From Desulfosudis oleivorans (lineage in GTDB: Bacteria; Desulfobacterota; Desulfobacteria; Desulfobacterales; SURF-7): 64,000 nt of DNA. Made by a program: the position numbers and the translations under genes. Where the stretch lies: the NCBI GenBank assembly GCA_020723325.1, contig DYJD01000013.1, positions 62,001 through 126,000 on the forward strand, in the 5' to 3' direction. The notes under the pieces are model-generated. The model searched no databases. It was not told the DNA's origin and saw only the letters and a list, made by a program, of their open reading frames with translations. Positions 1 to 64,000 of the stretch are shown here, piece after piece (the stretch's first letter is position 1; each line of letters starts with the position of its first letter).

Positions 1-55
1 CGCAGATGAAAAGTCAGAAAATAATCTGCGCCCATCTGCGCAATCTGCGAATTCC
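1..55. repeat. Dispersed ATCTGCG-type repeat, copy 1
   Basis: This stretch carries several ATCTGCG words in tandem-like array and a CGCAGAT word at its left edge. A related sequence in the opposite orientation (CACAGATTTCGCAGATGG followed by ACACAGATG) lies at about 6436-6470, so the two copies bracket the hsdR/IS region. This reads as a dispersed noncoding repeat; no gene is seen in it. Confidence 0.5.
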
Positions 56-75
56 TGTCTTAGGAGGGATGTGAA

Positions 76-1470
76 TTGAAAGCCTCTGACCTTCTCATCC
101 AAATTTCCCTCGGGGAAGACAGCAAGCACCAGTTTAAGGTCGATGTGCGTAACGCCGACTCCCTTGCTTCAGAGATGGCCGCCTTCGCGAACTGCGAGGG
201 CGGAACGATTTATCTGGGCGTGGCTGACGACGGAAGCACACCGGGCCTTGACCAGGCAGACGTTGCCCGGATCAATCAGATCATCAGCAATGCCGCCAGC
301 CAGCTTGTCAAAAGCCCGCTGACAGTCCGAACTGAAAATGTTGCTCTGCAGAACGGTCGTGTCGTGATCGTGCTGACCGTACCCAAGGGGCTCGATAAAC
401 CTTACTTCGACAAGAATGGGGTGATCTGGCTGAAGACCGGCGCGGACAAGCGGCGGGTGAACTCCAAGGAGGAACTGCGCCGTCTGTTCCAGATCACGGA
501 CCAGTTTCATGCCGACGAACTGCCGACCAAGGCCGGGATCGACAAGCTGGACAAGTTGCGTTTCCGCGATTTTCTGCGGGACGTTTACAAACAGGACCAT
601 CCTGACAATCAGGAAGAGTTGACGCGCCTGCTCCAGAACATGAATCTGGCTACAGATGGCGGGAAGCTTAACCTGGCCGGCCTGCTCATGTTTGCCGAAC
701 GACCGGAAATCATCAAGCCGCAGTTCGTGCTCAAGGCCATCCGCTACCCCGGCAACCGGATTCATGCGACTGATTATGTGGATACGGAAGACTTTGCCGG
801 GCCATTGCCAAAAATTTTCGATGACGCCATCGCTTTTGTAATGCGCAACCTCCACAAGGTCCAGGCGGGTCGAGGTGTGAACGCGCCCGGGCAGCCCGAA
901 ATCCCCGAAAGCGTGTTCGAGGAACTGCTGGTGAACGCCTTGGTTCACCGTGATTATTTGGTGAGCGCGCCGGTCCGGCTTTTTATCTTTGACAATCGTA
1001 TCGAGATCGTCAGTCCCGGCCACCTACCCAACAACCTGACCGTGGAGAAGATACGAACGGGAAACACCAACATCCGCAATCCGATCCTGGTCTCCTATGT
1101 GGCCAAGGGGCTGCTGCCCTACCATGGGCTCGGTTCCGGCATCAATCGCGCCCTGTCGGAATGGTCAATGATCGACTTCACCGATGACCGTGACGGCTGC
1201 CTGTTCACCGCGACAGTTCACCGGAAATCGATAAATGAGATGGAATTGGTGAATATTGTGCCGAAAAGTTCACCAAAAAGTTCACCAAAAACCGATCAGC
1301 AGATCATAGAGCTGATGCTCGCAAATGCCTCAATCACGACAGAACAGTTGGGGGCAGCCCTGGGCGTCACCAAGCGGGCTGTACTGAAGCAGATTGAAAA
1401 ACTCAAAGATCAGGGACGGCTGCAACGAGTCGGGCCTGCCAGGGGCGGCCACTGGGAGGTACTGAAATGA
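76..1470 (+). CDS. AlbA_2 (Schlafen-type) DNA-binding / HATPase-like transcriptional regulator
   Basis: This 464-residue protein has an N-terminal AlbA_2 domain (about residues 10-130, including the FANCEGGTIYLGV signature), a GHKL/HATPase_c_4-like part (about 275-335, FEELLVNALVHRDY), and a C-terminal winged HTH (about 410-464, LGAALGVTKRAVLKQIEKL). The family is called RecG-related or Schlafen AlbA_2 and is common beside type I restriction genes, where a regulatory or accessory role is assumed but not proven. The TTG start is chosen because AGGAGG lies 8 bases upstream. The stop overlaps the hsdR start by 4 bases (ATGA), so the two are translationally coupled. hsdM and hsdS are not in the window and probably lie upstream. 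Confidence 0.85.
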   Translation: MKASDLLIQISLGEDSKHQFKVDVRNADSLASEMAAFANCEGGTIYLGVADDGSTPGLDQADVARINQIISNAASQLVKSPLTVRTENVALQNGRVVIVLTVPKGLDKPYFDKNGVIWLKTGADKRRVNSKEELRRLFQITDQFHADELPTKAGIDKLDKLRFRDFLRDVYKQDHPDNQEELTRLLQNMNLATDGGKLNLAGLLMFAERPEIIKPQFVLKAIRYPGNRIHATDYVDTEDFAGPLPKIFDDAIAFVMRNLHKVQAGRGVNAPGQPEIPESVFEELLVNALVHRDYLVSAPVRLFIFDNRIEIVSPGHLPNNLTVEKIRTGNTNIRNPILVSYVAKGLLPYHGLGSGINRALSEWSMIDFTDDRDGCLFTATVHRKSINEMELVNIVPKSSPKSSPKTDQQIIELMLANASITTEQLGAALGVTKRAVLKQIEKLKDQGRLQRVGPARGGHWEVLK

Positions 1471-4283
1471 CCTACTTCAACGAGGAAAATACGGTTGAAC
1501 AACTCGTGCTGGACACTCTGACTGACAGGGACAATCAGTGGAGAATCGCCGATCCGCAAGCCGACTATCTTGCTTCACACTTCACCCTTCACATTTCAAG
1601 CCTCAAATGGCGCTTCGTGGCAGCCGAGGAGCTGCCCCGTCAGCACTCCGAGGTACTGGTGGAGTCGATGGTGCGCGATGCCCTCATCCGCCTGAACCCG
1701 GAAATCAAGGCCCAACCCGACCGCGCCGACGAGGTGCTCTATCGCCTGCGGACCATTCCACTGTCGGTGCAGAGCGAAGGCCTGGTGCGGGCCAACGAAC
1801 TGTTTTCCGAATGGCTGCGGGGCGAGAAGTCCATGCCCTTCGGCGAACGCGGCGAACATATGCCGGTGCGCCTGATCGATTTCGAGGATTTGAGCAACAA
1901 CGATTACGTGGTCACCAACCAGTGGGTCTACCCGGTCAAGGAAGGCGGACGCCGCTTCGACATCGTCATACTGGTCAACGGCTTCCCGCTGGTGATCGGC
2001 GAAGCCAAGACGCCGGTGCGCCCGGCGGTGACTTGGGTGGACGGTGCCAGCGATATCCACAACGGCTACGAACAGAGCGTACCGCAGATGTTCGTACCCA
2101 ACGTTCTCTCCTTTGCCACTGAGGGCAAGTGCTATCGCTACGGCTCGGTGCGTATGCCCATCGATATCTGGGGACCGTGGCACAACGGAAGTGTGAAGGG
2201 TGAAATTGGAAGTGTGAAGGAGGGAAATCTGGAGAGTGTGCAACGAGCAATCAGAAGCATGCTCAAACCGGAAGTCCTTCTTGATATCCTGCAGAACTTC
2301 ACCCTGTTTGCCACAGACAAAAAGCATCGCCGCATCAAAATCATCTGCCGTTATCAGCAGTATGAGGCCGCCAACCTAATGGTGTCCCGTGTGGTCAATG
2401 GCTATCCCAAGAAGGGGTTGATCTGGCACTTCCAGGGCTCGGGCAAATCGCTTTTGATGGTGTTCGCGGCACAAAAACTGCGGATGCACCGCCACCTCGG
2501 CAACCCCACAGTGATGATCGTGGTGGACCGCATCGACCTGGATACCCAGATCACCGCCACCTTCAACGCCGCCGATATCCCGAACATGATCGGGGCCGCC
2601 ACCCGGCAAGAGCTGCAAAGCCTGCTGGCGGCGGATACTCGTAAGATCATCATCACCACCATCCACAAATTCGCCGAGGCCGACAGCCGTCTGAACGAAC
2701 GCCCGAACATCATCGTGATGGTGGACGAGGCCCACCGCACCCAGGAGGGTGACCTGGGGCGCAAGATGCGCAACGCGTTGCCCAATGCCTTTCTTTTTGG
2801 TCTGACCGGCACGCCGATCAACAAACGGGACCGCAATACCTTCTGGGCCTTTGGCGCGGACGAGGATGAACAGGGTTACATGAGCCGCTACTCGTTCCAG
2901 GATTCGATCCGGGACAAGGCCACGCTGCCGCTTCATTTCGAGGCGGTGGATGTGAAGCTGCACATCAACAAGGAGGCTATCGACGAAGCCTATACCCAGA
3001 TTACCGATACGCTGAGTGAGGAGGATCGCGACGATTTGGCCAAACGGGCTGCCAAGATGGCCGTACTGATCAAGGCCCCGGCGCGGGCGAATGCCATTTG
3101 CCGGCATATCGTCAAGCACTTCCAGGAAAAGGTGGAACCCAACGGCTTCAAGGCCCAGGTGGTCACCTTTGATCGGGAATGCTGTGTCCTTTATAAAAAG
3201 GCCATGGACGAACTAGTTGGAGCAGAAACCAGCGCCATTGTTATGCACACCAAGGGCGGTAAATCCGATGAATATGCAGAGTGGAAGTTGGACAAGGATG
3301 CGGAAGAAAAACTCCTTGACCGATTCCGGGACCCAAACGATCCGCTCAAGTTTCTGATCGTCACTTCCAAGCTCCTGACCGGCTTCGATGCGCCTATTCT
3401 CCAGGTGATGTACCTCGACAAGCCGATGAAGGACCACAACCTGCTGCAGGCCATTTGCCGCACCAACCGCGTCTACCCTGGCAAGACGCACGGTCTGACG
3501 GTGGATTATCTCGGCATATTTGATGATGTTGCCACGGCCCTCGATTTTGACGAAAAAGCGGTTCAGAAAGTAATCACTAATCTGGACGGTTTGAAAAAAG
3601 AACTACCGAGTCAGGTAGCCAGATGTCTTGCATTTTTCCCTGGCGTTGACCGGACTGTTGGCGGTTACGAAGGTTTGATTGCCGCCCAAGACTGCTTGCC
3701 GGATAACGCGACTAGGGATAAATTCGCGGCTGAATATTCCGTGCTCTCGCGTCTTTGGGAAGCGCTTTCTCCCGACCCCTATCTTGGGACTTACGAAGCC
3801 GATTACAAGTGGTTGACCCACGTCTATGAGTCCGTAAAACCGCCAAGCGGCAATGGCAAATTACTCTGGCATGCCCTCGGGGCCAAAACCATCGAACTGG
3901 TTCATGCGAATGTGCATTTGGAGATGGTCCGTGACGACCTGGACACCCTGGTGATGGATGCCGAGGTGCTCGAAGGTCTGCTCGATGCCAAGGACGCGGA
4001 CAAAAAGTCCAAAGAGATCGAAATCAAACTCATCGCCCGCTTGCGCAAGCATAAAGACAATCCGATATTCGTTGCCCTTGGAGAACGGCTGGAAAAACTT
4101 AAAGAGAGACATGAGCAAGGCCTGCTCCACAGCCTTGAATTCCTGAAAGAGTTGCTGACCCTGGCCAGGGAGGTCGTCCAGGCCGAAAACCAGGTGGACC
4201 CCGTCGATGAGCAGGCCAAGGCCAAAGCCGCGCTAACCGAATTATTCACCGAGATTAAAAACTGGACAGTGCGAAGTTCTTGA
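1467..4283 (+). CDS. hsdR: Type I restriction endonuclease R subunit HsdR, C-terminus cut off by an IS
   Basis: HsdR is the translocating and DNA-cleaving subunit of type I restriction enzymes. The PD-(D/E)xK nuclease core is visible (D165, E179, K181 in IGEAKTP), then SF2 motor motifs: Walker A QGSGKS at 323-328, DEAH at 420-423, and a GLTGTP motif. The reading frame is intact from the coupled ATG to residue 932. Codon 932 is then split by an insertion sequence, and the last six residues and stop come from the IS terminal repeat. The lost 67 residues are still readable downstream at 6127-6330; the repaired protein would be 999 residues. Two short elements sharing a 13-base word lie inside the gene at 1574-1599 and 2187-2226. 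Activity without the native C-terminus, which normally contacts the methylase, is doubtful. Confidence 0.93.
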   Translation: MTYFNEENTVEQLVLDTLTDRDNQWRIADPQADYLASHFTLHISSLKWRFVAAEELPRQHSEVLVESMVRDALIRLNPEIKAQPDRADEVLYRLRTIPLSVQSEGLVRANELFSEWLRGEKSMPFGERGEHMPVRLIDFEDLSNNDYVVTNQWVYPVKEGGRRFDIVILVNGFPLVIGEAKTPVRPAVTWVDGASDIHNGYEQSVPQMFVPNVLSFATEGKCYRYGSVRMPIDIWGPWHNGSVKGEIGSVKEGNLESVQRAIRSMLKPEVLLDILQNFTLFATDKKHRRIKIICRYQQYEAANLMVSRVVNGYPKKGLIWHFQGSGKSLLMVFAAQKLRMHRHLGNPTVMIVVDRIDLDTQITATFNAADIPNMIGAATRQELQSLLAADTRKIIITTIHKFAEADSRLNERPNIIVMVDEAHRTQEGDLGRKMRNALPNAFLFGLTGTPINKRDRNTFWAFGADEDEQGYMSRYSFQDSIRDKATLPLHFEAVDVKLHINKEAIDEAYTQITDTLSEEDRDDLAKRAAKMAVLIKAPARANAICRHIVKHFQEKVEPNGFKAQVVTFDRECCVLYKKAMDELVGAETSAIVMHTKGGKSDEYAEWKLDKDAEEKLLDRFRDPNDPLKFLIVTSKLLTGFDAPILQVMYLDKPMKDHNLLQAICRTNRVYPGKTHGLTVDYLGIFDDVATALDFDEKAVQKVITNLDGLKKELPSQVARCLAFFPGVDRTVGGYEGLIAAQDCLPDNATRDKFAAEYSVLSRLWEALSPDPYLGTYEADYKWLTHVYESVKPPSGNGKLLWHALGAKTIELVHANVHLEMVRDDLDTLVMDAEVLEGLLDAKDADKKSKEIEIKLIARLRKHKDNPIFVALGERLEKLKERHEQGLLHSLEFLKELLTLAREVVQAENQVDPVDEQAKAKAALTELFTEIKNWTVRSS
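4255..4261. repeat. Target site duplication, left copy (TTAAAAA)
   Basis: This is a seven-base direct repeat of the right copy at 6119-6125, immediately outside the left inverted repeat of the IS. It lies inside hsdR codons 930-932. Confidence 0.92.
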
Positions 4284-4294
4284 TACGTTTTTTT

Positions 4295-4645
4295 TTATTT
4301 TTTTGTATATCCCTGCCGGCTCAATTTGCCAACCTCAATTGACAAATCGATCCATTCATCCACTAGTTTTTTAAATTTCTGGTAGTTTTTCAGTTCCCTT
4401 TTTACACCCGCGACCATTTCTTTCCGCACAAATTCGGTTTTGCTTTTCCCCTTGCGGGTATAGCTGATTTGATAATAGGGGCCATGCTTTTTCGGATGAT
4501 CGGGGTCTTTGCACCGGCAGTTCGGATTCCCACATACATTGAACTGCTCGGAAAGACTCCCCGGACGCATCTCATCAATCGCCAAAATTTTTTCCTTAAT
4601 CCGCCGGATACGCCCTTGCAATGTCGCGACTTTTTTTGTATTCAT
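4295..4645 (-). CDS. DUF6788-type small Cys-rich protein encoded by the IS
   Basis: This 116-residue protein is basic, with a helical N-terminus, a compact cysteine cluster CGNPNCRC (about residues 38-45) that looks metal-binding, then HGPYYQISY and a KS-T-FV patch. This pattern matches a family recalled as DUF6788, which is often found beside or inside IS elements. Its role is unknown; a transposition accessory or DNA-binding function is inferred. It is divergent from the transposase, both genes lie between the terminal repeats, and its start codon touches a 10-bp-arm palindrome. Confidence 0.75.
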   Translation of the reverse strand: MNTKKVATLQGRIRRIKEKILAIDEMRPGSLSEQFNVCGNPNCRCKDPDHPKKHGPYYQISYTRKGKSKTEFVRKEMVAGVKRELKNYQKFKKLVDEWIDLSIEVGKLSRQGYTKK

Positions 4646-4672
4646 ACCGATAGCATACTAAAGCTATCGGTA
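4645..4672. promoter_or_regulatory. Palindromic control site between the two divergent IS genes
   Basis: Perfect 10-bp inverted repeat TACCGATAGC / GCTATCGGTA around an 8-base loop. It fills most of the gap between the two divergent IS start codons. It is a plausible operator or transcript hairpin controlling transposase expression; this is inferred from position and symmetry only. Confidence 0.6.
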
Positions 4673-4690
4673 AAATGCAAGGAGAAAATC

Positions 4691-6097
4691 ATGCAGCTCT
4701 GGATAAACTGGTTTGGATGTGTAAGGGAACTGCGCGGGGCCTGTTCACGGCAGCGCACATTTGTATGGATGGCGATCGTTTTGGCTGCCATGAGCGTTCG
4801 AACGGAATGCTTGGGTGTGACCAGCTTTATCCGATCAGCATTCCTGCAAAGCGTCTGCTACAAAAGACTCCTTCACCATTTTCATTCAAACGCCTTGAAC
4901 ATCGAAACGCTCTCCACTCTGTGGTTCCGGCTGGCTATACGCATTTTTCAGCCGGTTTTCATTCATGGGTTCATGGTTATAATCGCCGATGGCTTGAAGG
5001 TCCCCAAGGAGGGCCGCAAGATGCCCGCCGTCAAAAGCCTGCACCAAGAATCAGCCAACAATTCCAAGCCACCATATATCATGGGACATTCGTTCCAGAT
5101 CATTGCCATGCTGGTAAGTGGCCTCAGGGATCAGATGTTCGCCGTGCCGATCCTGTCTCGCATCTGCGAAGGCATTGTATGGCATTCGGGAACAAAAAAA
5201 TCGCTTCTGGACAAACTGGCGGGGATGTTTCTTGAAGTTTTGCGGTCTGGTTACCTAAAGGCCGTGCTTATCGCTGACGCCTACTACGCGAGCCGCACCA
5301 TCATCCTGCCCCTGCTTGAAAAAGGGCATCATCTGATTTCCCGTGTCAAAACCAATGTAGTGGCCTTTGCCCCCGCTCCGAAGGAAGACACCCCAAGGCG
5401 GGGACGCCCGCGAATTTACGGCAAAAAGATACGCCTGCGGAACCTGTTCGGCGCCGATCATTTGTTCGTTTCCGCCCCCAGCCCCGTTTATGGTGAAAAA
5501 AACATCCTCATCCAGTATCGTACCATTACCCTTTTATGGCGACCCATCGGGCGAATGATCAGGTTTGTTCTGGTCAAACATCCCACACGTGGAAACATGA
5601 TCCTGCTTTGCACGGCGCTGACATTCGATCCTTTAACGGTGATCCGGTTATATGGTCTACGGTTCAAAATTGAGGTCTCCTTCAAACAGGCGCTTCATAC
5701 CATAGGCGTCTATGCGTATCATTTCTGGATGATGCCAATGCGGCCGATCAAACGCGGCTCCGGCAATCAGAACCTGTCATCAAAATCCGCTGAATATAGG
5801 CAGAAGGTTAGAAGGAAAATGGGGGCATACCATCGATATGTTCAATTGGGTTGCATTACCCAAGGGCTGTTGCAATATTTGGCGATAAGCTATCGGGAAC
5901 GGGTCTGGACAAGTTTTGGAAGCTGGTTGCGAACAATGAAAACGAACATGGTTCCTTCGGAGATGGTTGTGGCTCAGGCCTTACGCACAAGCCTTCCGGA
6001 TTTTCTCTTGAGTAACGCGGATAATTCTGATTTAAAGAAATTCATCCTTGATCATGCCGATTATGACAGGCTGCCGGGTTTCAAAATGGCCGCATGA
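4691..6097 (+). CDS. IS4-like DDE transposase
   Basis: This 468-residue transposase starts at the ATG at 4691, preceded by AAGGAG; an in-frame upstream extension is noncoding and antisense to the DUF6788 gene. Candidate catalytic residues are D in IIADGLKVP (N-terminal third), D in LIADAYYAS (middle), and E in YGLRFKIEVSFKQA, which resembles the Y-R-E-K signature of IS4-like enzymes. A basic insert RRGRPRIYGKKI lies between the second D and the E. It is full length between two intact terminal repeats, so the element may still be active. Confidence 0.88.
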   Translation: MQLWINWFGCVRELRGACSRQRTFVWMAIVLAAMSVRTECLGVTSFIRSAFLQSVCYKRLLHHFHSNALNIETLSTLWFRLAIRIFQPVFIHGFMVIIADGLKVPKEGRKMPAVKSLHQESANNSKPPYIMGHSFQIIAMLVSGLRDQMFAVPILSRICEGIVWHSGTKKSLLDKLAGMFLEVLRSGYLKAVLIADAYYASRTIILPLLEKGHHLISRVKTNVVAFAPAPKEDTPRRGRPRIYGKKIRLRNLFGADHLFVSAPSPVYGEKNILIQYRTITLLWRPIGRMIRFVLVKHPTRGNMILLCTALTFDPLTVIRLYGLRFKIEVSFKQALHTIGVYAYHFWMMPMRPIKRGSGNQNLSSKSAEYRQKVRRKMGAYHRYVQLGCITQGLLQYLAISYRERVWTSFGSWLRTMKTNMVPSEMVVAQALRTSLPDFLLSNADNSDLKKFILDHADYDRLPGFKMAA

Positions 6098-6118
6098 TTA
6101 GAACTCAGCACTGTCCAG

Positions 6119-6125
6119 TTAAAAA
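6119..6125. repeat. Target site duplication, right copy (TTAAAAA)
   Basis: Identical to 4255-4261. The next base (C at 6126) completes the interrupted AAC codon 932 of hsdR. Confidence 0.92.
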
Positions 6126-6126
6126 C

Positions 6127-6330
6127 ATTAATACACCGGTTGTAGTCGAGCGTATCGTGACCGATATTGACGAGATTGTACGAATGGTCCGCTTTCCCGG
6201 CTGGCAAAACACCAAGGCCGGAGAGCGCGAGGTCCAAAAGGCCCTGCGCAAGGTCATATACGTGAAGTATAAAATAAAAGATCAGGATCTCTTCGATAGG
6301 GCTTTCGGATATATCCGGCAGTACTATTAA
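6127..6330 (+). pseudogene. hsdR: Severed C-terminus of HsdR (67 residues)
   Basis: After the IS the original hsdR frame resumes and runs to a stop at 6328-6330. Its end (GEREVQKALRK, then YKIKDQDLFDRAFGYIRQYY) is the conserved C-terminus of type I R subunits. Joining codon 931 through the split AAC codon to this piece gives a continuous reading frame. As it stands it has no start signal and is probably not translated. Confidence 0.92.
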
Positions 6331-6639
6331 GAAAGGATTGGAGTTATCTTGTTTTGAATGCACCCGAACAGCGTATTGGGTTTTCCACTAATGAGCGTAG
6401 AAGATATAAATACAATCATCCATAGCGAAGAAAATATCCACAGATTTCGCAGATGGACACAGATGAAAGATCATAGGGACGTTTTTTGCCTTCGGCAGGG
6501 AAAAAATTTTATCAAGAAGCCAGGGGCAGACGAATACGCCACTCGTGCGGTCGATCTGATTGATACATTCAACTAAATGAGAACTGGGAGGTCCGCCTCA
6601 TCGAGGAAGAGTTCATGAAACGGATGTGGGAGGCGATCT
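6331..6639. other. Intergenic scrap with ATCTGCG-type repeat, copy 2
   Basis: No convincing gene here. The stretch at about 6436-6470 (CACAGATTTCGCAGATGG then ACACAGATGAAAG) is the reverse complement of the repeat type at 1-55. A 72-codon open frame (6358-6576) runs through this repeat and looks incidental. A short frame ending near 6650 (EEEFMKRMWEAIYEQE) may be debris of an older gene just before rhuM. GGAGG at about 6628 serves rhuM. Confidence 0.5.
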
Positions 6640-7722
6640 ATGAGCAAGAATAAGAATCCGCGGGTTCCCGCGAATACCAAAACTCAGATTGTTCGTTCGT
6701 CGGCTGCCGAATACCTGACCTTTGTCGCGGCCGGGGGCACGGGTGGCATCGAAGCGGTTTACGCCGATGAAAACATCTGGCTTACGCAGAGAATGATGGG
6801 GCTTCTCTATGACGTGGAAACGCATACCATCAACTATCACCTGAAAAAGGTATTTGCCGACAGTGAGCTGGAAGAGGACTCAGTTATTCGAAATTTTCGA
6901 ATAACTGCCGCCGACGGTAAAAGTTACAACACCAAGCATTACAATCTCGCCGCCATCATCGCCGTGGGTTACAAGGTCAACTCCGAACGGGCCGTCCAGT
7001 TCCGCAAATGGGCGACCACCATCATCGAGGAGTTCACCATCAAGGGCTACACGATGGATGACGAGCGTCTGAAGAATGACGGCTCCATCCTCACCCGGCA
7101 GTATTTTGAAGAGCAGTTGCAGCGCATTCGGGAGATTCGACTCTCCGAGCGTAAGTTCTACCAGAAAATCACCGACATTTACGCTACCGCCATCGACTAT
7201 GACGTCACGGCCCTGGCCACCAAGCGCTTTTTCGCAATCGTACAGAACAAACTGCATTGGGCCATTCACGGCCAGACGGCGGCGGAAGTCATCTATAACC
7301 GTGCCGATGCCGGAAAAGAGAACATGGGGCTGACCACCTGGAAGGACGCTCCGAGAGGAAAAATCCAGAAGTTTGATGTCTCCGTGGCCAAAAACTACTT
7401 GACTGAAAGCGAAATGGCGCAATTGCAGCGGCTGGTCTCGGCCTATCTGGATCTGGCTGAAGATATGGCACTGCGGCAAATCCCGATGACCATGGAGGAT
7501 TGGGAAATCCGCCTGAACCGCTTCATCGAAGCCACCGACCGGAAAATATTGCAGGATGCAGGCAAAGTGACGGCAGAGATCGCCAAGGCCCATGCCGAAA
7601 GTGAATTCGAGAAATACCGCATCGTTCAGGATCGGCTGTTTGAAAGCGATTTTGACCGGATGATCAAACAGATCGGCCACGGGGAAACAGGCAGAAAGGA
7701 AGGCGACGATGCCAAGGGGTAG
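6640..7722 (+). CDS. rhuM: RhuM family protein
   Basis: This 360-residue protein matches the RhuM (virulence RhuM) family. It has an N-terminal KilA/Bro-like part with IWLTQRMMGLLYDV and HLKKVFADSEL, the central NLAAIIAVGYKVNSERAVQFRKWA block that defines the family, and a C-terminal helical region with ALRQIPMTMEDWEIRLNRF. The biochemical role is unknown. Such genes are repeatedly found inside type I restriction loci and pathogenicity islands, as here. The ATG has GGAGG about 8 bases upstream. Proximity to hsdR suggests it belonged to the same restriction operon before the IS landed. Confidence 0.88.
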   Translation: MSKNKNPRVPANTKTQIVRSSAAEYLTFVAAGGTGGIEAVYADENIWLTQRMMGLLYDVETHTINYHLKKVFADSELEEDSVIRNFRITAADGKSYNTKHYNLAAIIAVGYKVNSERAVQFRKWATTIIEEFTIKGYTMDDERLKNDGSILTRQYFEEQLQRIREIRLSERKFYQKITDIYATAIDYDVTALATKRFFAIVQNKLHWAIHGQTAAEVIYNRADAGKENMGLTTWKDAPRGKIQKFDVSVAKNYLTESEMAQLQRLVSAYLDLAEDMALRQIPMTMEDWEIRLNRFIEATDRKILQDAGKVTAEIAKAHAESEFEKYRIVQDRLFESDFDRMIKQIGHGETGRKEGDDAKG

Positions 7723-7834
7723 AGCCGGAGGCCAAGCCTGGGCGGCGAGGAAACACGCCTTTCGCAACAAATTGTTGCTCAACCAGTGGCTCACATTGTT
7801 ATTCGTCGAGATCTTGATCTCATGGGAAGGATAA
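7709..7834 (+). CDS. Possible 41-residue basic protein or 5' gene remnant
   Basis: An ATG at 7709 overlaps the end of rhuM by 14 bases and opens a 41-codon frame with a basic start (MPRGRAGGQAWAARKHAFRN). AGGAAGGCGA precedes it. It may be a small coupled gene or the start of a gene whose body has been lost; it resembles nothing I can name. The rest of the gap to 7921 holds nothing recognisable. Confidence 0.3.
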   Translation: MPRGRAGGQAWAARKHAFRNKLLLNQWLTLLFVEILISWEG

Positions 7835-7921
7835 AGATCTCTCCCGTGCTATCCTGATCGCCGAAGTCTTTCCGAGCAATTCACGTCCCCAGAGGTGCAA
7901 GGAAATGGTGAGCGCGTTTGT

Positions 7922-9232
7922 CTAAATCAAAGGCTCCAATAGCCATTTCCACAAAGGCTGCAGCAATATGGTTTGTCCATTCTCTTCCATCGTTTTTTCG
8001 ATGCCGATATTGATGATCAAACGTTTGTCCGCATTGATCGAGGCGTCGGCGTCCAGCAATGCGCGGGATTCCCGCTTCAGCGTTTCCGGAGTGCTCACAT
8101 CCGCCGAAGCCTGGATCAAATGTCGGCTGCCATTCGGGAAGCGGGCATAGAAGTCTATCTCATAGCCGGCGGAAGTCGTGATGTATTCCATCTGCGCTTT
8201 TTGACGATGCAATTCCATCAGAATGCTGTTCTCCAGCAAATGCCCCTGTTCCACGGTGGCGGAAGCGGAGTAGGCGGCGGCCAGACCGGAATCGCATACA
8301 TAGGTTTTCATTGGATTGACCATTCGCTGGCGATCGGACTTGCTATGGATATTGACCGTATAAACCAGAAAGGCATCCTGGAGGTATTCCAAATATTCAT
8401 GCAGGGTTGTTTTGGCAACTTTTATACCGTCTGATTTCAGAACATTATAAAATTTGTTGATGGAAAATTTCGCTCCCGGATGTTGGAGCAGATGACGGGT
8501 CAGTTTCCGGAGGGCAATAACATTGGTCGCATTGTAGCGTTCGACGATATCCCGGAAGATTACCGTATCCACATATCCCTGCAGGAGCTGGTTCCGGTCG
8601 TGGGCGGAAAGCTGCTGGGCCTCCGGGAAACCGCCTTCGGAGATATATTGATTAGACTTATTTTCTAACAGCGACCGGAGATTTTTATCGACGCGACTGA
8701 TTTGTTGCGGGACTTCGATCTGCTGTGACCGTAAAAATTCCCTGAAACTGAACGGATAAACCGTTTCCTCAACGGCTCTTCCCCGCATGGATGAGGCGAT
8801 TTCCCGGCTGAGCATTTTGGCCGACGAACCGCTGATATAGATCTGCACATTTTCCGTATCCATCAACCGGCGCACAAATCGTTCCCATCCTGTGATCAAT
8901 TGGATTTCATCAAAAAACAGGTAGACGCGATCCGTGCGGGTTTCCGGAAACATGGCATAATATTCATCCGTGATCCAATGCAGGTCGGTTACGGTCATCT
9001 CGGCCAGGCGCTCATCTTCAAAGTTGAAATAGACGATCCGGTTTTTCGGAACACCGGTCGCTATGAGGGATTTCATGATTTGATACAAATAATAGGTTTT
9101 GCCGGCCCTTCGCATGCCGATAATCGCAAATGTCTTGTTGGGAATTTGGGGAAGACGGCATTCCCGTTCAACCAGCGCCGGCAATTCGAGTGCGATTGCG
9201 TCCGCAATGCGCTGGCGGATAATGCTTCGCAT
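7922..9232 (-). CDS. AAA family ATPase with DUF4143 domain
   Basis: This 436-residue protein has an N-terminal AAA_14 P-loop (GMRRAGKTYYLY, about residues 38-49), Walker B in YLFFDEIQ, a sensor region IYISGSSAKML, and a C-terminal DUF4143 region with an endonuclease-like fold (TSAGYEIDFYARF, the conserved E-x-D patch). The family is widespread and strain-variable; suggested roles include defence or DNA processing, but none is settled. It is a single gene preceded by a perfect palindrome at 9265-9293. A truncated second member lies at 15639-16487. Confidence 0.88.
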   Translation of the reverse strand: MRSIIRQRIADAIALELPALVERECRLPQIPNKTFAIIGMRRAGKTYYLYQIMKSLIATGVPKNRIVYFNFEDERLAEMTVTDLHWITDEYYAMFPETRTDRVYLFFDEIQLITGWERFVRRLMDTENVQIYISGSSAKMLSREIASSMRGRAVEETVYPFSFREFLRSQQIEVPQQISRVDKNLRSLLENKSNQYISEGGFPEAQQLSAHDRNQLLQGYVDTVIFRDIVERYNATNVIALRKLTRHLLQHPGAKFSINKFYNVLKSDGIKVAKTTLHEYLEYLQDAFLVYTVNIHSKSDRQRMVNPMKTYVCDSGLAAAYSASATVEQGHLLENSILMELHRQKAQMEYITTSAGYEIDFYARFPNGSRHLIQASADVSTPETLKRESRALLDADASINADKRLIINIGIEKTMEENGQTILLQPLWKWLLEPLI

Positions 9233-9264
9233 GTATTGTCCTTTTGGAAAGTATGAATAAAATT

Positions 9265-9293
9265 ATATTTGTCCCTTTAATAAGGACAAATAT
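9265..9293. promoter_or_regulatory. Palindromic operator upstream of the AAA-DUF4143 gene
   Basis: Perfect inverted repeat ATATTTGTCC / GGACAAATAT with a 9-base spacer (CTTTAATAA), about 33 bases upstream of the DUF4143 start codon. Position and symmetry suggest a dimeric repressor or self-binding site. Confidence 0.6.
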
Positions 9294-9356
9294 AGCAAAT
9301 TCTATCGCCATGGCAAGGAAAAATTACGGATGAATGCCGATCGTGGGGCAATTTCC

Positions 9357-9380
9357 CGTGTGAGAATCCGTGTGAGAAAA
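9357..9380. repeat. Paired 12-base repeats (CGTGTGAGAAWM), left of the tRNA-Arg scar
   Basis: Two abutting 12-base units, CGTGTGAGAATC and CGTGTGAGAAAA, about 110 bases from the tRNA fragment. A weaker pair with the same 12-base period (TGTGTGAG, TGTGTAAG) lies at 9585-9608 on the other side of the scar, and another pair (ACTGCGTGAATT, ACTGCGTGAAAA) at 48910-48933 beside the tRNA-Asp integrase. Candidate arm-type integrase sites, inferred. Confidence 0.45.
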
Positions 9381-9491
9381 TTTTCCAAAACCGGCGAGAA
9401 CATCCAAAATCGACAAAAATGTAAAATTTATATATCGAATCAAATCAACAAAATATAGACAATTGAGGAAGTTGGAAAGCCCAAAGGGCCT

Positions 9492-9538
9492 GTCTTCGAA
9501 TCCGTCGGCCGGGGGTTCGAATCCCTCCGGGCGCGCCA
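9492..9538 (+). other. 3' fragment of tRNA-Arg(TCG): attachment-site scar
   Basis: The sequence from the anticodon loop (CTTCGAA) through the variable loop, T arm (GGGGGTTCGAATCCCTC), acceptor 3' strand and CCA reads as the last 47 bases of a tRNA-Arg. No matching D arm or 5' acceptor strand precedes it. Such fragments are left when an element integrates by recombination in the 3' half of a tRNA gene. The full tRNA should lie outside the window. The fragment separates the restriction cluster from the next region. Confidence 0.65.
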
Positions 9539-9540
9539 AT

Positions 9541-9821
9541 TAATTCAAATAGTTAAATTGTTGGGCCTGATCCAGTTTCATTTTTGTGTGAGCGTCTGTG
9601 TAAGGCTTTTTAAAGTAGAGCTTTTCGGTCATCGGTATTTGCCGCGGTGTCAAGTGGCGCACTTTTTTTTGCGCGCATAAAGAGTCACGATACGTTTTTC
9701 AAGATTGGCGTCCTGCCAGGCTTCCAGCAGCACTTCCCAAACGAGGAAGCCCGCATCACCCACCTCTACACCAAGCGATTCCCTACAGGCTTCACATGAT
9801 CATATGGAAGGCCGGAACGTG
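9541..9821. other. Intergenic, no gene
   Basis: Holds the second period-12 repeat pair at 9585-9608. A short open frame near 9700-9800 (GFQQHFPNEEARITHLYT) looks like a remnant of an enzyme gene but I cannot place it. Confidence 0.4.
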
Positions 9822-10031
9822 ATGGTGGAGACAGCCATGGCCAAATTCTGGACCACCGACATGGTCAATCGGGTGGAGGATGATTGCTTACGCCTGTCCG
9901 GACTCGGACTATTCGGCACACTGGAAGCCTGTCCCATTGTCCAGGCCAAGCGGGATGTGCGGGTCATGTCCATTTTTGCCGGCACCAATGAGATTATGAA
10001 AGGTATCGCAGCAAAGTTCATGGGAATGTAA
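9822..10031 (+). pseudogene. Acyl-CoA dehydrogenase, C-terminal fragment
   Basis: The frame contains MAKFWTTDMVNRV and ends with VMSIFAGTNEIMKGIAAKFMGM, the typical C-terminal end of acyl-CoA dehydrogenases (the IFGGTNEIMKE motif near the catalytic C-terminal helices). Only about 65 residues of a roughly 400-residue or longer enzyme remain. The next open frame starts 14 bases later after AGGAGG. Confidence 0.75.
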
Positions 10032-10045
10032 TAAAAAGGAGGGAC

Positions 10046-10810
10046 ATGATGAACAACACTGAAAAGCCCAGGTTGGCGTTTTATGATTCTTTTGTCCAGG
10101 CTGAGTTCCCCATTCCGGATTTGACATATGTGGACCTTTTGGAGCAAGGGCTGACCCATGCGCCTGACCGGGCGGCCTTTGATTACATGGGTGGAAAAAT
10201 ATTTTTTCGGAAACAGGATGATCTGTCCGCCCGTTTCGCTGCTTTACTACCGGAATCGGTCTGGGGCCGGGCGCTGTGGTCGGGATACAGCTATAAGGTT
10301 TTTTCCCGGGAAGTGGAGAAAACCCTGCAGGCCCACCCTGACATCGAGTTCTGCGCCATCGTCGGTATTCCAAATCCGGACAGACCCGGCAGTGAATGGG
10401 TGAAAGCCGTTATTCAGCCCACATCCTTAAAGTTGTGGGGTTTTTCGGGACAAGACAGTGGAAAAACTCGGCTTGCATGCCCCACTTACCAATTGACTTT
10501 TGGCAGCAAGGGAAAGTGCCGCGGCATGCTTCTGGGAGAAGAAAACAAAGGGATGCGCAGTTTCATATATTATTTGGCCAACCTATTCGATAAGAAAAAC
10601 CTGACCGCTGCTGAGCAAGAACAAGCCCGATATATAGACATGATCGAATTGTTAACGCCCATCATCAAATCTTATTGTACAGACCGCGGATTCGAATGCA
10701 TGGTCCAGGCCATTCCTCAATCGAAAAAAAATGCTGCTTTTTATGATGGACAATTGAAATCAGCGGAATTTTCATACATAGCATCTTACCGGGAACCTTG
10801 GGACGGATGA
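10046..10810 (+). pseudogene. Chimeric debris: acyl-CoA ligase ends joined to an acyl-CoA dehydrogenase core piece
   Basis: A 254-codon frame in three recognisable pieces. Residues 1-70 match the N-terminus of an AMP-binding acyl-CoA ligase (TYVDLLEQGLTHAPDRAAFDY). Residues about 80-125 match its C-terminal lid domain (GYSYKVFSREVEKTLQAHPD, GIPNPDRPGSEWVKAVIQ); some 400 residues between them are gone. From about 145 on it reads as an acyl-CoA dehydrogenase (FGSKGKCRGMLLGEENKGMR, then ELLTPIIKSYCTDRGFECM), with another internal loss after GMR. The ribosome site is good, so a protein may be made, but no intact active site is present. The remains suggest a former fatty-acid or aromatic acyl-CoA degradation cluster. 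Confidence 0.75.
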
Positions 10811-11188
10811 AGGTAATTAAAACCGGCAAAGCCCCTGTTGTGGAAATTGCCGAAGCATAGTTTGGAGGATAGATGGTTTGTTTGAATTTGTAACGTTAAT
10901 CAGCCTCTGTCCGTGAACCGCAACAAGGAGCATATTCCCTTGGATTTGAAAATGTTGTCAAGTTTGTCCTTTTCTGCCAGAGAAATGAGTCTGAAAGACT
11001 TTTACCGAACTGACATGGTCAAATCCGCCATTTATTAATGTCCGATAATCAGGATTTTCTATATAAGTTGAAGGTCCGTAAAGCCAAAAGAGGGCCGAAA
11101 AATATTTGGCTGCAAGAATAACTTGACAGAAAGCACTAAATAAAGACACATTGTTTTGAATTTCTCGATAGGGTGTAAGAGTAAAGTC
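10811..11188. other. Intergenic, no convincing gene
   Basis: A 17-codon tail (MKVIKTGKAPVVEIAEA, ending at 10860) looks like a further gene remnant. A TTGACA hexamer at 11123-11128 may be the -35 box for the downstream metal transporter, but no good -10 follows at standard spacing. Confidence 0.35.
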
Positions 11189-12133
11189 ATGAAAAGATTA
11201 TATGACATTTCTTTATTTTACAGTGCTTTTTATTGCATCGCCTTTGGCCTGTCCATGCCGGTTTCCGCAGCCGAAAAGGAAATTCGCGTGCTGTGCACTA
11301 CTTTTCCCATATATCAGATTACCCGCAACATCGTGCTGGATCAACCGCATGTAAAGGTGGAGCTGATGCTGCCGGCCGGACTCGGCTGTCCCCATGATTA
11401 TGCCCTAAGTCCCCAGGATTTCAAAAAGCTTGAGAGGGCGACAGTGCTGGTCATCAACGGACTCGGCCTGGAGGAATTCCTCGATGCGCTTCTAAAAAAG
11501 GCGGGCCGCGACATTCCTGTCTTGGACAGCTCTGAGGGAATCAAGGAAATTCTTTTTGAGAAGGATGAATCTGAACCGGCAGATAAGGGAAGGGTTTCAT
11601 CCCATTCGATCGGCGCAAATCCGCATCTTTTCGCCAGTCCGCGCATGGCAGCCCGAATAGCCCGGAATATCGCAAGGGGACTCGCTCCAATCGATCCTGT
11701 CGCCGGTGACAACTATCTTGCCAATGGCGATGTTTATTCAGCTAAGCTGAACCACCTGGCGGATGAATTGAGTCTCTTGGGGAAACAGCTTGCAAATACC
11801 CGGCTCGTGACCCAGCATGGGGTTTTTGATTATTTGGCCCGTGACATGGGGCTTGAGGTGGTGGCGGAAATTCAGGCCCACGCCGGACAAGAACCATCGG
11901 CAGCCGAAATATTGAGCATGATCCGGATTGCCAAGGAAAAAAAAGCCGGGGCCGTGTTTACAGAACCCCGATATCCTGAAAAAATCGGTCGGACCATTGC
12001 GTCCGAAGTCGGTATCACTGCGGCCGTGCTGGATCCCGTGGCCACCGGGCCTTTGGCAGCAGGCCGTGAATACTATGAAGAAGTCATGCGCAAAAATATG
12101 ACAACCTTGAAAAACACCCTGGGAACCAAATGA
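11189..12133 (+). CDS. znuA: Zn/Mn ABC transporter, periplasmic binding protein (ZnuA-like)
   Basis: A 314-residue cluster A-I solute-binding protein with a signal peptide (hydrophobic residues about 7-23, VSAA cut site). Metal-ligand candidates are H in CPHDY, H in GANPHLF, H in VTQHGVFDY and E/H in QAHAGQEPSA. The His-rich loop common in ZnuA is short and poor in His, so the metal (Zn or Mn) is not certain. The ATG at 11189 is preferred over an upstream TTG because it gives a standard signal peptide. The stop overlaps znuC by 4 bases. Confidence 0.85.
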   Translation: MKRLYDISLFYSAFYCIAFGLSMPVSAAEKEIRVLCTTFPIYQITRNIVLDQPHVKVELMLPAGLGCPHDYALSPQDFKKLERATVLVINGLGLEEFLDALLKKAGRDIPVLDSSEGIKEILFEKDESEPADKGRVSSHSIGANPHLFASPRMAARIARNIARGLAPIDPVAGDNYLANGDVYSAKLNHLADELSLLGKQLANTRLVTQHGVFDYLARDMGLEVVAEIQAHAGQEPSAAEILSMIRIAKEKKAGAVFTEPRYPEKIGRTIASEVGITAAVLDPVATGPLAAGREYYEEVMRKNMTTLKNTLGTK

Positions 12134-12939
12134 TGTGGTCAACCGATAAAACCAAGGGCGCCTCCGTGAGGCTTGAAAATGTTTTTGTGGACCAGGACGG
12201 ATTGACCATCCTGGACAATGTGACTGCCTGGGTGCCCAAGGGCAGTCATACCGCCATCGTCGGACCCAACGGCGCCGGAAAAACCACACTGCTGCTGGCC
12301 ATCCTGGGCCAGACTGCTTACCGGGGCAGGATCCGTATCGAATGTGGACCGAATGGGCGGCCGGCCCGTATCGGCTATGTGCCTCAGCGCTTCGCCTTTG
12401 ACCGGAACTTGCCTTTAACGGTCTTGGAATTCATGGTCATGGGAAGGCAGCGTCTGCCCCTCTGGTTCGGCCGCGGGCGAAAACACAGCACCCAGGCCCG
12501 GGAACTGCTCTCGGCAGTAAAGATTGATGGATTGGAAAACAGGCGCCTGGGCGCGCTTTCCGGCGGGGAGATCCAGCGTGTGTTGTTGGCCCTGGCCCTG
12601 CAACAGGACCCTGATCTGCTGGTGCTGGATGAACCGGCCACAGGCCTGGATCTGCAAGGCGAGCATATCTATTGTGAACTGTTGGATGAACTGCGCAGAC
12701 ACATTGGTTTCACCCAGCTCATCGTCAGTCATGATCTGGCCACGGTCACCCACCATGCCACCCATGTCATCTGCCTGAACCGAAAGGTGGCGGCGGAGGG
12801 CCCCCCGCGGAATGTATTGACCCATGAAACCCTCACAGCTATTTTCGGCCTGCACATGGGTCTGGTGGATTCACGGGCCATGCCTGACGGCCGCTCAAGC
12901 TGTTCCGCGGCCTGCTGTACCGGAGATGAGCATGCCTGA
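12130..12939 (+). CDS. znuC: Zn/Mn ABC transporter ATP-binding protein (ZnuC-like)
   Basis: A 269-residue ABC ATPase with Walker A GPNGAGKTT, signature LSGGEIQR, Walker B LLVLDEPATGLD and switch His in IVSHDL. It powers import of the metal delivered by the upstream binding protein. The C-terminal tail ends with a small Cys-rich run (SCSAACC) that could sense or bind metal; this is an inference. It overlaps znuA by 4 and znuB by 8 bases, so the three are one operon. Confidence 0.9.
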   Translation: MMWSTDKTKGASVRLENVFVDQDGLTILDNVTAWVPKGSHTAIVGPNGAGKTTLLLAILGQTAYRGRIRIECGPNGRPARIGYVPQRFAFDRNLPLTVLEFMVMGRQRLPLWFGRGRKHSTQARELLSAVKIDGLENRRLGALSGGEIQRVLLALALQQDPDLLVLDEPATGLDLQGEHIYCELLDELRRHIGFTQLIVSHDLATVTHHATHVICLNRKVAAEGPPRNVLTHETLTAIFGLHMGLVDSRAMPDGRSSCSAACCTGDEHA

Positions 12940-13792
12940 TCTGACCACCTTTTATAATCTCATCCCGACGATTCTGCCCTTTGAGTGCCTGGAGGCGCGT
13001 TTTATGCAAAAGGCTTTGGTCGGTCTGGTTCTGCTTGCGCCCATGGCCGCGGCCATGGGCGTTCAGGTGGTCAACTTCCGTATGGCCTTTTTTTCCGATG
13101 CGGTCAGTCATTCCGCCTTTGCCGGAGTGGCCATCGGCCTCATTCTGGCAGTGGACCCCCATTGGAGCATGCTTCTTTTCGGTGTGCTGGTGGGCCTCGG
13201 CATTATGGCCATGCAACGCAGGAGTACTTTGTCCGCGGATGCCGTCATCGGCGTATTCTTTTCCGCCGTGATCGCCTTCGGCCTTGCGGTGGTGAGCCGC
13301 GACCGTTCCATGGCCCGCAATCTTCAGGGATTTCTGTATGGCGATATTCTCACCATCGGCGATATGGAAATTCTTTTGCTTGGGTTTCTCTTCATCGCCC
13401 TCATGCTGTTTCAGGTCCTTGGATACAACCGCATGTTGTATATCGGCCTGAATGCCGTGCTGGCCGAGACCCATCAGGTGCAGGTGGCCTTTTATCAGTA
13501 TGCCTTTGCCGGCCTGCTTTCCCTTGTGGTCATTTTTGCCGTTTGGGCCGTGGGTGTATTCCTTGTCACGGCTATGCTCATCGTGCCGGCCGCTGCTGCG
13601 CGCAACCTTGCCAGATCAGCCAGCGCCATGTTCTGGTGGGCCTTGCTGATCGCCGTTACCTCAGCCATGGCCGGCCTGATCATTTCGGCCCAGGATTGGG
13701 CAGGCACCGCCTCCGGCGCCACAATCATTCTCGTGGCTTTTGCCTGGTTCACCGTGAGTGCCGGTGTGGCGTATTTTCAAAGAAGATCCTGA
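12932..13792 (+). CDS. znuB: Zn/Mn ABC transporter permease (ZnuB-like)
   Basis: A 286-residue ABC-3 family membrane permease with about eight hydrophobic segments. The family signature stretch with FFSDAVSHSAFAGVAIG is present. The ATG at 12932 overlaps the end of znuC by 8 bases and has GGAG upstream; a longer frame from 12824 only reads through znuC. It completes a full znuA-C-B importer. Confidence 0.88.
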   Translation: MPDLTTFYNLIPTILPFECLEARFMQKALVGLVLLAPMAAAMGVQVVNFRMAFFSDAVSHSAFAGVAIGLILAVDPHWSMLLFGVLVGLGIMAMQRRSTLSADAVIGVFFSAVIAFGLAVVSRDRSMARNLQGFLYGDILTIGDMEILLLGFLFIALMLFQVLGYNRMLYIGLNAVLAETHQVQVAFYQYAFAGLLSLVVIFAVWAVGVFLVTAMLIVPAAAARNLARSASAMFWWALLIAVTSAMAGLIISAQDWAGTASGATIILVAFAWFTVSAGVAYFQRRS

Positions 13793-13835
13793 AATTTTTA
13801 ATCCACGGTTTGCAAAAGCGGATATAGAACAACCC

Positions 13836-14810
13836 ATGGAAAACATATTGATAACCGGTGTCAGTGGCTATTTGGGAAGCCGGCTGGTTCAGGCCCTCTC
13901 CGGCCACAGGGATATCGGTAAGATCGTCGGCATCGACATCGTTCCCCCCCGGAAAAAGGAAAGCGGATTGTTGTTTTATCCATACGATATCCGCGATGCG
14001 ACCGTCGGCCGCCTGATGAGCGAACATGCCGTTCAAACGGTTATTCATTTGGCCTTTGTGGTCAAACCCATTCATGACCTGTGCCGCATGCACGATATTG
14101 ATTATAACGGCACGGCTAATATTCTGGCATGCGCTGCCGCCGCGGATGTGCGTCATCTGGTAGCCGTCAGCAGCACCCTGGCCTACGGCGCCCACCCGGA
14201 TAATCCGGCTGAATTACGGGAAGAGAACCCCTTGCGCGGCAATCCTTCCTATCCTTATGGCCATAACAAAGCCATGGTGGACCGGATGATACAGGCTTTT
14301 GCCGCAAATCGTCCCCAAATGCCAGTGACTATCCTGCGGCCCTGCACGGTCTTCGGGCCCTGTGTGGACAATTATGTTTCCCGCATGCTTTTCAGGCCGT
14401 TCACCATCGGTATCCGTGGCAGCAATCCCCGGGTGCAATTCGTACATGAAGACGATTTTACAAAAGCCTGTCTGCTGGCCCTTAAGGCTAAAAAAGCCGG
14501 GGCTTTTAACATCGTGGGAGAAGGTGTATTGACTGCCCGTGAGATCGCGGGCATGACCGGCACAAGAATGCTTCCGTTGCCGGCTTTTTTGCTCTACCCC
14601 TTGCTGGAACTGCTATGGCGCATGCATGTTCCGGGAATCGAGGTCAATCAGGGGTATTTGGATTACGCCCGCTACGACTTCATCGCCGGCGGCCGAAAAG
14701 CCAAGGAGGAGTTGGGCTTTTTCCCGGATTTTACGTCTGCCGAGACCCTTGCGGCTGCAGTGGCGGCACGTCATGAGACGCGGGGCGGCCATTTGAAAAA
14801 CCATCCATAA
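13836..14810 (+). CDS. NAD-dependent epimerase/dehydratase (extended SDR)
   Basis: A 324-residue extended short-chain dehydrogenase. The NAD-binding motif TGVSGYLGSRL is at the N-terminus, the catalytic Ser lies in VSSTLAYG and the Y-x3-K pair in YPYGHNK (about residues 148-152). The C-terminal domain is typical of nucleotide-sugar epimerases or 3-beta-hydroxysteroid-type reductases; the substrate cannot be told. ATG 13836 begins right at the fold. It follows znuB by 43 bases and may be read through from that operon. Confidence 0.82.
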   Translation: MENILITGVSGYLGSRLVQALSGHRDIGKIVGIDIVPPRKKESGLLFYPYDIRDATVGRLMSEHAVQTVIHLAFVVKPIHDLCRMHDIDYNGTANILACAAAADVRHLVAVSSTLAYGAHPDNPAELREENPLRGNPSYPYGHNKAMVDRMIQAFAANRPQMPVTILRPCTVFGPCVDNYVSRMLFRPFTIGIRGSNPRVQFVHEDDFTKACLLALKAKKAGAFNIVGEGVLTAREIAGMTGTRMLPLPAFLLYPLLELLWRMHVPGIEVNQGYLDYARYDFIAGGRKAKEELGFFPDFTSAETLAAAVAARHETRGGHLKNHP

Positions 14811-14940
14811 AGCGGTTCTATCCATAAGCGCTTGTTGTCACTATTGTCTACTTTTGTAAACAGTCCTTCCGGTCTGACCACCCCTGATCAGAATCAAGCA
14901 TCTAATTGTGATGATTAGCCATTTTGCGAGATAGGCAAGG

Positions 14941-14957
14941 TTGGCACAGAAATTGAT
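14941..14957 (+). promoter_or_regulatory. Candidate sigma-54 promoter
   Basis: TTGGCACAGAAATTGAT matches the sigma-54 consensus TGGCAC-N5-TTGCW at all but one core position (TTGA for TTGC). It lies 55 bases upstream of the cyclic-nucleotide-binding gene at 15012 in an otherwise empty 200-base gap. No enhancer site was identified. Confidence 0.45.
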
Positions 14958-15011
14958 ATCAATGCTTTTCAGGTAACTGCATAAATAGGAAGCAAACAAT
15001 GAGGTGTTATC

Positions 15012-15500
15012 ATGATGGAATCAACTTCGCTGGCCTCGAATCAAAAGATCATCCCGGATTTGAAACGGATTCCCACGCTCAAGCCGTTCAGCGACAATGA
15101 TCTTCAAAGGCTGATGGCTTTCAGCAAAATCCGTAAATATAAAACCGGTGAGGAGATCATCACAGAAGGGGCATATGACAGCCACATTTACATTTTGATA
15201 TTCGGCCGGATCCGCATCACCAAAAAAGGCAAGCCGTTGTCCGTCCTGGATACAAGAGGAGACATTTTTGGAGAGATGAGCCTACTGGGTGAGTTTTCAA
15301 GGACAGCCAGCGTGTTTGCGGATGAAGATGTGGTCTGTCTTGCTATTGACAATGCCCACATGGATCGGCTGGGTGAATCTGAAAAGGCAACCTTGTATTA
15401 CATTCTGTATCGTGTGTTCGCCAAGACGCTGGCCGGCCGCTTGAAAATGACCAGCGAAGAATTGATCACTATGAAGAGCAAATATCTCAAGTTCTGGTAG
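15012..15500 (+). CDS. Cyclic nucleotide-binding domain protein
   Basis: A 162-residue stand-alone cNMP-binding domain with the phosphate-binding cassette FGEMSLLGEFSRTASV. There is no C-terminal HTH, so it is not a full Crp/Fnr regulator; it could gate a partner protein by binding cAMP or c-di-GMP. The start has GAGGTG 8 bases upstream. It is a single gene behind the candidate sigma-54 promoter. Confidence 0.8.
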   Translation: MMESTSLASNQKIIPDLKRIPTLKPFSDNDLQRLMAFSKIRKYKTGEEIITEGAYDSHIYILIFGRIRITKKGKPLSVLDTRGDIFGEMSLLGEFSRTASVFADEDVVCLAIDNAHMDRLGESEKATLYYILYRVFAKTLAGRLKMTSEELITMKSKYLKFW

Positions 15501-15638
15501 CGGAAATTATTCTTTGACTGGTTTAGATCTGTGAATATTTACTAATTCTGAGTATCTGAGCTTAAAATATAAGACCATTTGGGTTGCGTTTGCTCGCCCG
15601 GTAGAGCGAATAATCGCCGTTGATCTGTCTATGGTTTA

Positions 15639-16487
15639 TTGCTTTTTCAAAGAGTGGCCATTCTGGAGTTGCTTTCCTTTTCTAATTCTGAACTGGAACA
15701 GGCCGGTCGGCTGCCGGGTTCCATTGAAGAATACATGTTTACCGGCGCGTATCCGCGAATCTATGACATGAACCTTGAACCTTCACGGTGGTATTCGAAT
15801 TTTGTGGCAACATATCTGGAAAGGGATGTGCGGCAAATAAAAAATATTACGGACCTATCGGTATTTCAACAATTCCTGAAGATGTGCGCCGCACGGTCCG
15901 GACAGATCCTGAATCTTTCCTCGTTGGGGAATGATTGCGGCATCAGTCATAATACCGCCAAGGCATGGCTCGCTATTCTTCAAGCCGGCTATATCGTATA
16001 TCTGTTAAGACCGCATTTTAGAAACTTCAACAAAAGGCTGATCAAAAGCCCGAAGCTCTATTTTTATGATTCCGGTCTTCTCTCCTATCTCCTGGGGATT
16101 ACTTCGCCGGATATCCTGAACATCCACAGCCATAGGGGGGCGCTCTTCGAGACATGGGTGATTTCCGAGTTGTTAAAAGGCCGTATGAACCGAGGACTCA
16201 AGGAGAATTTTTATTACTGGCGGGACAACGTTGGGCATGAAATCGATTGTATCGCAGAAAAGGGTGATCGATTGCTTCCCATTGAAATTAAAGCCGGGAA
16301 AACCGTTTCAACGGATTTTTTCAAAGGACTGATGAGGGCAGTCGAAATATACGTTTTTGCAGTAGTACTTTTCCGTATTGATCATCGCATTTCGGCCAGC
16401 CCACCGTTGTGGGAGCGGATTCCAGCCGCGATGCGGCCGCAACGACCAGTCAGACCAAATTTTTCAAGCCCAAAAAGCCGCTCGTGA
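15639..16487 (+). pseudogene. DUF4143 ATPase, N-terminal ATPase domain missing
   Basis: The 282-codon frame begins in the middle of a DUF4143 protein (RVAILELLSFSNSEL) and includes the family blocks TGAYPRIYD, YLERDVRQI, LYFYDSGLLSYLLGI and the nuclease-like EIDCIAEKGDRLLPIEIKAGK. The AAA_14 P-loop domain of about 130-180 residues is absent, with no ATPase-like sequence in the 140 bases upstream. The last about 30 residues (after FFKGLMRAVE) no longer match the family and run into a terminator. It is likely a relic of a second copy of the 7922-9232 type. Confidence 0.78.
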
Positions 16488-16500
16488 GAGCGGTTTTTTT
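16472..16500 (+). terminator. Rho-independent terminator
   Basis: Stem CCGCTC / GAGCGG around GTGA, with flanking A-run and a T-run. It ends the DUF4143 relic. Confidence 0.8.
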
Positions 16501-16682
16501 GTTTTGATAATGTGGGCCTTTATTTCATAGCGGTTATGCATTTTTACCCCCAAAAAACGATATTGAGGACTTTTTATGGCGCGTGATCATCGACACCAGC
16601 TTCCCAGCCATAATTCGGCACAGCACCCATCTAAAATGCTTTTTCACTACAGTGCGTATTCCGCTCAAGCTGGCCAACGATT

Positions 16683-16961
16683 CCGGAGGATACTGACTAC
16701 CTGTTCCGCTGCAACCTGTCCACTTTATCGGAGCGAAGCGACCTGAGTCCCATCCGCGCTGGCATGGTGTCAAGGCCGGAGGAGTATCGCTGGAATTCCA
16801 TCGAGTATCATGGGCAAAAAAACAAGGGGGATTTGCTTTTCCTGGATTTTGGTATGAAAGGATTCGGCATGCATGATGAGGCGGAACAATTGCAGCAATA
16901 TATGTGGGTCAAGGATTTACTCAAATTCAACAAAGAAGTTCATATAGCAAATATTTTTTAG
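16683..16961 (+). pseudogene. REP-associated tyrosine transposase (RAYT), C-terminal fragment
   Basis: The frame reads EDTDYLFRCNLSTLSERSDL, then SPIRAGMVSRPEEYRWNSIEYHG, the conserved C-terminal region of Y1/RAYT transposases (normally LNPIRAGMV...PEDYRWSS). The catalytic HUH and Tyr part is missing and no start is apparent. An N-terminal fragment of the same family lies at 21859-21999 on the same strand. Confidence 0.7.
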
Positions 16962-16979
16962 TGCTTGATACAATACAAT

Positions 16980-17002
16980 ATATACTGTACGGAACAGTAT
17001 AT
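16980..17002. promoter_or_regulatory. TetR operator 1 (own promoter)
   Basis: Inverted repeat ATATACTGT / ACAGTATAT with a 5-base spacer, 88 bases upstream of the tetR start. It shares TACTGTACGG-W-ACAGTATATT with the site at 17801, one mismatch in 21 bases. Confidence 0.75.
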
Positions 17003-17089
17003 TCTAAAATGGACGATAGGCGAACATAATGCCTTCGAACGTGAATATGTATCGCCATGCAACTGTAGACCCATATCCCGAGGGAAATT

Positions 17090-17722
17090 ATGATGAGAAA
17101 CAGAACAGGAAATACAAAGCGCCCCTATCTGCTATCAGAGCAGAGACGTCAGACAATCATCGATGCCGCCCATTCTCTTTTTTTGTCCAAGGGCTACGCG
17201 GCAGTATCGCTTGATGAGATCGTCCGCGCTTCAGGCGGATCGAAATCCGCCATCTACCAATTGTTCGGCGGCAAGAAAGGGCTCCTGGCGGCGGTGACCG
17301 AGTCGTTGGCGGCAAAAATGCTTTCGGAGATGGATATCAACCGTAACGGCGGGATGAGCGTTAGGGACTCTCTTTTCGCTATGGGTCTTAAGCTGATCCG
17401 TCTGATTTTGTCTGATGAAGCCATCACCCAGTACCGCTTGGCAATCAACAACCTGACTGTGGACCCCAGCCTCTCGCGGCTATGGTATTCGCACGGCCCG
17501 GAAGCCACCTTCCGCGGATTCGCGCAGTACCTAAAAAAAGAAGTCAATGCCGGGCGGCTGCGGATTAAAGACTGTCAGCGGGCCGCGGACATGTTCCTTG
17601 GAATGCTGATCTGCAAGAACAATATCGCCATGTCCATCGGCGAAGACGCTCCCACACCGAAACAAATAAAGCTGATCGTTTCCGAGGCAGTGGACATCTT
17701 CCTCAGCGCTTACGGCACCTGA
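17090..17722 (+). CDS. TetR/AcrR family transcriptional repressor
   Basis: A 210-residue regulator with an N-terminal TetR HTH (about residues 20-66: RQTIIDAAHSLFLSKGYAAVSLDEIVRASGGSK in two parts, then YQLFGGKKGLL) and a C-terminal ligand domain of the TetR_C AefR-like type. GAGGG lies 8 bases upstream of ATG. Matching operators in front of this gene and in front of the next operon make autoregulation and control of the downstream pair likely. The ligand is unknown. Confidence 0.88.
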   Translation: MMRNRTGNTKRPYLLSEQRRQTIIDAAHSLFLSKGYAAVSLDEIVRASGGSKSAIYQLFGGKKGLLAAVTESLAAKMLSEMDINRNGGMSVRDSLFAMGLKLIRLILSDEAITQYRLAINNLTVDPSLSRLWYSHGPEATFRGFAQYLKKEVNAGRLRIKDCQRAADMFLGMLICKNNIAMSIGEDAPTPKQIKLIVSEAVDIFLSAYGT

Positions 17723-17787
17723 ACCACACCCCTCTGTTGCGCATGCCTGATTGTGGCATCGAATCTGGTTACAAAAACAAATAAAGC

Positions 17788-17821
17788 TTGACAAGAAATG
17801 TACTGTACGGTACAGTATATT
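17788..17821 (+). promoter_or_regulatory. Promoter overlapped by TetR operator 2
   Basis: TTGACA (17788-17793) is followed at 17-base spacing by TACAGT. A 17-base perfect palindrome TACTGTACGGTACAGTA (17801-17817) fills the spacer and -10. Repressor binding here would block polymerase directly. It controls the membrane protein and methyltransferase genes that follow. Confidence 0.72.
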
Positions 17822-17920
17822 ACGAGGCAAACAAGGGGCGAACACAAAACCCCGAACGTGGGCATGTTTCAGCGTGTAAATGAAGGGTCATATAATGGAA
17901 TGATGAAAGGGAGGATTGTT

Positions 17921-18376
17921 ATGAATAACAAGAACAAATTTAGGCTATACTTTTTAGGTGTCATTCAGTTTTTCATTGGCATTACTGCCATTGCCGGTGG
18001 GATAAGACTAATCTCAAATCCTAATGGTTTGCCGGACTTTCCTATAGAGTGGTTAATTAATTCGCCTTTCACAAATTATTTTTTTCCCGGTCTAGTTCTG
18101 CTGATCATTATAGGATTTGGTTATGTTGCGTCCGGCACGGCGACCTTTTTGCGTAAGGGATATTCCGGCAGTATGGCTTCCCTGTTGGGTCTATGCTTAA
18201 TTGTCTATATGACAGTGGAAGTATGGTTTGTTGGTCTGCGAAATTTTTTACAACCATTGTATTTCATTCTTGGTGTCATTGTTTTTGCCCTTGGATCGAA
18301 CCTGATAAAATCAGCCAAAAAACCTTTTGGGATAGAGACTGGATCCCCACCGAATAATATTCCGGTAAAAATTTAG
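17921..18376 (+). CDS. Small four-helix membrane protein, TetR-controlled
   Basis: A 151-residue protein with four hydrophobic segments (about residues 8-28, 50-70, 80-100, 105-125) and a short polar C-terminus. I do not recognise the family. The start is the ATG at 17921 with GGGAGG 7 bases upstream; upstream codons in the frame cross the operator. It is followed 51 bases later by a methyltransferase gene, probably in the same transcript. The TetR context suggests a response to a small hydrophobic compound. Confidence 0.7.
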   Translation: MNNKNKFRLYFLGVIQFFIGITAIAGGIRLISNPNGLPDFPIEWLINSPFTNYFFPGLVLLIIIGFGYVASGTATFLRKGYSGSMASLLGLCLIVYMTVEVWFVGLRNFLQPLYFILGVIVFALGSNLIKSAKKPFGIETGSPPNNIPVKI

Positions 18377-18427
18377 GGCTGTGCCCGGAGGCATGGCAAC
18401 GATTATGTAGACAGAACTGGAGGGAAA

Positions 18428-19240
18428 ATGGCAAAAACATTCGGAACAACAACGGTAAGACTTATCAATAACGACCTATATGAAAAGGACGGAGAGCGAT
18501 GGTGGCAGGAGGACCGCTCTTTTTACACACTAAGGGTTTCGGTCAACCCTGTCAGACTGAGTTTTGCCCGGAAGTATCTACAATTGCCACAGGCCGATGA
18601 TTCAGGACAGTGGAAAGCCCTTGAGGTAGGTTGCGGCGGCGGACTTCTAACCGAAGAGATTGCCAAGATGGGGTTTCTTACAACCGGCATTGACCCAGCC
18701 GAAACATCCATAAGGACCGCCAGAACCCATGCGAAGGACAGTGGGCTGTCTATCCAGTATGACAAAGGCGGAGGAGAACACCTGCCCTATCCCGACAATG
18801 AATTTGATGTGGTGTTCTGTTGCGATGTGCTTGAACACGTCAAAGATGTGGGGAAGGTGGTTTCCGAAATATCAAGGGTGTTGCGGCCAGGAGGCTCTTT
18901 CATCTTCGATACGTTCAACCGAACGTTTATCAGCAAACTCGTGTCCATCAAGCTCTGGCAGGAATGGAAACGGTGGGCATTTATGGAACCAGACACCCAT
19001 GTCTGGGAGATGTTCATTACACCAGGCGAGATGAAAAAAATCTTGGAGCGGAACAATCTCGACTTGAGGAGCATATCCGGGGCCAAACCGAATATACCCA
19101 TCATCGCGCTGCTGAGGCATCTGCGAAAGCGGGCGAAGGGAGTATGGACTTTCAAAAAGTTAGGAGACAGCTTCCACTTGGTAGAGGCAAAGGATATGAG
19201 CATAATGTACCTGGGTTTTGCGGTCAAAGGGCACCCCTGA
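18428..19240 (+). CDS. SAM-dependent methyltransferase, UbiG-like
   Basis: A 270-residue class I methyltransferase. Motif I is LEVGCGGGLLTEEIA (about residues 65-79), the acidic motif II lies in GIDPAETS, and motif post-I in FDVVFCCDVLEHV. The N-terminus (INNDLYEKDGERWW) matches UbiG-type O-methyltransferases. In an anaerobe the substrate may be a quinone precursor or another phenol; this is not decided by sequence. The ATG has GGAGGG upstream. It is likely co-transcribed with 17921-18376 under the TetR repressor. Confidence 0.82.
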   Translation: MAKTFGTTTVRLINNDLYEKDGERWWQEDRSFYTLRVSVNPVRLSFARKYLQLPQADDSGQWKALEVGCGGGLLTEEIAKMGFLTTGIDPAETSIRTARTHAKDSGLSIQYDKGGGEHLPYPDNEFDVVFCCDVLEHVKDVGKVVSEISRVLRPGGSFIFDTFNRTFISKLVSIKLWQEWKRWAFMEPDTHVWEMFITPGEMKKILERNNLDLRSISGAKPNIPIIALLRHLRKRAKGVWTFKKLGDSFHLVEAKDMSIMYLGFAVKGHP

Positions 19241-19272
19241 ATGCATTGAACTATTTTTACTATCAATACTGT

Positions 19273-21456
19273 CTATATTTTGTAATATTTCATCGAATCA
19301 ATCAATGATTTAAGCATTCTCCATAGGTATTCATTATTTTCAACCTGATAATTTTCGACTATTTTTTTGAATTCTGAAAAATGCGGCTGAAAAAAAGGTT
19401 TGAAAATGTTTTGAAATTCTTCGCTGATGCTTTTGTAATTAGTAAAAGGCGGGAAAAACCATTTATACGATTTTTCACCATACATTACTACTAAATCATG
19501 TGCGGTCTTAATTCCTATTTTAGTCTTTGAATGCTCCAGCAGATATTTTTTAAGACTCGACCAGTCGTTTTTTTTTATGAAATAATCGCTAACCGATTCT
19601 ATAACGTAGCACAGATGATTTTCTATTATCATATCAGCTTGTCGGTTCAGGCGGGCAAGCAGGTTCTGGATAAGGTCTTCATACCTGTAACCAAGTTCAG
19701 CCGACTCCCCCCGCAAGTTGATTTCCTTGAGAAGCGCCTTTAGGCATACCAGGTTGATGCGTTGAAATTGGTGAGTAATCGATGGGCCGCCGACAAAAGC
19801 ATCCTCTGTGTCAATGGAATGAAATTGGTAGTAATAGGTTCCGCAATTAAAGCACTTGAGAATACGGTGGGTCTTGTCGCAATAACGATCCGGGTGTGTA
19901 TAATCGGAATACACCTCGTTTAAGCCATAAAAATTCTCCACCTGCTCGGTTCTGCCTAAGTCTTTTCGATCTGGCAGATAATGGCAAATCTCGCAATCAA
20001 AAATGGAAAAATATACTTCTGCGGGCCGCCGCATTCTGACAAGCCGCTCTTTTCCCCCAAATGATTCCAATAATTCGATTAATCTACGACTACCGTTAGT
20101 TTTGGCCAAGGTTAGTGCGGTAACGCCTTTTTCTTTGTCGATTTCATCGGTAGGCGAACCGTGCTCAAGAAGATATTGGGCAGTATCGAAGTGCCCCCCA
20201 ATACAGGCCTGCATCAAGGCATTCCAGTTAAGGTTGTTACGTTCATTGATATGAGCGCCATGTTCCAGCAAAGTTTTCACAATGATCGTGTGGCCATTGT
20301 ATGCCGCGTGCAACAAGGCGGTATTCCCGCGCCAATCAATCGCTTTGATTTCAGCCCCATGCTCCAATAAAAAATCGACCGCTTTTGATTGACCATGATA
20401 GGCCGCTTTAATCAATGGGGTTTCATTGCCGTTTGTATTCCTGTCATCGATTGGATAACCGGCTTTGAACAGGATTTTCAACATTTGCAGATCGCCGTTT
20501 TGGGCGGCGCTGGCCATGGCCCCCGAGCTGTCTGCCTTTTTATTATCTATTTTAGTCAGGATTGCTTTGACAAAATTATGATCGCCTTTATCGGAAGCGT
20601 ACTCGAGCAAACTGAAACCGAATTTGTTCTTGGATAGCGGATCAGCGCCTAATGTGAACAGCAGCTTTACGGTTTCCATTTTGTTCTGCGACATGGCTTT
20701 GAGTATGGGCGTATTGCCATGTGGTGCCTCGGCTTCCATGTCAGCGCCCCTCTTGACCAACAACTCGGCGATTTTGGTTCGCCCACAGAAAGCAGCCCAA
20801 TGCAATACCGTATCGTACTGTTTGCATTTTGAATTCGGACTGATCCCACTGTCAAGAAGAACACGGGCGACCTCAGGATCATCCCATTTCTGGGTAATCA
20901 ACTCGAACAATGCATTCTCACCGGCTGCGTTCTTTGCGTGTATATCAGCACCATGATCGATCAGAAACCGAACCATTTCCGCGGAAGCAGCACTGGAAGC
21001 TGCGTAAATAAGCGGTGTCCGCTTGTAGGCGCCTGGTCGGTTCACATCTGCTTTATGTTCTACCAGTAGTTTTAGAGCCCCGAATTGGTTGAACATAGCA
21101 GCATAATGCAAGGGGCCGTCGCTGCCTTTTTGATACTTTTCCGGATTGGCACCATATCTAAGCAGGAGTTCGACCAATCTGTCAACCGGTGGCGAGCCAT
21201 AAGCATCACATGCCAATTTCAGCGGTGTTTCTGATTTTGGGCCGGCGTTATCAACATTGGCACCAGCATCGAGCAATAATTTCGCGCATTCGTAATATTG
21301 GCGACAACAGGCCAGGCCCAGTGGGGTATGGCCGTCGCCAAAATTTTCTTTGCTATTCGGGTTGGCCCCTGACTCTAAAGCAACTTTTAGTTTTTCAAAG
21401 TCATTCCTCCCAATCGCCTCAAACATCAAAATATCTTGATGGTCCTTGGGTGCCAT
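19273..21456 (-). CDS. Ankyrin-repeat protein with C-terminal zinc-ribbon-like domain
   Basis: A 727-residue protein. About 14 ankyrin repeats fill residues 1-470 (such as TPLIKAAYHGQSKAVDFLLE and TALLHAAYNGHTIIVKTLL). The C-terminal 250 residues are unfamiliar but carry paired cysteines (CEIC near 485, CDK and CFNC near 525-540) like a split zinc ribbon, followed by helices. There is no signal peptide or membrane segment. The start at 21456 (MAPKDHQD) has AAAGGCGGT upstream; a longer frame from 21540 adds a low-complexity basic leader. It is convergent with the methyltransferase gene. Function unknown; protein binding by the repeats is inferred. Confidence 0.78.
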   Translation of the reverse strand: MAPKDHQDILMFEAIGRNDFEKLKVALESGANPNSKENFGDGHTPLGLACCRQYYECAKLLLDAGANVDNAGPKSETPLKLACDAYGSPPVDRLVELLLRYGANPEKYQKGSDGPLHYAAMFNQFGALKLLVEHKADVNRPGAYKRTPLIYAASSAASAEMVRFLIDHGADIHAKNAAGENALFELITQKWDDPEVARVLLDSGISPNSKCKQYDTVLHWAAFCGRTKIAELLVKRGADMEAEAPHGNTPILKAMSQNKMETVKLLFTLGADPLSKNKFGFSLLEYASDKGDHNFVKAILTKIDNKKADSSGAMASAAQNGDLQMLKILFKAGYPIDDRNTNGNETPLIKAAYHGQSKAVDFLLEHGAEIKAIDWRGNTALLHAAYNGHTIIVKTLLEHGAHINERNNLNWNALMQACIGGHFDTAQYLLEHGSPTDEIDKEKGVTALTLAKTNGSRRLIELLESFGGKERLVRMRRPAEVYFSIFDCEICHYLPDRKDLGRTEQVENFYGLNEVYSDYTHPDRYCDKTHRILKCFNCGTYYYQFHSIDTEDAFVGGPSITHQFQRINLVCLKALLKEINLRGESAELGYRYEDLIQNLLARLNRQADMIIENHLCYVIESVSDYFIKKNDWSSLKKYLLEHSKTKIGIKTAHDLVVMYGEKSYKWFFPPFTNYKSISEEFQNIFKPFFQPHFSEFKKIVENYQVENNEYLWRMLKSLIDSMKYYKI

Positions 21457-21540
21457 ATCACCGCCTTTGGATCCTTTTTTGGCACTCCTGTGCCGGTTTC
21501 CTACATCATCCCTATCTCGAACTGACCATCGCCGAACCAA

Positions 21541-22049
21541 CCTATGCTTGTTATTATCCGCTCCAGTGATGCAAAGAAATCGCTACAATTTAAGATTCTT
21601 CATGAGCATTTTTTCAATTACATAACCTGGTTATTTTGTTTGGGCACCCACATTCAATTGATCGTTTTGCAAATGATCTTTATTGATATAGGCAGGATAA
21701 ATGCTTGCTGTTTGAAGGATTGAATCTGTTTTGGGTTTGGTAATTTTGTTGGTCGACTTTACTAATACATTTTATACTAAAATATTCATGGAATCACAAT
21801 ATTATTTTTTGTATCGACTATCCTGCCCGCAGCACAACGGTGCCCGGGATTCTGTCATGGATACGATTTCAACATAGTGATTCCGGATGAACCAGCGGTG
21901 TATCATATCATGTCCAGAAAGGCACTGGATGGATTCCCATTGGGGGATATGGAAAAATATGCGCTGAGCCAATTCGAGTTAATAGGGATTAGGAGCTGAA
22001 TTTTGCCCTTGACTTTTCATCCATTGAAGGGCTATCAGTACCATCGAGA
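21541..22049. other. 500-base gap with a RAYT fragment
   Basis: Mostly AT-rich noncoding DNA without recognisable signals, apart from the transposase fragment at 21859-21999 described separately. Confidence 0.5.
21859..21999 (+). pseudogene. RAYT transposase, N-terminal fragment
   Basis: The frame reads VIPDEPAVYHIMSRKALDGF then PLGDMEKYALSQFE before a stop. This is the N-terminal segment of REP-associated tyrosine transposases (typically VYHVMSRTALDGF, with the conserved H and R). The rest of the gene is gone. It may be the mate of the C-terminal fragment at 16683-16961, in reversed order. Confidence 0.68.
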
Positions 22050-22230
22050 GAAAAGGTTGTTCAGGTGCCCTTTTGGGGTATAATAGGGAAAGCGGTGTGA
22101 AACCGCTGCGGGCCCGCCGCTGTAATCGGGGACGAAAGCTGCAATCAACAACCACTGCCCAAGAAAAATTGGGTGGGAAGGGGCAGCCGATAGGAAGAAC
22201 CGAGAGCCAGAAGACCTGCCTGAATAAGGC
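22050..22230 (+). ncRNA. Cobalamin (B12) riboswitch
   Basis: Diagnostic pieces appear in order: AGGTGCCC near 22063, GGGAAAGCGGTGTGAAACCG and GCTGCGGGCCCGCCGCTGTA in the core, CCACTG-CCC...GGGTGGGAAGG (the B12-box arm region), and GAGAGCCAGAAGACCTGCCT at the 3' end. It is followed 57 bases later by a strong terminator and then by btuB, so ligand binding most likely favours termination. It controls the whole btu operon to 29945. Confidence 0.93.
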
Positions 22231-22286
22231 GCCTCCTTTATGGACAAAAGGACGCGCGAAAGATCTAAACGGATAAAAAATGGGAC

Positions 22287-22324
22287 ATCCCCGGATCGCA
22301 CATAACGGTCCGGGGATTTTTTTT
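22287..22324 (+). terminator. Riboswitch expression-platform terminator
   Basis: Nine-base-pair stem ATCCCCGGA / TCCGGGGAT followed by eight Ts, between the riboswitch aptamer and btuB. It fits attenuation by adenosylcobalamin. Confidence 0.85.
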
Positions 22325-22361
22325 CCCGGATCCGGATATCCATTTGGAGAAGGGAATTGCA

Positions 22362-24419
22362 ATGAATCAGAAGTGGATGATTTTAGGCCTGTTGCTGGTT
22401 TGCCTGCTGCCCATGGGGGCGGCAGCCCAGGAGCCGGAAAAGGAAAAAACCGTTCCAACCCTGGAACCGGTGATCATCACGGCCACCAAAACCGCGGAAC
22501 AACAAAAAGACGTCCCCAACCCGGTGATCGTCAAGGACGAAATGGACATTTCCGCTGCACCGGCCCAGAGCGTGGGCGCGCTCTTGGCCAATGAACCGGG
22601 CATTGATTGGCGCACCCGCGGTAATTACGGCGGGGCTTCAGAGGAAATCCATATGCGCGGCATGGATGGCGACGAAGTCCAGGTCCTGGTGAACGGGGTG
22701 AACATCAACTCCCCCTCCCTGGGCAGGGCCGATCTGGGCGGCCTGCCCCTCAACAACATCGAGCGCATCGAGGTGGTCAAAGGCTCGGGTTCGTTGCTGT
22801 ACGGCTCGGGCGCCATGGCCGGCACGGTGAACATTCTCACCAAACGGCCCCACCGGGAGCGCATGGATCTGTCCGTGGGCACCGGATACGGGAGCCAGGG
22901 TAGCTATGACATCCTGGCCGAACAGGGCATGTATCTCACCGACGCCGTCGGCTATTATCTCACCGCCGCCCGCCGTGAGACCGACGGGTATCGCAACAAT
23001 GCGGATCTGACCCATACGGATGTTTCCTTGAAATTGATCCTGGACAAAGGCGAGAAGCTGGATGTCAGCCTGTATGGGGATTATATTCACCGCGATTTCG
23101 GACGGCCGGGCATTGATCCGCCTTCCCAAGCCCAACCTCAGCATTTTTTCATCAACGGCGTGAAATTCTATGATGATGAATCCGCCAGCCTGCTGGACCA
23201 CAGCGAAACAGAGGATGGACATCTGGTGCTGGAGATCAAGAGCAAGCCCTTGAGCTGGGCCGGCTTGAATGTAAAGACTTACTATACCGACATGCAGAGT
23301 GACGACTATACCCGCTACAACGCCGCCTATTGGCCCAATGATCCCGGCACGGGTATGAAAACCCGCGTGGAAAACACCGTTACCGCCGCCGAAGGCAATC
23401 TGGAAGTAAAACCGCTTACCGGTGCCAGTCTGCTGCTGGGCGGGGACATCAAGGAGTTTGACTGGAAAACCGGCCAGATCAATCTGAATGTTGCCGGTGG
23501 GGATCTGCCGGGGGAGACCACGAACAAAGCCGAGCTCGAGACCAAGGGCATGTATGCCGAAGCCCAATACCGGCCCCATCGCCTGGTCAAACTACTGGCC
23601 GGTATCCGTCAGGAGAATCACGCCACCTTCGGCGCGGAAAACTTGCCGCTATGGGGCCTGATCCTCAACCCCCATGAGCAGACGGCCCTGAAAGTCAGCC
23701 ACGGCAAGCATTTCAAGGCACCCACACCCAATGATCTGTTCTGGCCCGAGGATGATTTTGTGCGCGGCAACCCGGACCTGAAACCCCAGACCGGCTGGCA
23801 TACGGATGTCTCTCTGGAACAGGGTCTTTTGGAAAAAAAATTAACCCTGAGCCTTTCCTATTTCAACTGGAATGTGGATGACAAGATTCAATGGGCGGAA
23901 AATCCCAATTTCCCAGGGCCCTTCGGGAACAAATGGACCCCCACCAATGTCTCCAAAAGCCGGGGCCGGGGCTGGGAAGCCGGGCTGAAATATGATCCCA
24001 TGTATGCCCTGGGCCTGGCTGTCGGATACACCCATACCAATGCCGAGGAAGAGACTCCGGGCTTGACCCGCAAGGCCCAGTATGAACCGGACCACCGCCT
24101 GAAAACCGATCTCGTTTATCGCACCACCTTCGGACTTACGGCGGCAGCCACGGTGCGATATCTGAGCAAAAGGCCTTTCTACCGTTCGGCCCAGGACGGA
24201 GCACCCAGCGATGAATTGGACGGCTATACCACCGTGGACCTAAAACTGGATCAGCGCCTTGGGGAGCATTGGCTGATTGCCCTGCAAGGGGAAAATCTGC
24301 TGGATAGAGATTACGACACCTATATCGGCAATTTCGTGGACGGCGGCGGCAACACCCATTACGGCCCCTTTCCGGGCGCCGGCCGTTCTGTTTTTGCCAT
24401 GGTGACTTATCAATACTAA
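22362..24419 (+). CDS. btuB: TonB-dependent corrinoid receptor (BtuB-like)
   Basis: A 685-residue outer-membrane receptor. The signal peptide ends near AAAQ (about residue 23). A TonB-box-like stretch (EPVIITATK) is followed by the plug domain (NEPGIDWRTRGNYGG, IERIEVVKGSGSLLYG) and a 22-strand barrel whose last residues end in aromatic Y. The ATG at 22362 follows GGAGAAGGG. First gene of a riboswitch-controlled operon with corrinoid ABC genes, which fixes the substrate as cobalamin or cobinamide-type corrinoids by context. Confidence 0.92.
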   Translation: MNQKWMILGLLLVCLLPMGAAAQEPEKEKTVPTLEPVIITATKTAEQQKDVPNPVIVKDEMDISAAPAQSVGALLANEPGIDWRTRGNYGGASEEIHMRGMDGDEVQVLVNGVNINSPSLGRADLGGLPLNNIERIEVVKGSGSLLYGSGAMAGTVNILTKRPHRERMDLSVGTGYGSQGSYDILAEQGMYLTDAVGYYLTAARRETDGYRNNADLTHTDVSLKLILDKGEKLDVSLYGDYIHRDFGRPGIDPPSQAQPQHFFINGVKFYDDESASLLDHSETEDGHLVLEIKSKPLSWAGLNVKTYYTDMQSDDYTRYNAAYWPNDPGTGMKTRVENTVTAAEGNLEVKPLTGASLLLGGDIKEFDWKTGQINLNVAGGDLPGETTNKAELETKGMYAEAQYRPHRLVKLLAGIRQENHATFGAENLPLWGLILNPHEQTALKVSHGKHFKAPTPNDLFWPEDDFVRGNPDLKPQTGWHTDVSLEQGLLEKKLTLSLSYFNWNVDDKIQWAENPNFPGPFGNKWTPTNVSKSRGRGWEAGLKYDPMYALGLAVGYTHTNAEEETPGLTRKAQYEPDHRLKTDLVYRTTFGLTAAATVRYLSKRPFYRSAQDGAPSDELDGYTTVDLKLDQRLGEHWLIALQGENLLDRDYDTYIGNFVDGGGNTHYGPFPGAGRSVFAMVTYQY

Positions 24420-24428
24420 TAAGCAAGC

Positions 24429-26483
24429 ATGAGCCCAATGAAACAAGCAAACCGGTCGAAAAAAGCAACCGGAATCCCATCCGGTATCCACGCCCGGCTG
24501 ATGGCGCTTGTTTTCATTGCGGCCCTGGCCGGGCCGGCGCTTGCGGAACCCATTGTCGTCACCGACCTTTGCGGCCGGGAACTTGTCCTTCGACAGCGGC
24601 CCGCCAAGGTGATTTCCCTTGCGCCGGCGGTCACGGAAATGATTTTTGCCCTGGGGGCCGGCGAGGCTGTGACGGCTGTTACCAGTCAGGATAGCTTGCC
24701 CCATGGGGCCGCCGGCCTGCCGGTGGTGGACGGCTCTTTAAATCCATCCCTTGAAATGATCATGAAACTGGCGCCGGAGGTGATCTTTCTTTCCCCAAAG
24801 CATCCCCACGCTCTGGAAAGGCTGACCGCTGAAAAGACGCAGGTGATCCAACTGGATGTGAACTCCCTGGCAGACGTCCTGGCCGCCATTCAACTGCTGG
24901 GGAAGATATTCCAAAAAGAGGAGCAAGCCGAAAGAATTGTTGCCGGCATCCAGGCCGAGCTGGAGCTGATCCGGGGAAAAATCGCCCGGATCCCCACGGA
25001 CAAGCGCCGGCGGGTATTGCGGATCATGGCCGGGGAAACCCTTATGACGCCGGGGGATGATTCTGTTCAAAACGAATTTATCCGGGCCGCCGGGGGTCTC
25101 ACGCCATCCTTGGGCAAGCAGGGGCCATATGTGCCCATAGCCTTGGCGGAATGGCGAAAGTTCAATCCCCAGGTGATTTATGGCTGTGATGATGAGCGGG
25201 AAGCCGTGCAGCGCCTCTTAGACCAGGAGGGCTGGCAGGAAGTGGCGGCGGTTAAAAACCACTGCATCTTTTACTTCCCCTGTGGTCTCACCTGTCACGC
25301 CGGCGTTCAAAGCGGGTATTTTGTCTCCTGGTTGTCTGCGCGGATATACAAGGAGTTTTATTCAGATCGCAGCCGGCTGGTAAAGGCCGAGGGCGTGGTC
25401 AGCCGCCGCCCACTGCTCCTGGAACTGCCGTACCTCAAATCCGCCGGCATCCTGGACAATTATCTGTATGATTTTCTCAATAAAAGCCTGGTGATCGATT
25501 TCCAGCGACCCCAGACGATTCTATCCACCCTGGACGGCTGGCGGGAAGGCATCCAAACTATCGGCAATCACTACCTGCCGCCCCAAACCTGGGGCTTGGG
25601 CCATGAAAACGACCTCCCGGCCCTGAAGGCCAGGGTGGCCGGGGTTCTGGGCAAGCCGGTGGAAACCGCCAGCTTTTTGTTCACCGGCGCGGATATGGAT
25701 CATCTTGCCGTGGAGCAGCGTACCTACCGGGATATGACGGTATGGGCCCTGGTAACGGCCGGGGTGCAGTCCAATGCCCTGCGCACCGCAAGGGACCCGG
25801 GCCGCTACTATGAACCCGGCACCATCAATATCCTGCTTCTAACCAATACAAAACTCTCCCCCAGCGCCATGACCCGGGCCATCATCACCGCCACCGAGGC
25901 CAAAACCGCGGCCTTGCAGGACCTGGATATCCGTAGCAGCGAGACGCCCCTTTTCAACGCCGCCACCGGCACGGGCACGGACAACATCATCCTGGTCCAG
26001 GGCGAGGGCCCGCCCATTGAAAACACCGGCGGCCACACCAAAATGGGGGAGTTGATGGCCGCTGCCGTGCATGCCGGCGTGACCCGGGCGATTCAGCTCC
26101 AAAACAGACTTACGGCCGGTAGACACATTCTGCGGCGTTTGCAGGAACGGGGCATATCCCTGTTTCAGCTCATTTCCAAAAACGGTTGCAAGGCCGGAGA
26201 AGATCCCGATGGGTTGACCGGTGCGGTGGCGGCCGTGCTGCTGGACAGCCGTTATGCCGGATTCATGGCCGCTTCCCTGGCCCTCAGCGACAGTCATGAA
26301 CAGGGGCTGACGGCAGATCTGAGCACCCATGAAACATGGTGTCGGAGTATTGCCGCGGAAATTGCCGGTGCCCCCATTGAACGCTTTGCCGAGCGGGTCG
26401 AAATGCAAAAGCTTCCAGTGGTGTTGCGAATGTCCCTGAATGCCGTTTTGAACGGCGTATACCAGCGTCAGGCAAGGCGGTAA
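24429..26483 (+). CDS. Secreted fusion: BtuF-like binding protein + CbiZ adenosylcobinamide amidohydrolase
   Basis: This is a 684-residue two-domain protein. A Sec signal peptide (basic start, hydrophobic LMALVFIAALAGPALA, cut before EP near residue 40) is followed by a class III periplasmic binding domain (about 42-320, KVISLAPAVTEMIFALGAG). From about 350 to 675 it is a CbiZ domain (AVEQRTYRDMTVWALVTAGV, NALRTA, TGTDNIILVQGEG, GGHTKMGELMAAAVHAGV). CbiZ cuts the amide of adenosylcobinamide derivatives so that foreign corrinoids can be rebuilt. CbiZ is generally treated as cytoplasmic; here the signal peptide should place it in the periplasm. It sits 9 bases after btuB and 3 before tonB. Confidence 0.88.
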   Translation: MSPMKQANRSKKATGIPSGIHARLMALVFIAALAGPALAEPIVVTDLCGRELVLRQRPAKVISLAPAVTEMIFALGAGEAVTAVTSQDSLPHGAAGLPVVDGSLNPSLEMIMKLAPEVIFLSPKHPHALERLTAEKTQVIQLDVNSLADVLAAIQLLGKIFQKEEQAERIVAGIQAELELIRGKIARIPTDKRRRVLRIMAGETLMTPGDDSVQNEFIRAAGGLTPSLGKQGPYVPIALAEWRKFNPQVIYGCDDEREAVQRLLDQEGWQEVAAVKNHCIFYFPCGLTCHAGVQSGYFVSWLSARIYKEFYSDRSRLVKAEGVVSRRPLLLELPYLKSAGILDNYLYDFLNKSLVIDFQRPQTILSTLDGWREGIQTIGNHYLPPQTWGLGHENDLPALKARVAGVLGKPVETASFLFTGADMDHLAVEQRTYRDMTVWALVTAGVQSNALRTARDPGRYYEPGTINILLLTNTKLSPSAMTRAIITATEAKTAALQDLDIRSSETPLFNAATGTGTDNIILVQGEGPPIENTGGHTKMGELMAAAVHAGVTRAIQLQNRLTAGRHILRRLQERGISLFQLISKNGCKAGEDPDGLTGAVAAVLLDSRYAGFMAASLALSDSHEQGLTADLSTHETWCRSIAAEIAGAPIERFAERVEMQKLPVVLRMSLNAVLNGVYQRQARR

Positions 26484-26486
26484 GCC

Positions 26487-27212
26487 ATGAAACCATTGAA
26501 GAGCATACTGCTTTCCTTTATTCTATCCCTGGTGGTACACGGCATGGTCCTGGCCATGGCCGTGGGTTGGTCCGGACTGGGGGCCAGGAATAATCCGCCG
26601 GCTGACGGGGTTGTGTTTGTGGAGCTTTTACAGGCCAAAGCCCCTGAGCCACAATCCGCTCCGGTCCAAGACCCGGTGGCTGTGGCGCCCCCAATCCCTC
26701 CGAAGTCCAGGCCGGTTACAAAGTCCAGGCCGAAACCCAAGGTGCTTTGCGAGAAACCTGCCGAGCCGCCAGCAGAAGAGCCGCCAGGCCGGCCCGAAGA
26801 GGCGCAAATGGCCGCCGTGGATATTGTGGGGCCTTCGGAAGGCGGGGGGGGCGGAATCACTATGGCAGTGTCCCCGGATCAAAACCCAGTTGAATCAGCT
26901 CCGGCCGTGGGTTACGCGGGGGAAAAAAAAGAAGAAGTACAGGAGGCTGTACCGCTTTATGACGTGAATCCTTCACCGCCTTATCCGGCCGCGGCCCGGC
27001 AGCGCGGCTACCAGGGCACGGTTATCGTGGAGGCCTTGGTGCGCGCCTCCGGGGCTGTGGCGGATGTGCTCCTGTTCCAATCCAGCGGTTACCCGCTGCT
27101 GGATCAGGCGGCCCTGCGGGCAGTGAAGGATTGGATATTCAGGCCCGGCACCCGCGGCGGCCGGGAAGTGGACATGGCGGTGCATGTACCGGTGGTATTT
27201 CAATTACACTGA
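26487..27212 (+). CDS. tonB: TonB energy transducer
   Basis: A 241-residue TonB. One N-terminal membrane helix (about residues 8-30, with the Ser-His pair SLVVHG), a Pro/Lys-rich periplasmic spacer (KSRPVTKSRPKPK), and the C-terminal TonB domain (PPYPAAARQRGYQGTVIVEA, ending WIFRPGT...VPVVFQLH). It carries proton-motive energy to the BtuB receptor of the same operon. No exbB/exbD is present here, so they must be supplied from elsewhere. Confidence 0.88.
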   Translation: MKPLKSILLSFILSLVVHGMVLAMAVGWSGLGARNNPPADGVVFVELLQAKAPEPQSAPVQDPVAVAPPIPPKSRPVTKSRPKPKVLCEKPAEPPAEEPPGRPEEAQMAAVDIVGPSEGGGGGITMAVSPDQNPVESAPAVGYAGEKKEEVQEAVPLYDVNPSPPYPAAARQRGYQGTVIVEALVRASGAVADVLLFQSSGYPLLDQAALRAVKDWIFRPGTRGGREVDMAVHVPVVFQLH

Positions 27213-27229
27213 CCAAGGGGATTGAGGAT

Positions 27230-28150
27230 TTGCGCCGAATAGCCAAATGGCCTTTATTACTGCTGGCCCTTTCCGTCTCGCTCTGGCAGCCCCCGGCCTT
27301 GCGGGCCGGCAGCGTGACCGATCAATTGGGACGCCGCGTGAATGTTCCCGACGCCCCCCAGCGGATCATCGCCCTGGCGCCCAGCATTACGGAAATCATT
27401 TATGCCCTGGGGGAAGAGCGGCGCCTGCGCGGAGTCACCCAGTTCAGCGATTATCCCGAAGCGGCCCTGGCCCTGCCCCAGGTGGGTTCCTATGTGAATC
27501 TGGACCTTGAAAAAATCGTGGCCCTGAGACCGGACCTGTGCATCGCCGTCAAAGATGGCAACCCCAAAGCCGTGATCGATAAACTGGAAGCCCTGCACAT
27601 CCCGGTTTACGCCGTTGATCCCAGGGATTTGGAATCGGTTATGGAAGCCATCAGCGCCATCGGCCGGCTTCTGGGGGCCGGGGAGCACGCGGACCGGATC
27701 ATCGCCCGGATGGCCAAGCGGGTGGAAAAGGTGAAAGCCACCGTGGCCAAGGCCCGGCATTACCCCAAGGTGTTTTTCCAGATCGGGATCACGCCCATTG
27801 TATCCATCGGCTCCGGCACCTTCATCCATGAGCTGATCGTCATGGCCGGCGGCCGGAACCTGGCCCAGGGCAAGGTGCCCTATCCGCGTTTTTCCAAGGA
27901 GCAGGTGCTGAGCCTGGCACCGGAAATCTTCATCATCACTTCCATGGACCGGGACGGCCTGTTTGAGCAGATCCAGGCCGAATGGCAAAAGTGGCCGGAT
28001 ATGCCGGCGGTGAAAAACAACCGGATTCTGTTGGTGGATTCCAATCTGCTGGATCGGGCCGGGCCGCGCCTGGTGGACGGCCTGGAATTACTGGCGCGCT
28101 TGATCCATCCGGAATTGTTTCCGGAAGCGCTTGGGGAGAAGCAACCTTGA
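27230..28150 (+). CDS. btuF: Corrinoid ABC transporter, periplasmic binding protein (BtuF)
   Basis: A 306-residue class III binding protein: signal peptide (LLLLALSVSLWQ, cut near LRAG), then VTDQLGRRVNVPDAPQRII and LAPSITEIIYALG. TTG 27230 is taken as the start with AAGGGG 9 bases upstream; no ATG is available between the tonB stop and the signal peptide. It is the second BtuF domain of the operon, without a CbiZ part. The stop overlaps the next start. Confidence 0.86.
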   Translation: MRRIAKWPLLLLALSVSLWQPPALRAGSVTDQLGRRVNVPDAPQRIIALAPSITEIIYALGEERRLRGVTQFSDYPEAALALPQVGSYVNLDLEKIVALRPDLCIAVKDGNPKAVIDKLEALHIPVYAVDPRDLESVMEAISAIGRLLGAGEHADRIIARMAKRVEKVKATVAKARHYPKVFFQIGITPIVSIGSGTFIHELIVMAGGRNLAQGKVPYPRFSKEQVLSLAPEIFIITSMDRDGLFEQIQAEWQKWPDMPAVKNNRILLVDSNLLDRAGPRLVDGLELLARLIHPELFPEALGEKQP

Positions 28151-29157
28151 CGGCCCCTGCCAGTTCCATTGCCAGACGCATTCTTTGGGTTGCCGGACTG
28201 CTCGTGCTTGTGCTGCTTTTGGCGGCGGTCCTGGGGCTTTCCCTGGGCACAACCGGCGGCGGCTTCAAGGTTCTGTTGAACTTCTTGCAAGGCTCGGTAA
28301 ATCAGGATTCCATGCAGGCGGCCATCATCTTCCGCATCCGCCTGCCCCGGGTGTTGCTGGCGAGTCTGGTGGGGGCGGCCCTTTCCCTGGGCGGGCTGGT
28401 GTTCCAGGCTTTGTTGAAAAACCCCCTGGCCGAGCCCTATATTCTGGGCATTTCCGGCGGCTCGGCCATCGGCGCCATCATGGGCATTCTCATGGGCCTG
28501 GCTCGTTTCCCCGGGGTCAGCCTGGCGGCTTTTTCCGGGAGTTTCGCCACCCTGGTGTTGATTCTGTTCATGTCCTCCGGCCGGTCGCTGATGATCAAGG
28601 ACGCCCTGCTGCTGTCCGGGGTGATGGTCAACGCCTTTTGCACAGCGGTGATCATGTTTCTGATCTCCATGACCCAGGACGCAAGGCTGCACAATATCAT
28701 GTTTTGGCTCATGGGCGATCTCGCCAGTGCCGATCTGGGGCAGATCGCCTTGCTGGCGGCCATTCTGCTGCCCTGTTTCGGCCTGACCTTTGTTTTTTCC
28801 CATACCATGAATTTGTTGATTCTGGGCAGCGAAATGGCGGCCACCATGGGGGTCAATGTGCGCGCCGTCACCTTGACCCTTTTGGTGACCACTTCCCTGA
28901 TGATCAGCGCCGCGGTGAGCAACTGCGGGCTCATCGGCTTTGTGGGATTGGTGATCCCACATCTGTTGCGGCTGGTGTGGGGCCCGGATCATCGTGTCCT
29001 GGTGCCGGCCTGCATTCTGGGGGGCGGGGCCTATATGGTCTTTTGCGACATGCTGGCTCGGATTCTGCCGGGCCAAGGGGAAATGCCCGTGGGTGTCATC
29101 ACCGCCATGATGGGCGCTCCGTTGTTTATCCTGCTATTAAAGAGAACCCAGAAATGA
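28147..29157 (+). CDS. btuC: Corrinoid ABC transporter permease (BtuC/FecCD family)
   Basis: A 336-residue polytopic permease of the FecCD family with about ten hydrophobic segments. Family motifs include RLPRVLLASLVGAALSLGG, NPLAEPYILGISGGSAIGA and GLIGFVGLVIPHLLRLVWG. It starts at a TTG overlapping the btuF stop (TTGA), with GGGGAGAAG upstream; an upstream frame extension runs through btuF. It forms the channel for corrinoid entry. Confidence 0.9.
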   Translation: MTAPASSIARRILWVAGLLVLVLLLAAVLGLSLGTTGGGFKVLLNFLQGSVNQDSMQAAIIFRIRLPRVLLASLVGAALSLGGLVFQALLKNPLAEPYILGISGGSAIGAIMGILMGLARFPGVSLAAFSGSFATLVLILFMSSGRSLMIKDALLLSGVMVNAFCTAVIMFLISMTQDARLHNIMFWLMGDLASADLGQIALLAAILLPCFGLTFVFSHTMNLLILGSEMAATMGVNVRAVTLTLLVTTSLMISAAVSNCGLIGFVGLVIPHLLRLVWGPDHRVLVPACILGGGAYMVFCDMLARILPGQGEMPVGVITAMMGAPLFILLLKRTQK

Positions 29158-29945
29158 ACCCGGCCGTGTTGCTTCAACAGATTGATTTCGCCTACGGCAG
29201 AGCCATGGTTTTACAGGATTTGTCCTTTGGGATTGAAAGCGGCGAGGTCCTGATCGGCATCGGCCCCAATGGTTCCGGCAAAACCACTTTGATGAAAGTG
29301 ATGGCCGGCATTCTGCGGCCGCAAAAAGGTAGTCGAACCTTGCTGGGGCGGCCTTTTTCCAAGTACCGGCGCAGGGAGCTGGCCCGCAATATCGCCTATG
29401 TGCCCCAGATGATCGGCGGCAACCCGCCCTTCACCGTGCGGGAGATGGTGCTCATGGGCCGCTCGCCCTACCTGGGCATGCTCGGGGTGGAAGGACCGAC
29501 GGATCAGGCCTTGGCTGATCAGGCCATGACCTTTACCGGGGTTGATCATCTCCAGGACCGGCACCTGGACCAACTGAGCGGCGGCGAACGCCAGCGGGTG
29601 CATATTGCCCGGGCCATCTGCCAGGAACCCCGGGTGATTCTTTTGGACGAACCCACTGCGGCCCTGGATCTGGCCCATCAGATCCGCATCATGGACCTGA
29701 TGGCCCGCCTGGCCCGGGAAAAGGGCGTGGCGGTCTTCATGGTACTGCATGACATCAACCTGGCGGCCATGTATGCCGGGCGCGTGCTTTTGCTGGACAA
29801 GGGCCGGATCATGAGTCTGGGTGCCCCTGACCAGGTGCTGACCGGCGATTCCCTGGAACGGGTCTATGGCTGCAATTTATTGATCGACCGGAGTCCGGTG
29901 GGCGAATTCCCGCGCATCACCCTGGTGCCGGGAAACCGATTGTAG
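29154..29945 (+). CDS. btuD: Corrinoid ABC transporter ATP-binding protein (BtuD)
   Basis: A 263-residue ABC ATPase: Walker A GPNGSGKTT, Q-loop in AYVPQMIGG, signature LSGGERQRV, Walker B VILLDEPTAALD, switch His in VLHDINLA. The ATG overlaps the btuC stop by 4 bases. The frame is open further upstream, but that part is antisense-like shadow of btuC. Last gene of the corrinoid operon; a perfect palindrome follows directly. Confidence 0.92.
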   Translation: MNPAVLLQQIDFAYGRAMVLQDLSFGIESGEVLIGIGPNGSGKTTLMKVMAGILRPQKGSRTLLGRPFSKYRRRELARNIAYVPQMIGGNPPFTVREMVLMGRSPYLGMLGVEGPTDQALADQAMTFTGVDHLQDRHLDQLSGGERQRVHIARAICQEPRVILLDEPTAALDLAHQIRIMDLMARLAREKGVAVFMVLHDINLAAMYAGRVLLLDKGRIMSLGAPDQVLTGDSLERVYGCNLLIDRSPVGEFPRITLVPGNRL

Positions 29946-29966
29946 GGGCGGTTCGCGAACCGCCCC
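29945..29966. repeat. REP-like perfect palindrome after btuD
   Basis: A 22-base perfect palindrome, GGGGCGGTTCG / CGAACCGCCCC, begins at the btuD stop. It resembles dispersed REP-type palindromes. It could also stabilise or end the btu transcript, though it lacks a T-run. Confidence 0.6.
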
Positions 29967-29977
29967 AACCCCATATT

Positions 29978-30139
29978 CTAAATTCGAATATCGAAATCCG
30001 AAACTCGAAACAAATTCAAAATTTCAATGACCAAAACAAAACTCAATGACCCAATGGCTCAATGGATTGTTTGCCAATGCTGTTTTATTTAAATTTTGGT
30101 AATTCGGATTTGTTTCGTATTTCGATATTCGAATTTCAG
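29978..30139. repeat. About 160-bp inverted-repeat element (MITE-like)
   Basis: The outer arms CTAAATTCGAATATCGAAAT and the complement of 30119-30139 match over about 20 bases with one gap, and the inner sequences (CGAAACAAATTC, GACCAAAA against their complements near 30095-30116) continue the pairing imperfectly. The whole can fold into one long hairpin. No coding capacity. It looks like a nonautonomous element or large REP element. Confidence 0.6.
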
Positions 30140-30174
30140 ATTTTTTTTGACCGGTTGAAACGACGATCAAGGTC

Positions 30175-31527
30175 TTAATTATCAAGGGGCTGACGCAGAT
30201 AATCCGGCAGCAGTTCGTAGGCATCCACCGGCGATTTGAGGGGCTTGCGGCGGTCGATCTGCATGTTGGGATCGGTTTCACCCTCCAGGTTGACGGCTTC
30301 CATGCGCTCCTGCAGGGTGCGACCGTGGGGGTTGGTAAAGGGGATGACCAGGGGACCGACGCTGTCCACCACATAGGCCAACTGGCCGTTTTGCAGGGAG
30401 ACGATGCTGCCGGCCGGATAGATGCCCACCACCTTTACAAAGGCATGCAGCACAAATTGCAGCAGGCTGTCCTTTTCCGCATATTTGCGAAAAATCTCCG
30501 TGACCGAGACAATGGGATTGATGGCCTCCTTATAAACCCGTTTGGAGGTCATGGCATCGTAGATATCGGCCAGTTTGCAGATTTTTACATAAATGGGAAT
30601 TTCAATGGCGGTTCTGGTTTCCGGATAACAGCGGGGCTCGCCGGAATAGAGGGCGCAGTGATGAAATTGAACTGAATTGCGGACATAGGGGTTGTGGTCC
30701 AGATTATTGCGGGTGAGGATCGTCAAGCCTTTGCCGTAACTGTGCTGTTTGACCAGCTCGAATTCTTCGCCGGTCAGCGGACCGTTCTTGTTTAAGATTT
30801 CATCGGCGATCAAGACCTTGCCCACATCATGCAAAAAATATCCCAGGGCAATATCCCGGATCTCGTCCGGCAGATACTGGACATAGGAAATCGGTGAGCC
30901 GAGATCCTTTTCCTTTAAACCCTGGACATAGGCATTGGACAGAAAGCGGTTGACCGTGTCGCTGAACTGGTCGTTGAAACGGTTGAGCACGGCCATGGCA
31001 ATGGTGCATACATTGATGGAATGATTGTACAGATAATCGTCGTAGGAGAAAATTTCCTTGGTCAGATAGGAAAAGGCGGATTCATTCACCGTGAGAAAAT
31101 TCAGCAGATCGGTTACGGTTTTCTCCACGGTTTCATAGTCAAATTCCCCGCCGGTCTGCTTGATATCCAGAATCACCTGCTTGATGTTCTGCTTGGCATG
31201 TTCGTATTTGATCTTGGCGGTCTTCTTCAGCTCGGTGATTTTCTGAATCTTCTTCTCTATGGTGGAAACGAATTCTTTTTTGCCGGCGGAAATAAAATCG
31301 ATTTCCTTGCCGTTGTGGTCCCAGATGCCGCCGGCGGTCTCCGGCTGAATGCAGATGTCGGTGATGCCGTTCTTCTTGATGTACAACAACGTGTTCACGT
31401 TGTTGACCAGCATGTCCTTGTCGATCAACAGCAGGTCGTTCTGATTGTAAATATCCACGCCGGTCTTGACCGTACCGCCCTTGCTGACGATTTCAATCAG
31501 TTGATCGATATTGATTTTTACTTTCAT
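30175..31527 (-). CDS. HD-GYP-type signalling phosphodiesterase, variant motif
   Basis: A 450-residue cytoplasmic protein. The N-terminal 150 residues include a DUF3391-like domain and helices. The HD domain begins near YLYNHSINVCTIAM, with HD in YFLHDVGKVLI and the downstream KICKLADIYDAMTSKRVYK block of HD-GYP proteins. The GYP position reads GEPRCYPE instead of the usual GxGYP, so c-di-GMP cleavage may be altered. It lies 61 bases after tatD on the same strand and is probably in its transcript. Confidence 0.82.
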   Translation of the reverse strand: MKVKINIDQLIEIVSKGGTVKTGVDIYNQNDLLLIDKDMLVNNVNTLLYIKKNGITDICIQPETAGGIWDHNGKEIDFISAGKKEFVSTIEKKIQKITELKKTAKIKYEHAKQNIKQVILDIKQTGGEFDYETVEKTVTDLLNFLTVNESAFSYLTKEIFSYDDYLYNHSINVCTIAMAVLNRFNDQFSDTVNRFLSNAYVQGLKEKDLGSPISYVQYLPDEIRDIALGYFLHDVGKVLIADEILNKNGPLTGEEFELVKQHSYGKGLTILTRNNLDHNPYVRNSVQFHHCALYSGEPRCYPETRTAIEIPIYVKICKLADIYDAMTSKRVYKEAINPIVSVTEIFRKYAEKDSLLQFVLHAFVKVVGIYPAGSIVSLQNGQLAYVVDSVGPLVIPFTNPHGRTLQERMEAVNLEGETDPNMQIDRRKPLKSPVDAYELLPDYLRQPLDN

Positions 31528-31588
31528 AAGAAAAAAATACCACAGGCCGCAAGGGATTGCAAACGGCTTTCACAGCTTCCATGAACTG

Positions 31589-32383
31589 CTAAAGCCTTCC
31601 ATCGTCTTCAATACCGAACAAACCAATAGTGTTGTTCCAGATGATGGGGCCGAGCACTTCCGGATCTTCTTCGCGCACCTCGGCCAATTTCATGAAGGTT
31701 GAACGCACAAAAGCAGGTTCATTGCGGCGGAAGCGGTTCCGTTCCGGTGCCGGTGTCAAATAGGGTGCGTCGGTTTCCACCAGCAGACGGTCGGCGGGGA
31801 TGAGCTTCACCAGTTCCCGCAGGCTTTGGCCGCGCTGGTGATTGGTCAAAATTCCAGTGATGCCGATGTGCAGGCCCATGTCCAGGTAGTGGATGAGTTC
31901 GGCCCGGTTGCCGGAAAAACAGTGCACGACCCCGCGGCGCGGTATGCGGTTGTGGGTTTTCAAGATATCCAAAAACCGGCCGTTGCTATCCCGTTCATGA
32001 AAGATGATGGGCAGTGCAAGGGCGTCGGCAATTTCGATTTGGCGGTTAAACCACAGTTCTTGATCTTTTGGGGGCGAGTACATGCGGTTGTAATCCAGGC
32101 CGGTTTCCCCCCAGGCTCTTACTTTGGGATGTCCGGCGAGCTGTTTCAGCCGGGCCAGCGCCTCGGAGCTGCATTCCTGGGCGTCATGGGGGTGAATTCC
32201 CACCGAGGCATATACATTGCTGTTTTTCGCGGCCATGGCCACGACCTTTTCCGAACTCGCAAGGGTTATGCCCACCACCATGACGGCCTTGACCCCGGCC
32301 TGCCTGGCGCGCTCCAGGACCCCATCCAGGTCTTTACTATAAGAGCGGTCATCCAGATGGCAGTGGCTGTCGAACAACTTCAT
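31589..32383 (-). CDS. tatD: TatD family metal-dependent hydrolase/DNase
   Basis: A 264-residue TIM-barrel hydrolase with FDSHCHLDD at the N-terminus, GETGLDY in the middle, IFHER, VVHCFSG and VETDAPYL, all TatD metal-site motifs. The second ATG (32383) is preferred because GGAG sits 8 bases upstream; the first ATG at 32398 would add five residues. It is followed by the HD-GYP gene. Confidence 0.9.
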   Translation of the reverse strand: MKLFDSHCHLDDRSYSKDLDGVLERARQAGVKAVMVVGITLASSEKVVAMAAKNSNVYASVGIHPHDAQECSSEALARLKQLAGHPKVRAWGETGLDYNRMYSPPKDQELWFNRQIEIADALALPIIFHERDSNGRFLDILKTHNRIPRRGVVHCFSGNRAELIHYLDMGLHIGITGILTNHQRGQSLRELVKLIPADRLLVETDAPYLTPAPERNRFRRNEPAFVRSTFMKLAEVREEDPEVLGPIIWNNTIGLFGIEDDGRL

Positions 32384-32398
32384 TTCAAATATCTCCAT

Positions 32399-32765
32399 TG
32401 TACTTCTTCTTTTATATCGGGGTCGGTATCGGTATCGGAATCGGTATCGAGTTTTTTTATTTTCAAATTATTTTATGGAGCGGCCGGTTCATGGGAAAGT
32501 ATACTTTGCTGATCTTCCCATTCCGACCCCGATACCGATACCGACCCCGAGCAAATCCCATGGGATTCCCCAACGTGCGCTTGGCTTTAGCATTGATTTT
32601 TCCCCGGATCAACCTCTTAAAAGCACTCGGATGTTTTTCTATTGCCTTGAGAATCATTATAAGCGTATAAATGCAATTTGTGTGTCATTATGCCGCAAAT
32701 CATGATATCAACGACAGCCGCCGCCGGCAGGTCGTTGGATCTATATTATTTGAGGAGGAAAAGCT
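32399..32765. other. Gap holding a large (GGTATC)n inverted repeat
   Basis: The left part contains the hairpin repeat listed separately. The right part (32560-32750) is plain intergenic DNA with AGGAGG directly before nfnA. Open frames here read only the repeat. Confidence 0.5.
32413..32552. repeat. Hexamer-built inverted repeat (GGTATC/GGGGTC units), copy 1
   Basis: The left arm (about 32413-32446) is built of GGGGTC and GGTATC units; the right arm (about 32516-32552) is their complement (GACCCC, GATACC units). About 70 bases lie between. A second copy with a short loop lies at 40853-40932. Confidence 0.7.
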
Positions 32766-33596
32766 ATGTTTAAAATTGTTCGTCGGGAAGAAATGTCGGG
32801 GGGCACGGTGGTATTGAACGAGATCGAAGCACCGCTGATTGCCCGCAAGGCCAAACCAGGTCAGTTCGTGATTATTAAAGCCAACGAGACCGGGGAGCGC
32901 GTCCCCTTGACCATGGCGGATACGGATCCGGTGAAAGGCACCATCACCCTGATATATATGGTGGTGGGAAAATCCACCGCCCTTTTCAAAACCCTTAAGG
33001 TGGGCGAGGGGTATCAGGACATCATCGGCCCCTTGGGCAAACCCACCCATTTGGAGAATGTAGGCACGGCGGTTTGCGTGGGCGGCGGAACCGGCATTGC
33101 CGTGCTGCATCCCATCACCCGGGGCCTGAAACAGGCCGGCAACAAGGTGATCAGCATCATCGGCGCCCGCAGCAAAAACATTCTGATCCTGGAGGACCAG
33201 ATGCGGGCGGTTTCGGATGAACTGCATGTCTGCACCGACGACGGGTCTTACGGCCATCACGGTTTTGTAACGGAAGTCCTGAAAACGGTTTTGGACAAAA
33301 ACAAGGTGGGCCTGGTGGTGGGGATCGGACCGGTGCCCATGATGAAATTTGTCTCCAAGATCACCAAGGATTACGGAGTCAAAACCCTGGTGAGTCTGAA
33401 CCCCATCATGATCGACGGTACCGGTATGTGCGGGGGCTGCCGTGTCACCGTGGGTGGCAAGACCCAGTTTGCCTGCGTGGACGGGCCGGAATTCGACGGC
33501 CATTTGGTGGATTTCGACGAATTGACCTTGCGACTCCAGGCCTATTGTGAAGATGAAAAAGAGTGTTACAATAATTTTTGCACCCTGAAAGCCTGA
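32766..33596 (+). CDS. nfnA: NfnA-type ferredoxin:NADP+ oxidoreductase small subunit (FAD/[2Fe-2S])
   Basis: A 276-residue protein with a ferredoxin-reductase FAD domain (RVPLTMADTD), an NAD(P)-binding domain (VCVGGGTGIAVLHPI, VVGIGPVPMM) and a C-terminal [2Fe-2S] cysteine set (D-G-T-GMCGGCRVTVGG, FACVDGPEFDG). This matches NfnA, also called sulfide dehydrogenase SudB. With NfnB it couples NADH, ferredoxin and NADP+ by electron bifurcation. AGGAGG precedes the start; nfnB follows after 49 bases. Confidence 0.9.
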   Translation: MFKIVRREEMSGGTVVLNEIEAPLIARKAKPGQFVIIKANETGERVPLTMADTDPVKGTITLIYMVVGKSTALFKTLKVGEGYQDIIGPLGKPTHLENVGTAVCVGGGTGIAVLHPITRGLKQAGNKVISIIGARSKNILILEDQMRAVSDELHVCTDDGSYGHHGFVTEVLKTVLDKNKVGLVVGIGPVPMMKFVSKITKDYGVKTLVSLNPIMIDGTGMCGGCRVTVGGKTQFACVDGPEFDGHLVDFDELTLRLQAYCEDEKECYNNFCTLKA

Positions 33597-33645
33597 TTCG
33601 GAGCATATTTTTCAATACAGGCTCCGACTAGATATGGAGGACAGA

Positions 33646-35058
33646 ATGGCGGAAAAACCAGAAAAAAAGGAAAAAACACCGCGCCAGCCCATGCCGGAAC
33701 AGGAACCCAAGGCCCGGGCGCGCAATTTCGAGGAAGTGCCTTATGGATATGGTCCGGAAGCGGCCGTGAAAGAGGCCGAGCGCTGTCTGCAGTGCAAAAA
33801 TCCGGCCTGTGTGGACGGCTGCCCGGTGGCAGTGGATATCCCGGGCTTCATCAACCTGATCAAGCAGGGCGAGTTTGCCCGCTCCATCAGCAAAATCTGG
33901 GAGAAAAACAGCCTGCCGGCGGTGTGCGGCCGGGTATGCCCCCAGGAAATGCAATGTGAAGGCCGCTGTATCATCGGCAAAAAAGGCGAGCCCGTGGCCA
34001 TCGGCAACCTGGAACGCTTTGCCGCGGATTTTGCCCGCAAGAGCGGCGAGTGTGAGTTGCCGACGCTGGCCCAGCCCACGGGCAAACGGGTGGCGGTGGT
34101 GGGCTCCGGTCCGGCCGGCTTGACCGTGGCCGGGGATTTGATCCTGAAAGGCCATCAGGTCACCATTTACGAGGCCTTTCATAAACCCGGCGGGGTTTTG
34201 GTTTACGGCATTCCCGAATTCCGTCTGCCCAAGGAAATCGTCTTCTCGGAAGTGGCGGCCCTGGAAAATATGGGTGTCAAACTGGAGCTGAACCAGGTCA
34301 TCGGCCGCACCATCACCGTGGAAGAGCTTTTTGCGGAAGGTTTCGACGCCGTCTTCCTGGGAGTGGGAGCCGGCCTGCCACGCTTCCTGAATGTGCCCGG
34401 CGAAAATCTCATCGGCATCTATTCGGCCAATGAATACCTGACCCGCTCCAATTTAATGAAGGCCTACCGTTTTCCGGAATACGACACCCCCATCATCAAG
34501 GGCCGCAAGGTCATCACCCTGGGGGCCGGCAACGTGGCCATGGATGCAGCCCGCACAGCCCTGCGTCTGGGGGCCGAAAGCTCCTCCATCGTCTACCGCC
34601 GTTCCCGGGAAGAAGTTCCGGCCCGGGCCGCGGAAGTCCACCATGCCGAGGAGGAAGGGGTTCAGTTCCATTTCCTGACAGCACCGGTGAAATTTTTGGG
34701 GAATGAAAAAGGCCGCCTGACCGGTATGGTGGGCCTCAAGATGGCCCTGGGCGAGCCGGACGATTCCGGCCGGCGGCGGCCGGTGGAGATCAAGGGTTCT
34801 GAATTCGAGATGGAATGCGACCTGGCCATCATCGCCGTGGGCGCCAATGCCAATCCGCTGTTGACCCGCTCCACCGAAGGCTTGCAGTTGAACAAATGGG
34901 GCTATATCGTGGCCGACGAAGCCACGGGCAAAACCAGCCGCAAGGCGGTCTGGGCCGGCGGCGACATTGTCACCGGCTCGGCCACGGTGATTCTGGCCAT
35001 GGGGGCCGGACGAAAAGCGGCGGATTCCATTCATGACTACCTTGTCAGAGGATGGTAA
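33646..35058 (+). CDS. nfnB: NfnB-type NADPH-dependent reductase large subunit (GltA-like)
   Basis: A 470-residue flavoprotein with an N-terminal [4Fe-4S] domain (CLQCKNPACVDGCPV, CGRVCPQEMQCEGRC) and two dinucleotide folds (VAVVGSGPAGLTVAGDL; TLGAGNVAMDAART). The C-terminal FAD motif is GDIVTGSATVILAMGAGRKA. It is the family of GltD-like glutamate synthase small subunits; pairing with NfnA marks it as the bifurcating transhydrogenase. The second ATG (33646) is chosen because GGAGG lies 5 bases upstream. thiD overlaps its end by 7 bases. Confidence 0.9.
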   Translation: MAEKPEKKEKTPRQPMPEQEPKARARNFEEVPYGYGPEAAVKEAERCLQCKNPACVDGCPVAVDIPGFINLIKQGEFARSISKIWEKNSLPAVCGRVCPQEMQCEGRCIIGKKGEPVAIGNLERFAADFARKSGECELPTLAQPTGKRVAVVGSGPAGLTVAGDLILKGHQVTIYEAFHKPGGVLVYGIPEFRLPKEIVFSEVAALENMGVKLELNQVIGRTITVEELFAEGFDAVFLGVGAGLPRFLNVPGENLIGIYSANEYLTRSNLMKAYRFPEYDTPIIKGRKVITLGAGNVAMDAARTALRLGAESSSIVYRRSREEVPARAAEVHHAEEEGVQFHFLTAPVKFLGNEKGRLTGMVGLKMALGEPDDSGRRRPVEIKGSEFEMECDLAIIAVGANANPLLTRSTEGLQLNKWGYIVADEATGKTSRKAVWAGGDIVTGSATVILAMGAGRKAADSIHDYLVRGW

Positions 35059-35879
35059 AAAGTCGTTTCATGAAACATTCCTACCAAAGAACCTTGACCA
35101 TCGCCGGTTCCGACAGCGGCGGCGGGGCCGGCATCCAGGCGGATCTGAAGACTTTTGCGGCCCTGGGCTGCTACGGCATGTCGGTAATCACGGCCGTGAC
35201 CGCCCAGAATACCGAGGGGGTCACGGCCGTGCACCCGGTCCCGGCCGAGGTGGTGGCCGCCCAGATTTCCGCAGTGCTGACCGACCTGGGGGCCGACGCC
35301 ATTAAAATCGGCATGCTTTTCACGCCGGAAATCGTCCGTATGACGGCCGATGTACTCTCCCGCCGGGCTGTGCCGCCGATTGTACTTGATCCGGTCATGA
35401 CCGCCCAAAGCGGCGCAATGCTTCTTAAGGATGAGGCCCTAGCCGAGATGAAAACCCGGCTCATGCCCATGGCCGCTATTCTCACGCCGAATCTGCCGGA
35501 AGCGGAAAAATTGCTGGGCAGAACCATCCGCACAGTGGATGATATGCAACAGGCGGCCCGGGAGCTGGCAAGCTTCGGCAGCCGCGCCGTTCTGCTCAAA
35601 GGCGGGCATCTGGAAGAGGATCAAAACGTGGATTTTCTGTATCTTGTCCAGGAAGACCGGCTCCTGGATTTTCCCGGGGAGCGCATCCGCACCCAAAACG
35701 ACCACGGCACCGGCTGCACCTTGTCAGCCGCCATTGCCGCCTTTTTAGCCAAGGGCCGCTCCATGGAACAGGCGGTCCTGGGTGCCAAGATTTATCTCAC
35801 CAGCGCCCTCAAGGCCGGCGCCAAATACAAAATCGGCCACGGCCGGGGGCCGCTCCATCATTTTCATAAATTCTGGTAG
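35052..35879 (+). CDS. thiD: Hydroxymethylpyrimidine (phosphate) kinase ThiD
   Basis: A 275-residue ribokinase-fold enzyme. TIAGSDSGGGAGIQADLKTF at the N-terminus, LTPNLPEAEKLLG in the middle and the anion-hole motif DHGTGCTLSAAIAA near the end define ThiD. It phosphorylates HMP and HMP-P in thiamin biosynthesis. The ATG at 35052 overlaps nfnB; an alternative ATG is 18 bases on. It faces the thiE-thiL fusion gene across a 7-base gap. Confidence 0.9.
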   Translation: MVKSRFMKHSYQRTLTIAGSDSGGGAGIQADLKTFAALGCYGMSVITAVTAQNTEGVTAVHPVPAEVVAAQISAVLTDLGADAIKIGMLFTPEIVRMTADVLSRRAVPPIVLDPVMTAQSGAMLLKDEALAEMKTRLMPMAAILTPNLPEAEKLLGRTIRTVDDMQQAARELASFGSRAVLLKGGHLEEDQNVDFLYLVQEDRLLDFPGERIRTQNDHGTGCTLSAAIAAFLAKGRSMEQAVLGAKIYLTSALKAGAKYKIGHGRGPLHHFHKFW

Positions 35880-35886
35880 ATCGCCT

Positions 35887-37479
35887 TTAAGCGCCGCCAT
35901 GTTGAAACGAGCGCACGCCCTGGGGCAGGTCCAGAAAACGCCGGCCCTGAAAGGGCCGGCAGCGGCCCACCTGGTGGGCGCCGGGCAATTCCTGCTGGAT
36001 GGCTTCAAAAAGATCCGGCGGGCAGGCAAACAGCAGTTCATAGTCTTCGCCGCCGGCAAGCACCATTTCCATTGGATCGCAATGGTGTTTGGCGCAAAAG
36101 GCCAGCAGCTCCGGCGCCATGTTTGCCTCTGAAAGCATCCATTCGATAGTGATTCTTGAGGCGTCGGCAATATGACCAGCGTCGCCGCAAAGTCCGTCGC
36201 TGATATCCATGACACAGCCCACGCCCTTGTCCGCCAATATGCGGGCCGCATCAAAACGGGCCCGGGGCAGTTTGAAACAGGCTTCCAAGCGGGGAAAATC
36301 CGGGTCTTTTTTCATAAGGGCCGTTAACCCGGCCCGGGCCAGGCCCAAGGGGCCGCTGCAATAAAGCCCGTGGTCGGGTTGGGCCGCGGAGCGCAAGGGG
36401 AAAAGACCTTCCCGCCCATCGCCCACGGCAAACAGATCCAGACCCAGGACGTCGCCGCTGGAAATGTTGCCGCCCCCCAGGGCGCAGCCGTAGCGGCTCA
36501 AGGCCCGGTTGATGCCGGAATAGATTTCCGTCAGCGTGGTTTCGGCCACATGCTGGGGCAGGGTCAGGTTGATGAACAGGCAGACCGGATCGGCATAGGA
36601 GGCGGCCAGATCACTCAAGGTTACGGCCACGGCCTTTTCACCGATTTCCAGCGGGGATTGCCATTCAAAACGGAAGTGAACGCCTTCCCGCTGACTATCG
36701 GTGGTGATCACCGGATTGGCCAGGGCGGTGAGCAGGCAAGCGTCGTCCCCTGGGGGGATTCGCAGGACCTTGCCCGGCCGGCTGAAATCCGGGGCAACGG
36801 TTTGGAGCAGTTTGCGGATCAGGCCGAATTCATCCTGCCAGGGAATAGTTAAAGTGGTTCGGGTGAAACAGCCACAGGCTTCGGCCAGTTCCTGGGCCGC
36901 CGGCAAAACTGCAACAGAACCGGTCACGGCAATGCCTGCTGCCCCGCGGAACAGCCATTCACGGGCTGAAATAGGGTCGCTTCCGGCGCTCACCACCACC
37001 GGCAGCCGCGCCATTTTCATGAACCATTCCAGAGCCCCGGGGCCTGAAAGGGGCTCATGGTCAGGCAGGCACGGCATGGCCGGCGCCACCTGGACATAGT
37101 CCACTGCCGGGGGGAGGTTTTCAATGGCCTGGGCTTGATAGATGGAAAGGCCTACGAGGGCTGTGGGACCCAGGATGTCACGAATGGCGGCTGTATCTGC
37201 TTCCGTGCTGGTGTCAAGGTGCACACCGTCGGCTGCCAGGGCCTTGGCCAGCAGGATGTCGTCATGAACCAGGAAGGGAACGCGGTTGCAGCGGCAGGCC
37301 TGGCGGACGGCCATGACTTCCGGCAGTAAGCGCCATGGGAACTGGATGTTCTTATAGCGCAGCATGGTGGCCCCGGCCTTGAGGGCCGCTTCTGTCTGGC
37401 GGTTCAAGGCCGGGGCTCCTGGTCCGGATTCCAGGTCGTGGATAAATTTCAGGCAGTCATGGAAGCGGTTGGTTGCCAT
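35887..37479 (-). CDS. ThiE-ThiL fusion: thiamin phosphate synthase-like + thiamin-monophosphate kinase
   Basis: A 530-residue fusion. The N-terminal about 190 residues are ThiE/TenI-like (AGATMLRYKNIQ, FLVHDDILLAKALAADGVHL, GAAGIAVTGSVA). The usual GQ after DGVHL and the GPVF-T-TK loop are absent, so this domain may be TenI-like or inactive. From about 200 on it is ThiL (PPGDDACLL, LSDLAAS, GGNISSGD, MDISDGL, LAGGEDYELLF). The start at 37479 overlaps the HD gene by 23 bases; longer frames only read through that gene. Together with ThiD it covers the late steps of thiamin diphosphate formation. Confidence 0.86.
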   Translation of the reverse strand: MATNRFHDCLKFIHDLESGPGAPALNRQTEAALKAGATMLRYKNIQFPWRLLPEVMAVRQACRCNRVPFLVHDDILLAKALAADGVHLDTSTEADTAAIRDILGPTALVGLSIYQAQAIENLPPAVDYVQVAPAMPCLPDHEPLSGPGALEWFMKMARLPVVVSAGSDPISAREWLFRGAAGIAVTGSVAVLPAAQELAEACGCFTRTTLTIPWQDEFGLIRKLLQTVAPDFSRPGKVLRIPPGDDACLLTALANPVITTDSQREGVHFRFEWQSPLEIGEKAVAVTLSDLAASYADPVCLFINLTLPQHVAETTLTEIYSGINRALSRYGCALGGGNISSGDVLGLDLFAVGDGREGLFPLRSAAQPDHGLYCSGPLGLARAGLTALMKKDPDFPRLEACFKLPRARFDAARILADKGVGCVMDISDGLCGDAGHIADASRITIEWMLSEANMAPELLAFCAKHHCDPMEMVLAGGEDYELLFACPPDLFEAIQQELPGAHQVGRCRPFQGRRFLDLPQGVRSFQHGGA

Positions 37480-38041
37480 GGCCGTCAAATGCTCCGAATC
37501 CGAATAACTCCGCCCATTCCTTGAAGCGTTCGGCCTTGTCCCGGCCATAGGCCTGCAGGCCGGCCACAATTGCCGGCAGGGATTTTTCCCCATTGTCCGC
37601 GGTGTGGTCCTTGGAAAAAAATTTATCGGCAAAACAAATGATTTTTTCTTCCATGGTTACCGGCAGCATATCCCGCAGGGGCAGGGGCAAGGCATGGGCT
37701 TTGATATCCGCCATGGATATGCCCACGCCCACATGCCGCTCGCAGACCAGGGCATGGCGCGGAAATCCCAGTTTTTCCAATTCCAGGCCTCCCAGGTATC
37801 CATGCACCACATAGGGCTGATCCCCATGACAGCCGATTTCAGGGGCCCTGGTATACAGGATGCCGATGTCGTGCAGCATGGCCGCTTCCTGGATAAAGGG
37901 GATATCCAGGTCCAAGTGGTGGGCAAGACCCTCGGCCACGGCCACGGCCTTGCGGGCCACCTGCTCGCTGTGGCGGATGAGGATGCCGTGGGCTTTTGAT
38001 CCTCTCGGATAAAATTCATCTATGAGCTCATACGGATTCAT
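37457..38041 (-). CDS. HD domain phosphohydrolase
   Basis: A 194-residue HDIG-type protein: metal ligands H in ILIRHSEQVA, HD in EAAMLHDIGILYT, H in LVCERHVGVG and D in CFADKFFSKD. Short stand-alone HD proteins of this type are often nucleotide phosphohydrolases; the substrate is unknown. It lies 9 bases after prfB and overlaps the thiE-thiL start, so it is in the lnt-prfB-HD-thiEL operon. Confidence 0.85.
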   Translation of the reverse strand: MNPYELIDEFYPRGSKAHGILIRHSEQVARKAVAVAEGLAHHLDLDIPFIQEAAMLHDIGILYTRAPEIGCHGDQPYVVHGYLGGLELEKLGFPRHALVCERHVGVGISMADIKAHALPLPLRDMLPVTMEEKIICFADKFFSKDHTADNGEKSLPAIVAGLQAYGRDKAERFKEWAELFGFGAFDGHGNQPLP

Positions 38042-38050
38042 CTCAACCCA

Positions 38051-39155
38051 CTAGGTCGGTGTTTTCAGGGCAAGCAGGGCCCCCTCGATGAACGGGTCGA
38101 TGCCCCCATCCAGAACCTGGTTGACATTGCCGATTTCCAGGTTCAGGCGGTGGTCCTTGACCAATTGGTAAGGGTGCAGCACATAGGAACGGATCTGGCT
38201 GCCCCAGGCGATTTCATCCTTGCTGTCGTGCAGGGCCTGCATTTTTTTATCCTGCTTCTGCTGCTCCATTTGATGCAGCCTGGCGCGCAGCACCTTCATG
38301 GCCAGGTCCTTGTTGCGGTGCTGGGATTTTTCCTGCTGGCACTGCACCACAATCCCCGAGGGCATGTGGGTGATGCGCACGGCGCTGCTGGTTTTGTTCA
38401 CATGCTGGCCGCCGGAGCCGCTGGCCCTAAAGACATCGATGCGCAAATCCTTTTCCTCGATATTGACCACGATCTCCTGGTTCAGCTCCGGATAAACAAA
38501 GACGGATGCAAAGGAAGTATGGCGCTTGCCGCCGGCATTGAAGGGCGAAATCCGCACCAGCCGGTGCACACCCGTTTCCATTTTCATGTACCCATAGACA
38601 AAATCGCCGGCGGCGGTGAAGGTCACGCTCTTGATGCCGGCTTCGTCGCCGGGCTGCAGATCGATCAGTTCCAGGCGATAGCCCTTGCGATCCACCCAGC
38701 GGGTGTACATGCGAAAGAGCATTTCCGCCCAGTCCTGGGAATCGGTGCCGCCGGCGCCGGCATTGATGGAGACAATGGCATTGCTCCGGTCATGCTCCCC
38801 GTCGAGCATCAAATCCAGGGAGAAGCGGTTGATGTCCCTGCTGATTCGATCCAGTTCCCCAGAGACTTCCTGGATGGTGCTTTCGTCGTTTTCCTCCACA
38901 GCCAGATCCAGCAACTGGCCGGCTTCATCCAGTTCCTTGTGGAGCTTTTTCCAGGCCGTTACCTTGGTTTCGATTATGGCGCGCTCTTTCAGGATTTCCT
39001 TGGTCTTTTCCGGGTGGTCCCAAAATCCGCTGGCGGCTGTCAGGGCCTCGATTTCCATGAGCCGTTTTTCTTTGGTAGGCAGGTCAAAGACAGCCTTTCA
39101 GCTGTTCAAGTTTTTCCGCAGACTCCTGAATGACATTTTTCAGATCATGTAACAT
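38051..39155 (-). CDS. prfB: Peptide chain release factor 2, with programmed +1 frameshift
   Basis: RF2 ends translation at UGA and UAA. The gene starts at ATG 39155 (AGGAGG 5 bases upstream) and reads 23 codons (to GCL) into an in-frame TGA at 39086-39084. Slipping +1 at CTT-TGA-C continues with DLPTKEKRLMEIEAL to the end at 38051. The SPF stop-recognition motif (VRISPFNAGG) and the catalytic GGQ (SGSGGQHVNKTSS) are present. The total is about 367 residues, standard for RF2. It is 11 bases after lnt. Confidence 0.93.
39083..39098 (-). promoter_or_regulatory. prfB autoregulatory frameshift site
   Basis: Coding-strand sequence AAAGGCTGTCTTTGAC: CTT slippery codon, TGA stop, C after it (the weak context), with a purine-rich AAAGG a few bases upstream acting as the internal Shine-Dalgarno. 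Low RF2 favours the shift. Confidence 0.88.
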
Positions 39156-39166
39156 GGTTACCTCCT

Positions 39167-40726
39167 TTAGTTGGCAATCTTATTTTTTGTATATCGCCGG
39201 GCGATAAAAAGCAATACGCCAACCAGGCAGGCCAGGGCAAAAACATCGCCGACCTGTGAATAAATCGTCCGGATCTTCAGCAGGGGAACCGTGCGGGTCA
39301 GCACGGCGTCCTCAAACAAAGGGGTGGCGGCCGTACAACGGCCCACCGGGTCAATGAAACCGCTGATGCCGGTATTGGCGGAACGTACCAGGCAGCGCTT
39401 GTTTTCCACGGCGCGGAAAACCGTCATGGACAGATGTTGATAAGGGGCGCTGGTTTTGCCGAACCAGGCATCGTTGGTTATGTTGATGAGCAGATCCGCC
39501 TGATTTTTGGTCATGGCCCGGGCCAGGTCCGGAAAAATTCCTTCAAAACAGATCAGCATCCCCAGCTTGGCATCCTCCCAGGCAAGGGTGGCGCCCATTT
39601 CACCGCTTTTAAAATCGCCGATTTCCGCCACCATTTTGCCCACAAAGGGAAACCATTTTTTCAGCGGAACATATTCGCCGTAAGGAACCAGATGGACTTT
39701 GTCGTATTTGCCGAGCACATAACCTAAGGGATTCAAGAGATAAGCGCTGTTGAAATAATCGAGCTGTTCCGGGGTGCGCACATAGGAGGGACTCCCGATT
39801 AAAAAATATGTTCCGGCCTTGCGGATGCCCGCCTGCACCATCCGGTTGAGCTTACGCTCATGGGGCGTCAAAAAATAAAAAGGGGTGGCGGTTTCCGGCC
39901 AGACCATCAGGTCCGGCTTTTCTTCAGCAGCCGTTTCAGATAACTGATTGTATTTTGCGATGGTGGTGACTTGAAAAGCCGGGTCCCATTTGACAGCCTG
40001 ATCCACATTGCCCTGGATTACGCTGATTTTTTTTTGCTGGGCAACGGCTGCGGCTTGATCTGTGGCGCGAATACGGAATTCACCATAGGTCCAGACACCG
40101 GTCAGGCAAAGCAGCATGAGGCTTGTGGCGGCAATCACCATTCGGCCTTGCACTTGACGGCCCTGCCAATCCGCCCGCAAGGCAAAAAGCAGCACCAGAA
40201 AAATACCGCCATTGGCCATGGCCACCAGAAAAGAAACGCCATAAACTCCGGTTAGGTCCGTCATCTGAATCAAAGGCAGCAGGCGGTATTGGGAATATCC
40301 AAGAAGTTCCCATGGAAAACCGGAAAACAGATACATGCGCACATATTCCAAGGCTGTCCACAAAGCCGGAACAAAGCAAAAAAAGGCCAGGGAGGGCTTT
40401 TGCTGGAACCGGCCGAGGGCATAGGCAAAAACAGCAAAATAAAGGGCGAGATAGGCGGCCAGCAGGAGCAGCAGGGCGGCGCTGACCATCTCTGGCAAGC
40501 GGCCGTAGAAGGTCATGGTGTTAACCAGCCAGTAAAGCAGGGACAGATAGTGGGTGAGGCCCGCAATCAGGCCGGTTGAAAACCGTTGTCCGTCTGTACC
40601 ACCCTTGGCGGCCCAGAAAAGGGGAACCAGGGCAAACCAGGCCAGCCCGTAAAAATCGAAGTGTGGATAGGCCAAGGTGAGCAAGAGCCCGCTGCCGACG
40701 GCTGCTACAACTTTTTTTCGATTCAT
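39167..40726 (-). CDS. lnt: Apolipoprotein N-acyltransferase
   Basis: A 519-residue inner-membrane enzyme that adds the third acyl chain to lipoproteins. Six to seven N-terminal membrane segments are followed by a nitrilase-type domain: catalytic Glu in VWPETATPFYF, Lys in KYDKVHLVPYGEY, Cys in GMLICFEGIFPD. There is a C-terminal membrane helix (VFALACLVGVLLFIA). ATG 40726 is chosen; a longer frame to 40945 reads through the hexamer repeat. First gene of the lnt-prfB-HD-thiEL operon. Confidence 0.9.
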   Translation of the reverse strand: MNRKKVVAAVGSGLLLTLAYPHFDFYGLAWFALVPLFWAAKGGTDGQRFSTGLIAGLTHYLSLLYWLVNTMTFYGRLPEMVSAALLLLLAAYLALYFAVFAYALGRFQQKPSLAFFCFVPALWTALEYVRMYLFSGFPWELLGYSQYRLLPLIQMTDLTGVYGVSFLVAMANGGIFLVLLFALRADWQGRQVQGRMVIAATSLMLLCLTGVWTYGEFRIRATDQAAAVAQQKKISVIQGNVDQAVKWDPAFQVTTIAKYNQLSETAAEEKPDLMVWPETATPFYFLTPHERKLNRMVQAGIRKAGTYFLIGSPSYVRTPEQLDYFNSAYLLNPLGYVLGKYDKVHLVPYGEYVPLKKWFPFVGKMVAEIGDFKSGEMGATLAWEDAKLGMLICFEGIFPDLARAMTKNQADLLINITNDAWFGKTSAPYQHLSMTVFRAVENKRCLVRSANTGISGFIDPVGRCTAATPLFEDAVLTRTVPLLKIRTIYSQVGDVFALACLVGVLLFIARRYTKNKIAN

Positions 40727-40852
40727 GTCTGTCTGCACCTGTACTGAACGGATTGAAATGATGTGCGCATGGTCCTTTCCCATACGGGAATGCTTTTTTT
40801 TTTGCAAGCGTGAGTTGGAATAGATATATGGGAATTGCTTATAGGCTTTTTC

Positions 40853-40932
40853 GGGGTCGGTATCGGGGTCGGTCTCGGAATCGAAAAAATTAATTCGATA
40901 CCGATACCGATAGCGACCCCGACCCCGAGGAT
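40853..40932. repeat. Hexamer-built inverted repeat (GGTATC/GGGGTC units), copy 2
   Basis: Left arm CGGGGTCGGTATCGGGGTC and following, right arm GATACCGATACCGATAGCG and following; they are complementary around an AT-rich loop near 40888-40900. Same family as 32413-32552. It lies upstream of lnt; the remainder of 40727-41208 shows no gene. Confidence 0.7.
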
Positions 40933-41208
40933 AGGACATATTCATACATGCGATTGCCCCAGGAATAGATACATGGCAAATTCAGTTTGAATTTTTTGTA
41001 AGGTTATGATACTCTCTAACCATCATAAAATCCCCAATAGCTTATATATACTGACGGTACACCTGAAACGCATTCATCTGCATCAATAGTTATCTTTAAA
41101 AGCGCCTGGTTGCTCGATCGTCTCCGTTGGTAGGTATCCGTCGGCTGAATTGTAGACAATCGGCAGCAACTGCCGAAAGAGAATCAACACAGATCATGGG
41201 GTGGGTCG

Positions 41209-41517
41209 ATGAATGAAAATGAAAAAAAGGAAGGTCGGGTTGTCATTAAACCAGGGAAAGATATCGTCGCCTCCATGGCCAACGAATTCCGGTCGGAACT
41301 CTATTCCCTGGTCCAAAAATCCCCCATGGAGCTGATTATTGATCTGTTGGGGGTGGAGATGGTGGATTCGGTGGGCATCGGCGTGCTCATCGCCACCCAC
41401 AACTCACTGAATAAAATCGGCGGCAAGCTCAAGATCATCAATGTCGCCGGCAATATATGCGATCTGTTCAATACCATGCGCCTGAACCGGCATTTTACGG
41501 TGGAAAGAGGCCATTGA
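41209..41517 (+). CDS. STAS domain anti-sigma factor antagonist
   Basis: A 102-residue single STAS domain. The phosphorylatable serine lies in EMVDSVGIGVLIATHN, as in SpoIIAA/RsbV proteins that release a sigma factor or other target from an anti-sigma kinase. GGGGTGGG precedes the ATG. No partner kinase is adjacent, so the target is unknown. Confidence 0.85.
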   Translation: MNENEKKEGRVVIKPGKDIVASMANEFRSELYSLVQKSPMELIIDLLGVEMVDSVGIGVLIATHNSLNKIGGKLKIINVAGNICDLFNTMRLNRHFTVERGH

Positions 41518-41579
41518 TCACGCCTTGGCCGGCAAACCTGCCTATGGTCGCATCTGATATGGATTAGGGGGTGAATTGG

Positions 41580-41656
<77 letters not shown>

Positions 41657-41711
41657 TTTTTTCGGGTCTTCCTATCATGCATTTCAGCTTTGCGCAAGCG
41701 GATAAAAACAA

Positions 41712-42467
41712 CTAGGGCTTTTGAAGAAAAAAGCGATCTATTCCATTACCTATTTTTTGGGCGAGGACGGTTAAATATTGGTCGTCGCATAATTTCAGTT
41801 CTTCCGGAGGATTGGTCAGATATCCGATTTCAACCAAGACCGCGGGCATATCCGCGCCGGCAAGGGTTGCCAGGGGCAGCCCCAAAACCCTGGCCGGGGG
41901 TGTTTCAGGGGTTTGGTCCTTAAACTCTTTTTGCAGGATTTCGGCCAGTAATTTACCGGTCTTGCAATGGGTGCGCTGCAGCTTTTCCCAGGGGACCTGA
42001 CCTTCCTTACCAGGTGACGGCCCTTTGGATTCGGTTCTTTCCTCTGAATTGTTTATGGGCGGGGCCTGATAGTAGCAAAATGCCGTTCCGCTCACCTGGA
42101 AACGGAAACTGCCGGCGGCATGTAAACTGATGAGCAGGTCCGCGCCGTTGCGGTTGGCCTCGGCAGCACGATTGCTGATATCCATGGCGTAATCATCCGC
42201 CCGTGTCAGGATGACCTGATATCGATCCCCGAGTTCGCTGGAAAGAATGCGGGCCAGGGCCAGGGTAACGTTTTTTTCAAGTGTGCCGGCTGCTCCGCGG
42301 CTGCCGGTATCATGCCCGCCATGACCGGGATCAACGGCAATGACGGGTTTGATTTTACGGCGGAATCCCAGCCAGCCGGACTGGGCCTGGACCGTTGTCC
42401 AAAGCAAGAGGGCGGCTGACAGGATTATGCCCGTTTTCAGCAAGGTAAGAAATTTCTGTCGGTGCAT
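41712..42467 (-). CDS. N-acetylmuramoyl-L-alanine amidase (AmiC type)
   Basis: A 251-residue Amidase_3 zinc enzyme that cuts peptide stems from peptidoglycan. Zinc ligands are H in [11 protein letters not shown] in RAAEANR or nearby, and H in LISLHAAG; catalytic E in VEIGYLTN. The N-terminus is a signal peptide or anchor ([18 protein letters not shown]). The start at 42467 is chosen to begin just before this helix; earlier in-frame ATGs exist and the ribosome site is weak. There is no SPOR or AMIN domain. Confidence 0.85.
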
Positions 42468-42624
42468 TTGGGATTGATTTTTCTTTTCCAATTTCGCTTG
42501 ACACCTTTGGGGATAGATACTATTTATTGTACTTTTATAATTAATTCCTTTTTTCATAAGGAAAGTCAAGTTTTGAAAAATTGCCGCGCCGCTATACGGG
42601 CAAGGGCAAAGATGACAGAGAGAT

Positions 42625-42711
42625 GCGAGAGTGGCGGAATTGGTAGACGCACTGGACTTAGGATCCAGCTCTGGGAACAGAGTGGGAGTTCAAGTCTCCC
42701 CTCTCGCACCA
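42625..42711 (+). tRNA. tRNA-Leu (anticodon TAG)
   Basis: 87 bases with CCA. Acceptor GCGAGAG / CTCTCGC, anticodon arm CTGGA-CTTAGGA-TCCAG, a long variable arm (CTCTGGGAACAGAG) and T arm GGGAGTTCAAGTCTCCC. Confidence 0.95.
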
Positions 42712-42833
42712 CCATCATTAATCATTAGGTCTGTTGGCAGGTCTAATCAGCAAAGATCTATGTGCAGTAGATCAAGGAGGCACCGGTAATTCTTGGATTG
42801 CCGGAATGTTTCCGCTATTTTGGAGAACATGTG

Positions 42834-44141
42834 ATGCAAGTAAGGGTCGAAGATCAAACCAGTGTAAAAAAGATTTTACACATCGAAATCCCCTCGGATC
42901 AGGTTACAAAGGAAATTGACGCCGCTTATAAACAGCTTCAGAAAACAGCCAAAATCAAAGGTTTCAGACCGGGCAAAACCCCCCGTTCCATGCTGGAGCG
43001 CCTGTTTAAAAAAGATGTACACTCGGATGTAACCGGCAAGCTCATCCAGGAGTCTTTTTTCAGCGCCCTCAAGGAAAATAATTTTGCCATTGTGGGGGAT
43101 CCCAAAATCGATCCGACCGCCCTTACTCCCAGCGAGCCTTATCGCTATACCGCCACCGTGGAGATCCGGCCGGAAATCGGCCTTATTGATTTTAAAGGCT
43201 TGAACCTGAAAAAAAATATGCACCGGCTTTCGGAACAGGAAATCGACGCCCAGATCGAAATGTTGAGAAAAAATCTGGCCAAACTCAAGCCCATTGAAGA
43301 GGTGCGGCCGGCCCGGCAAGAGGATCATGTGGTGCTGGATTATGAAGGCCTGCGGGACGGCCAACCGTTTGAGGAAACCCAAAAAACCGAAAATTTCAAT
43401 TTCCGGCTCGGCAGCAAGCCCATCGCCAAGGATTTTGATGATCAGATCATCGGCATGCAGCCTGGGGAAGAAAAACGCTTTACAATCACCTTTGCCGAGG
43501 ATCATTTCAATAAAAACCTGGCCGGTGTCACCGTGGAATTTCAGGTGATGTTGAAGGAGATCCGGGAGGAGCTCCTGCCGGCCGTGGATGATGATTTTGT
43601 CAAGAAATTAGGTCCTTTTGAAACAGTTGCCGCTCTGCGGGAACGGATTGCCGAGAATTTAAAACAAGGTTACGAGAAAAGGGTGGAACAGGAACTGAAC
43701 GAACAGATTTTCGAAGCCCTGATCGCCAGGACCAGTTTTGAAGTACCGGATTCCCTGGTTCAATATGAACTGGACGGCATTTTGGAGGAGGCGGAAAGGG
43801 CCCTTTCAGCCAGCAACATCACCTTTGAGCAGATCGGCCAAAGCAAGGAATCCCTGTCGGAAAAATATCGCGCCACGGCCGAGAAACAGGTTCGGCGGCA
43901 CTTGATATTGGGTGCCATTGTGGAACAGGAAAAGCTGACCTTAGCGGATGAGGAACTGGATGCGGGCTTTACGGAAATGGCCAAGACCTTTCAGCAACCC
44001 ATGGAGGGGATCAAGCAATATTATCAACAAAATCAGGATAAATTTGAGTTTTTTAAGCACACCCTACTTGAAAAAAAGGGGATTAAGCTTATCATTGAAA
44101 GCAGCAATATTGAAGAGATCGAGCCGGCCCAGCAGGGGTAA
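42834..44141 (+). CDS. tig: Trigger factor (ribosome-associated chaperone/PPIase)
   Basis: A 435-residue protein. The ribosome-binding signature GFRPGKTPRSMLE is at about residues 42-54, a FKBP-type domain sits in the middle (HVVLDYEG, FRLGSKPIAKDFDDQIIGM), and the C-terminal helical chaperone arms follow. The start (MQVRVEDQ) follows GGAG; the upstream frame has no support. It heads the tig-clpP-clpX-lon cluster. Confidence 0.93.
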   Translation: MQVRVEDQTSVKKILHIEIPSDQVTKEIDAAYKQLQKTAKIKGFRPGKTPRSMLERLFKKDVHSDVTGKLIQESFFSALKENNFAIVGDPKIDPTALTPSEPYRYTATVEIRPEIGLIDFKGLNLKKNMHRLSEQEIDAQIEMLRKNLAKLKPIEEVRPARQEDHVVLDYEGLRDGQPFEETQKTENFNFRLGSKPIAKDFDDQIIGMQPGEEKRFTITFAEDHFNKNLAGVTVEFQVMLKEIREELLPAVDDDFVKKLGPFETVAALRERIAENLKQGYEKRVEQELNEQIFEALIARTSFEVPDSLVQYELDGILEEAERALSASNITFEQIGQSKESLSEKYRATAEKQVRRHLILGAIVEQEKLTLADEELDAGFTEMAKTFQQPMEGIKQYYQQNQDKFEFFKHTLLEKKGIKLIIESSNIEEIEPAQQG

Positions 44142-44196
44142 AACAGGTTGCGCTTCTGTCTATAATAGTATTTCAGAAGAATAAGGAGATGCTAAA

Positions 44197-44814
44197 TTGC
44201 CACTAATTCCAATGGTCATCGAGCAAACCAGCAAAGGGGAGCGTGCTTATGACATTTACTCCCGGTTATTGAAAGACCGTATCATTTTCGTAGGCACGGC
44301 CATTAACGACGAGGTTGCCAATCTATTGATCGCCCAACTGCTCTTTCTGGAGTCGGAAGATCCGGACAAGGACATTAATTTTTATATCAATTCCCCAGGG
44401 GGGATTGTGACCGCCGGCATGGCCATTTATGACACCATGCAGTATATCAAGCCGGATATTGCCACTGTGTGCATCGGACAGGCCGCCAGCATGGGGGCCC
44501 TGCTCCTGGCCGCCGGCAACCAGGGCAAGCGCTATTCCCTGCCCAATTCCCGCATCATGGTCCATCAGCCCATGGGCGGCACCCAGGGGCAGGCTTCGGA
44601 CATCGCCATTCAAGCCAAAGAAATTTTGCGCATGAAAGATAAATTGAACGAAATTCTTGCTTTTCATACCGGCAGGGATATAAAACAGATTCAGGCCGAT
44701 ACCGACAGGGATTTCTTCATGTCCGGCATCGAAGCAAAAGAGTACGGTATTATCGACCATGTCATCACCAACCGGGATGATTTGGACAAACTGGAATCCC
44801 AGGAGGGAAAATAA
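44197..44814 (+). CDS. clpP: ATP-dependent Clp protease proteolytic subunit
   Basis: A 205-residue serine protease; catalytic Ser in [11 protein letters not shown], His in MVHQPMGG and Asp in the TDRDFFM region. TTG start with AAGGAG 8 bases upstream, giving the standard [11 protein letters not shown] start. It overlaps the clpX start by one base (TAATG). Confidence 0.95.
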
Positions 44815-46058
44815 TGACAAAACAGGGAGACATCAATGACAATCTCTTCTGCTCCTTCTGCGGCAAGAACCAAAAGGAAGTCAAGAAACTGATTGCCGGG
44901 CCGGCTGTATATATTTGCGACGAATGTATCCAGCTTTGCAGCGAGATCATTGATGAAGAAAGCGAAAAAGGGCCGGAGTCATCCGAGCATCTGCTGGCGC
45001 CCAAAGAGATTAAAAAAATGCTGGATGACTATGTCATCGAGCAGGACCATGCCAAGAAAGTCTTGGCTGTGGCGGTATATAATCACTACAAGCGCCTGGA
45101 TTCGGCTGTCAGCACCAATGATGTTGAGATTCAAAAAAGCAACATCCTGCTCATCGGTCCCACTGGATGCGGCAAAACGTTACTGGCCCAGACCCTGGCA
45201 CGTTTTCTGAACGTCCCTTTCACCATCGCGGATGCCACTACCTTGACCGAAGCCGGTTATGTGGGCGAGGACGTGGAAAATATCATTCTTTCCCTGTTGC
45301 AAAATGCGGATTATGATGTGGAAAAATGCCAGCGCGGCATTGTTTACATTGATGAAATCGACAAGATCGCCCAGCGCAGCGACAACCCCTCCATCACCCG
45401 GGACGTATCCGGCGAAGGTGTTCAGCAGGCCCTGTTAAAAATCATCGAAGGAACCACTGCCAGCGTGCCTCCCAAAGGCGGCCGCAAGCACCCCCAGCAG
45501 GATTTTGTCAAGGTGGACACCACCAATATCCTGTTCATCTGCGGCGGAACCTTTACCGGTCTTGAAAAGATCATTCAGCGCCGGTTGGGAGCCAAATCCA
45601 TGGGCTTCGGCGCCAAAGTCAAGAAGAAGGCGGAAAAAAGCATCGGCGACACCCTGCGGGAACTGGAGACCGAGGATCTGATCCGCTTTGGACTGATTCC
45701 GGAATTTGTCGGCCGGCTGCCGATCATCTCAACCTTGGATGAATTGAATGAGGCTTCCCTGATCAAGATTCTAACAGAACCCAAAAATGCCTTGGTCAGA
45801 CAGTTTCAGAAGCTTTTTGAAATCGAGGGGGTGAATCTGCGGCTCACGGACAGCGCCCTTTCGGCCATCGCCAATCAAGCCATGAAACGCAAATCTGGGG
45901 CCCGGGGATTGCGTTCTATAATGGAAAACAGCCTGCTCAACATCATGTATGAAATTCCATCCATTGAGAATGTGAAAGAATGCGTTGTCAGTGATGAGGT
46001 TGTGCTGAAAAAAGAAGAGCCCATTCTGCTTTTTGAGCAGACTAAAAAACAAGCGTAA
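44814..46058 (+). CDS. clpX: Clp protease ATPase subunit ClpX
   Basis: A 414-residue AAA+ unfoldase: N-terminal zinc finger ([15 protein letters not shown]), Walker A GPTGCGKT, Walker [11 protein letters not shown], arginine-finger region and the ClpP-docking IGF-equivalent region (MGFGAK). It unfolds substrates for ClpP. Confidence 0.95.
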
Positions 46059-46061
46059 CCA

Positions 46062-48491
46062 ATGATAAATATACCTAAACTGTTCAAGCCGGATGATCCC
46101 GGCGACTCCCATCTGCTCATGCCGCTGCTGCCCTTGCGGGATATCGTCGTATTTCCCCATATGGTGGCGCCGCTGTTTGTGGGCCGCACCAAATCGGTCA
46201 ATGCCTTGACCGATGCCATGAACAAGGACAAAAGCGTTTTCCTGGCCACCCAGAACAAGGCCAATATCGACAATCCCACGGAAAAGGATATCTTTAAAGT
46301 GGGTACCATCGGCAATGTCTTGCAGCTCCTGCGCTTGCCCGACGGAACCGTCAAGGCCCTGGTGGAAGGGAAAGTCCGCGCCAAGATCGTGCGGTACATC
46401 TCTGCGGAAGAGTTTTTTCAGGTGGAACTCGCGCCCATGCCGGAGGTTGCGGTTTCCGAAGCGGAAGGCGAGGCCCTCAAGCGCGCCATCATCAAAAGCT
46501 TTGAGGAATACGCAGGCGTAAACAAGACCGTTTCCAAAGACATCATTGCCAACGCCGCTTCCATTGCCAACCTCTCCCAATTGGCCGACACCATTGCCGC
46601 CCATTTCTCCTTCAAAATCCAGGATAAACAACGCCTGCTGGAAGCCGTGTCTATCAGCGAGCGTCTTGCCACCCTGCTCCAATTGATCAAGGCTGAAATC
46701 GAAATTTACAATGTGGAGCAGCGCATCAAGGGCCGCGTCAAGACCCAGATGGAAAAGACCCAGAAGAATTATTACCTCAGCGAGCAGATGCGGGCCATCA
46801 AGAAGGAGATGGGGGCCGATGAGGGCCAGACGGATGAACTGAAGGAGCTGGAAAAGCGCATCCGGCGCAAGCAGATGTCCAAGGAGGGCACCAATAAGGT
46901 CCGGCACGAATTTAAAAAACTCAAAATGATGACCCCCATGTCGGCGGAAGCCACCGTGGTGCGGAATTATATCGACTGGATCATCAGCCTGCCCTGGTTT
47001 GACAAGAGCAAGGTTCATCATGACATTCAAAAGGCCGAGGAAATCCTGAACAAGGATCATTACGGCCTGGAAAAGCCCAAGGAACGTATCCTGGAATATC
47101 TGGCGGTCCAGTCCCTGGTCAACAAGATCCGAGGCCCGATTCTCTGCTTTGTGGGGCCGCCGGGGGTGGGCAAGACTTCCCTGGCCCGGTCCGTGGCCCG
47201 GGCCACCGGCCGCAAATTCGTGCGCCTCTCCCTGGGCGGGGTCCGGGACGAGGCCGAAATCCGGGGACACCGGCGCACCTATATCGGCGCCCTGCCCGGC
47301 AAGATCATCCAGTCCCTGAAAAAGGCCGGGGTGAACAACCCGGTTTTCTGCCTGGATGAAGTGGACAAAATGAGCATGGATTTCCGGGGGGACCCTTCGG
47401 CAGCCCTGTTGGAAGTACTGGATCCGGAACAGAACAATAATTTCAACGATCATTATCTGGATTTGGATTACGACCTGTCGGACATTCTGTTCATCACCAC
47501 GGCCAATACCCTGCCGGATATTCCGCTGCCCTTGCAGGACCGCATGGAGATCATCCGCATTCCCGGGTATACGGAATTTGAGAAATACAATATTGCCCAT
47601 GAATTTCTGGTGCCCAAGCAAATCCAGACCAACGGGCTTGAAAAGCAGGATGTGCAGTTTTCCAAGAACGCCATCTATACCATCATTCAACAATACACCC
47701 GGGAAGCCGGGGTGCGCAACCTGGAGCGTGAGATTTCCTCCATTTGCCGCAAGGTGGCCCGGGAAGTGCTGCTGAAAAAAGAAGGCGTAGAATCCTTCCG
47801 GATCACCTCCAGTTCCGTGGCCAAATACCTGGGGCCGCCCCAATTCCGCCACGGCCTGGTGGAAGAGCTGGATCAGGTGGGTTTGGTCACCGGTCTGGCC
47901 TGGACCCAGGTGGGCGGGGATCTGTTAACGGTGGAAACCGTGATCATGCCCGGCAAGGGCGAGCTGATCATTACCGGCAAGCTGGGGGATGTCATGAAAG
48001 AATCGGCCCGGGCCGCGGTGAGCTACGTGCGCTCGCGCGCCCAGCGCCTGGGCATCAACAACGAGTTCCACAAACGTTGCGACATCCACATCCATGTGCC
48101 GGAAGGGGCCATTCCCAAGGACGGGCCTTCGGCGGGCATTTCCATGTGTACGGCCATTGTTTCGGCCCTGACCCAGCGCAAGGTGCACAGGGATGTGGCC
48201 ATGACCGGCGAGATCACCCTGCGGGGCCGGGTTCTGCCCATCGGCGGCCTTAAGGAGAAAATCCTGGCGGCCCATCGCGGGGAAATCAAGACCGTGCTCA
48301 TTCCCCGGGAAAACGAAAAGGATTTAAAGGACATTCCCACGGCCATATCCAAACAGATCCAGATCGTACTGGTGGATCATATGGATGAGGTGCTGGAAAA
48401 ATCCCTGATTTTGAAGGAAGGGGAGATCCTTTTCAGCGAGGTGGAGAACAACCTGGAATTCATGTTTGAAAAAGTGGGCGAAGAAGGTTGA
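46062..48491 (+). CDS. lon: ATP-dependent Lon protease
   Basis: An 809-residue Lon: N-terminal LON substrate domain ([20 protein letters not shown]), AAA+ domain ([11 protein letters not shown], Walker [11 protein letters not shown]) and C-terminal Ser-Lys protease domain (Ser in [11 protein letters not shown], Lys in [10 protein letters not shown]). It begins 3 bases after clpX and completes the protein quality-control cluster. Confidence 0.95.
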
Positions 48492-48577
48492 ATTTGCTTA
48501 TTTTGGCTTGACATCGCCCAGGTTACCTGGTAGTGGTAGCATTCGTTTCGGGCGGACGTCCGTAAGACGTAAAATCC

Positions 48578-48653
48578 GGGCGGGTAGCTCAGTTGGGAGA
48601 GCATCGGCCTTACAAGCCGAGGGTCACAGGTTCAAGCCCTGTTCCGCCTACCA
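48578..48653 (+). tRNA. tRNA-Val (anticodon TAC)
   Basis: 76 bases including CCA. D arm AGCTCAGTTGGGAGAGC, anticodon arm TCGGC-CTTACAA-GCCGA, T arm ACAGGTTCAAGCCCTGT; the acceptor stem closes with G-U pairs at both ends. Confidence 0.94.
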
Positions 48654-48703
48654 AGCTTGACAATTCGTGCCGCGTGATCAATAGTCTGCGGCATTACCCA
48701 TGC

Positions 48704-48780
<77 letters not shown>

Positions 48781-48789
48781 ACGAATTCA

Positions 48790-48838
48790 AGAGGTTAGAG
48801 AATGATTTTTATCTCTAACCTCTTTTTTATTGGTTTTT
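48790..48838 (+). terminator. Terminator after tRNA-Asp
   Basis: Twelve-base-pair stem AGAGGTTAGAGA / TCTCTAACCTCT followed by a T-run. It can also serve the integrase transcript arriving from the other side. Confidence 0.85.
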
Positions 48839-48909
48839 CGTCGAATCCACATTGTAACAATTCAATAAATAAACAAATTTAAGCTAAGCATTTTTTGATT
48901 ATTGAGAGC

Positions 48910-48933
48910 ACTGCGTGAATTACTGCGTGAAAA
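48910..48933. repeat. Paired 12-base repeats next to the integrase
   Basis: ACTGCGTGAATT and ACTGCGTGAAAA abut directly between tRNA-Asp and the integrase stop codon. They have the same period and a related GYGTGAR core as the pairs beside the tRNA-Arg scar at 9357 and 9585. Candidate integrase arm sites. Confidence 0.45.
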
Positions 48934-49992
48934 TCAAACAAAGTTTTTAACATTATTTAGCTCCAACAAAGTCATTACTTCTTCTGTGCCGGTATAATTC
49001 CCTTCAACGTAAATCTCAGTTGTGCTTTGTCTCTGATGGCGGAGAACCTGTTGAACTTTTTTCAATCCGATTTTTTGAAGGTCATTTAGGTATTTGGCAA
49101 CAGTATGCCGGATATCATGATATTCAAAAGGTTCAACCCCTGCTCCGGAACACAATTTTTTCAATAACTTTCTTCTCTCGTCATAAGGTTTTCCGTAATA
49201 TTTACTCTTGGGATTCATATGACAAAAAACATAAGGGCTGCTTGGATGTCGATTAGCCCATTGCCATTTCAGTTGCTTAAACAAATCGTCATTCATCCAA
49301 AGTTTTGCGTATCGCATTTCACCACTCTTGTTTTTTTTCGATCCGAGCCTTATCCATCGTTCTTCAAAATTTATATCGTCCGCCCAAGTCCATCTGAGGA
49401 TTTCGCTTTTTCTGCCGCCTGTGTGCCAGTATGATGCCACTAACACACGATCATGGCCTTGAGCCATCAAAATGACTTTTAGGATGTCCTGTATCGGTAT
49501 GAGTCGTCTGGCCTTTTTTGAGTGGGATTTTTTTCTAATAGGTGCCGTTGGATCGTGCATAATACCGTACATGTCCTGGACCCATCGGAAAAATGCCTTC
49601 AAATTTTTCCTATCTTTATTTGCTGCGTTATTGCTTACAGTTTTTGCTCGCTCGTTGATGAATTCGAGAACCAAAGCCGGATTTATATCTGTGAAAGGTA
49701 TGTCGGATACTTTATCATAAAATCGTTTAATGCAATTGAGCTTTTCATCAAATGTTTTTTTACTGAAATTAATTTTACAATCAGCAAGGTACGTCTGTGA
49801 CAAATCCCATAGTGATTTAAGTGAGTCAGCGTTCGAAGAAGATTTCTGTGGCTGGTTTTTCAACCTTGCCTTTTCTTGGTTTATCCATTGACGCGCCTCG
49901 TCCTTGTACCGAAAAAATCCCTTCGCGCTTATTCTCTGCCCGTTGATCATGAATTCCGCTCGATAACCCCATTCTGTTTTCCAGATACTCAT
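48934..49992 (-). CDS. int: Tyrosine-type site-specific integrase
   Basis: A 352-residue tyrosine recombinase. The catalytic set is visible: R in HTGGRKSEILRW, HxxR in HDIRHTVAKYL, H/R in LRHQRQSTTEIY with the nucleophile Y in TEIYVEGNY. An N-terminal arm-binding part (WGYRAEFMINGQRISAKGF) and SAM-like core-binding domain precede it. The ATG at 49992 is preferred over 50028 because AAGGG lies about 7 bases upstream. It points at tRNA-Asp. Confidence 0.92.
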   Translation of the reverse strand: MSIWKTEWGYRAEFMINGQRISAKGFFRYKDEARQWINQEKARLKNQPQKSSSNADSLKSLWDLSQTYLADCKINFSKKTFDEKLNCIKRFYDKVSDIPFTDINPALVLEFINERAKTVSNNAANKDRKNLKAFFRWVQDMYGIMHDPTAPIRKKSHSKKARRLIPIQDILKVILMAQGHDRVLVASYWHTGGRKSEILRWTWADDINFEERWIRLGSKKNKSGEMRYAKLWMNDDLFKQLKWQWANRHPSSPYVFCHMNPKSKYYGKPYDERRKLLKKLCSGAGVEPFEYHDIRHTVAKYLNDLQKIGLKKVQQVLRHQRQSTTEIYVEGNYTGTEEVMTLLELNNVKNFV

Positions 49993-50149
49993 ATAGTGCC
50001 CTTTTAGTAGTACGCCAAGATCCTCCAATTTTAATAGCTGGGATCAAATTGCGGCGCATCAGAGACCGAACAGTTCCCGCCTTTAAGGATAGTTCTGCCG
50101 CAACTTGCTCTGGAGTTAATATGTTATTATTATCGTTAGTCACTGTCAA
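49826..50149 (-). CDS. Excisionase-like helix-turn-helix protein
   Basis: A 107-residue protein with an HTH_17/MerR-like DNA-binding domain in its first 60 residues (LTPEQVAAELSLKAGTVRSL, IPAIKIGGSWRTTKRALYEYL). It probably directs excision or controls int. The frame runs on 167 bases into the integrase gene in another frame; the overlapping tail is basic and unlike known excisionases. Confidence 0.8.
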   Translation of the reverse strand: MTVTNDNNNILTPEQVAAELSLKAGTVRSLMRRNLIPAIKIGGSWRTTKRALYEYLENRMGLSSGIHDQRAENKREGIFSVQGRGASMDKPRKGKVEKPATEIFFER

Positions 50150-50336
50150 TAATTTACTGTTATTATTGGCTTTTATATTTATAGTGAAATAATTTTACCC
50201 TTACATTTGACACACGCACCGGATATCATTCACGTCCAAGCCAACAACAGCATTCGATAATATTTGAATCCGCTTACTCACATCCAAACTCCATTTCTCC
50301 GTACTCATCACTTTTCTTTCCACAACGGTTATCCTT
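50150..50336. other. Intergenic, no gene
   Basis: AT-rich spacer between the polymerase and excisionase-like genes. Nothing recognisable. Confidence 0.4.
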
Positions 50337-52265
50337 CTACTTAATAACCTCATTCAAATCCTTTATATTACCCCACCTACAACCCCATATAGTTGTTTTC
50401 ACTTTCGGCCTCAGTTCAGGGAAAAACTCTTGAACGGCTTGGATCATCAAACGCTTGGTTAATTTCACCACCGTCTTAATCTGATCCTTGGGTGCTTCAA
50501 AAACATAGGCGTCGTGCATTGGTATCAGGAGGGCTGCATCATATTGGCGGTACAATTGATCGAGTCTATTCCCGGTCATTTTGAATATGGCAGCGACAGA
50601 ACCCTGGATTGTATGACTCAGCAGTCCAATTTCCCCTCGATTATCTTGAGTCCCTTTTTCACTTCTGTATCGGTGAAGGTTAGTAATGGTTGATGAATAA
50701 CCACGTTCCAAAAAAATCTGCTTAGCTGCCCTCATGTTTTTATGTAGCTGTGGGAATTTTTTTTCGAACCACAGCATAAGATTTTCGGCCTCACTAATGG
50801 AACAATTCAATTCCTGAGCAAGTCCATATTGTGTCATTCCATTTATGATTGCGAGGGTGCAGGTTTTCATTTGGTCTCGATACTTAGGATATTTTTCCCG
50901 GAATTTTTTGTCAGATAGTTCGAGCGATTCTTTCGATAAATGTTCCCTATAGAATTCCTTTGCTACGGCTATGAATAGGTCCCCCTTGTTGTATAAATTG
51001 ATTAGGTTGTGGTCTTTATAAATGGCCCCAGCAATACCAAGTTCGTTTTGAGACCAGTCACATTCAGCAATCAGTTTCCCTTTGGATGCAACAACAACAG
51101 GGCGAAGGTATCCCGGCCATGCAATAATGTTAGCCCCCCTGCTTGCTACTCTTGCTGATGAGACTGCAATTTGGTGGTATTCGGGGTGGATTCGGTTATC
51201 AATTCCGACTAAGAAGTTCCATTTATTCAGGTATTTTTTTTCTATATCATCTAACCGCCCCGCCTTGATGAAATACGATATGCTCTTGTGGCGTTTGATA
51301 TGCTGTTTTAAAAAAGCTCGCTCAAATGAATAGCAGCCTTCTTTTTGATTGAATAACGGCAACAATCCCTTCTTGTAAAAAAATTGATACAGTTCGGGAT
51401 CAGTGGGCGGAACAGACAATCCATGTTTGCTAAATATTGGTTTCAGTTTTTCTTTGGCCTTATCGCATCTGTTTATTATTTCGTCGGCCAGATTTCGGTC
51501 ATAGCCAATCCCGTTCCACTCCATACGTGCAATGGTTTTAACAAAGGGCATTTCGATATTGATTATGTGATTTAGAATTCCGAGGTTTGCGGCTTCCCTT
51601 ACCTGAAATGGATATAGTTGGGCTATCCGGTTTGCGTCCTGAACCAAATCGTGTTTCTGCTCATTTGTTAACCGATCTGTATGTGTAATAGATTCTTTAA
51701 TATTCGAATCATCACTAAAAGAAATTCCGGTCTTAAAGCATTGTATTTTCAGGGAGCATTCAAGATTGTAGTTGTATTCAGAGTTTTCGTCAGGTCGCTT
51801 TTGATGATGCCGCCCGATAATGGAAGCCTTGGCGTATATATAAGTATCCCACACTGTCCTTGGTGCCGGTATGTTCTGTTTCGAAAGGTAAAAAAGGATC
51901 GGCTTCAAATCATGTCCAACAAAACAGATCGGCAGGCCCAACAGCGAACGGATTGAGCGACGAATTTTCTTTTTCCGTAAATCAGCAATAAAGCGATGGT
52001 ATATCGGTTTCTGGTTAATGGGATGCTCTACGATGACTATGGCGAGGAAGATCGGCTGTATTGATCGTATATCGCCCGCTATCTTCATGTTCGATATTGT
52101 TTCCCGATTAAAGGAATACAACAGATCAAGGCTAATATGCGATACAGGTCGACTAAAGGCGATTTGCAGCATCTTCTTGCAGGTCTTGGCTGAATGAATG
52201 TATTTGACATGGCAGACCTTTCGCTTCAGGATAAATTTTTGATGCTTTTTCTGACCTTTTCCCAT
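50337..52265 (-). CDS. Divergent family A DNA polymerase
   Basis: A 642-residue PolA-type polymerase. Motif A is CDWSQNELG (D403, E408), motif B is spread as RDQMKTCTLAIINGMTQYG (R463, K467, Y480) and motif C reads PMHDAYVFE (D585), with Ala where most family members have Glu after the Asp. The N-terminal third resembles a DnaQ-type exonuclease (VGHDLKPILFYL, VWDTYIYAK), but its first motif SLDLLYSF lacks the D-x-E pair, so proofreading may be lost. It is shorter than Pol I and has no 5' nuclease domain. It lies downstream of the helicase gene in the leftward replication arm. Confidence 0.85.
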   Translation of the reverse strand: MGKGQKKHQKFILKRKVCHVKYIHSAKTCKKMLQIAFSRPVSHISLDLLYSFNRETISNMKIAGDIRSIQPIFLAIVIVEHPINQKPIYHRFIADLRKKKIRRSIRSLLGLPICFVGHDLKPILFYLSKQNIPAPRTVWDTYIYAKASIIGRHHQKRPDENSEYNYNLECSLKIQCFKTGISFSDDSNIKESITHTDRLTNEQKHDLVQDANRIAQLYPFQVREAANLGILNHIINIEMPFVKTIARMEWNGIGYDRNLADEIINRCDKAKEKLKPIFSKHGLSVPPTDPELYQFFYKKGLLPLFNQKEGCYSFERAFLKQHIKRHKSISYFIKAGRLDDIEKKYLNKWNFLVGIDNRIHPEYHQIAVSSARVASRGANIIAWPGYLRPVVVASKGKLIAECDWSQNELGIAGAIYKDHNLINLYNKGDLFIAVAKEFYREHLSKESLELSDKKFREKYPKYRDQMKTCTLAIINGMTQYGLAQELNCSISEAENLMLWFEKKFPQLHKNMRAAKQIFLERGYSSTITNLHRYRSEKGTQDNRGEIGLLSHTIQGSVAAIFKMTGNRLDQLYRQYDAALLIPMHDAYVFEAPKDQIKTVVKLTKRLMIQAVQEFFPELRPKVKTTIWGCRWGNIKDLNEVIK

Positions 52266-52311
52266 GATTCGCCCATATCTAAGCTTTAATGGCTAATAAG
52301 TGATTATATTA

Positions 52312-52353
52312 ACACGACAAATTCCCTATATAATATATATATAGGGGTCGTGT
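52312..52353. promoter_or_regulatory. Hairpin between helicase and polymerase genes
   Basis: ACACGAC ... GTCGTGT outer arms enclose CCCTATATA / TATATAGGG inner arms, with an unpaired AAATT bulge on one side. It lies in the 95-base gap between the two leftward genes, so it may attenuate the transcript or bind a regulator; its T-run is poor for a terminator. Confidence 0.5.
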
Positions 52354-52360
52354 CGGGTTG

Positions 52361-54202
52361 CTATTTCCAGTATCGTTGAACGGTTCTTTCGCTGATTCCC
52401 ATACGTTCCGCTATTTGCTTTTGCGTTAATCCGGATTCCTTTAAATTCTGTATCTCTTTTAAGCGTCTACTGCCTTCAAATTCCCTTCTTGTTGATATGT
52501 TGAAATAATTACGTGCTTCATCAATGCATATGAATTCCTTTGTGTATTCGATTTGGGGATGGGCATTGCATTGAAACGTGATAACTTCCCTTGGTTTGGT
52601 ATATGGCCTGATTCTTCCAACGGCCTGCAAGACAACATCCATTTCGAGTTGATTCAAGGCCATCGGAGCAAGGTAATTGATGTTATAGAAACGATCCTTA
52701 TAGTGTTCGACATGGGCGGTACGACGCAATGGCAAACCCTCGGCACTGATCTTTACCGGAATCTTAAAATCGGTGGCGTATATATCTTGAAGGATGGTGT
52801 CGATTATTTCGGTGTTAATATAGTACCCAGTGAGACAGAAGGCGCAGTCAAAATCCTCGAACTTATTAATGCCAATCACTCCGTAGTTAATGATTGGGAT
52901 AAGGGTAACATCGGATAGTTTGGTTTTTTTGTCCACAGTCTCCACACGATGCCGATCCAACCCAAAATGAGGGAGCCTGTCATTTAGCTCTTTGATGCAT
53001 AACGGGATGAATATTTTCTTGGCGATTAGGAGAACTCGCTTGCCTTGATTAATCCGTTTGATGATAAGCTGGGCGAAGAAATCAAGAATCTGGGTGGAAT
53101 TGTTTTTGAAATAGACACGAGCACCGAGTCTTGAGGCGATGTTGAACCATTTTGTTTCTGGGTGGGTGAAAGTATAATTTTCGAATGGGCTGGCTATATC
53201 TGGAAGGCGGAGGCGGTATCGGATAAATTCGTCATAGCCAGTGCCAGAGAAAACCATCAGATCCGTTTTTATGAAAGGATGGACGGCAAATGAAATATCC
53301 CCACTATCAAGCCTTTCACGCGAGCGGATGGTTGAAAATGGAAAAATTGACAGGTCGTATCCAATATATTTAAATTTAACACCAAACATGAGACTGCCGG
53401 TTTTCTGTATTTTCGCTGCTACCTTGGGTGACATGGAGGGCATTTTTAGCTGCAATGTTCTTAAATCTGACGTTGTGCTTGAGAGGAGATGAGTACAGTT
53501 CTTTTCCCAATTTTTCAGATTGCTGGCTTCTATGGATAGATTTGCAATTACCTGAATGAAACGCTCAATATCTAACCTGTGAATGACCCTGCTGAATGAT
53601 TTCATTAGGAAGTTGTCTTCGTCGATGATGGTCAAGACTGTGGTAGCTTTCGTCCATTTTTTCAATTGCTGTAAAAAGACTGGCGATCTTTCCAGATGCG
53701 CTTGTGTTGCAAAGATAACTCGTGTCCCTTCTAGCTTTTTTCCATACTGATCCGGCCAGAAACAGCTTTGATATTTAGGGCAAGATTTACAAATTTCATT
53801 TCGTCCAAGTAAACCTAAACCTTTCGATTCATATTGTTTCCATTGTTGGTTCAGTAATTTACCGCATTGCTTGACTGGTCTCGGTTTCAACACAACCACC
53901 TTGATATCATCGGGTGGATTCTTGACATAAGCCCGTTCACGGATAATTTTTTTTGTCGGAGCCAGAAGAATAACCAAGTCATATAAAAAATGCGTAGCGA
54001 CGAATTCGATGATCCGGTCAATGGTGTGGCTTTTCCCAACACCGATAGCCCATTTTACAATCATATTGCCCGCGTATTGCTTCAGTAGGGCAAGCAAGGT
54101 GGGGGCCTCCCCCCAAGATTGGCGGAAGGCCCTTAGTTGCGATGGATTAGCAATGCTATGCCGCATCGTCATCCTCTTCGGTTTTGCTGTTACCGATTTC
54201 AT
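52361..54202 (-). CDS. XPD/DinG-like SF2 helicase with FeS-type cysteines and a C-terminal HTH
   Basis: A 613-residue protein. Walker A is WAIGVGKSHT (about 51-60), the DExx box is IIDEDN (192-197), and four cysteines (C113, C138, C141, C147; ICKSCPKYQSC) lie between them, placed as in the 4Fe-4S domain of XPD/DinG helicases. Motif VI is QAVGRIRPY near 550. The last 25 residues form an HTH (TQKQIAERMGISERTVQRYW), which is unusual for this class and could target it to an origin. The exact start is uncertain: Met 1, 11 and 13 all lie in a duplicated segment. Confidence 0.75.
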   Translation of the reverse strand: MKSVTAKPKRMTMRHSIANPSQLRAFRQSWGEAPTLLALLKQYAGNMIVKWAIGVGKSHTIDRIIEFVATHFLYDLVILLAPTKKIIRERAYVKNPPDDIKVVVLKPRPVKQCGKLLNQQWKQYESKGLGLLGRNEICKSCPKYQSCFWPDQYGKKLEGTRVIFATQAHLERSPVFLQQLKKWTKATTVLTIIDEDNFLMKSFSRVIHRLDIERFIQVIANLSIEASNLKNWEKNCTHLLSSTTSDLRTLQLKMPSMSPKVAAKIQKTGSLMFGVKFKYIGYDLSIFPFSTIRSRERLDSGDISFAVHPFIKTDLMVFSGTGYDEFIRYRLRLPDIASPFENYTFTHPETKWFNIASRLGARVYFKNNSTQILDFFAQLIIKRINQGKRVLLIAKKIFIPLCIKELNDRLPHFGLDRHRVETVDKKTKLSDVTLIPIINYGVIGINKFEDFDCAFCLTGYYINTEIIDTILQDIYATDFKIPVKISAEGLPLRRTAHVEHYKDRFYNINYLAPMALNQLEMDVVLQAVGRIRPYTKPREVITFQCNAHPQIEYTKEFICIDEARNYFNISTRREFEGSRRLKEIQNLKESGLTQKQIAERMGISERTVQRYWK

Positions 54203-54330
54203 AACTCTTCAGTCGCAGCAGAACTTGGATTTCATGGATGATGGATTGGCTACGCTGCATCGTCATCCTCTTCAGTTTCGCAGTAACCGATTTCATGTCC
54301 CTTCAGTCGCAGCAGAACTTCGATTTCAGG
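54141..54330. repeat. Two tandem copies of a 90-95-bp segment
   Basis: Copy 1 (about 54141-54237) and copy 2 (about 54240-54330) align nearly end to end, sharing long runs such as GCATCGTCATCCTCTTC and CTTCAGTCGCAGCAGAACTT. Copy 2 is the 3' end of the 225-residue protein gene. Copy 1 has diverged but keeps the same frame and stop; it now overlaps the start of the helicase gene. Confidence 0.8.
54156..54260 (-). CDS. Possible 34-residue acidic-tail peptide made by the duplication
   Basis: Inside copy 1 an ATG at 54260 opens a frame reading IQVLLRLKSYEIG and ending TEEDDDAA, parallel to the C-terminus of the upstream protein (IEVLLRLKGHEIG ... TEEDDDAA). Substitutions fall in the middle while the acidic tail is unchanged. 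No clear ribosome site, so expression is uncertain. Confidence 0.3.
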   Translation of the reverse strand: MQRSQSIIHEIQVLLRLKSYEIGNSKTEEDDDAA

Positions 54331-54927
54331 GATACGGGCCAATTCTTCGTTAGAAAGCCGAGGATAAAAGGATTCGAAGTTAATCTCTCCGTTATCCAGA
54401 TCTTCTTTATACTCGCGTATGGCGTTACGAAGTTTGGAACGAAATTCATTGGTCAGAAACTCCGATTGAACTTCAAAGGTAGTCGGGGTTGGCTTGGAAA
54501 TGTAAACGACAATTCTCCGCTTTTTCTTGTCTAGTTGAAGAATTGGCCGGATTTGAGGAAATAATGCTCCTTTATGATCTGATGAACTAATTGGAACAAG
54601 GCCAATTTTATCCTTGACTACAAGGTATGCAGGAATGACAAATATCTGGGATCTGGGAATGCCTGCAATGTCAAGAACGCATTCACCTTCATCATGATTG
54701 CAGCGTACATAACCCTTGAAGTTGTCTCCATAGTTCAGGTAGTGAGTATCATAAACACCATATTCTCTAGTAAAGAGAACAATAGGGGTTTTTTCCTTTT
54801 TGAAATAAACCAACCCATATTTTTGCGGTGATGGGTTGTGACTAACCTCCATATGTTCGTCTCTATCGAGAATGTCTTTGCCCATCTTGAACGAGGATGT
54901 TGTCGTCTGAGTGTGTTTTTTGGTCAT
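54250..54927 (-). CDS. Unknown 225-residue protein with SSB-like acidic tail
   Basis: I do not recognise the family. The first 150 residues look beta-rich with many aromatic and basic residues (QKYGLVYFKKEKTPIVLF, KKKRRIVVYISKP), as in OB-fold DNA-binding proteins. The C-terminus is helical and ends in the strongly acidic TEEDDDAA. An acidic tail on a beta-rich protein beside a polymerase and a helicase suggests a single-strand-binding protein; this is inference. AAGGAGAAAG precedes the ATG. First gene of the leftward replication arm. Confidence 0.6.
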   Translation of the reverse strand: MTKKHTQTTTSSFKMGKDILDRDEHMEVSHNPSPQKYGLVYFKKEKTPIVLFTREYGVYDTHYLNYGDNFKGYVRCNHDEGECVLDIAGIPRSQIFVIPAYLVVKDKIGLVPISSSDHKGALFPQIRPILQLDKKKRRIVVYISKPTPTTFEVQSEFLTNEFRSKLRNAIREYKEDLDNGEINFESFYPRLSNEELARIPEIEVLLRLKGHEIGYCETEEDDDAA

Positions 54928-55678
54928 TTTCTTTCTCCTTATAATAAGTTAGTAGAAGTAGAGTAGGCCGAATTTTAGACGTACCCCACCGGTTAAGGAT
55001 GTGCATAATCTTCTTGCACATCAGAAAATAGTTAAGCTTTACTTGTTGTTGTGATTAGGTTAGTATGCATATAAGGCATTTGGCATAGTAGTCGGCAACA
55101 ATCATTTATGTATGAGCTTGCTGTTCACATACAATTATTAATTGCTTCCTGTTACGCCAACCTTTTGAATCACCTCCTTATTACCCTATTGTTTCTTTTG
55201 GGGTCTATTCAAATAGCTCAATTCATTTGAATAGGATATTAGCCAATCTGATTTTGCTTACATAAGTTCTTTAATTTATGTTCGCCATACCACCTCCATT
55301 AAATTTGAATTTATTTGAACAACATTGCGTTGTTGATATGGAGTACTCGCATAAAGGATGCCAGATTTATTTTATTAATATTTTCGATGAATTATGCAAT
55401 TTGTTAAAAAAATAAAATCGAATTTTGGACGAAATAGTCCGACGAAAAAATTAAATATTGGATTTTTTTTTAAAAGATAGGATAATTGTATAAGGATCGG
55501 TCAGATTAATGAAAATGATTTTAAATTAGCAATCTGGAAATGTTTATGTTGCAAACAAAAATTTATTGGTTCAAGCTGTAAAAGTTTTTCTTATGAAGGA
55601 TTCACAATTCTTAATAAATTTTCTTAAATTTAAATATGTTTGAATATCAATCAGAAAAAATTAATATTGTGAGGGAAT
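54928..55678. promoter_or_regulatory. 750-bp AT-rich gap between divergent arms: candidate origin/control region
   Basis: No gene on either strand. It separates the leftward acidic-tail/helicase/polymerase genes from the rightward regulator/primase genes. It holds a perfect inverted repeat (55205-55234) and further ATTTGAA half-sites near 55303, 55311 and 55637. The right part is very AT-rich. GAGGG lies just before the AAA+ start at 55679. Confidence 0.45.
55205..55234. promoter_or_regulatory. Perfect inverted repeat CTATTCAAAT / ATTTGAATAG
   Basis: Ten-base arms with a 10-base spacer. The ATTTGAA half-site recurs downstream in the same gap, which suggests repeated binding sites for one protein of the element. 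Confidence 0.55.
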
Positions 55679-57304
55679 ATGAAACCAGCATTGCTATCAA
55701 AAGAGGATATAGAAAAGTTTTCTTGGATTCTATCTGATGAACCTATAGAGGTTGAAAAAAGTCTGGTAAAATATCACTTTAAATATTTAACTTCTAGTTA
55801 TGAAATACTAAATTTTGATCTTGATAGTTTATATATTAAAAAAGGACAAGTTCATGTTTCTGAAGTATTTATCGAACTACTAGATTATTTGACGAATATT
55901 ACTGATGATGAAAAAGAAGCTGAAAAATATGTAAGAAAACAAATAAAATATGTAGAATATCAGTTAGATAGATTAAATAAAAAATTTATGAGAGCTAATA
56001 CACTTATTTATACTGGTCCTATATCGGTTTATTATTTAAAACTTATAATGTGGTATCGAGAAATTAATGATAATTTCTCATTAGCTAAAACTTATCAAAG
56101 GTACATTCAGTTTTATTATGAATGTACATATAATGAGCCAGATATATTTAATGATGATTTTGATGAACTTTTCCCAGAAGAACTACAGAATTTACTATCG
56201 GATAATAATTTCCAAGTTTTTATCTACAGTCCGCAATTGATGGATTGTATTACTAAAGCAATGGTTTATGCCGATGATTCTGAGCCAGTGCTGATATATG
56301 GCGAAACGGGCACTGGAAAAGAACTTATCGCAAAAATTATTCATTATTTTAGTAAAAGATTTGATAATAATTTTAAGGCCATAAATTGTACTGCTATTTC
56401 TGAAACATTATTTGAATCAGAAATATTTGGGGTTATATCAGGGGCAGCTACAGACGTAAAAACAAGGTTAGGAGCATTTTTAAGTGCATGTGGAAATGCG
56501 AATGTTTTAAACAAAAAAGGATATAGAATCGAGTCAGATGGTAAAGAAAGAAAAATAAAATTTTTTGAAGATGGAAAGGAGATTCCATATCATAAAAGAC
56601 CAGATCCTAAATATTTAAAAAAAATTAGTGGCACTTTGTTTCTTGATGAAATTAATTCAATACCAAATTCATTTCAGGCAAAATTACTAAGAGTAATTCA
56701 AGAAAATGAGTTACAAGTAATTGGGGAAGATATAACGAGACCTTTTAGTGTCAAAATAATTTGTGCAATTAATCGAAAAATTGAAGATATTAATGCAGAT
56801 CATGAAAAATTTAGAAAAGATCTCTATTATAGAATTAACAAGGGATATATTGAATTACCCCCTTTAAGAGATTTATTAGAGGAATTCCCATTAATAGTAA
56901 AGTATAAGCTGAATCAAATTTCAGATGAAATAAATAGTGGGAAAAAAATACGCATAGATAATAAGGCAATAAAAAAGCTTCAAAGATACTCTTGGCCTGG
57001 AAATTTTAGGGAACTTGAAAATGTATTATACAGATCTGCAAAAGCTGTGTCTATAGAAAACAGAACTGTAATCGTTTATAATGACATTGAAGAGCTTGAT
57101 CAAATTACTCAAGAAAAAATTATCAATATTGATGATAAATTTCTAAACAAAAGTTATGATGAAGTAGAAAAAGAGTATATGGAATATTTATTTGGTAAGG
57201 CAAATGGAAATATTTCGAAAGTTGTCCGTTTAGGAAGATTTAAAAATAAGAGTCCAGTGTACAGGATTCTACGAAAGCATTCAATAATACCACCAAAAAA
57301 ATGA
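55679..57304 (+). CDS. Sigma-54-type AAA+ regulator lacking the GAFTGA loop
   Basis: A 541-residue protein. An all-helical N-terminal region of about 190 residues is unlike known receiver, GAF or PAS domains. The AAA+ domain has Walker A GETGTGKE (208-215), Walker B GTLFLDEIN (318-326) and the arginine-finger block FRKDLYYRIN (378-387). Where bacterial enhancer-binding proteins have GAFTGA, this one reads ISGAATDV (253-260), followed by an insert of about 45 residues (270-315). A Fis-like HTH ends the protein. Because GAFTGA makes the contact with sigma-54, this protein is probably not a normal sigma-54 activator. Codons are very AT-rich compared with the chromosome. Confidence 0.85.
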   Translation: MKPALLSKEDIEKFSWILSDEPIEVEKSLVKYHFKYLTSSYEILNFDLDSLYIKKGQVHVSEVFIELLDYLTNITDDEKEAEKYVRKQIKYVEYQLDRLNKKFMRANTLIYTGPISVYYLKLIMWYREINDNFSLAKTYQRYIQFYYECTYNEPDIFNDDFDELFPEELQNLLSDNNFQVFIYSPQLMDCITKAMVYADDSEPVLIYGETGTGKELIAKIIHYFSKRFDNNFKAINCTAISETLFESEIFGVISGAATDVKTRLGAFLSACGNANVLNKKGYRIESDGKERKIKFFEDGKEIPYHKRPDPKYLKKISGTLFLDEINSIPNSFQAKLLRVIQENELQVIGEDITRPFSVKIICAINRKIEDINADHEKFRKDLYYRINKGYIELPPLRDLLEEFPLIVKYKLNQISDEINSGKKIRIDNKAIKKLQRYSWPGNFRELENVLYRSAKAVSIENRTVIVYNDIEELDQITQEKIINIDDKFLNKSYDEVEKEYMEYLFGKANGNISKVVRLGRFKNKSPVYRILRKHSIIPPKK

Positions 57305-57607
57305 ATTGATGCAACAGCATTTTATTGCTTTATTCACTTTACTTATCAAATACAAGATATATGTTTTCATATAAACTCCAATAAATATTTACCGCACTTC
57401 TATTTAAATAATTACTTTTCAAGCAATTAGGTATCAATTTCTAAACGTTTTTGCCTCATTACCCCTATTACGCCCTTAAACGTACCTCTAAGGCCGATAT
57501 AAGCAACTAAAAATAATTAAATTTTCATCATTTTTACGGGTACCAACCTTGTAAATAAATATTGATGGAATTCTTATTATCAACATTTATACAAGGAGGA
57601 CAGTAAA
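57305..57607. other. 300-base AT-rich gap before the primase-helicase gene
   Basis: No gene. AAGGAGGACAG lies directly before the start at 57608. A short C-rich stretch (57460-57490) interrupts otherwise AT-rich DNA. No clear promoter could be assigned. Confidence 0.4.
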
Positions 57608-60600
57608 ATGAAAATTACCGAAATGATCACTGCATTATGGAACAAAGAAAATCCAAAGGCAACTTACGCAACAGAAATTGAGAGGAAAACGCATCATTTT
57701 GAAACACTAATCGAATGTGCCGAATTTATCAGATCTCACAATGTACTTACTTACGCTCAAAGGGATAACAAGAAGGCACCAAAAAACAAAGAAACAGGCG
57801 ATAAGCTCTACATCGGTAGTCATATGCTTCAAATTGATCTTGATACGGATATGGATTACGAGGATTTAGCACAACGATTCATTAAACATAAATTTAAAGG
57901 ATTTTTCTTTGCTACAACTGCTCTATATGAGAGGCGAGAGCGAAGAGCAAGAATTTTCATTGTAACAAAAGATATCATTCCGCTCGATTACCAGACTAAA
58001 TTTTATGCCCAACAAGTATTAGTGAAAATGGGATACGGAAATGAAGTTATAAAGAAAATTGATGGCCATGCTTACAATACTTCCGCATATTTCGCTAAAG
58101 TATGGGACAAAGTTGACGGGAAATGGGTTGTTCCAGATAATTATGACAAATACGGCAAATCGCTTTATGTCTTTGATGATGGAGATCCTTTTGAATGGAC
58201 ATCGCAATCAGAATACCAAATCAAAATTGCAAAAACTAAAAATAAACATAAAAAGTCTACTATCCGGAATGCTGCTCAATACGGCAAATTAGGTGATTTG
58301 GCAGTTGAAATGTTATCATATAAACATGTCGAATCAACTACAGCACGAGATAACGGCACTGTTTCGCTCACTTTCCATAATATTAAAGAACGGACAAAAG
58401 GCGGCTATTTTATCAATCCCACTTCGAATCCTTGGCTTTTATCTCATCCAAACCATGAAAAAACCGTTAAATATATGAACAAGATCTTAGGTAAAAAGGA
58501 CTTCGCTTGCTATAGAAAATTCATAAAAAAATTCGATAAAGAGAATCCATTAACAGAGCGGCAAAAACCAGATCTCGTATTGCCGGAAGGACAACAATAT
58601 CTTAATCCCGGAATATTTGACCACCCCCACCCCTTTATAGTCATAGAGAGCGGCACAAACACAGGCAAAACTACCCAAATCGCGGAATACTTAAAAAACA
58701 ATTCTGATACTGTTTTGATCATAAGCGTTAACAGGACACAGGCAATTTTGACCTATAATTATCTCCAACAAAGAGATATAGATTTTGAAAAGTACATACA
58801 GCATATCGGTGAACCAGGCGCAAGATTAACCAGGGACGGGTATGTTGAATCCAAATACGTCCAAGATGCTCGAAAAGGCATTGCTCCCGACCGCCTTATC
58901 TGCAACATTCTCAGCCTTCATCACCTGTTCCAAAAACGTAAATTGATCAAAACATACCAAAGCATCATTATAGACGAAATCACCACCCTCCCTTCATCCG
59001 CCATCAATACAGTCGATTTAGTAATGGAACACGAAAACCGATTCTATGACGACCTCTACGTTTTGGGCCTATTATTGCGAAAAGCCGAAAAGATCATTGT
59101 AACGGACGGCTTTGTCTCAAATTCAGTCATTAAGGCAATTTCAAAAATATCAAAAAAGCGCCCATTCTTCATCAAAAACCCTTATCAAACAAAGAAAAGG
59201 GTGGATATTTTTGTTTCAGACAGTCGCACCCAACCCAATTTCCAGAACCCAAACGACGTCACCTGCAAACAATTCATGACATTATTAAACAAAGATCTAT
59301 CAGTCCCAATACCAGAAGGCAGACTGATCCCTATTGCTTGTTCCCTAAAAGATCAAGCCGAACAACTAAAAAGCTACATAAATATAAACTATCCAGATAA
59401 AAAGGTCTTAATCATAACGGCAGACATCGAAAAAGAAGACAATAAAAGCATCGTAGAATTAACAACTAACCTCACCCACCACCTAAAAAGAGACAAAATC
59501 GACGTTCTTATCTATTCCCCTACCATTATCACGGCCATAGATATCCCTGAAGCTAAAGGTATGAATGTTTACCACATAATGAACGAAAACGGCCTCACTT
59601 CCCACTCCCACTACCAAATGACGATGCGGGGAAGAAACGCAAATAGATACAGAGTCCTAATCCCCAAATTGCTCTTCACCAAAAAGCCATCATCCCCCCC
59701 AGAAGAACAAATACAATCAGGTCTTTTCAATATATACGAAACCCTCAAATTCCGCGGTACCAATCCCCATGATCTAGTACATTATTGCATTAAAAAAGAA
59801 AACCTCGCTATGGGTTCAGCACTCCTTTGGCTTTGGTTAAATAAACTAGACAAAAGCACTCTCCCTAGACGTACTTTCAAAAACTCGCTAAAAAACCACA
59901 CCCTAATCCCCAATCTACTCCCATCCCTCAATATACCAGTCTTAAACACAGCCATACAACTCGAATTGGCTTTTATCGACTACAGAAATTACGACAGACA
60001 ACACAGTACAGCCCAACAATATATCAACATACTCAATTACGAAGGATGCAAGGTCACAGTTAGAGAGGACATAACCCAAAAACAATACAAATACGAAAAA
60101 TCAGATTACTCCAAACAATATAAACACAAAATTAGAAAAATCCTAAATTACAAAGGCAAATTGAATGGTAATTCCCAAAATTACCTCAACAATTACCAAA
60201 AACAACTATCAACAAGCCAACGTATCATCCACACATACAAAACTAAATACAAACATGCCCCAACCAAAACCAAGACTACAGTGAAAGTCTTAAGATCTAT
60301 ATTCAAACTGTACGGATTCACATTCACAACACCCAAACACATATTAACACGGGAGCAATGCATAGAAATTTACGAAACTCTATCAAACCAACTATTAGAA
60401 CTAGAAAAAAATATCAGTACCCTCTTTCCTCCTTATATAACTTCCAATAATGTTAAATTCAGAAGGGTATTTAAACTGCTTTCTTTGTTCTTTATTGTCA
60501 AAAATCACCAGAAATCACTTAAAATAAATATAAACATGAAATTATTAAGAAGTATCAGAAAACCTAGGAAAGTCCATTTAGATGCTTTATACATGATTAA

Positions 60601-60616
60601 CCATAGAAAATTGTAA
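57608..60616 (+). CDS. Primase-like / UL9-like helicase fusion (putative replication initiator)
   Basis: A 1002-residue protein. Residues about 40-170 resemble an archaeo-eukaryotic primase core: MLQIDLDTD (D77, D79), FFFATTALYERRERRARIFIV and IDGHAYNTSAYF. From about 340 to 700 it is an SF2 helicase like herpesvirus origin-binding protein UL9: ESGTNTGKT (347-355), IIIDEI (453-458), IIVTDGF, a SPTIITAIDI motif and QMTMRGRNANRY. The C-terminal 250 residues are Lys/Asn/Tyr-rich and unrecognised. The combination suggests origin opening and priming by one protein. The primase assignment is weaker than the helicase. The start has a strong AAGGAGG. Confidence 0.75.
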   Translation: MKITEMITALWNKENPKATYATEIERKTHHFETLIECAEFIRSHNVLTYAQRDNKKAPKNKETGDKLYIGSHMLQIDLDTDMDYEDLAQRFIKHKFKGFFFATTALYERRERRARIFIVTKDIIPLDYQTKFYAQQVLVKMGYGNEVIKKIDGHAYNTSAYFAKVWDKVDGKWVVPDNYDKYGKSLYVFDDGDPFEWTSQSEYQIKIAKTKNKHKKSTIRNAAQYGKLGDLAVEMLSYKHVESTTARDNGTVSLTFHNIKERTKGGYFINPTSNPWLLSHPNHEKTVKYMNKILGKKDFACYRKFIKKFDKENPLTERQKPDLVLPEGQQYLNPGIFDHPHPFIVIESGTNTGKTTQIAEYLKNNSDTVLIISVNRTQAILTYNYLQQRDIDFEKYIQHIGEPGARLTRDGYVESKYVQDARKGIAPDRLICNILSLHHLFQKRKLIKTYQSIIIDEITTLPSSAINTVDLVMEHENRFYDDLYVLGLLLRKAEKIIVTDGFVSNSVIKAISKISKKRPFFIKNPYQTKKRVDIFVSDSRTQPNFQNPNDVTCKQFMTLLNKDLSVPIPEGRLIPIACSLKDQAEQLKSYININYPDKKVLIITADIEKEDNKSIVELTTNLTHHLKRDKIDVLIYSPTIITAIDIPEAKGMNVYHIMNENGLTSHSHYQMTMRGRNANRYRVLIPKLLFTKKPSSPPEEQIQSGLFNIYETLKFRGTNPHDLVHYCIKKENLAMGSALLWLWLNKLDKSTLPRRTFKNSLKNHTLIPNLLPSLNIPVLNTAIQLELAFIDYRNYDRQHSTAQQYINILNYEGCKVTVREDITQKQYKYEKSDYSKQYKHKIRKILNYKGKLNGNSQNYLNNYQKQLSTSQRIIHTYKTKYKHAPTKTKTTVKVLRSIFKLYGFTFTTPKHILTREQCIEIYETLSNQLLELEKNISTLFPPYITSNNVKFRRVFKLLSLFFIVKNHQKSLKININMKLLRSIRKPRKVHLDALYMINHRKL

Positions 60617-60624
60617 GGTAAATA

Positions 60625-60698
60625 GAAAAAGGGATAAATGCTTATGTGTCTTTAAAGCAGGGTGGGATATTGGGTTTATTGGCTTTATCCCTTTTTTC
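60625..60698 (+). terminator. Stem with T-run after the primase-helicase gene
   Basis: GAAAAAGGGATAAA pairs with TTTATCCC plus T-run at 60684-60698 across a 45-base loop. The long loop makes it an unusual terminator. Confidence 0.45.
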
Positions 60699-60992
60699 TT
60701 AAGCTAAATAATCGGTAAACATAATGGAAGTCTAGATTATTGGCTTTATGTAATCTGTGTAAAAAATGGGTATATATATAATCTTTTTTACACAAACTCC
60801 CTTTCTAGAACTAGTACCCCAAAGGAAAAGGGAGAAAGCTAAAAGGGATAAGGGGGTAAGGGTAAAAAAAGAGAGACGAAGGGTACTACAGATAACATAC
60901 TTCCAACCAATTAAGCACACAGAAATTGAAAGCAAATATGTATGGAAGTTTCAGATCCCACAACAATATTCAGAAAAAGCAAAACACCAATA
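60699..60992. other. Gap without a supported gene
   Basis: AT-rich DNA; the open frames here are short and compositionally biased. No motif recognised. Confidence 0.4.
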
Positions 60993-61277
60993 TCAGAACA
61001 TAAAAGCTAAATTTCTATACTTTATATTCATGTTACAATTATAACACCTAATTTTCCTTCTAACCAAAAAATATGTAACAATCCCGCCAGTAACAAAAAT
61101 ATCTAAAACTACGCCAATCACAATCAAAGGGAAAAGCAATATCAAAATGGAAGTCTTCGGCCATGAAAACTGACTATTAACATTCTCATGGTTCCCGCAT
61201 TTGGGACATTTGGCTATTTTACATTTGTGGCAATAATTCGCACTGTATATTATCTTGTGGCATTCAGGACAAATCAT
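60993..61277 (-). CDS. Small zinc-ribbon membrane protein
   Basis: A 94-residue protein: an N-terminal double zinc ribbon (CPEC, CHKCK, CPKC), one or two hydrophobic helices (SILILLFPLIVIGVVLDIF and following), then CYNC near the C-terminus. The layout is LITAF-like: metal-binding ends on the same side of a membrane hairpin. No strong ribosome site. Function unknown. Confidence 0.6.
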   Translation of the reverse strand: MICPECHKIIYSANYCHKCKIAKCPKCGNHENVNSQFSWPKTSILILLFPLIVIGVVLDIFVTGGIVTYFLVRRKIRCYNCNMNIKYRNLAFMF

Positions 61278-61411
61278 TTCGGGTACGTTGAAACTATGTT
61301 ATTGTCTGTGTATCTATAACGAGTTCCCTTCAAATATCCCGGTAAGATGAGAGACGAAATATGTTCTACCTGTATTAATGAGATTGTCCGCTAAAATCCT
61401 CGGTAAATTTA

Positions 61412-62371
61412 TTATTCAAAAAATTGATCCAAATTCGTTTCCATAATTTCAAACTCCGCCCATAACGGTAAATGATCCGACAATTGGTAAGTCATCGCAT
61501 CATATTCAGTTTTGGGCATATTGGGAGAAAAAAAAGCATCGTAATAATTGATGACACCCGCCTTCCCTATCACGCACTCGGTATTTTCTTGGTAATAGGC
61601 GATTTGATCATAGTGGGCGTCTTGTTTCAGGTTTGTCTTAATAGTTTGAATCTTTGCCGGTATAGTCAGTCCGTGTTTTTCTAAAGCCTTAAATGCTTCG
61701 CTGCTCAAGCCCGGAATATTGAAATCACCTAAAACGAAAATGTCAGGATCATCAAGTTTCGATTCTTTCTTGCGGTCACCAATCCATTTCGTTATCATCT
61801 CAATTTCCTTTGCCCTTGCCTTGATACCGCCTTTTGAATTCCATTGTATATGCACAGTGATCAGCACAAAATCGAATGAACCGGCATTGAATGATACCAT
61901 ATAGGGTGGCCGCCAAGGTACACTCATATCTGTTTTTGGAACACCAGCTTCGCCTAAAAAATCATCAGTAATAAAAAGTTCAGCAGCCATACCGGTAAAT
62001 CTCATAACCCGGTTGTCATATACAAAAGCCAGCCGTTCATCGTTGCCGGGTCTTTTGGGTTGACCGGCGGGATCATTGAATATCACTTTCCAATACGGTC
62101 CCATCACTTCAAGCATACGTTTCAAATCTTTTAGGTCCTGGCGCAATTCTTGGACGGCGATCACATCAAAATTCGAACAGATTTCCGCTAAAGCATTAAT
62201 GGCGTAATTATTTCTCCGCTTTGCTCCAAACTCACGGATATTAAAAGTGGCGATTAGCAGATTTTGGTCAAGTTTTTTGGGCGGGATATCAGCGGATTTA
62301 ATTATTTCTCGAAGTTTTTCAATTTTCTTTGCTTCATCGGCAGACATGGTTTTGTATTGCAAGCCGCTCAT
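61412..62371 (-). CDS. Endonuclease/exonuclease/phosphatase (DNase I-like) family protein
   Basis: A 319-residue EEP-fold hydrolase. Family residues are present: N in ATFNIREFG, E in VIAVQELRQ, H in ITVHIQWN, D and N in VLGDFNIPG, and the final S-D-H in QLSDHLPLWAEF. There is no signal peptide. Substrate (DNA, RNA or phospholipid) cannot be told. It could be cargo of the integrative element, perhaps a nuclease effector. GGAGGTAACACA precedes the ATG. Confidence 0.85.
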   Translation of the reverse strand: MSGLQYKTMSADEAKKIEKLREIIKSADIPPKKLDQNLLIATFNIREFGAKRRNNYAINALAEICSNFDVIAVQELRQDLKDLKRMLEVMGPYWKVIFNDPAGQPKRPGNDERLAFVYDNRVMRFTGMAAELFITDDFLGEAGVPKTDMSVPWRPPYMVSFNAGSFDFVLITVHIQWNSKGGIKARAKEIEMITKWIGDRKKESKLDDPDIFVLGDFNIPGLSSEAFKALEKHGLTIPAKIQTIKTNLKQDAHYDQIAYYQENTECVIGKAGVINYYDAFFSPNMPKTEYDAMTYQLSDHLPLWAEFEIMETNLDQFFE

Positions 62372-62510
62372 TGTGTTACCTCCGTTATCAGGTTATATTT
62401 TTGATAAGTTTGGACGCCAATGAAAAAAGGTTGCTGGCACTTCGATTGTTAAAAAATAGGATCAGTAGCGATTTTTTCATATTTTACTAAGAGATAGATA
62501 GCCAACTCAG

Positions 62511-63185
62511 CTATCTTAAATTCATGAATCCAACAAAATCTCCTATGGCATGAGCTACGATTAGGGGCCATAAATTTCTTTTGTGCGCATACCAATAAGC
62601 AAAAATCAAACCCATAGGCACAATAAATACTGCGGCAATTGGGCCTTGATACAAATGATACAAAAGTCTTATCGCTACACTTGTATTTATTGCTATGGTA
62701 AGATTTTTCAATTTTTCAATGGCAGGTATTAGATATCCTACTACTAACATCTCCTCGAATAGAGGATTAAATAATGAAACGAGAACAATAAGACCAAGGC
62801 TGGCATTACCTTTTGTAATTGCCGGTTGACATGCAAGCTGATAAAATTTAGGAGAGATAGCAGCGGCAATGATAAACAATATATAGTAAAGATAATAGTT
62901 AAAAAGTGCTAAGCCAAAACCGATTCCAGTCATGCCAGCCGACGGTAGAATATTAAAATCAGAAAACTTCCAATCCCTATTGCGCAAGAACCAAAATACA
63001 AATGCTAAAACAACCGATTCATAGATTAGGATAAAAATAAGGTTTTCATTTGTTAATTGATGCGCTTCGCCAGGTGTCAGTAAATAGGATATCGAGCCCC
63101 AAATAAAATAGCCGAAACTGCATGTAACAACCAATATCAATTCCGCTCTATCTGATAAATTTTTAATAATTTCTTTTAGCTTCAT
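62511..63185 (-). CDS. CPBP family intramembrane glutamic endopeptidase
   Basis: A 224-residue membrane protein with about six hydrophobic segments. The Abi/CPBP motifs are FEEMLVVGYL (EE pair), LLYHLYQGP (H), and VAHAIGDFVGF (H-x3-D). Related proteins are CAAX-processing or bacteriocin-immunity proteases. Its start overlaps the stop of the upstream gene by 4 bases, so the two are coupled. Confidence 0.83.
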   Translation of the reverse strand: MKLKEIIKNLSDRAELILVVTCSFGYFIWGSISYLLTPGEAHQLTNENLIFILIYESVVLAFVFWFLRNRDWKFSDFNILPSAGMTGIGFGLALFNYYLYYILFIIAAAISPKFYQLACQPAITKGNASLGLIVLVSLFNPLFEEMLVVGYLIPAIEKLKNLTIAINTSVAIRLLYHLYQGPIAAVFIVPMGLIFAYWYAHKRNLWPLIVAHAIGDFVGFMNLR

Positions 63186-63595
63186 TTACTATTTTTTTCT
63201 TTTATAATCCAATGAAATCGAATCTCACCTTCTGCGGATTTAGGAATTACCTCAACGAATAATTTTTTACCGGTCTCAATTTTTACAACAAGGGAGGCTG
63301 ATCTGCAACTTGTTGGGTCTGAATCTTTCTCATACGGCTCAGATGAAAATGCCTGAAATTCGTATTCTCCTTTCTTTAAAAATATTGATGCAGCCTCCCC
63401 CCCTTTGAGTGTTAACCTTTCCCAATTGTTGCAAGTGATACTACATGGGTGAATATTAAGACTCCCATTGCTTTCTTGCCTTACAAAAACGATCTCCCCA
63501 TATAAACTACCTATACTCTCTGATATAGGATCTGTTGCATATGTCATGGGTATCGTCATTAGGATTATCAAATTAAAATAAAAGAATACTTTCAT
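63182..63595 (-). CDS. Secreted hypothetical protein
   Basis: A 137-residue protein with a signal peptide (YFNLIILMTIPMTYA) and a beta-rich mature part with three cysteines (CSITCN, SCRS). Unrecognised. It sits directly before, and overlaps, the CPBP gene, suggesting a linked role at the cell envelope. Confidence 0.6.
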   Translation of the reverse strand: MKVFFYFNLIILMTIPMTYATDPISESIGSLYGEIVFVRQESNGSLNIHPCSITCNNWERLTLKGGEAASIFLKKGEYEFQAFSSEPYEKDSDPTSCRSASLVVKIETGKKLFVEVIPKSAEGEIRFHWIIKEKNSK

Positions 63596-63663
63596 GGCAG
63601 ACAGATATTAATATGATCAATATATTTTTGGGTCAAGATAGCAGTCAATTTAAAATAGTTGGG

Positions 63664-63993
63664 TCAGGTCAATTTCTTCGCTGTAAATGAAGAGTCGTCC
63701 CCCATGTGAAAATAAAATCTGCCTTCAATTTGGTCCTGTTTTAATTCAGCCCACCCTCTACCAAAAGCCTCATCATTTTCATCCTGCCCTTCCCACGTAA
63801 ACTCAAGCCGATCCACATTCCCGACTGTTTCTATGTTGTAGCCGATCTGTCCTTGCACTAACCCGAATTGAAAGTAGCCGGTTGAATCCTTATCGAACCT
63901 GAAATAGCCGTCCGTTTCCATGTCGATATAGTCTTGACCCCACATTTCCATCTCTGTTATACGCCATTTTCCAAGGTACGGGTTCTTTTTCAT
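63664..63993 (-). CDS. Conserved hypothetical protein, 109 residues
   Basis: The pattern LGKWRITEMEMWGQDYIDME, FQFGLVQGQI, DEAFGRGWAEL and FHMGDDSSFTAKK is a widely seen small soluble family of unknown function that is often strain-variable. It is rich in Trp, Gly and acidic residues and beta-strand-like. Complete, with the start 7 bases from the window edge. Confidence 0.75.
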   Translation of the reverse strand: MKKNPYLGKWRITEMEMWGQDYIDMETDGYFRFDKDSTGYFQFGLVQGQIGYNIETVGNVDRLEFTWEGQDENDEAFGRGWAELKQDQIEGRFYFHMGDDSSFTAKKLT

Positions 63994-64000
63994 ATTATAT

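Follow-up and report, generated by a model that had tools for sequence, protein, structure and literature searches.

Can a single polypeptide both open a replication origin and lay the first primer on it? The question is raised by a gene at positions 57608..60616 on the forward strand of the 64,000-nucleotide stretch analyzed here (the window), for which the original prediction proposed a primase-like domain fused to a UL9-like helicase. Such a polypeptide would represent a very compact replication starter kit. The open reading frame runs for 1002 codons from an ATG preceded by a Shine-Dalgarno sequence (AAGGAGG), the opposite strand is full of stops, and the gene is present as a single copy in the host genome. 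The gene is intact and all quoted motifs were located in the translation (P0001): IDLD (residues 76-79), RRERRAR (109-115), DGH (152-154), GTNTGKT (Walker A, 349-355), IIIDEI (DExx, 453-458, acidic pair 456-457) and QMTMRGR (motif VI, 670-676). The closest relative, and the sole close one in the genomes searched, is a protein of Desulfamplus magnetovallimortis (G045 / NZ_LT828567.1) with 36% identity over P0001 residues 3-964, whose gene runs off a contig end. The genome of this relative falls in the same order as the host, Desulfobacterales. D77, D79, R113, R115, D152, the P-loop residues G353 and K354, D456-E457 and QMTMRGR are identical in the two proteins, which raises the quoted motifs above chance at this level of overall identity. 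Searches of phages and plasmids by tblastn and single-sequence scans of viral and genome contigs with P0001 yielded no relative. The relative's contig also encodes, beside SSB- and recombination-like genes, a 558-aa protein without a significant Pfam match (L007:3520-5196, reverse strand) whose sequence resembles that of a reduced family-A polymerase (YDLSAS, HDG).

By profile comparison, the helicase of P0001 is UL9-like and is linked to UL9 indirectly through the CyRepA1 family. Its core spans residues about 336-690 (58613..59677, + strand) and contains the Walker A, DExx and motif VI sequences of SF2 helicases, with key residues kept in the relative. Residues 343-697 match phrog_4913, annotated as 'replication' (E 7e-20), and residues 344-686 match the CyRepA1 model NF042913 (E 4.9e-26) with 91.8 bits, which is under the curated cut-off of 200; the D. 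magnetovallimortis homologue reaches 79.9 bits, also under this cut-off. An hhalign comparison of the P0001 helicase with seven CyRepA1/N15-type proteins gave an E-value of 1.3e-21. When the profile of these seven proteins was compared with all PDB chains, UL9 came first (E 4e-15) with UvrB far behind (E 4e-5), and the best chains (9hgj, 9hgi, 9zgf and 9vjh) are named replication origin-binding protein. One family member, the Rep protein of a P. aeruginosa phage-plasmid, exceeds the Pfam cut-off for Herpes_ori_bp (PF02399); this model has no direct match to the helicase part of P0001 at E-values up to 10. Since the family profile finds UL9 first and one member passes PF02399, the proposed relation to SF2 origin-binding helicases of the UL9 kind is borne out, though indirectly. 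Matches to phrog_4913 in 22 of 117 related genomes were considered as further fusions and rejected, as most hit the Toprim part of the model (two were checked) and represent other primases.

Judged by profile comparison, residues ~33-169 of P0001 (57704..58114, + strand) are homologous to archaeo-eukaryotic primase (AEP) domains found in plasmid and phage proteins. Sequence comparison of the N-terminus with Pfam, PHROG and PDB gave nothing meaningful, and profile searches of PDB sequences with it and with an AEP profile (A6) returned nothing. A 4-sequence AEP profile found no match in 241 related genomes, a result that is uninformative alone. The N-terminus of the Leptospira phage LE1 protein did not by itself give a significant comparison (P 0.25), and a larger AEP set was needed. 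Beginning with the LE1 protein, we assembled a set of AEPs from plasmid, phage and IMG/VR sequences. These are classed as AEPs by their motifs, by a PriCT-2 annotation in several cases and by a published description of such proteins (PMC5862659); neither Pfam nor PDB sequences gave a significant match to them. The N-terminal alignment of P0001 and its relative, compared by hhalign with 14 of these AEPs, scored 38.8 (P 5e-5), against at most 24.4 for column shuffles and 11.7-18.5 for the reversed query and other parts of P0001. Against 29 AEPs, the score rose to 48.6 (P 5.7e-7, probability 92), above all 300 query column shuffles (maximum 22.2), which supports the predicted AEP relationship of the N-terminus.

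The AEP-like domain keeps its metal-binding acids and appears altered at two positions thought to hold the nucleotide. Motif I of the AEP superfamily (hhhDhD) is present as LQIDLD, with the metal-binding D77-x-D79 (57836..57844, + strand) on an Asp pair found in the relative and in all 28 family members covering it. The motif III aspartate D152 (58061..58063, + strand) is likewise shared by all 29 family members and the relative. T103-T104 and Y107, in the motif II region T103-T104-A-L-Y107 (57914..57928, + strand), align with a TTxSH block, and R113-A-R115 (57944..57952, + strand) aligns with a [KR]xR strand in which the position of R115 is Arg, and that of R113 Arg or Lys, in 29 of 29 members. 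The RRERRAR strand quoted in the original prediction is thus family-wide at R115, with R or K at 113, and only R110, R113 and R115 are common to P0001 and its relative. Both halves of the predicted primase-helicase fusion are supported by profile comparison, and one of its proposed motifs was discarded: the D-x-H block lacks conservation at H154 (D. magnetovallimortis has D-S-S), and the motif II position is in fact Tyr107. The His at this position, characteristic of the All3500-like family and found in 28 of 29 members, is replaced by Tyr in both P0001 and the relative. Further downstream, Ala160 (58085..58087, + strand; Ser in the relative) aligns with an Arg present in 27 of 29 members, although the alignment is less certain there. 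Its place downstream of motif III indicates that this is probably the motif IV Arg, which is invariant in the PrimPol-PV1 supergroup. To our knowledge, the loss of both the motif II His and the motif IV Arg has no precedent. The replacement of two likely nucleotide-binding positions makes primase activity of P0001 doubtful, while the retention of D77, D79 and D152 would be compatible with an altered but active enzyme.

Structure prediction of the N-terminus agrees with an AEP core without proving an AEP fold. An AlphaFold run on residues 1-335 from two sequences only was unusable (pLDDT 38). With a 20-row alignment including AEPs, a weak model was obtained (pLDDT 57, pTM 0.47, with pLDDT of ~65-80 between residues 70 and 150) in which elements follow the order strand(DxD)-helix-strand-strand-helix. 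Foldseek placed the AEP domain of cyanophage S-2L PrimPol second for this model (E 0.03) with the highest probability in the list (0.80). VIA-align gave similar Z-scores for S-2L PrimPol (4.9, rmsd 3.1, 88 aligned), a herpes simplex virus helicase-primase chain (4.8) and an unrelated H. pylori protein (5.0). As the model is too weak to stand alone, the lack of a strong AEP structural match argues neither for nor against an AEP fold. The structural check proposed with the original prediction thus returned an element order compatible with an AEP core rather than an unrelated fold, from a model that is weak and was itself seeded with AEPs.

The remaining parts of the protein are conserved to different degrees and partly belong to a known family. 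Identity to the D. magnetovallimortis homologue is lowest in the N-terminal part (30%), reaches 42% in the helicase and is 39% for residues 201-335. The conserved middle region (residues 205-335; 58220..58612, + strand) belongs to no known family: no Pfam match covers it, and five related proteins, compared over their middle regions, do not match it. The C-terminal region (residues 691-1002; 59678..60613, + strand) lies partly within the CyRepA1 model. In the D. magnetovallimortis homologue, sequence beyond the helicase is still covered by CyRepA1, up to residue 822 of the protein and position 476 of the 595 in the model. Part of the C-terminus, originally called novel, is thus known family sequence; the rest, like residues 691-1002 taken alone, gave no significant match in profile comparison.

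The combination of an AEP with a UL9-like SF2 helicase on mobile elements is not new and was reported by Kazlauskas et al. in 2018 (PMC5862659). As described there, in All3500-like fusions, too, a primase-superfamily domain precedes an SF2 helicase whose closest resemblance is to herpesvirus UL9; their members keep the motif II His and the motif IV Arg in place of the Tyr and Ala of P0001. P0001 is a divergent variant of these fusions, and what is new in its sequence is the retention of D77, D79 and D152 combined with the change of the motif II His to Tyr107 and of the presumed motif IV Arg to Ala160. No biochemical study of an AEP/UL9-like fusion was found in the literature searched; a lineage with intact acids and altered nucleotide-binding positions makes the activity of the primase half directly testable. 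We found two more AEP fusions to UL9-type helicases, in Leptospira phage LE1 and on a Bradyrhizobium plasmid. The 985-aa LE1 protein (AGS80647, P0002) also combines clear AEP motifs, in its case VDFD, YTSISH, NRYRVIF and D, with a phrog_4913-type helicase that gives a collinear match to that of P0001 (E 1.2e-6), and differs in its canonical SxH motif II, in a Gln at the presumed motif IV Arg and in having another middle region in place of P0001 residues 205-335.

Related helicases are also joined to a different primase fold. CyRepA1 (Slr7037, NF042913) shares with P0001 the helicase family, part of the C-terminal region and the Rep function, but its N-terminus is a Toprim-related DUF3854 domain instead of an AEP and P0001 stays below the family cut-off. 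Cyanobacterial proteins match DUF3854 or Toprim Pfam models and P0001 does not. Rep proteins of this type with a Toprim-related primase domain were described in 2023 and CyRepA1 is experimentally supported as a Rep protein: in its absence, pSYSA persists only when integrated in another replicon (PMC9978351). Proteins of the phage N15 RepA type (P0003, P0006) likewise place a primase-type domain in one polypeptide with a helicase of this family, but are larger (1256-1324 aa) and carry a Toprim primase domain (P0003). N15 RepA acts as primase, helicase and origin binder. Herpesvirus UL9, whose helicase core is related through the CyRepA1 family, has no primase domain, and priming is carried out by the separate UL5-UL52-UL8 complex. 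Overall, mobile elements join UL9-type helicases to primase domains of no fewer than two unrelated folds (AEP and Toprim), and the CyRepA1 family label covers proteins with both. Further arrangements were observed among the sequences collected. Bradyrhizobium barranii plasmid pBb144S4a encodes a 706-aa CyRepA1-labelled protein (L064:3893-6010) with an AEP N-terminus and a zinc-binding-like middle (CPFHH...CSTC). A CyRepA1-family protein of Leptospira interrogans plasmid p1 (L048:2480-4831) matches LE1 residues 209-957 and has its start directly behind the position of the AEP, which suggests that the primase part is missing. In four IMG/VR sequences (L070, L077, L090 and L091), ORFs of 640-750 aa show these AEP motifs after some 470-580 residues, placing the AEP at the C-terminus with inverted domain order.

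The gene lies in an integrated element that carries an integrase and its own DNA polymerase. A 46-bp left attachment repeat (48736..48781, + strand) consists of the 3' part of tRNA-Asp (48704-48780) plus one base, and an identical copy lies 43,127 bp downstream at 91863-91908 in window numbering (L004:10363-10408), outside the window. The repeats bound a 43,127-bp element inserted in tRNA-Asp, where the left end of a low-GC stretch starts, and the window holds its left third only. Just inside the left end, the element encodes a tyrosine integrase (48934..50028, - strand; PF00589 E 1.6e-17, phrog_1 E 1e-37), followed by a family-A DNA polymerase (50337..52265, - strand; PF00476 E 5e-37) distinct from the host pol I, which gives a separate match on contig C69. 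A P-loop protein with a C-terminal HTH (52361..54202, - strand; HTH_23 E 2e-6, ResIII as a trace only) is a probable second helicase as read from its GVGKS P-loop and IIDED motif. Directly upstream of the P0001 gene lies an RtcR-like sigma-54 activator (55679..57304, + strand; PF00158 E 2e-44, RtcR_PspF2 E 3e-70). The element also contains an HU-like protein, a weak ArdC-like match and metabolic cargo. The subset of element proteins scanned has no match to phage structural families, and the surroundings of the P0001 gene showed neither iterons nor any other obvious origin. A second phage-type integrase of 231 aa inside the element (L003:9221-9916, + strand; PF00589 E 4e-30) suggests nested or decayed elements. 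Another element protein (L003:17320-18462, + strand) carries a 5-hmdU DNA kinase helical domain (PF18723 E 5e-103) and is encoded beside a radical SAM gene, possibly representing nucleotide- or DNA-modification cargo.

These observations indicate that P0001 is probably the replication initiator (Rep) of the 43-kb integrative element, opening its origin, unwinding and priming it. By sequence comparison, the locus combines an AEP-related N-terminus with three metal-binding acids, a UL9/CyRepA1-related helicase and co-located integrase, polymerase and attachment repeats; origin binding, unwinding, primer synthesis and the origin position are what we infer. Excision by the integrase would yield a circle whose origin P0001 may bind, probably via its C-terminal part. 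The UL9-like SF2 motor would then open and unwind the DNA at the expense of ATP, the AEP-like domain could lay a primer, and the element's family-A polymerase or the host replisome would extend it. The Rep function is supported by the homology of the N-terminus to plasmid and phage AEPs and of the helicase to CyRepA1/N15-type Rep proteins, by the equal architecture of the LE1 and pBb144S4a proteins and by the attachment repeats, integrase, polymerase and HU-like protein of the element. Tyr107 and Ala160, the lack of iterons and the weak, AEP-seeded model count against the Rep or priming function. Primer synthesis is the least certain step, its chances evenly balanced, because two nucleotide-binding positions are changed.

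P0001 could instead be an initiator whose AEP no longer primes and only binds DNA or a partner, with host DnaG or an RNA transcript providing the primer. We regard this as quite possible, though not the better bet. It would explain the replacement of the family's His and Arg by Tyr107 and Ala160 here and by Tyr and Ser in the relative, and it fits the N-terminus being the least conserved part of the protein. A motif IV change (R231A) abolished both primase and polymerase activity of PolpTN2. Against a loss of priming, other AEP families do without the motif II His and carry Gln or Tyr instead (PMC5862659), and P0001 and its relative retain the full set of three catalytic acids with an identity of only 30%. 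In CyRepA1-bearing pSYSA, an mRNA has been proposed as the primer (PMC9978351). More tentatively, P0001 may belong to a separate initiator lineage that keeps the AEP acids, needs neither the motif II His nor the motif IV Arg for substrate binding and has a new middle domain (residues 205-335) replacing PriCT, a reading we consider somewhat doubtful. Such a lineage would have found another way to hold the nucleotide or turned an AEP into a non-priming initiator part.

Functions other than initiation fit the data less well than a Rep protein. Many AEPs work in repair and the element contains other DNA-processing genes, as would be expected for a repair, fork-restart or recombination helicase-polymerase, but those relatives of the helicase that have been characterized act as plasmid Rep proteins and the element has its own DNA polymerase, making this role improbable. 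Still far less probable is an anti-phage defence protein carried as cargo: the gene is located on a mobile element beside an RtcR-like regulator that resembles the CARF-AAA-HTH models of PADLOC, but no PADLOC model matches P0001 and its relatives are annotated as Rep proteins. Within the AAA domain of this regulator, an insert of ~45 residues, near residues 272-317, separates two matched stretches.
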